The notes under the pieces: model-generated | What the model saw: only the letters and a program-made list of their open reading frames with translations | Database searches by the model: none | Told to the model about the DNA's origin: nothing | Program-made: the position numbers and the translations under genes | Virus record (IMG/VR): IMGVR_UViG_3300028925_006272 | Span: 1 to 21,989 of that record | Source of the DNA: a virus | Direction: 5' to 3' (one strand) | DNA: 21,989 nt | Shown here: positions 1 to 21,989 of the stretch, piece after piece | Numbering within the stretch: position 1 is the first letter of the stretch | How the letters are laid out: every line of letters starts with the position of its first letter

Positions 1-2
1 AA

Positions 3-242
3 ATCACTGGATACTGGCGTATTCGAGGCGAAATCACTGACGCCGCCGACTACGTGAAAAAACCCCGGAGCCGAGGTACGAGGCGACTTCCTTCTTTGTT
101 CGGAGATCGTACTCAGGATTCAACTTACTTGCATCGGCCTACCATGACCATTTTAGACCCCCCTACCCCCGATCCCTTCGAGTCTGACCCGGAGGTATGG
201 GTCCATATTTTCTCTCCACAAAATCTGAGTCTAAAAAGGTGA
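3..242 (+). CDS. C-terminal end of an unknown protein (5' truncated by window edge)
   Basis: The reading frame is open from the first bases of the window to a TGA at 240-242, five bases before the next gene's ATG. About 79 residues are visible, and the frame has no upstream stop, so this is most simply the tail of a longer gene. The start of the visible part (GYWRIRGEITDAADY) reads like the end of a folded domain. The rest is Arg-rich (KKPRSRGTRR), then Pro/Asp-rich (ILDPPTPDPFESDPEVW), as in a flexible C-terminal tail. A GTG at 54 and an ATG at 144 lie in frame, but neither has a convincing ribosome binding site, which supports truncation. I do not recognise the family. It could also be a short spurious frame, so confidence is moderate. 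Confidence 0.45.
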   Translation: MTGYWRIRGEITDAADYVKKPRSRGTRRLPSLFGDRTQDSTYLHRPTMTILDPPTPDPFESDPEVWVHIFSPQNLSLKR

Positions 243-246
243 TGTC

Positions 247-681
247 ATGGTGTTGATTCGTTCTGCGACTGTTGCTGATGTTTCGTACATAGTGTCTTTG
301 CATAAGAGGTTGGGTGAGTATTTGGGCTTGGTCCCAATGGGGACGTATGAGAGTCGTTTGCATCATTTGAAGATAGCGGAGGAGAATGGTGATCCGATTG
401 GTTTTGGTTATGCGGGTGAGCGTTCAGGGATATTGACGTTGCACCAGGTGGGTGTTCAGGACGATGCGCGTCGTTTGTCTGTGGGTAGTGCGTTGGTGGA
501 TTCGTTTATAGGTGGATCTGTCGCTTCTTTGGCTCGTTGTCGTGTTCGTGACACGATTCCTGACCGGGATTTTTGGCCGGCTATTGGTTTTGTGGAGTCG
601 AATCGTGTTGAGGCCGGGAAAAAGCGTGGTAAGGAGCTGATTGTGTATCGTCGAGATTTGCAGCCGACATTGTTTGAATAA
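247..681 (+). CDS. GNAT-family N-acetyltransferase
   Basis: This 144-residue protein has the length and motif order of a minimal GNAT domain, which transfers an acetyl group from acetyl-CoA to an amine. The N-terminal strand IRSATVADV (4-12) is the usual GNAT beginning. The central strand HQVGVQDDARR (66-76) followed by LSVGSALVDS (77-86) corresponds to motif A, the pyrophosphate-binding loop and helix; the first glycine of the R-x-x-G-x-G/A signature appears to be Ser78. FWPAIGFVES (109-118) is the characteristic motif B-like 'FW..lGF' segment, followed by a basic stretch and a final strand LIVYRRDL. The ATG at 247 has an AGGTGA site just upstream. Its substrate is unknown. Phage GNATs are recurrent but mostly uncharacterised; a role in modifying host or virion proteins is inference. 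It lies upstream of four Cys-rich small genes and reads in the same direction. Confidence 0.75.
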   Translation: MVLIRSATVADVSYIVSLHKRLGEYLGLVPMGTYESRLHHLKIAEENGDPIGFGYAGERSGILTLHQVGVQDDARRLSVGSALVDSFIGGSVASLARCRVRDTIPDRDFWPAIGFVESNRVEAGKKRGKELIVYRRDLQPTLFE

Positions 682-690
682 GGAGTCGAA

Positions 691-894
691 ATGATTGTGC
701 GATCGGCAAAAGGTGATGCCAAAAGGTTGTCTAGGAGCGATGTAATCGTAGAACCCACGTCTCATCTGGTGTGTTGCCCTAAATGTTCGGGTGTTTTGGT
801 TGGTGGTGGAGATATTCGTTTAGAGGACCTGCTTTGGTGTGTTCACTGTGGCTGGCGTCCTCTTGCTCGGGTCTCATTATCCGAGCCTGTATGA
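691..894 (+). CDS. Small zinc-ribbon protein (67 aa)
   Basis: A 67-residue protein with a strong AAGGAG ribosome binding site ahead of ATG 691, nine bases after the acetyltransferase gene. It carries two CxxC knuckles: C29-P-K-C32 and C50-V-H-C53, the second followed by Gly-Trp. An 18-residue spacer separates them and includes a Gly-rich turn (VLVGGGDI). This is the classic layout of a rubredoxin-like zinc ribbon with one zinc ion held by four cysteines. The first 20 residues are basic (KGDAKRLSR) and may contact nucleic acid or a partner protein. No catalytic motif is visible. Many phage zinc ribbons act as nucleic-acid or protein adaptors, but a specific role cannot be assigned. Confidence 0.7.
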   Translation: MIVRSAKGDAKRLSRSDVIVEPTSHLVCCPKCSGVLVGGGDIRLEDLLWCVHCGWRPLARVSLSEPV

Positions 895-927
895 TGTGTT
901 CTTACTTGTTAGCCCTGGAGGTTATAA

Positions 928-1059
928 ATGTCGTTAAATTCGGATCGTCCTAATCGTTGTTCCTGTCCTGAGTGTCCTTGTAAGTTCAATGTGAAGGGCC
1001 AGGACGGTTCTCTTGTTTGTAAGTGGTGTTCTGGCGGGGATCATCGTTCAGATGACTAG
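928..1059 (+). CDS. Tiny Cys-rich, probable zinc-binding protein (43 aa)
   Basis: This gene encodes only 43 residues but has an excellent GGAGG ribosome binding site at 917-921, ahead of the ATG at 928. The protein contains a compact C11-x-C13-x2-C16-x-C18 cluster, then C31-K-W-C34, then a Ser-Gly-Gly-Asp-His ending with H39. Six cysteines and a histidine in 43 residues are best explained by metal binding. The CxxC-x-G-x-DH ending recurs in small phage proteins I have seen, though I cannot name a family. Its stop overlaps the start of the next gene by eight bases, suggesting translational coupling. Function is unknown. Confidence 0.65.
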   Translation: MSLNSDRPNRCSCPECPCKFNVKGQDGSLVCKWCSGGDHRSDD

Positions 1060-1288
1060 TCCAGGTGTACCAAGTGGCGGTGATTGGGAATATGGCTGCA
1101 TGGCGTTGCTTGGCGAGCTTACTCCTGACGTTGAGCCGGTCGTTTGTGGCGACGAAGTCGGTGCTTTTCATGGAATAACGATGGGTAAATCGCTTTCGTT
1201 CCGTATAGGTATCATGCTTTGCAAGCCTCACGCCGACGAGATCATGGCTGCCCAACTAATCGACTCGACAAAGCCATCTGGAGTGTGA
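1052..1288 (+). CDS. Small hypothetical protein with Cys/His pattern (78 aa)
   Basis: I chose the ATG at 1052, which overlaps the previous gene's stop by eight bases and follows a GGCGGGGA stretch at 1033-1040. A longer form from TTG 1013 would overlap the previous gene by 47 bases. The protein has C16, C32 and a C57-K-P-H60 pair followed by Ala-Asp-Glu-Ile, a helix start typical of small zinc-binding phage proteins in which the last Cys/His pair sits at the head of the C-terminal helix. Charged turns alternate with short strands. No enzyme motif is seen. It may form part of the same functional set as its Cys-rich neighbours, but that is inferred only from adjacency and composition. Confidence 0.6.
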   Translation: MTSPGVPSGGDWEYGCMALLGELTPDVEPVVCGDEVGAFHGITMGKSLSFRIGIMLCKPHADEIMAAQLIDSTKPSGV

Positions 1289-1291
1289 AAA

Positions 1292-1543
1292 TTGGTACTC
1301 AAACCCCTTCAATTTGACGGAGAACGGTTACATCCACCTGGAGCAGACGCTAGATGGGTGCAATGCGACAACTGCGACGACAAGTGGTGTTCCGTTCACT
1401 GGTTACACGCCTTTGAATGCCCTTGTCCTGGTTTAGAAAACCAGCAGTACCCCGAAGATGGTTCTAAGGGATACAACCCGTATGACGAGATTGGACCGAT
1501 TGACCGGCCCGAAGATCAGCCGGTTCGAGATAGTACGTGGTAA
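1292..1543 (+). CDS. Small Cys/His-rich zinc-finger-like protein (83 aa)
   Basis: Translation probably starts at TTG 1292, with a GGAG at 1280-1283 upstream and only three bases after the previous stop. The core holds C25-D-N-C28, C33-S-V-H36, H39 and C43-P-C45, spaced as in a treble-clef or cross-brace zinc finger: a CxxC knuckle, then CxxH, then CxC. The sequence around it (KWCSVHWLHAFECPCPG) is strikingly Trp- and His-rich. The last 35 residues are acidic and Pro-rich and look disordered (YNPYDEIGPIDRPEDQP). This is the last gene of the Cys-rich cluster and is followed directly by a terminator-like hairpin. Function is unknown; nucleic-acid or protein binding is the reasonable guess. Confidence 0.65.
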   Translation: MVLKPLQFDGERLHPPGADARWVQCDNCDDKWCSVHWLHAFECPCPGLENQQYPEDGSKGYNPYDEIGPIDRPEDQPVRDSTW

Positions 1544-1552
1544 TCTGACGAC

Positions 1553-1587
1553 GTAGCGGGTTAGAGTCCCGTACCCGCTACTATTTT
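1553..1587 (+). terminator. Terminator-like hairpin after the Cys-rich cluster
   Basis: An 8-bp perfect inverted repeat, GTAGCGGG at 1553-1560 and CCCGCTAC at 1574-1581, encloses a 13-base loop and is followed at once by TATTTT (1582-1587). It lies in the short gap between the accessory genes and the packaging genes. The loop is longer and the T tract weaker than in the best intrinsic terminators, so it may be leaky. Confidence 0.5.
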
Positions 1588-1589
1588 GC

Positions 1590-1636
1590 GCCGACGTCTT
1601 GTGTGCAACCTCCAGGCTTCCGTATGGGGCGTCGGC
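1590..1636 (+). repeat. Inverted repeat in the leader of the packaging module
   Basis: GCCGACG at 1590-1596 pairs perfectly with CGTCGGC at 1630-1636. The pairing can be extended inward by four pairs (1597-1600 with 1626-1629) if G-U pairs are allowed. The loop of about 25 bases contains a CCTCC (1608-1612), complementary to a Shine-Dalgarno sequence. The structure ends about 20 bases before ATG 1656. It could be an mRNA leader structure or a protein-binding site. No clear sigma-70 promoter is seen beside it. Confidence 0.35.
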
Positions 1637-1655
1637 CACCATTTGAAAGGCCATC

Positions 1656-1838
1656 ATGGCAAAAAAATCCGAACTAGAAGCAGAGATCGTGGATCTCAAA
1701 GCGAAGATCGAACAGTTAACGCATGGCGACTGGAACAACTGTAGTGGCCCTACCTGCACTACGATCCGTGAGACTCAGGGCTCGCATACGGAAGTAATTA
1801 CAGTCGACGATTTGCTAGCCGCTGCTGCGAACAAGTAG
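1656..1838 (+). CDS. Small coiled-coil protein upstream of the large terminase (60 aa)
   Basis: A 60-residue protein starting at ATG 1656 behind GAAAGG (1646-1651). Residues 3-22 (KKSELEAEIVDLKAKIEQL) have regular hydrophobic heptad spacing and form a predicted coiled coil. A short C-x4-C loop follows (C29 and C34), then a strand HTEVITVDDLL and an Ala-rich end. It sits immediately before the large terminase gene, nine bases from its ATG, where a small terminase subunit is often encoded. At 60 residues it lacks the usual DNA-binding helix-turn-helix and is much shorter than typical small terminases, so I leave it as hypothetical. It may form small oligomers through the coiled coil. Confidence 0.65.
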   Translation: MAKKSELEAEIVDLKAKIEQLTHGDWNNCSGPTCTTIRETQGSHTEVITVDDLLAAAANK

Positions 1839-1847
1839 TCTTCCTAA

Positions 1848-3407
1848 ATGACTACCGAAGCCCAATTCACTAAAAAAGAGATCGAACGAGAACTGGCTGC
1901 TCGTTCATTTAAGGACTTCGTAAGCAGACAAATCGATCGAGATGACGGACAACTACCGTCATCGATCGTCAAGATAACCGAGCCGCCCGACGCATTTGGG
2001 TCGGGCGGAGGCGTCATCGACTTCGAGATGTGGCCGAATCTCGCTGAAATGATCGATTTGCTAGGCCAACACCGCCTTCTCAACGTAATGAAGGCTCGCC
2101 AGGTCGGTCTTTCCTGGCTTATCGCTGCATACGCTCTCTGGTTTGCCATGTACCACGAGGGAGCCGTAGTGCTGATTTTCTCGCAAGGACAAGGTGAAGC
2201 GACTGCTTTACTCGGGAAAATCCATAAAATTTGGGACAATTTGCCGGAATGGCTTCAAGAATCGATCGGACTCGACAACTCGACTACGATCGAATTCCCA
2301 GGTATGAAGGCGAAGATAAGCGCCCTGCCCTCAACCGAAAAGGCTGGACGATCGGAAACCGCTGCACTGGTCATTCAGGACGAGGCTGACTTCCATGAAA
2401 ACATCGATGCCAACTTCGCAGCTGTAAAGCCGACCATCGATAGTGGAGATGGTCAGCTAATCCAAATATCAACCGTCAACAAAAAGAAAATGTTGTCGTT
2501 GTTCAAAGAGACTTTCCGAAATGCTCGCAAGGTTTGGGAGATCGGCGACGAAAACGCCATGCGTCGCAAGACTAATGGCTTTGTTGCTACGTTTTACTCT
2601 TGGAAAGTTCGACCATCTCGAGACCAGGACTGGTACGACCAAGTCAAATCCGAAGCACCTGACACAGCGGAAATGTCTGCCGACCTTTATATGGAGCAGG
2701 AATACCCGAATTCCGTGGAAGAAGCACTTTCACCATCCAGGGTCATGGCAGCATTTGATCCCGATATTCTTCGATCAATGCTCGATTCTTCTCGAGAACC
2801 TATTGAAACTGACGAGAACGGTGCTATCAGGATCTTCCAGCTTCCAGAAGTCGGCCATACCTACACAGCTGGATCAGATACCGCTCATGGTACTGGTGGC
2901 GACAGGGCTGTTACTGCTGTTGTTGATATACAGACCGGCGTTGTCGTAGCTGATGTTGTGGGAAATTTACTATCTCCAGAAGAATTTGCAAGAATGTCGG
3001 TAAACTTACTCAAGCGTTATTGGGACCCTGTTTGGGGTATAGAAGATAACGATTGGGGCATATTGACGATTCGTAAAGCCGAAGAACTTGGATACACGAA
3101 CCTTTCAGAGCGTCAGACGCCTAGTGGGCAAGACTCAGGAATCCACGGGTGGCATACTGACGAACGCACTCGGAATCTCCTGTACGGTGAATTGATCGAA
3201 GCAGTCAAGCAACACCTCGTTATATTATTTTCTAAGGATGGAATCGGAGATTTCATGTCTGTAATCCGTAATCCTGATAAAAACGGTCGAATCGAAGCCA
3301 TCGAAGGTGGCAACGACGACTATCCGATCGCAGTAGGCATTGCATGGCAACTCCGTAAAGACGCATCGGCATACTCAGAAGTCACAGAGGTTCACAAACT
3401 TGGCTAA
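1848..3407 (+). CDS. terL: Terminase large subunit (DNA packaging ATPase/nuclease)
   Basis: The 519-residue protein has both domains of a phage large terminase, the motor that pumps DNA into the procapsid and cuts it. In the ATPase half, KARQVGLSW (82-90) is the Walker A-like loop, LVIQDEAD (174-181) is Walker B with the catalytic Asp-Glu pair, and IQISTVN (205-211) is the coupling motif. In the RNase H-like nuclease half, Asp344 in GSDTAHG, the acidic GIEDND segment (397-402), and the Asp pair 490-491 in GGNDDYPIAVG are in the right order to bind the metal ions. Length is normal for the family. The ATG at 1848 has no convincing ribosome binding site and may depend on translation of the 60-residue gene that stops nine bases before it. 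The last eight bases overlap the portal gene. Confidence 0.95.
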   Translation: MTTEAQFTKKEIERELAARSFKDFVSRQIDRDDGQLPSSIVKITEPPDAFGSGGGVIDFEMWPNLAEMIDLLGQHRLLNVMKARQVGLSWLIAAYALWFAMYHEGAVVLIFSQGQGEATALLGKIHKIWDNLPEWLQESIGLDNSTTIEFPGMKAKISALPSTEKAGRSETAALVIQDEADFHENIDANFAAVKPTIDSGDGQLIQISTVNKKKMLSLFKETFRNARKVWEIGDENAMRRKTNGFVATFYSWKVRPSRDQDWYDQVKSEAPDTAEMSADLYMEQEYPNSVEEALSPSRVMAAFDPDILRSMLDSSREPIETDENGAIRIFQLPEVGHTYTAGSDTAHGTGGDRAVTAVVDIQTGVVVADVVGNLLSPEEFARMSVNLLKRYWDPVWGIEDNDWGILTIRKAEELGYTNLSERQTPSGQDSGIHGWHTDERTRNLLYGELIEAVKQHLVILFSKDGIGDFMSVIRNPDKNGRIEAIEGGNDDYPIAVGIAWQLRKDASAYSEVTEVHKLG

Positions 3408-5421
3408 AAAAACTGGCTACACAGCAAAACCTAAGACAAAAGCAAAGTCGAATAAAGACAAAGCAGCCCAAACTCGCGCCGAGGAAGCCGGCGAAGATGC
3501 TGAAAAGCACGTAGAACCAGGTCTCTGGGATAAGCCCGAAGACATCATGCTCGCCATCAAGGCCAAGCAATCTGAAATGGAAGCACTCCGGACTAGGATG
3601 GACGAGGATTTTGACGTATATCGTCAAGAAGAATATGACGCAAAGGCTGGATACGAGTCCTACACGTCAACAGCCCCCAAGAACTATTTCGATAAGATCC
3701 TTCACGGGATCAACCAGGCGAATCTAACGATCAATATCAAGACGAAAGAAGACTCTGATCGATCCGAAAGAGATTCCGCAAACTCGGCTGAATTGTACTT
3801 AATTGGAGCCCTCAACGACATAGATCGCGTAAATCGCAAGAGGAGAGTAAAAGCCCTACGACGCGCCCTCGGGTTTATGGCTTGCTTACGTGGGTGGGTC
3901 GCACTCCGCTGCTTGGTTTACGTTCCAAAAGGCGAGAAACAAACAATTTTCGAGGTTTCTGTTTGGGACATGATGCACGTTACCTGGGAAGACGGCCCAA
4001 AAGGTCCTCTCTGGGTTGCGTATCAGCGAAAAGCTACTAGGGCGCAGATCCATGCTGAATACGGCGTCGTGATCGGTAAAGCTGATGCAATGATTACCGA
4101 CTTCTGGAGTGAAGAAAAGAACTGTGTAATTCTCGATTCAGGCGAGTTCTTGAAAGATCCTGTCGACCACGGAATCGGTCACGTACCTGCATGGATCGGT
4201 AACGTCGGCGATATGCCTGACATTCAGACCAAAGACTTCGACGGTGCTGGATCGCAATCGATCAATACGCTCGAATTTCAAGGTGAGTCCGTATGGACAA
4301 CTCCAAAGGGAATCATCGAGCCTCGTAATAGGTATATCTCTCAGCTAATGGATACCGCTAAACGGGCTGTTGCTGGATCACTCGTTCACAAATCAAAGAA
4401 CGGCAAGAAGAAAATCAAGGGCGACCCGTATGCCTCATTCATTGAGATCCCGATCTCTGAAGATGAAGAAATAACGCCACTGGTATTGCCGTCTGCTCCA
4501 CCTGAAACGGCTGCAATCCTGTCCGTATTCGACCATGACTGGCAATCTTCTACTCTCCCGTACCCTCTTTCCTATGGTGGTACACAAGCTGCTGAGTCTG
4601 GTCGGGCGCTTGCAATAAGGATCGATAACACCAGGTCAGCATATTCCCCACGAACTTCCCTAGTTCAAGAGGCATATCAGTGGTTATGTGAAGAACTTCT
4701 TTCACAATTCGCTAATCCGGCTCGTAAAACCAAGAAAGTTCAGCTCCACGGAAGCGATCCAAAAACCGAGGAATACTTCGTCAACGAATGGAAGCCGTCA
4801 GATTTAAAACGGGACTGGATTGTCGAGGTCAAAGTAGAACCCCGACTACCTCGTGACCAGGAAACCGAAATCAATATGGCCCTTGCTGCTTCACGAGGCG
4901 ATCAACAGAATCCGCCGATCCTGTCTATGAGGACTGTTCGCAAGGATATTATTCAAACTCCGAACCCTGATCTGGAAGATGACCGTGTTCTTGTCCAGCA
5001 AGGGAAGTTATTGCCTCCAATCCAAATGCGTTTGCAAGCTGACGCTATGCAACGTGCCGGAGACGAGGAAGGCGCTCAACTCGTACTTGAATATGCACAG
5101 GGATTAGAACTCTCTAATCGTGAAAATATAGCAGCGGCAGAGCAACAGGCTCCGCCGCCTGGACCTGAACAACCACAGGAAACCCCTGCTCCAACCGAGC
5201 AAGAAATGAATATACTAGAGCAAGTATTCCAGGTCCTTGAAGCTATTGGGGCAGAAGAACTTATGGAAGAACTGGCAGGGGCATTATCCGGTCAAGTAGA
5301 GCCTCGTCCTACTCTAATAGATGAAATTATCGAAATATTAGTGCAGAATGGTCAGCAAGAATTAGCTGAACAGTTTGTTGCACAACTACAAGGTGGCGGC
5401 GAAGCACCGCCAGTCCAATAG
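3400..5421 (+). CDS. Portal protein (head-tail connector)
   Basis: This 673-residue protein follows the large terminase directly and has a portal's architecture: the ring at the capsid vertex through which DNA enters and leaves. I chose TTG 3400, giving MAKKTGYTAK, because it has GAGG at 3387-3390 and overlaps the terminase stop by only eight bases; an in-frame ATG at 3340 would need a 68-base overlap. After a Lys-rich, helical first 60 residues come FDVYRQEEYD (71-80) and YTSTAPKNYFDKIL (88-101), typical of the portal N-terminal region. The wing-like part contains WDMMHVTWEDGP (189-200) and a 'YQRKAT...IHAEYG' helix. From about 580 the tail is Pro/Gln/Glu-rich, followed by two acidic amphipathic helices. 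The size and style resemble podovirus-type (P22-like) portals, but I cannot fix the subfamily. Confidence 0.85.
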   Translation: MAKKTGYTAKPKTKAKSNKDKAAQTRAEEAGEDAEKHVEPGLWDKPEDIMLAIKAKQSEMEALRTRMDEDFDVYRQEEYDAKAGYESYTSTAPKNYFDKILHGINQANLTINIKTKEDSDRSERDSANSAELYLIGALNDIDRVNRKRRVKALRRALGFMACLRGWVALRCLVYVPKGEKQTIFEVSVWDMMHVTWEDGPKGPLWVAYQRKATRAQIHAEYGVVIGKADAMITDFWSEEKNCVILDSGEFLKDPVDHGIGHVPAWIGNVGDMPDIQTKDFDGAGSQSINTLEFQGESVWTTPKGIIEPRNRYISQLMDTAKRAVAGSLVHKSKNGKKKIKGDPYASFIEIPISEDEEITPLVLPSAPPETAAILSVFDHDWQSSTLPYPLSYGGTQAAESGRALAIRIDNTRSAYSPRTSLVQEAYQWLCEELLSQFANPARKTKKVQLHGSDPKTEEYFVNEWKPSDLKRDWIVEVKVEPRLPRDQETEINMALAASRGDQQNPPILSMRTVRKDIIQTPNPDLEDDRVLVQQGKLLPPIQMRLQADAMQRAGDEEGAQLVLEYAQGLELSNRENIAAAEQQAPPPGPEQPQETPAPTEQEMNILEQVFQVLEAIGAEELMEELAGALSGQVEPRPTLIDEIIEILVQNGQQELAEQFVAQLQGGGEAPPVQ

Positions 5422-5430
5422 GAACTTATC

Positions 5431-6129
5431 ATGGTACATATCGCCGACCACCCAGCTACTGGGACCCCCCTGTTTGATCCTGGTGCATTACGACGGGGCC
5501 CCAACCCAGATGCTGATACTTCGTTTGCAGATCTTAATCAAGCAGACCCCTCGTTATATGAAAGCATGTATTTGAAGTCGATTGGACTTGATGGAATAGG
5601 TCCACGATCTCGACACGATCAGTGGCGAGCAAATCGTTTCGGCGATGTCCAGGCTCAGTACGCGTTAGACCGAGCAGGGCTTTATGGGTTCGGGGCGAGA
5701 GAGGATGAAGGTCAAACCGTAACCGAAGGTCGAACCTTCCAAGAGTATCTTGATCTCATCAAAGGCGCGAGTAATCAGTACGGTGGTTATAACACGAACA
5801 AGAACATGTCACAGATTTCGGATCTTTCAGATGCGGGGGTGATGGACCTTCGGGAAAAAATTGGTTTCCAGGGCTTCAACGCCAACGACATTATGAATCA
5901 GGCTTTTCGGAACGCGACTACTGCCAGATTTGGTAATCGATACGGTGGCAATATCGCAGATCGGGCTCTTGGCCAGCGAGCCCAATTCGCCACTACGCAA
6001 GAAGGACAGGACGATCAGTCTTTTACAAGGCAGCTTTTAGACCAGTTGAAGCGACAATTCGGAATTGAAATAGCGCCAAGAGCAAATAAGCTTTCGGCTT
6101 TGAGAGGTCTAACCTCGGATATAGCGTAG
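5431..6129 (+). CDS. Hypothetical virion-associated protein (232 aa)
   Basis: A 232-residue soluble protein, ATG 5431 behind TAGGAA, ten bases after the portal stop. The first 45 residues are Pro/Asp/Gly-rich and probably extended. The rest is helical, rich in Arg, Gln, Tyr and Gly. Two stretches look alike: an aromatic plus RANRF...QYALDRAGLYG near residue 65-85, then FQEYLDLIKG near 103-112; and FRNATTARFGNRY...ADRALGQ near 159-182, then FTRQLLDQLKRQFG near 199-212. This suggests an internal duplication. A related pattern occurs in the next gene's product. No membrane segment or enzyme motif is present. Position between portal and giant protein suggests a portal-associated or packaged virion component, which is inference only. 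Confidence 0.65.
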   Translation: MVHIADHPATGTPLFDPGALRRGPNPDADTSFADLNQADPSLYESMYLKSIGLDGIGPRSRHDQWRANRFGDVQAQYALDRAGLYGFGAREDEGQTVTEGRTFQEYLDLIKGASNQYGGYNTNKNMSQISDLSDAGVMDLREKIGFQGFNANDIMNQAFRNATTARFGNRYGGNIADRALGQRAQFATTQEGQDDQSFTRQLLDQLKRQFGIEIAPRANKLSALRGLTSDIA

Positions 6130-6138
6130 GGAGTAATC

Positions 6139-6441
6139 ATGCCAGGTCAAAGTTCATTTCTATCGGCGTTCTACGATGGAACGCCAACTGAACAGTTCTA
6201 CGCCTCGATCCCGCAAACGGGCAACACGGCGATGAAAGAATACTTTCGCGGCCAAAGTAATCGTATTTATGGCGATTACACGGCAGCCTATGGTCGCGGG
6301 TTGCAAAGTGGGCAGGACATTGGGCTGTACCCAGATTACTTGAAGGACTTTCCCTGGCTCCAGAATTTCTATAACCAGTCGCCATCTGCACGCGGAGAAA
6401 CACCAACCAGGTACGCACCACGCGTGCGTTATTCCGGGTAA
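6139..6441 (+). CDS. Hypothetical small virion-associated protein (100 aa)
   Basis: A 100-residue protein from ATG 6139 with GGGAG upstream. It is Tyr-, Gln- and Gly-rich with no transmembrane segment. The middle (YFRGQSNRIYGDYTAAYGRG followed by YPDYLKDFPWLQNFY) resembles the repeat-like blocks of the preceding gene's product: an aromatic-Arg start, a Tyr about ten residues later, then an aromatic-x-x-Leu helix. The C-terminus ends in a basic, extended SARGETPTRYAPRVRY segment that could bind a partner. Its stop codon TAA shares a base with the ATG of the giant gene (TAATG), so the two are probably translationally coupled. I do not recognise the family; a minor head or ejection-complex role is inferred from position. 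Confidence 0.6.
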   Translation: MPGQSSFLSAFYDGTPTEQFYASIPQTGNTAMKEYFRGQSNRIYGDYTAAYGRGLQSGQDIGLYPDYLKDFPWLQNFYNQSPSARGETPTRYAPRVRYSG

Positions 6442-9400
6442 TGGGCGCATACGACACAATCGCAGAGTCGTTCAAAGAAGCACGAGTGTCTCTGAAAGAG
6501 AAGCGGATTCAGCAAGTAGCGCCTCCTCCTCCGCCTCCTCCTCCAGCGCCGGCTCCTCGAGCTCCGGTTGTGCCTCAAAGGCCGGCACCTGCTATTCCAC
6601 CTTTGATCGCTGCGCCGTCTGTTGAGTCCGATCCTGCACAAGAGTTGCTAACAGCCTTGTCAGATTTGCAAGAACGAGGTCAGCGGTATGGAGTCGACAC
6701 AACTCAGTTCGATCCCCGTCCTGGTTCAACGCCTTTCGAGTTCGCTGATGAGGTTCACAGCGTTTTCGACCAGATCGATTCCAAAGTCATGGCAGACCTT
6801 CAGGCTCGACAAGAATATGAAACTGACCAAGCCTCGGCATTCAGAAACAAATTCGATGCTGCCGTAGCGCCTCCTTCACCAATTCAAAATCCTAGTAATG
6901 GTGTGTTGCCAGGGGTGGCAGTACCAAGCGAAACTCCAGACTGGTTCAACCCGGATGCGACTCGTGGGATGTGGGCTGCCAATTCGATGCTAACGCTTCC
7001 ACCAAAGGGTAGAGGCTATCTCGACGACGAAGGCAACGATATTGGACTCGAGCCATGGAGGGCTGCGATCCGTCCTGTTCTAAACGCCAATACGTTCGAG
7101 GAATTTGGACGAGGATTAGGGGATAAATATCCACTTCCTATAAGTGACAATCTTTCCGCCGCAGCCCAGTCAAATCCACTCATAAAGAACATTCTGAAAC
7201 CAAGTCTAATTGGAGACATCGCCGGTCCCGTTTTACGAGGGGCAGCGCATACAACGTCGCCACTTGAAATTGCATTCACTATTGCTACTGCTGGCTATGG
7301 TTCAGTCGTTACGCAAGCTATTAGGCGTATGGGCATCCCCGTCATCAGTAAAATCGCCGGTGTTGCTGCGCCAATGCTCGAGAAGGGCAACTTTGCCCAA
7401 CGTCTTGGTGTTGAGTGGGCTGCTGGTGGTGTTGCCCCAGAAGTCGGAGCAAGTGCAGCTATGGGCGCTTTCGAGGATGCCCCTGCGCCTGTTCAGATTG
7501 GTGCGGGATTAGCCGGTGGAGTTTTAGCTGCGGGAACTACGCTGGTTGCTCCAAGACTCGGTATAAAGGGATTGAAAGCATCCAAAGACCTTGTTACTGA
7601 GGGAATCCAGACTGCGCTCCGTTTAGGCGAGGATTCCGCAACCGCAGTAGGCAAGGCGAACACAGGAAACGTATTACTTCCTGCGAGCCCTGATCCGGTT
7701 GTGGCTGCTCGATCGGGCAGTCGAGATCCGAACGTCTTGATCGACAACATGCTCGAACCTATGCCCAGAGTAGTAAATGGAGAGTTCACTCCTAGAGGGC
7801 TCGATTTCGATACAGGACTTCCAAAGGATCTCGAAACAGTTCCAGCCAGGATCTTCGGCGATTTTGCGATCGTGAAGACTCCAGCCGGCGAATTCAAGGT
7901 TAGTCATATTCCAAGCGGCCAAGCGATTGGTCAGCCGCATCGACTTCTAAAGGATGCTAAGAAACAAGTTCAGTATTCGATCTCGATGTCAGATCCCGAA
8001 GTTCTGAAAATATCCGATCCGGACCAATTCCCGAGCGAAGCCACCTGGCGACTTCGCATGGCGTGGGATCGATCGATGGGACGAGACGTCACTCACGATA
8101 CCTATGTTCTTGGATTCAAAGATCCTGTGGCTGAGTCGATCCTCCCAGAAGGCGGTATCCTCGGCGACGACTTCGGTAAAGCGCCAGAAGGCACAACCAT
8201 CACCATCGATGGTGTCGAGACCAGGCTTGGACCGGACGGTAAGCCGATTGTGGAGACCACGGCACGAACAATCGACCCTCGTGAAGTCGAGGCCGATCGA
8301 ATCATCGCCGAAGCTGATGCCGAGAAGGCTCACGCCGACCTGGTGAAAGACGACCCGGCTGTTATGGAAGCAGCGGCAAACTACCGAATCGCTCGTGACT
8401 ACTCAGAGACGGCTTTGAAAGATCCAAAGACCACACCCGAAGATAATGCTGTGTGGCGTGACCATGAACTCGAGGCTTACCAGGCACTCAGGGCGGCAGA
8501 GGCCGCTGCTGTTGCGCCCGGAACAACGCCCAAGTTTGCATTTGAAGGTGAACCAGACTTAGTTCTGCAACATGGAACTGATGCTGAATTTACAGGAATT
8601 CCTAACGCTGGTAAAGACGGAAGGATTTACTTTTCCGACAGCACTATCGAAGGCAGAGGTGCTTCCTCATTCTATGGCGATACGGTAAAGAAATTCAACT
8701 TATCCGATGATGCCAGAATGATGGACAGGGATGAAGTTCTCACTAAAAAACAAGTGAAGAATATTATCGCTGGGGCTGAAGATGAAATTCGGAGACTCGG
8801 CTTACCAGAATCAGAGATAGCTAGGTATAAAGAATTAATAACTCTAACTGTTGATAAAAAAGGTCGTGCAACCGCAGGTGAAATTTCCGACAGGTTGGAT
8901 AGTGTAGATCGAAGTATAAACCCTAAGATGGGAGAGCCGGGCTATGACTTCAGGGGAGGGCAGTCAAAGTCTAATATTGCCAATGCAGGGCTGTCACGAG
9001 AGTTTGATTTTATCGCTCCAAGCGGTAACAGACCTCACGAGTATTCCGTTCTAAATAAGGACGTAATTATTGACTCAGGTTTACGGCAGGATAACTTAGA
9101 ACCAGTCGGGATACGCAAAGGACCTGACCCAGACTTTAATCAGTTCGGTGAGCCATATCCCACCACTCCAGCCACAGGCACGGCTGCTGCTAGGGGGGCT
9201 GGCATCCCTACTATCGATGAAATCGCCGCCGACTTAAGGAATCAAATAGCCGACCCTTTATCGCCGCAGAGTGAAAAAGGTTTAATGCTTTTCCCCGAAG
9301 ACTCTCTAAGGATTAGAGCAGCTGCATTAAACCCAGAAGCTAATGCCCAAGACCTTGTTAAGTTCAATGATGAATTTGGGATTGATCCAGTTTCCTTTGA

Positions 9401-12400
9401 AATCCCAGAAGGCCATATGTGGAACAATGGCAGAATTCAGCGTTACAACTACCCTCCAGGAGTTAGACCAGGGTTTAAAGAAGATGTTGCGCCTGATTTT
9501 ACAACTCGTCTTCGATCTGAGCTGGATCTTCCTCCAGTCAAACAGGCTGGGGGAGCCGTCACGACAGGCAACCTAACACTCGACGGCAATCGTGCCGAAT
9601 TCGAGACCCGGTTCGCTGCGCTCAGCAAGCTAACAGACGATGCTGAAAAGACCCCAAATCGGCAGATGACCGAAGAAGAAGTTGCGCTATGGGACAACGG
9701 AAATAATTGGGAAGAATTCTCACGATCTCGCGGCTACACCGAGGCGGAGATTCAAGACCACCAGGCGTTTCTCGATGCCTACACCGAAGGTCGTCAACTT
9801 GGCTACTCGGATGATGAGTTATTTGACATAACCAGAGCCACCCAAAAGGATGGCGAACTCCCTGTTGCTGATGATTTGCCTACGTCCGGACAAGCTGCGT
9901 TTGACGAGGCTGGTGAGGTCGGAGTACGTGATGTCGGGCCTCGTGAAGACGACATAATCAATGACGACTCACGACGAGTTCAGGGCGGGTTCTTCGGTGA
10001 GGAAGACTTGAAGACTTCTGAACAAGCCGCAGAAATGCTTGAAGGCACGCCGTTTGAAAAAGTCTACGATGACACGCCAGTTAGTCAGGCAGAGCAGGAA
10101 GTCGACGGAATAATCAAAGAACTCGAGATTGTTCAATCTCGAGGTATGGCTGATGAGATCGTTCAAGGCCGTGTTGATCGCCACGACGCGCCTAAAGGCT
10201 TCTCGATGAGAGGTATTTCGGACGATGCGATCATCAAGTGGATGGAAGCAAACCGCCCGGAGCTCAACCCTTACGAGACCGGAGTTCTCCACAACATCGA
10301 TTTTGAGCCTGATGAATACTCGGCGCTTCGGCAGATGAACCGCACCAACCCGAAAGGCAAGTCGAAGGCCGCTGACAAACGTGCGGCGAGGGAACTAGCG
10401 AAAGATCTCGACGAGGCCCGGTACAGGTTGGAGGAGGCCGAGTCAGCTGAATATTACGCAAAATTAGCAGCAAACGATCCGGACACGGACAACTTCGGCA
10501 AGGTCGACAACCTTTGGGATCAGCCAACCGTGGCTACCAAGTCCGGATACAACATTCACGAGGATTTGAAGAAAAGTAAGCCTCGGTACGGGTATCAGCA
10601 AAAGCACCCACCGCTTGATTTCCAAGACGACTTCGATCTGTTGCTTTACACCGCCACCCGGAAGACCCGAATGGGCAACCGGGCGGATAAATTTGGCCTA
10701 GAAATGGACGCTGAATTCGGCCCCGAATGGCGTCAAGCTAGTGGTCTGATTCGACAAGCTGGACGAGACCTCGAGGCGCGAATCAAAGAGCAAGTGAAGA
10801 ATGCTCCGGACGACGGCGAAACGATCGTTGTTGAGGTTGATGGCGCTTACGACAGGTTGAAGGCTGCAACCGGGCAGACGTCGGAAGGTCGGCCAGCAAG
10901 AACAGCCAATTCCTCGACACCAGCGTCAGGGCTCGAGGACGCTCGCTACACGGTCGACAAAGAGACCGGCGAGATCATCGACATCATGCGCGGGCCGCTA
11001 ACCGCCGAAGAAGTCTCACAGCTTCCGGAGTTCCTGCTTGCAAGGTTGAGGGCGTTAGGCATCAGCAGCCAGAACCCACGACCGGCAGCGAGCCAGATGA
11101 GTGCCGGTGGTCAAGGCGTCGTTCCTGATTCTGGCGTCCGCCCGGTTCAAGGCACTGGAGATCCGGTCGTAATGGGTCCACCGCTTGATGTTCCTGGTAG
11201 TGGTGGCGGAGTCCAGCAAGCGACTCAGGGCGGCGTCAGGCCACCTTTGAAGACTCATCCGACTGAATATGTTGCAGACGTGAACACTGTCAAGTCTGTC
11301 GAAGCTGCTAACGCCGCTTTGAAAGGTGAAATCATTGATTCAGCAGTCAAGGGATCTCCAGAGGATATGGGTGCTTCTGCTCAATTAGAGACTGGTAAGC
11401 TGGCTGACTTCCTTCGGTATATAGTTCCTAAAGACCACGCTGTCGATGAGAAGTTCTTGACAGCTGTTCAAGTCGGCGAAAACCTCAGAAACGTAAGTGC
11501 CCTACTCGCTCGATCATTAGATCCTGGTCGACTGTGGGACACGATTCAAAAGGGTCGTCACGGCGGCGTTATTTCAGAGTTCATTGGATGGCCAACTAGG
11601 CGGATACTTCGAGCAAAACTCGAAATGTCAGACAAGATGAAGTCTGACTTTGCTGCGCTTATGACTAAACACCGAGTTACTAAACCGAAACACATGGAGG
11701 CGGTTGGTGACGTCATCGAATATATCGGCACAAAGGACATCGAAGGAAAAGTATCGACCGAGGATTTGCTAAGTCGCAAGGTCATATTTAAACTCCTCAA
11801 GGAGTTTCCGTCCGACGAGCGCCGAAGAATCGTTGAACTCGCGCTTGAGACTCGTAACTTCTATGACAAAGTTCTTTATGCGATAAATTACGCTCGTATC
11901 AAGCGCGGCGACAAGCCGATTCCTAAACTGGATAACTACCGACCGTGGATCATCGCACAACGAGCATGGAAAGAACGAATCAAGGATGGCTGGAAGTCCA
12001 AAGGCGCAGGCGGTTACGAGGGCATGACCCCGAAGATGGCCGAAGAAGTCTTCGGTCGTCGATCATATCCAACCTTTATGGCCCCGCAAAGCGTTATGAA
12101 CGATCGCGCAATGCAACGTACTTACGGTCTAAAAGACGTCGGCAAAGAACGAGATATTGCCAAGCTAACGTATAGCTACATCGACTCTGCACTGGATGAT
12201 ATTTACAACAACACAATCATCGCCAACGTCACGCGGCACACGAAGGTCTTGCGTGAGAATGACCTCATCAAATCGGCGGATGCACTTGATACCTGGGCGC
12301 AGGAAACCTACGCCGGAGTACCAACTCCGTTCACCAGGTTCATGCGTGATTCTTTACCGTATGTACCTGTCGATCATCTGATGTGGGTACGTCGACAACT

Positions 12401-14237
12401 GACTCGAGCTGTATTCCCGTTGAACTGGAGTTGGAATATCGCTGTCCAAACATCATCTGTTGGGCTTACATACACGCGCTACGGCGGAATGAACACGATG
12501 AAGGCCCTCAATATCGCGTACGACACCACGACTAACGACTGGATCAAAAAACACGCCTACTCAGCCATTATGAAAAAACGTAATGGAGGAAAAGTTGTCT
12601 ACCAGGACCTCGGCAACGCTCTTGAAAAACATGCAACTCTTGAAAAGTCCAAATTCGAGAAATTTGAAGATATTGGAAACTTCCTCTCATCGACCATCGA
12701 AGAACGTCTTACGGCGCATGGTATAGCAGCTGCAAAACTCAAAGGAGAGCAACTAGGACTCACTGGCCGGTCGCTAATCGAATTCGCATCAGAAGGTGGA
12801 GCTCGAACTCAGTCGATGTACAACAGGGAAGATACGGTTGGTTGGCTCCGATCCCCCGAAATTGGAATCATTGCACCATTTCAGACGTTTGCGTTTGAAA
12901 TGCTCAACACTCTAAGAGAACTCAACATCCCGATACTTCGTGGCGTCGAGATCCCTGGCATAGTTCCGTATCTAGGAAATAAGAACATTGGGATTGGTCA
13001 AGCGGGAGCATACGAAACGCTTAGCGCAAAGAGAATTACTCTTGGTAAACAAGGGACAAAGGACGGCAAGCCTGTTTACGGACTTTCGGATGCAACAGCC
13101 GAGCATCGTGTAAAGAACGTCCTTCGCTTGGTGGCCGCAATGTACGTTACCAATCTTGTCCAAGACAAACTTATGGACCGTAAGCCGTGGAACCTCGGAT
13201 CATTCATTCCTATGTATAACCTCATCGTAGCTGGTGCTGCTGGATCAGGACCGATGAACCAGCCCTTGTATCAGAAATACTCTGGCGACTTCTTCGATGC
13301 TGTCGGTGAGTACGTTGAAATAGGCCGATGGCAGCCGATGAGGGATTTCGGTCTTCGTTACTACACTTTCGGAGGCGGACAAATTGCTCGTACATGGGGT
13401 GGCATTGAAGCCGTTGCAGAGGGTGGAGTCAGAAACCGTTCAGGTATGAAGAAATTTGAGTTGACTCCAGCCGACCAACTTGCAGCGTACACGGGCGGTG
13501 TCTATGCGACACAGCCAGGCAAGGACTACTTAGATGCCCGTGTCGACCGAACAGCAGTCGAGGAGTTTGTTGGTTTCGACTTGCCCGTAATCGGAGGCTA
13601 CTCAAACGGCATTAAAAAAGAGTACAGAGAGAAATTCGAGGAATATTACGACATCGATAAGGATATTAAAGGATCAAAGGGTCGAATCGCATGGCGCAAT
13701 AAGAACTGGGAAGTCGATGCGAATATGTTCACGGTCGGTATAGTCCGGTCGATACAATCGCCTCGAGCGAGAACACTCGCACAAGAACTCTTTGAAAAAC
13801 ACGAGATTATTGATTCAGAGACCGACCCGGAAGATCTCGAAGTTTACCGTCGCCACTTGGGAACCTCATTTGTAAGAAAGATGCTTGAAGGACTCGAACA
13901 TACTCCTGGTTTGGAAAAACTTCCGCCGCTCAAAAAGCTACCGGATTCAAGCAGTAACGAAGGTTCTAGCGTTCCGGGACTTGAGAAGTTATCATCTAGT
14001 CCGACCGATCAATGGAACAAGGTTAGCAATGTCCTTAACATTAAAGATCTCGTTGCTCTTAAAAAGATTTGGAGTAATGAAACTATTTCCCGACAAGAGA
14101 CCGAGTCGCTGAAAATTGCTTTTGAGAAGGAACCTATGGGTCAAACCAACTTTAGAAAGTGGTCTCGACAGACCCTTCGCCAAATCCAAACAAACGCAGC
14201 AAACGTGCGTACTCAACCAGAATTTGCTAACGTATAG
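6441..14237 (+). CDS. Giant multidomain polyvalent-type protein with ART-like domain (2598 aa)
   Basis: This 7.8-kb gene is about a third of the window and lies between portal and scaffold. Visible segments in order: an amphipathic N-terminus; a Pro-rich stretch (28-54, eight consecutive prolines); a Gly/Ala-rich hydrophobic segment (about 257-380) that could interact with membranes; a small beta segment with VSHIPSGQAIG (near 480); an ADP-ribosyltransferase-like domain (about 700-880, H711, Y730, E867); acidic linkers; an Arg/Glu coiled coil (about 1305-1347); a Pro/Gly linker near 1560-1605; and a very long helical C-terminal module (about 1605-2480) with LDNYRPWI (1830-1837), FPLNWSWNIAVQTSS (from 1992), IIAPFQTFAFE (from 2143) and DRKPWNLGSFIP. 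That module recalls the large polyvalent-protein-associated domains of phage proteins. No helicase, methyltransferase or peptidase motif is seen. Packaging in the capsid and injection with DNA is inferred; an internal ejection protein is the main alternative. Confidence 0.75.
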   Translation: MGAYDTIAESFKEARVSLKEKRIQQVAPPPPPPPPAPAPRAPVVPQRPAPAIPPLIAAPSVESDPAQELLTALSDLQERGQRYGVDTTQFDPRPGSTPFEFADEVHSVFDQIDSKVMADLQARQEYETDQASAFRNKFDAAVAPPSPIQNPSNGVLPGVAVPSETPDWFNPDATRGMWAANSMLTLPPKGRGYLDDEGNDIGLEPWRAAIRPVLNANTFEEFGRGLGDKYPLPISDNLSAAAQSNPLIKNILKPSLIGDIAGPVLRGAAHTTSPLEIAFTIATAGYGSVVTQAIRRMGIPVISKIAGVAAPMLEKGNFAQRLGVEWAAGGVAPEVGASAAMGAFEDAPAPVQIGAGLAGGVLAAGTTLVAPRLGIKGLKASKDLVTEGIQTALRLGEDSATAVGKANTGNVLLPASPDPVVAARSGSRDPNVLIDNMLEPMPRVVNGEFTPRGLDFDTGLPKDLETVPARIFGDFAIVKTPAGEFKVSHIPSGQAIGQPHRLLKDAKKQVQYSISMSDPEVLKISDPDQFPSEATWRLRMAWDRSMGRDVTHDTYVLGFKDPVAESILPEGGILGDDFGKAPEGTTITIDGVETRLGPDGKPIVETTARTIDPREVEADRIIAEADAEKAHADLVKDDPAVMEAAANYRIARDYSETALKDPKTTPEDNAVWRDHELEAYQALRAAEAAAVAPGTTPKFAFEGEPDLVLQHGTDAEFTGIPNAGKDGRIYFSDSTIEGRGASSFYGDTVKKFNLSDDARMMDRDEVLTKKQVKNIIAGAEDEIRRLGLPESEIARYKELITLTVDKKGRATAGEISDRLDSVDRSINPKMGEPGYDFRGGQSKSNIANAGLSREFDFIAPSGNRPHEYSVLNKDVIIDSGLRQDNLEPVGIRKGPDPDFNQFGEPYPTTPATGTAAARGAGIPTIDEIAADLRNQIADPLSPQSEKGLMLFPEDSLRIRAAALNPEANAQDLVKFNDEFGIDPVSFEIPEGHMWNNGRIQRYNYPPGVRPGFKEDVAPDFTTRLRSELDLPPVKQAGGAVTTGNLTLDGNRAEFETRFAALSKLTDDAEKTPNRQMTEEEVALWDNGNNWEEFSRSRGYTEAEIQDHQAFLDAYTEGRQLGYSDDELFDITRATQKDGELPVADDLPTSGQAAFDEAGEVGVRDVGPREDDIINDDSRRVQGGFFGEEDLKTSEQAAEMLEGTPFEKVYDDTPVSQAEQEVDGIIKELEIVQSRGMADEIVQGRVDRHDAPKGFSMRGISDDAIIKWMEANRPELNPYETGVLHNIDFEPDEYSALRQMNRTNPKGKSKAADKRAARELAKDLDEARYRLEEAESAEYYAKLAANDPDTDNFGKVDNLWDQPTVATKSGYNIHEDLKKSKPRYGYQQKHPPLDFQDDFDLLLYTATRKTRMGNRADKFGLEMDAEFGPEWRQASGLIRQAGRDLEARIKEQVKNAPDDGETIVVEVDGAYDRLKAATGQTSEGRPARTANSSTPASGLEDARYTVDKETGEIIDIMRGPLTAEEVSQLPEFLLARLRALGISSQNPRPAASQMSAGGQGVVPDSGVRPVQGTGDPVVMGPPLDVPGSGGGVQQATQGGVRPPLKTHPTEYVADVNTVKSVEAANAALKGEIIDSAVKGSPEDMGASAQLETGKLADFLRYIVPKDHAVDEKFLTAVQVGENLRNVSALLARSLDPGRLWDTIQKGRHGGVISEFIGWPTRRILRAKLEMSDKMKSDFAALMTKHRVTKPKHMEAVGDVIEYIGTKDIEGKVSTEDLLSRKVIFKLLKEFPSDERRRIVELALETRNFYDKVLYAINYARIKRGDKPIPKLDNYRPWIIAQRAWKERIKDGWKSKGAGGYEGMTPKMAEEVFGRRSYPTFMAPQSVMNDRAMQRTYGLKDVGKERDIAKLTYSYIDSALDDIYNNTIIANVTRHTKVLRENDLIKSADALDTWAQETYAGVPTPFTRFMRDSLPYVPVDHLMWVRRQLTRAVFPLNWSWNIAVQTSSVGLTYTRYGGMNTMKALNIAYDTTTNDWIKKHAYSAIMKKRNGGKVVYQDLGNALEKHATLEKSKFEKFEDIGNFLSSTIEERLTAHGIAAAKLKGEQLGLTGRSLIEFASEGGARTQSMYNREDTVGWLRSPEIGIIAPFQTFAFEMLNTLRELNIPILRGVEIPGIVPYLGNKNIGIGQAGAYETLSAKRITLGKQGTKDGKPVYGLSDATAEHRVKNVLRLVAAMYVTNLVQDKLMDRKPWNLGSFIPMYNLIVAGAAGSGPMNQPLYQKYSGDFFDAVGEYVEIGRWQPMRDFGLRYYTFGGGQIARTWGGIEAVAEGGVRNRSGMKKFELTPADQLAAYTGGVYATQPGKDYLDARVDRTAVEEFVGFDLPVIGGYSNGIKKEYREKFEEYYDIDKDIKGSKGRIAWRNKNWEVDANMFTVGIVRSIQSPRARTLAQELFEKHEIIDSETDPEDLEVYRRHLGTSFVRKMLEGLEHTPGLEKLPPLKKLPDSSSNEGSSVPGLEKLSSSPTDQWNKVSNVLNIKDLVALKKIWSNETISRQETESLKIAFEKEPMGQTNFRKWSRQTLRQIQTNAANVRTQPEFANV
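8530..9090 (+). other. ADP-ribosyltransferase-like domain inside the giant gene
   Basis: Three spaced motifs match the ART fold as seen in toxin-like and polyvalent phage proteins. LVLQHGTDAEF carries the H-G-T start (H711); GRIYFSDS carries the Tyr of the second strand (Y730), preceding a helix and strand that end in VKKFNLSDDARMMD; HEYSVLNKDVIIDSG carries Glu867 and Tyr868 in the 'EY.V....I' layout of the third catalytic strand. In known ARTs these residues bind NAD+ and position it for transfer of ADP-ribose to a target. About 120 residues between motifs two and three are helical and could be an insertion or target-recognition element. The family assignment is motif recognition by eye; activity is untested. 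Confidence 0.55.
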
Positions 14238-14255
14238 ATACCTGGAGTTATTTAT

Positions 14256-14948
14256 TTGACGACCGAACAGACCTCACAAGACCAAAACCTTTTGACTGCT
14301 GCTGAACAATCCGCTGCTACTGGACAGGCTGACAACAAGCAACCTGCCGGCTCGCAAGGTAATTCTGCTGCCTCGGAGAATTCTGGGAATAGTGGAGCTA
14401 ATGGAAATGGCGGCCCGGATACGCTGAGAAGCGAACTCGACGCCGCAAACAGTACGATCGCTGCGCTGCGAGACCAGGCTTCACAGTCTAATCTCCAAGC
14501 ACAAATCGATCGTGTTGAAGCAGCAAACCAAGCTGAGTTAGCAGCAGATCAGCAATCTATCGAAGATGGCAACCTGACCGCCGCTGACGCCACACAAAAG
14601 GCTCTAAACCGACAACAGAACGCCCAGAAAGCAGTCGAAGATATTGCTCGAAATGCCCGAGGCTATCAGCAAGAGGTCGATTCAGGCCTTATTGCTCGTC
14701 TCGGAGTTGCCCAAGAAATTGCAGCACAGTATGACGGGGTTGACGCAAATGTCCTCAATTTGGACAAAACGCTGACTAACCCGGAAATGATGCAGATCAA
14801 GGCACGAGAAATTCAACTCGACCAGCGTGAGGCAAATGCCGTAGGTACTGAAAACTTTGATGCTGGCCAGCGTGGATCTGCTTCTATTGAAGTAAACGAT
14901 ATGAGTCCAATCGAGAAAATCTCGGCAGGGCTCTCTAAGCAACGGTAA
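14256..14948 (+). CDS. Capsid scaffold-like protein
   Basis: This 230-residue protein directly precedes the major capsid gene, the standard place for a scaffold, which directs capsid assembly and is then lost. Translation most likely starts at TTG 14256 with GGAG at 14244-14247. The composition is typical: a Gln/Asn/Gly/Ser-rich disordered first 50 residues, then a long highly charged helical region with coiled-coil spacing (SELDAANSTIAALRDQ, and QLDQREANAV further on), almost no Cys or Trp. The C-terminus, MSPIEKISAGLSKQR, is a short amphipathic basic helix like the capsid-binding tail of known scaffolds. No protease catalytic motif is visible here or in neighbouring genes, so maturation by an HK97-type protease is not supported by this window. 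Confidence 0.75.
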   Translation: MTTEQTSQDQNLLTAAEQSAATGQADNKQPAGSQGNSAASENSGNSGANGNGGPDTLRSELDAANSTIAALRDQASQSNLQAQIDRVEAANQAELAADQQSIEDGNLTAADATQKALNRQQNAQKAVEDIARNARGYQQEVDSGLIARLGVAQEIAAQYDGVDANVLNLDKTLTNPEMMQIKAREIQLDQREANAVGTENFDAGQRGSASIEVNDMSPIEKISAGLSKQR

Positions 14949-14977
14949 TCCTATAAGGGTTGCCAATAGAGGTTCAA

Positions 14978-15940
14978 ATGGCACTTACACTTGTTGAAGC
15001 CAGTAAATACTCGAATGATGTCCTTCAAAGAGGCATAATCGAGTTGATAGTAAAAGATGATCCAATTCTGGATCGCCTTCCATTCAAGGACATTGTAGGA
15101 AACGGTCTGACGTATGACGTCGAGACAACTATGTCCGGTGCAGATTTCTACTCAGTCGGCGACACATGGGTCGAGTCGACTGGTACTGTCACGCAGCACA
15201 CCGCTCACACCAAAATTCTTGGTGGCGATGCTGACGTAGATAACTACCTCAAAGCTACAAGGTCCAATGTCCAGGATCTTATGGCCGAGCAGATCGAAGC
15301 AAAGACAAAGGCGATTCGACACGCCTACATGAACACGTTCTTCTACGGATACGCCGCAACGGAAACCAAGCGGTTCGATGGTGTCCATCAGCTGCTAACC
15401 TCCGAGTCCTACAACACAATCGCTGTTGGCGGAAGCGGTTCTCCTGCTGTTCTCAGTATGGAAAAGGTTGAAGAACTGATCGACCTCATCACAGACGGCA
15501 AGCCCGACATGCTTGTTATGACGAAGCAGATGCGCCGCTCGATCAACGTCTACTTGAAGTCCGTTGGCGGTCTCACGTATGACGAGTCTGCTAATAAGCG
15601 GGTTCAGACAATCCTCGAAGTTCCAGTCCACGTTTCCGACTTCCTCTCGAACGACGAAGCCTGTGACAAAGACTACGGGAATGGCTACGGCCACCAGCCG
15701 ACAGATGGAACGGCACTTGGCGATGACGATAACTCGACATCGATCTTTGCTCTCCAGTTTGGTGCAAAAGCACTCTCCGGTGTGCAGTCGATGGGCATCA
15801 CGACCGAGAAGTTTGCCAAACTTGAAAACAAGGACGGCGCTCGAACTCGTATCAAGTGGTATCCAGGACTGATGATGCAGTCAATCATCAGCTGCTCGAA
15901 GCTGACTGGTCTCCAGCCAGCAGGAACAGTAACCGCCTAA
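14978..15940 (+). CDS. Major capsid protein (HK97-fold type)
   Basis: A 320-residue protein that follows the scaffold gene, the right size for an HK97-fold capsid subunit. I chose ATG 14978 with AGAGG at 14968-14972 rather than TTG 14960. The N-terminal helix ALTLVEASKYSNDVLQRGII is followed by a strand-rich elongated region (LTYDVETTMSGADFY), then the long spine-like helix NVQDLMAEQIEAKTKAIRHAY. FDGVHQLL marks the start of the A-domain, with MEKVEELIDLI and KPDMLVMTKQMRRSINVYLKS as its central helix-strand pair. Near the end, TRIKWYPGLMM is the closing strand seen in this family. No large N-terminal delta domain is present, consistent with a separate scaffold. The subfamily is recognised by pattern only, but position and length agree strongly. 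Confidence 0.88.
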   Translation: MALTLVEASKYSNDVLQRGIIELIVKDDPILDRLPFKDIVGNGLTYDVETTMSGADFYSVGDTWVESTGTVTQHTAHTKILGGDADVDNYLKATRSNVQDLMAEQIEAKTKAIRHAYMNTFFYGYAATETKRFDGVHQLLTSESYNTIAVGGSGSPAVLSMEKVEELIDLITDGKPDMLVMTKQMRRSINVYLKSVGGLTYDESANKRVQTILEVPVHVSDFLSNDEACDKDYGNGYGHQPTDGTALGDDDNSTSIFALQFGAKALSGVQSMGITTEKFAKLENKDGARTRIKWYPGLMMQSIISCSKLTGLQPAGTVTA

Positions 15941-15953
15941 CCAGGTACTCGCA

Positions 15954-15977
15954 TCCCTGTGTGCGTAATCGCAGGGA
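15954..15977 (+). repeat. Short hairpin between capsid and decoration genes
   Basis: TCCCTG (15954-15959) and CAGGGA (15972-15977) form a 6-bp stem with a 12-base loop, and TGCG/CGCA inside it gives an alternative inner stem. It sits in the 97-base gap after the capsid gene. No T tract follows, so it is unlikely to be a strong terminator. It might stabilise the capsid mRNA end or be chance. Confidence 0.25.
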
Positions 15978-16037
15978 GGACGTCAACAGCCTCAATCCTT
16001 CAAAATGGGGCGAAAATTCAAATAAGGAAATAAGTCC

Positions 16038-16799
16038 GTGGCATTCACATACACAGACAAAAACCAGAAGCGAACTGTTCGTACTGGTAAGACCTATAAG
16101 GCAACCGTAAATGCGGCTGTTGTTGTTGGAGATTTGCTCGCACCAGCGAACGCAGATAACTCCAGCACATTCAAGCTGGCTGACGACTCTACTCGAGTAA
16201 AAGCAACAACAGTTGCAATTGAATCCTCAACGGCAGCAGGAGAAGAAATCTCCGTTGCTGATTGGGCCGAGTTCGCAACTGAAGACACTATTGGCACTGG
16301 TGGCGTTGTCACTCAGGTCTACTTCGCAGCGTCAAGCGACTTCCTCGGTGCGGCGTTGTACTTGGGTGAGAGCGGTAAGCCGTCCTCTGCGATCGGTACG
16401 TCCGGTCAACAGATCGGCATCCTAACCGCTCGAAAGCGCATCTTGGTCAATCCTGGGGTTTACGGAAACTCTCAGGAATTGAGCAACATTATTGCCGATC
16501 CTGGTGCTTCGGGCGCAATCCCGGTCATCAAGTCCGGTTCGGTGTCGATCGTTTCGGCAGGTGCAGAGACTCGAACCGTGGCAGACCCCTCGTTTGTCGG
16601 ACAGACGCTTAACATTGGCTTGAAAACCGATGGTGGTGCTGTAACTCTGACAGCCGCTTCTCCTGTAAACCAGACAGGAAACAACACCCTCATCTTTGCA
16701 GATGTGGGGGACCACCTCTTGCTTATGGCATCGGAAGATGGAGCTGACATCGAATGGCGAATCGTCGCTAACGATGGCGCTGCCCTTTCAACGGTCTAA
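16038..16799 (+). CDS. Probable head decoration / capsid-stabilising protein
   Basis: This 253-residue protein starts at GTG 16038 behind AAGGAAA and follows the major capsid gene, where many phages encode a decoration protein. Residues 10-135 form an all-beta, Ala/Thr/Val-rich domain (RTVRTGKTYKATVNAAVVVG, then GAALYLGESGKPSS and GQQIGILTARKRILV). This is the pattern of a capsid-cement fold, in which subunits trimerise on the shell. After a linker, residues about 170-253 form a second beta domain (VADPSFVGQTLNIGLKTDGG, TLIFADVGDHLLLMASEDG, IEWRIVANDG), a module often found at the tips of virion proteins. There is no Cys and no membrane segment. A strong terminator follows the gene. The role as decoration protein rests on position and beta-rich composition; a head-fibre is the main alternative. 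Confidence 0.65.
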   Translation: MAFTYTDKNQKRTVRTGKTYKATVNAAVVVGDLLAPANADNSSTFKLADDSTRVKATTVAIESSTAAGEEISVADWAEFATEDTIGTGGVVTQVYFAASSDFLGAALYLGESGKPSSAIGTSGQQIGILTARKRILVNPGVYGNSQELSNIIADPGASGAIPVIKSGSVSIVSAGAETRTVADPSFVGQTLNIGLKTDGGAVTLTAASPVNQTGNNTLIFADVGDHLLLMASEDGADIEWRIVANDGAALSTV

Positions 16800-16821
16800 G
16801 CTAGGAACTGACGCTCTGATT

Positions 16822-16853
16822 GGGGGCCGGTCATTTTGGCCGGCCCTCGTTTT
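16822..16853 (+). terminator. Intrinsic terminator closing the head module
   Basis: A 9-bp, nearly all G-C stem (GGGGGCCGG at 16822-16830 against CCGGCCCTC at 16840-16848, one G-T pair) has a 9-base loop and is followed by GTTTT at 16849-16853. It begins 22 bases after the decoration gene stop and ends 17 bases before the next ATG. It is the best terminator in the window and separates the head genes from the appendage genes. Confidence 0.8.
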
Positions 16854-16870
16854 AAAAGCCTGGAGGCAGT

Positions 16871-17065
16871 ATGGATACGATGAAATGGTCCGAGTTCAAA
16901 CAAAAGAATTTGGAAGACATGAAGCAAATGAAGAACGTAATCGTTACCGGCGATGGTGATGAGATCTTCATTGCAGTTATTGGCTCTCAACATTTGATGC
17001 GTAACGAAATCGTTGCCAGGTGTGAGCAAATCGACAAGGGACGGGTTGCTTTGTCGTGGGATTAG
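16871..17065 (+). CDS. Small hypothetical protein (64 aa)
   Basis: A 64-residue protein with a strong TGGAGG ribosome binding site before ATG 16871, the first gene after the terminator. The N-terminal 22 residues are Lys/Met/Glu-rich and helical (WSEFKQKNLEDMKQMK). They are followed by alternating strands VIVTGDGDEIFIAVIG, a helix HLMRNEIVARCEQI, and a final strand RVALSWD. This looks like a compact alpha/beta fold. I do not recognise it and see no metal-binding or catalytic motif. A new transcription start upstream is possible because of the preceding terminator, but I see no clear promoter. Confidence 0.6.
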   Translation: MDTMKWSEFKQKNLEDMKQMKNVIVTGDGDEIFIAVIGSQHLMRNEIVARCEQIDKGRVALSWD

Positions 17066-17079
17066 ACTCAAAGTTTGAA

Positions 17080-17226
17080 ATGCAACCTACAATCGAAGCC
17101 GTACTTCGCGACAAAGATGGAAATATCAAACAGGTTTGGGCAGAAGCGGAACCAGGAGAGACTCTTGAACAGGCTCAATTACGAGTCATATCCGCAAATC
17201 AGTTACCAGACCAGGAAGAAAAATAA
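17080..17226 (+). CDS. Small hypothetical protein (48 aa; possibly 56 aa)
   Basis: A 48-residue frame fills the gap between two genes and ends in TAATG, sharing one base with the next start. From ATG 17080 there is no good ribosome binding site. An in-frame GTG at 17056, overlapping the previous gene by ten bases and preceded by AAGGGA, would add eight residues (GLDSKFE after the start), and the strand FEMQPTIEAVLRD would then be complete. That longer form is quite plausible. The protein has a beta-hairpin look (IEAVLRDKDGNIKQVW) and an acidic C-terminus (LPDQEEK). Function is unknown. The tight coupling to the following virion-protein gene suggests a small partner or assembly factor. Confidence 0.5.
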   Translation: MQPTIEAVLRDKDGNIKQVWAEAEPGETLEQAQLRVISANQLPDQEEK

Positions 17227-17615
17227 TGGCTGTATACGCATGTAACGCAGGGTTTACAGAACTTGCAAAACTAGGTGCTGGTGAAACTGCCTCTGCGTGG
17301 ACTCACATTGCCCTGGCAACCAATAAAGGACGAACTGCAAGTGCTACTACACTTGATGCTGAAACAGTTGCCTCTGGTCTCGCTCGTGCTGCTGCGACTA
17401 TGTCGACTGTAACTACAACAGTTACCGATGACACGATTCAGGCATATAAAGTATTCACAGCAGGTGCTACTGTCCTTGTTAAAGAGGCTGGAGTGTTCAA
17501 TGCGTCAAGCGGCGGCGACATGCTAATGGTTGGGGCTCTTGCACCGGAGGCATCAATGGTTTCCGGTGACACTCTAACAATCACCATGAAGTGCAAGATC
17601 CAAGCTGCTACATAA
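17226..17615 (+). CDS. Small beta-rich virion protein, probably appendage-associated (129 aa)
   Basis: The 129-residue product has the pattern of a recurrent phage structural family. An N-terminal segment ends in WTHIALATNKG, the thresholds LDAETVASGLARAAATMSTV and VTDDTIQAYKVFTA follow, then VLVKEAGVFNASSGGDMLMVG, and it closes with SGDTLTITMKCKI. These alternate strands and turns look like a single beta-sandwich. The phrase 'EAGVFNA..GG.ML' is characteristic of this group, which I know from tail-fibre-adjacent positions but not by a formal name. Its ATG overlaps the previous stop (TAATG) and has AGGAAG upstream. It lies 12 bases before the fibre gene. A structural or attachment role is likely; the exact place in the virion is not known. 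Confidence 0.6.
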   Translation: MAVYACNAGFTELAKLGAGETASAWTHIALATNKGRTASATTLDAETVASGLARAAATMSTVTTTVTDDTIQAYKVFTAGATVLVKEAGVFNASSGGDMLMVGALAPEASMVSGDTLTITMKCKIQAAT

Positions 17616-17627
17616 TAGGAGCTCGAT

Positions 17628-20015
17628 ATGGCAACTACATTTCAGCAGGTCGCTAATAATGCGATAGGCACTCTTGACACGACTATAAGTGCCTCGGATA
17701 CGAGCGTTGTTCTTGGGTCAGGCGAAGGCGCTTTATTCCCGTCTTCTGGATCATTCCACATATCGATCGGTACAGAAATTCTTATCTGTACTTCCAGGTC
17801 AAGCGACACACTGACTGTTAGTAGGGCCGCAGAGTCGACTACTGCCGCAATTCATACAGCTGGCGCTATCGTTGCCCTCAATATCATCAGCAAGCACATC
17901 TCAGACCTCAACACAGCCGTCAACGCTGTCGAGACTATACTTGCGACCTCTGGCGGTCTACGAGGCAATCTAAGCGATGAAACAGGATCAGGTGGAGCGG
18001 TTTTCGCTACTGACCCTGTTCTAGTAGCCCCCCGTTTAGGCACACCCCACTCAGGTGTAATGACTAATGTGACAGGGACAGCATCAGGACTGACCGCAGG
18101 TACGGCGACAGTAGCTACAACAGTCACGATCACTGACAACGAAAGTACAACCGAAGCCAACCCTATTATCTTTGCGGCTGGTGCGGCTGGTGCGGGTAAC
18201 ATCGCGCTGGAATCCGATGGGACGCTAACCTACAACCCTGGTACGGGTGCGATAACGGCAGCAGGATTCGTCGGTGCGCTAACAGGCAACGTCACAGGTA
18301 ACGCCAGCGGTACAGCCGCTACCGTTACAGCAGGCACACAGGCCTCTATAACAACCCTTACTAACGTGGTTACGGTTGGCGAACTGGTCAATGGCTCTAT
18401 CGCCTCTGGCTTCGGCACGATCAACAACGGCGCAAACACGATCACCACTACGGGACTCGTTACTGCTGGCGCGCTTACCGTTAATGGCACGACTACCCTC
18501 AACGGGGCTTTGGTTCTAGGTGATGCCGCTGGTGACACCTTAGACATCACGGCTTCCGCTACTGTAAGCACAGACTTCAAATTTGCCGACAATGTAGATA
18601 TTGCTCTTGGCACTAATGCGGACATTCTTATACGTCACAGCGATGCAGTCTCGGCAAATGCCGAAATTACTGACATTATCATTGGCACGTCTGTTCACCC
18701 CGGCGTTGCTGCCAACTCGCTACTCGTGTCGAACATCACCCAAAATGGCGACATGATGTTTGCAACCAACCGTGGTGGTAACACTGAAGCACACATGCTG
18801 TTCGATGCTGATGCTGGTGACACCTTCCTCTATGCCCGTGGCGTACAGGCTGTGAAAATCACTGGTGGTGGAGCAATCGTTGTCACGCCATCAATTACCG
18901 CAAATGGTGGAGTGGTAGGCGATCTCACAGGCGATGTAACAGGCAACGCTGACACCGTAACGACTAACGCAAACCTGACTGGGGATGTAACGTCTAACGG
19001 AAACGCAACAACAATAGCTGGCTTAGCGTATTCAAAGTTAGCCGCCCTTGCATCTGGAAACATCTTAGTAGGTAACGGTTCAAACGTAGCGGTTTCTGTA
19101 AACCCATCAGGCGATGTGGATGTGACTAACGCCGGTGTGTTCAGTATCTCATCAGGGTCAATCATAGATGATGATGTGAAGTCTGATGCAGCAATAGCTA
19201 TATCTAAACTAGCTACGATCACTTTAGCAACCAATACCACTGGCGATTATGTTCAGAACATTACCGGGGGAGTTGGGATTGACTCAAACGGGGCAACAAG
19301 CGGAGAGAATATCGCACATTCACTCACGCTAGACCTTTCGGAACTTGCAGATACAGCGATTGCTAACGGTGACTACATAGTATTTACAGACACTACTGAT
19401 AGTAATGCGTCCGTTAAAGGCGACTTAGCTGACGTAGCAACTCTGTTTGCTGGCACAAGCCTGACCGCCTCTAGTTCTGTCATAAGCGTTGACGATGACT
19501 TTCTGAAGAACGATGCTAACGACACGACATTAGGAACAATTACTGCTGCTGGATTTACCGCTTCAGATGACACAGATGTAATCTTAGGTGAGGCAGGAAA
19601 AGTAAACTTTGCCGATGTTGCCCCTGATGATGGAGAGGCTACGGGGGTAGTTCTTTCCTTTATTGCCGATGTAACTTTAGCAGTAGGGGATCTTGTTTAT
19701 ATCGTTGCCGATGGAAGTGATGGAAAAGTAGGCAAGGCAGATTCTAGTGCTGCTGGAACAATGCCAGCAATAGGAGTAGCTGTTACTGGCGTAAGTGCAG
19801 ATGCAGCAGTAGAAGTATTAGTGCAAGGATTACTGCGCCGAAACTCTGCCTATGGCTTTACTATTGGGCAGGACTTATTTGTAAGCGAGACTGCTGCGGC
19901 TGTTACGGCAACTGCCCCCACAACTAGCGGTGCTACGGTACAAAAGGTAGGCGTGGCCCTTCACGCTGATATTGCCTACTACAACTTCAACACGACTGAG
20001 GTTCTGCTTGCCTGA
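17628..20015 (+). CDS. Repetitive tail-fibre-like / adhesin protein (795 aa)
   Basis: This long Gly/Ala/Thr/Asn-rich protein has almost no Cys or Trp and is typical of phage fibres. The N-terminal 110 residues (FQQVANNAIGTLDTTISAS to HISDLNTAVNAVETI) form a compact beta segment and a short helix, probably the attachment end. Repeats of a 'LTG-D/N-VTGNA' type occur near residue 217 and residue 433, with another LTGDVTS close after the second. Stretches such as FADNVDIALGTNADILI look like fibre beta-repeats. 'DDDVKSDAAIAISKLA' near 512 is a common fibre spacer. The last 140 residues form a distinct domain (GDLVYIVADGSDGKVGKAD, APTTSGATVQKVGVALH) that ends at an aromatic-rich tip. ATG 17628 has AGGAG. 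Host-receptor contact is likely; whether it trimerises on tail or head is not visible. Confidence 0.8.
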   Translation: MATTFQQVANNAIGTLDTTISASDTSVVLGSGEGALFPSSGSFHISIGTEILICTSRSSDTLTVSRAAESTTAAIHTAGAIVALNIISKHISDLNTAVNAVETILATSGGLRGNLSDETGSGGAVFATDPVLVAPRLGTPHSGVMTNVTGTASGLTAGTATVATTVTITDNESTTEANPIIFAAGAAGAGNIALESDGTLTYNPGTGAITAAGFVGALTGNVTGNASGTAATVTAGTQASITTLTNVVTVGELVNGSIASGFGTINNGANTITTTGLVTAGALTVNGTTTLNGALVLGDAAGDTLDITASATVSTDFKFADNVDIALGTNADILIRHSDAVSANAEITDIIIGTSVHPGVAANSLLVSNITQNGDMMFATNRGGNTEAHMLFDADAGDTFLYARGVQAVKITGGGAIVVTPSITANGGVVGDLTGDVTGNADTVTTNANLTGDVTSNGNATTIAGLAYSKLAALASGNILVGNGSNVAVSVNPSGDVDVTNAGVFSISSGSIIDDDVKSDAAIAISKLATITLATNTTGDYVQNITGGVGIDSNGATSGENIAHSLTLDLSELADTAIANGDYIVFTDTTDSNASVKGDLADVATLFAGTSLTASSSVISVDDDFLKNDANDTTLGTITAAGFTASDDTDVILGEAGKVNFADVAPDDGEATGVVLSFIADVTLAVGDLVYIVADGSDGKVGKADSSAAGTMPAIGVAVTGVSADAAVEVLVQGLLRRNSAYGFTIGQDLFVSETAAAVTATAPTTSGATVQKVGVALHADIAYYNFNTTEVLLA

Positions 20016-20697
20016 TATATCCAAGATCAACAACGTAGCCGTAGCCGACATCTCCAAGCTAGATTCGATCACCTTTGCTCATGGGCAGAAGGTCAACAAT
20101 CAGGATGTCAGCCTTGTAACCGACGCTCACACGCTGCTCGCTACGCGTGATATAGCTGTTCTTGGCGCAAGTTCTAGCATTACTATCACTTCGGGTATTG
20201 ATGACACCTACGATGTTTACGAGTTTCACTTCACGAACATGCACCCTGCGAATAATGGTGTTGAGTTCGGCTTTCAGGTAAACGCTTCTGATGATGAGGG
20301 TGGCGGTTTCGATACGTCGCCAATTACATCGAACGTTGCCAGAATGTATACCGACTACGACAATAGTTCTAAAAGTCTTGCATACCGAACAGGAACCGAC
20401 CAAGCGCAAGGAGCGGCGTATCAAAAGATGACTGAGTATACGTCCAATGAGAACGATAGCGGTGTGGCTGGGGTTCTTACTTTATATGCACCTTCAAGCA
20501 CAACCTACATGAAGCACTTTATGCTTACGACAACTGACATGTATCACGACACTTCGTTATCAACATTTTACATTGGCGGTTACATCAATACTGGTGACCC
20601 TGCCGACCAGCCAGCAATAACCGAAATAAGTTTCAAGTTCTCGGCAGGAAACATCAACGCAGGAGTTATCAAGATGTACGGGGTGGCTAAGTCCTAA
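20008..20697 (+). CDS. Putative adsorption/virion protein, paralogue 1 (229 aa)
   Basis: I chose TTG 20008, which overlaps the fibre stop and has GAGG at 19997-20000; it gives the start PDISKINNVAVADISKLDSI. This 'DISKIN.V...DISK' pattern is a familiar N-terminus of phage fibre-type proteins and probably an attachment segment. Upstream in-frame ATG 19972 would overlap the fibre gene by 44 bases. From about residue 50 the protein is a beta-rich domain with SGIDDTYDVYEFHFTNMHP, FGFQVNAS, GGGFDTS, LTLYAPSSTTYMKHF and a closing NINAGVIKMYGV. The same domain is repeated in the next two genes. It looks like a jelly-roll or lectin-type beta sandwich. Role in host recognition is inferred from its place after the fibre gene. 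Confidence 0.7.
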   Translation: MPDISKINNVAVADISKLDSITFAHGQKVNNQDVSLVTDAHTLLATRDIAVLGASSSITITSGIDDTYDVYEFHFTNMHPANNGVEFGFQVNASDDEGGGFDTSPITSNVARMYTDYDNSSKSLAYRTGTDQAQGAAYQKMTEYTSNENDSGVAGVLTLYAPSSTTYMKHFMLTTTDMYHDTSLSTFYIGGYINTGDPADQPAITEISFKFSAGNINAGVIKMYGVAKS

Positions 20698-21260
20698 TGG
20701 CACTAACACTAATCGGCACACCGCTAGTTCTGACCACTGATGATACAGCCCTGTGTGAGTATGACATCACATCAGGTATCGACGATACGTATGACTCGTA
20801 TGAGTTCCACTTCGTGAATATGCACCCTGAAGAAAGCAATGTAAATTTCTGCTTTCAAGTGAACGCTTCTAATGACACAGGAGGCGGTTTCGATACAAGC
20901 TTGATTGCTTCGGGAGCGTTTCGTGCCTACCACAAAGAGGACGGGTCGGGCGGCACTCTTGCCTACGATACTGGTTCGGATAACGCTCGCACAGATGGGT
21001 TTCAACGAATCCTGTCAACCGGAACAGGGATTGAGGACTGGGAGTCTGTATCTGGAGTCATGACGCTTTACGAACCATCATCGACAGTTTACGTCAAGAA
21101 TTTTACGGCTGTTGGAAACGGAGCAGACCACGGCGATTACACGGTTAATTCTTTCATGTCTGGTTTTATTGACCAAACTCTTGCAATACCCGAAATCAGA
21201 TTCAAGTTCGACAGTGGCGACATCCACGCTGGCACTATCAAGATGTTTGGAGTTAGCTAA
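20697..21260 (+). CDS. Putative adsorption/virion protein, paralogue 2 (187 aa)
   Basis: The ATG at 20697 shares a base with the previous stop (TAATG). This 187-residue protein is nearly all the shared domain: SGIDDTYDSYEFHFVNMHP, FCFQVNAS, GGGFDTS, LTLYEPSSTVYVKNF and DIHAGTIKMFGVS. It lacks the 'DISKIN' N-terminal segment of paralogue 1, so it probably needs another protein for attachment. The protein is close to paralogue 1 in these blocks while the codons differ in many third positions (compare 20191-20250 with 20770-20829), so the duplication is old and the amino-acid sequence is held by selection. Cys at 19 and 52 is unusual for the group. The precise ligand and virion location are unknown. 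Confidence 0.7.
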   Translation: MALTLIGTPLVLTTDDTALCEYDITSGIDDTYDSYEFHFVNMHPEESNVNFCFQVNASNDTGGGFDTSLIASGAFRAYHKEDGSGGTLAYDTGSDNARTDGFQRILSTGTGIEDWESVSGVMTLYEPSSTVYVKNFTAVGNGADHGDYTVNSFMSGFIDQTLAIPEIRFKFDSGDIHAGTIKMFGVS

Positions 21261-21802
21261 TGGCACTTATATACATCTCAACAGGGACGGCAGGGGCTAC
21301 CATTAGCTTCACAGGGATTGATGACACGTACAACGAGTACCAGTTTCACTTAATAAATATCCACGGGGCAACTGACGATAAGAGTCTTGGCTTTCAAGTG
21401 GATACTGGAAGTGATACTGACTACGACCAACCTATGACCACTACCTTCTTTCAAGCGTTCCACAATGAAGATGCTTCTGGCGGGGGAATGGCTTACTCCA
21501 CTGGTAACGACCAAGCAACAAGCGGTGATGGCAACGGTGTCTTTTCAAAAATTCTGAAAGATCAAGGTGCTGCTGATACCGACCAATCTGGGTCTGGTAT
21601 TTTGAAGCTGTATGCTCCAGCAAGCACAACTTATGTAAAGCATTTCACAACTGACGCTCAAATGAGTCAATCATCTGAATACTCACAACGAGTATTCACT
21701 GCTGGTTACATCAACATCACCGCAGCCATAACAAGCATTCAGTTTAAGTTTGACAGCGGCAACATCGACGCAGGTGAAATACACATGTACGGAGTAGGAT
21801 AA
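21260..21802 (+). CDS. Putative adsorption/virion protein, paralogue 3 (180 aa)
   Basis: The third member of the array starts at ATG 21260, again in a TAATG overlap, with GGAG at 21249-21252. The shared blocks are present but more diverged: TGIDDTYNEYQFHLINIHG, LGFQVDTGSD, then ILKLYAPASTTYVKHF, SIQFKFDSGNIDAGEIHMYGVG. The GGGFDTS block of paralogues 1 and 2 is replaced by an acidic Tyr-Asp stretch (SDTDYDQP). An extra Gly/Asp-rich loop (TSGDGNGVFSKI) lies in the middle. Divergence centred on loops while the framework is kept fits a surface-exposed binding domain under diversifying pressure, an inference from three sequences only. Confidence 0.7.
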   Translation: MALIYISTGTAGATISFTGIDDTYNEYQFHLINIHGATDDKSLGFQVDTGSDTDYDQPMTTTFFQAFHNEDASGGGMAYSTGNDQATSGDGNGVFSKILKDQGAADTDQSGSGILKLYAPASTTYVKHFTTDAQMSQSSEYSQRVFTAGYINITAAITSIQFKFDSGNIDAGEIHMYGVG

Positions 21803-21805
21803 CTT

Positions 21806-21989
21806 ATGGCAACACTAGCCCAATGGAAAACACAACTAAAGGCATCGCACAGCAGCCTGACCAAGAATGTCGATGGTGTATCAAGCACCCTCTCGACCGC
21901 TGAGTACAACAAGACGATTGACGAGTGGGCGCAAGTATCGTTCGACAAAGAAGTTTCGGACAACATCAGAGACAACGGTGGCAAGTCTG
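21806..21989 (+). CDS. Start of a hypothetical protein (3' truncated by window edge)
   Basis: ATG 21806 follows the third paralogue's stop by three bases and has AGGA at 21796-21799. The frame stays open to the end of the window, giving 61 residues. It begins MATLAQWKTQLKASHSSL, with a further SSTLSTAEYNKTIDEWAQV stretch, all likely helical and charged, with no beta repeats and no membrane segment. It therefore differs from the beta-rich genes before it and probably begins a new structural component. No family can be named from this part. Confidence 0.6.
   Translation, partial: MATLAQWKTQLKASHSSLTKNVDGVSSTLSTAEYNKTIDEWAQVSFDKEVSDNIRDNGGKS

Follow-up and report, generated by a model that had tools for sequence, protein, structure and literature searches.

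Three adjacent paralogous genes at positions 20008-21802 of the window (the whole stretch of viral DNA analysed here, 21,989 nucleotides long) probably encode subunits A, B and C of one heterotrimeric receptor-binding tip on a tail fibre; we put the probability of this reading at about 0.6. In the sequences of the family the genes are kept as a set of three with one member of each class, a code of about 12 residues marks the position within the set, a separate face of the domain is hypervariable, and gene bodies are exchanged between kept ends.

The three genes lie on the plus strand and their products are 39-48% identical. Copy 1 (20008..20697, 229 aa, TTG start) has an N-terminal linker of about 40 residues (PDISKINNVAVADISKLDS...) followed by the sandwich domain, while in copy 2 (20697..21260, 187 aa) and copy 3 (21260..21802, 180 aa) the domain begins almost at residue 1. 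The linker (20008-20130) contains repeated I-(S/E)-KIN-x-(V/I)-A motifs found in copy 1 only, and the same motifs occur in copy 1 at the related loci L007, L010, L006 and L035; it is perhaps a joint to the fibre shaft. Both the copy 1/2 and the copy 2/3 junctions read TAATG, so that each start overlaps the preceding stop by one base.

Pairwise BLASTP among the three copies gave E-values of 7e-50, 7e-33 and 5e-41 with identities of 48, 39 and 42%. The profile of phrog_14820, a PHROGs v4 family of unknown function, covers most of the domain in each copy (E 3.1e-40, 4.3e-40 and 3.3e-50), and a Pfam search of the three copies found nothing above cut-off (no family for copies 1 and 2, one sub-threshold unrelated match for copy 3). 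The sequence-only reading that preceded this work had recognised three tandem paralogues here and regarded copies 1 and 2 as old and kept, and both statements hold. Copies 1 and 2 use different codons at 46 of their 89 identical residues; synonymous sites of the copies are saturated (pS 0.72-0.75) while pN is only 0.36-0.37, which marks them as old and under constraint.

The gene directly upstream of the triad (17628..20015, plus strand) codes for a long tail-fibre-like protein of 795 aa matching phrog_8469, tail fiber protein (E 7.6e-11), and is probably the shaft carrying the tip. It is preceded by a gene for a fibre I-like protein of the podophage GP4 type (17226..17615, plus strand; Pfam PF23140 Gp80, E 3.1e-8, above its cut-off). 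Behind the triad, the window ends within a further plus-strand gene (21806..21989), of which the first 61 residues are present. These are 52-72% identical to the same gene in eight related loci, and the orthologues, about 107 aa long, belong to a family whose HTVC010P member is a tail assembly chaperone (PF16778, phrog_4912). A gene of this tail-fibre-assembly family stands behind the phrog_14820 set in 153 loci among the matches listed. The window therefore has the layout of the HTVC010P type, three tandem copies followed by a fibre-assembly-family gene, with the 61 residues of the latter matching the cluster.

Further upstream, a single open frame of 2598 aa occupies positions 6441-14237, flanked by the portal region and the scaffold/capsid genes. 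Stretches of it compared at E 0.1 with PHROGs and Pfam (Pfam only for 8901-12500) had no match, and the product is probably a giant protein of the virion interior or of ejection. The major capsid protein (14960-15940) is of the phrog_212 / GP7-SU10 type, with the nearest relatives in Paenibacillus and Gordonia phages (34%). It has no match in the window-type relatives L001, L002 and L007, a comparison made with no positive control and on records that are maybe fragments, and the triad may for this reason sit on different phage backbones.

Relatives were gathered from IMG/VR in six scans, and all counts given here describe a sample, namely the matches listed. For the count of arrays, loci sharing an 80-mer within the copies were removed and 800 bases were required on either side. 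Among the matches listed this left 108 complete non-redundant arrays: 101 with three copies (99 by rule, plus L233 and L240 assigned by eye since one copy is split or weak), six with six copies and one with a single copy, and none of the 108 has two, four or five. Copy number is thus three or twice three in 107 of the 108 listed. As only one matching copy was demanded, the search was not biased towards three. Some arrays truncated at a contig end have four or five copies, as expected from cut sets of six. One-base overlaps were found at 259 of 419 junctions between copies (among the matches listed), and no natural fusion of copies was found in the collected loci.

Three tandem copies, each annotated as hypothetical protein, are present in HTVC010P, HTVC019P (Autographiviridae) and HTVC034P. 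Pelagibacter phage Lederberg EXVC029P (L070, 9022-9522) has the sole single-copy complete array among those listed; a C1q-like gene is located directly upstream of this copy. Apart from the set itself, a divergent phrog_14820-family member occurs in longer frames upstream of it in L028 (3942-4436), L041 (3956-4468), L043 (4006-4488), L069 (6960-7463) and L121 (3331-3819), and is possibly the head of another fibre; the single matches of L028, L043 and L121 correspond to this member beside a normal set. On the 123.7 kb contig of a large phage (L221, 3361-6777) the triad stands beside a run of 2OG-Fe(II) oxygenase-like genes, and its copy 3 has lost the usual C-terminal strand. L072 (4650-6498), a contig assigned to a Flavobacteriaceae MAG, has a triad of the same type, and the module may therefore extend beyond SAR11 phages.

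Gene position within the triad can be read from a small group of residues. Across 131 triads, the mutual information that a column shares with gene position reached 0.2-0.83 bit at residues 46, 69, 70, 72, 74, 76, 156, 158, 220, 222 and 227 (copy 1 numbering) and was weaker at 62 and 224, against about 0.05 bit under within-locus permutation; nearly all other columns stayed at this null. In copy 1 of the window these residues fall, on the plus strand, into the N-terminal strand (residue 46, 20143..20145, a family-level assignment), the segments 69-76 (20212..20235) and 156-158 (20473..20481), and the C-terminal strand (220-224, 20665..20679, followed by residue 227). All but the terminal ones alternate with the invariant core residues Y71, F73, G155, L157, G219 and I221. 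According to a mean-field coupling analysis of 796 copies (Neff 689), the strands are neighbours in the order 44-48, 216-226, 70-80, 153-160. Some of the strongest coupled pairs, e.g., 74-222, may themselves mirror position classes, but the couplings between core residues (73-221, 79-217, 75-157 and 77-154) are independent of them. Since the informative residues alternate with the core and their strands couple side by side, the gene position is encoded on one face of a single sheet, in about 12 outward residues of adjacent strands.

In the HTVC type the position columns are 52% identical to the same position in other phages and 18% identical between positions within a phage. Nearest-neighbour classing on 13 position columns gave each copy a class of its own in 121 of 146 triads (83%), the columns having been picked on largely the same triads, with a signal that exceeds the permutation null by far. 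With as many framework or hypervariable columns, three classes came out in 22-23% of triads. The full class set was found in another gene order in 21 triads, and 13 of the 24 halves of the sets of six contain three classes, several sixes reading as two full sets. Lys 74 and Lys 222 are often common to positions 1 and 2; in position 3 both sites are occupied by other residues, and residue 220 is often acidic. In the subgroup of the window (6-8 triads) the signature is weaker, mainly residues 70, 220, 222 and 224 being kept. Nearest-neighbour classing calls the window triad A-B-A, and the three subgroup triads out of eight called A-B-C do not include it. The three-part reading for the window phage consequently leans on its relatives.

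A different part of the domain is hypervariable. Columns with more than 2.7 bits of entropy lie mainly at 84-88, 110-130, 140-153 and 174-189. Residues 110-130 of copy 1 (20335..20397, plus strand), comprising strands and a loop of the opposite sheet, reach 4.0 bits and have no position information; judging by this variability they probably form the ligand face. A second such stretch, residues 174-189 (20527..20574, plus strand), reaches 4.1 bits. Hypervariable columns are 14% identical whether compared within a phage, at the same position across phages or at different positions across phages; framework columns are about 73% identical. On the variable face, two copies from a single phage thus resemble each other no more than copies from unrelated phages do, and in sequence terms this is how diversifying binding faces look. 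The description of framework blocks with diverged loops offered by the sequence-only reading was inexact: mean column entropy hardly differs between strands and loops (1.64 vs 1.54 bits, p = 0.76), and most of the variability is found at outward-pointing residues of a single group of strands and in their loops. Its suggestion that different specificities are displayed at once is backed by the 14% identity, at the level of sequence.

When the position-specific columns were removed from the alignment, positions no longer formed clades in the tree. The near-identical bodies of L001 copy 2 and L004 copy 1 differ at 70, 74, 76, 220 and 224 and in the tail, and the residues separating them are those marking position. 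In 19 pairs of loci one copy has 93-100% nucleotide identity and another less than 80%; in several of these pairs the ends and flanks have 0.8-1.0 identity while the middle falls to 0.73-0.79. Bodies thus pass from position to position and from phage to phage, with the position-specific ends staying in place. Recent gene conversion between the copies of one phage is not supported, as synonymous identity is no higher within a phage than between phages. A first tree had suggested that positions form clades within the HTVC type and that separate triplications took place elsewhere; as the clades dissolve after column removal, we claim no number of independent triplications. dN/dS on close pairs was left aside because exchange of gene middles disturbs the estimate.

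The AlphaFold2 model of copy 1 (97 rows; pLDDT 90, pTM 0.83) is a lectin-like beta-sandwich. A fold search of the PDB gave weak similarity to galectin/ConA-type sandwiches: VIA-align Z-scores were 6.3-8.2 to galectins, ERGIC-53 and GH32 C-terminal domains, the best Foldseek E-value was 5e-3, and no C1q/TNF-like head was among the matches listed. A sequence search of the PDB with the family profile found nothing. Structure matches in BFVD were strong (best E 9e-18), and some are named tail fibre, side tail fibre repeat or collagen triple helix repeat. Together with the gene context, behind a tail-fibre gene and before a tail-fibre-assembly gene, and with the hypervariable face, the model and these matches support the earlier proposal of a receptor- or surface-binding domain.

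In the A+B+C tip, for which we infer heterotrimerisation, the place on the virion and ligand binding, each subunit would be a beta-sandwich at the end of the tail fibre. The position-specific outer face (N-terminal strand, 70-80, 153-160 and C-terminal strand) would pack the subunits into a 1:1:1 heterotrimer, and the hypervariable outer side of the opposite sheet, loops included, would bind the cell surface, giving three unlike binding faces per tip. Through the one-base gene overlaps the three subunits would be made in equal amounts, and the next gene downstream would supply the fibre-assembly chaperone. Diversity would arise by swapping gene middles between phages and positions, inside ends that keep the subunit class. 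We give roughly even odds to the tip being an obligate combinatorial one, in which the position-coding interface is fixed and three unrelated hypervariable faces are swapped as cassettes across positions and across unrelated phages (HTVC010P-type, HTVC019P-type, one of more than 120 kb and the lineage of the window). If true, one virion would show three specificities on one tip, renewed one at a time.

Many phage fibre tips are homotrimers, and a homotrimer of this domain should be viable since Lederberg EXVC029P manages with one copy. The position-specific residues could then keep three homotrimers apart, each docked at a separate virion site, with the position face either blocking mixing or fitting three partners; with one dock per class, the class composition would be kept in permuted gene order, as is indeed the case. 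We nevertheless consider separate homotrimers unlikely. They leave unexplained why the complete arrays listed have three or six copies and never two, four or five, they give no reason why the classes differ only in one sheet face and the ends, and the Lys 74/Lys 222 pair of positions 1 and 2 with the other pattern in position 3 fits contact between unlike subunits better. The position face could equally meet a third protein, and the upstream gene is long and fibre-like, as would suit three decoration-like adhesins bound at quasi-equivalent sites of one fibre or capsid protein, with the position face as docking surface. Upstream genes, however, vary by group (window and L001 type, L034, L046, L067) while the position columns are shared, so no common docking partner is evident, and elsewhere the domain is the head of tail-fibre and collagen-repeat proteins; we regard such docking as quite improbable.

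Ordinary tandem duplication and diversification, yielding a spare adhesin pool of free number kept for host range, would agree with the hypervariable faces and with the independent exchange of single copies. It is the least probable explanation and has very little chance in our estimate, given three or six copies in all but one of the complete arrays listed, position-specific residues kept in more than 100 phages and junctions that are mostly one-base overlaps. Against the A+B+C tip itself stand the single copy of Lederberg, the weaker signature of the window subgroup and the sets of six, of whose 24 halves only 13 hold the full class set. The AlphaFold2 model of a natural triad (L151) read through its stops as one chain, built from 9 aligned rows only, speaks neither for the tip nor against it: the domains fold at pLDDT 70-90, and at a pTM of 0.35 their arrangement is not confident. 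We favour the A+B+C tip over the three other explanations because of the combined evidence: a near-invariant set of three, one member per class, expression that the overlaps would equalise, class information confined to one face and the ends, and the chaperone gene. The hetero-trimeric tip suggested by the sequence-only reading thereby gains indirect support from set size, class composition, overlaps and one-face code.

Phages of the HTVC010P type rank with the most abundant viruses of the sea. The triad provides three strong candidates for their receptor-binding proteins in cultured phages, with predicted stoichiometry and contact residues. The proposed reading would also explain how host recognition could diversify without breaking assembly, and it offers a sequence test for heteromeric fibre tips in uncultured phages, namely near-invariant copy number combined with position information on a single face.

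In the open-access papers searched, we found no description of the function or the triad of phrog_14820 in HTVC phages. Complement C1q/TNF-like heads are built of homologous chains A, B and C, which pack around the trimer axis through the sheet that holds their N- and C-terminal strands. The comparison concerns the way of working only; our fold search gave galectin/ConA-like sandwiches and no membership is claimed. Pelagiphage C1q-domain proteins, which are under-recruiting and so hypervariable and were proposed to be receptor binders, likewise have a hypervariable beta-sandwich head near the tail fibre, but belong to another family for which no triad is described (PMC3909814). A precedent with a different fold is found in virophage DSLV2 and relatives of Aquatic Virophage 1, which have three consecutive paralogous tail proteins with position conserved across viruses; for DSLV2, co-purification and native PAGE support a 1:1:1 heterotrimer, which binds cyanobacterial (Synechococcus) LPS (PMC12724248). 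For those virophages the paper describes no position code on a single face, no sets of six, no permuted gene order and no exchange of bodies. The proteins differ as well: those of DSLV2 are of the PF07484 collar / T4 gp37-tip type, a domain absent from the window copies in the Pfam search, and sit on a virophage capsid, whereas phrog_14820 is modelled as a galectin/ConA-like sandwich and belongs to tailed marine phages.
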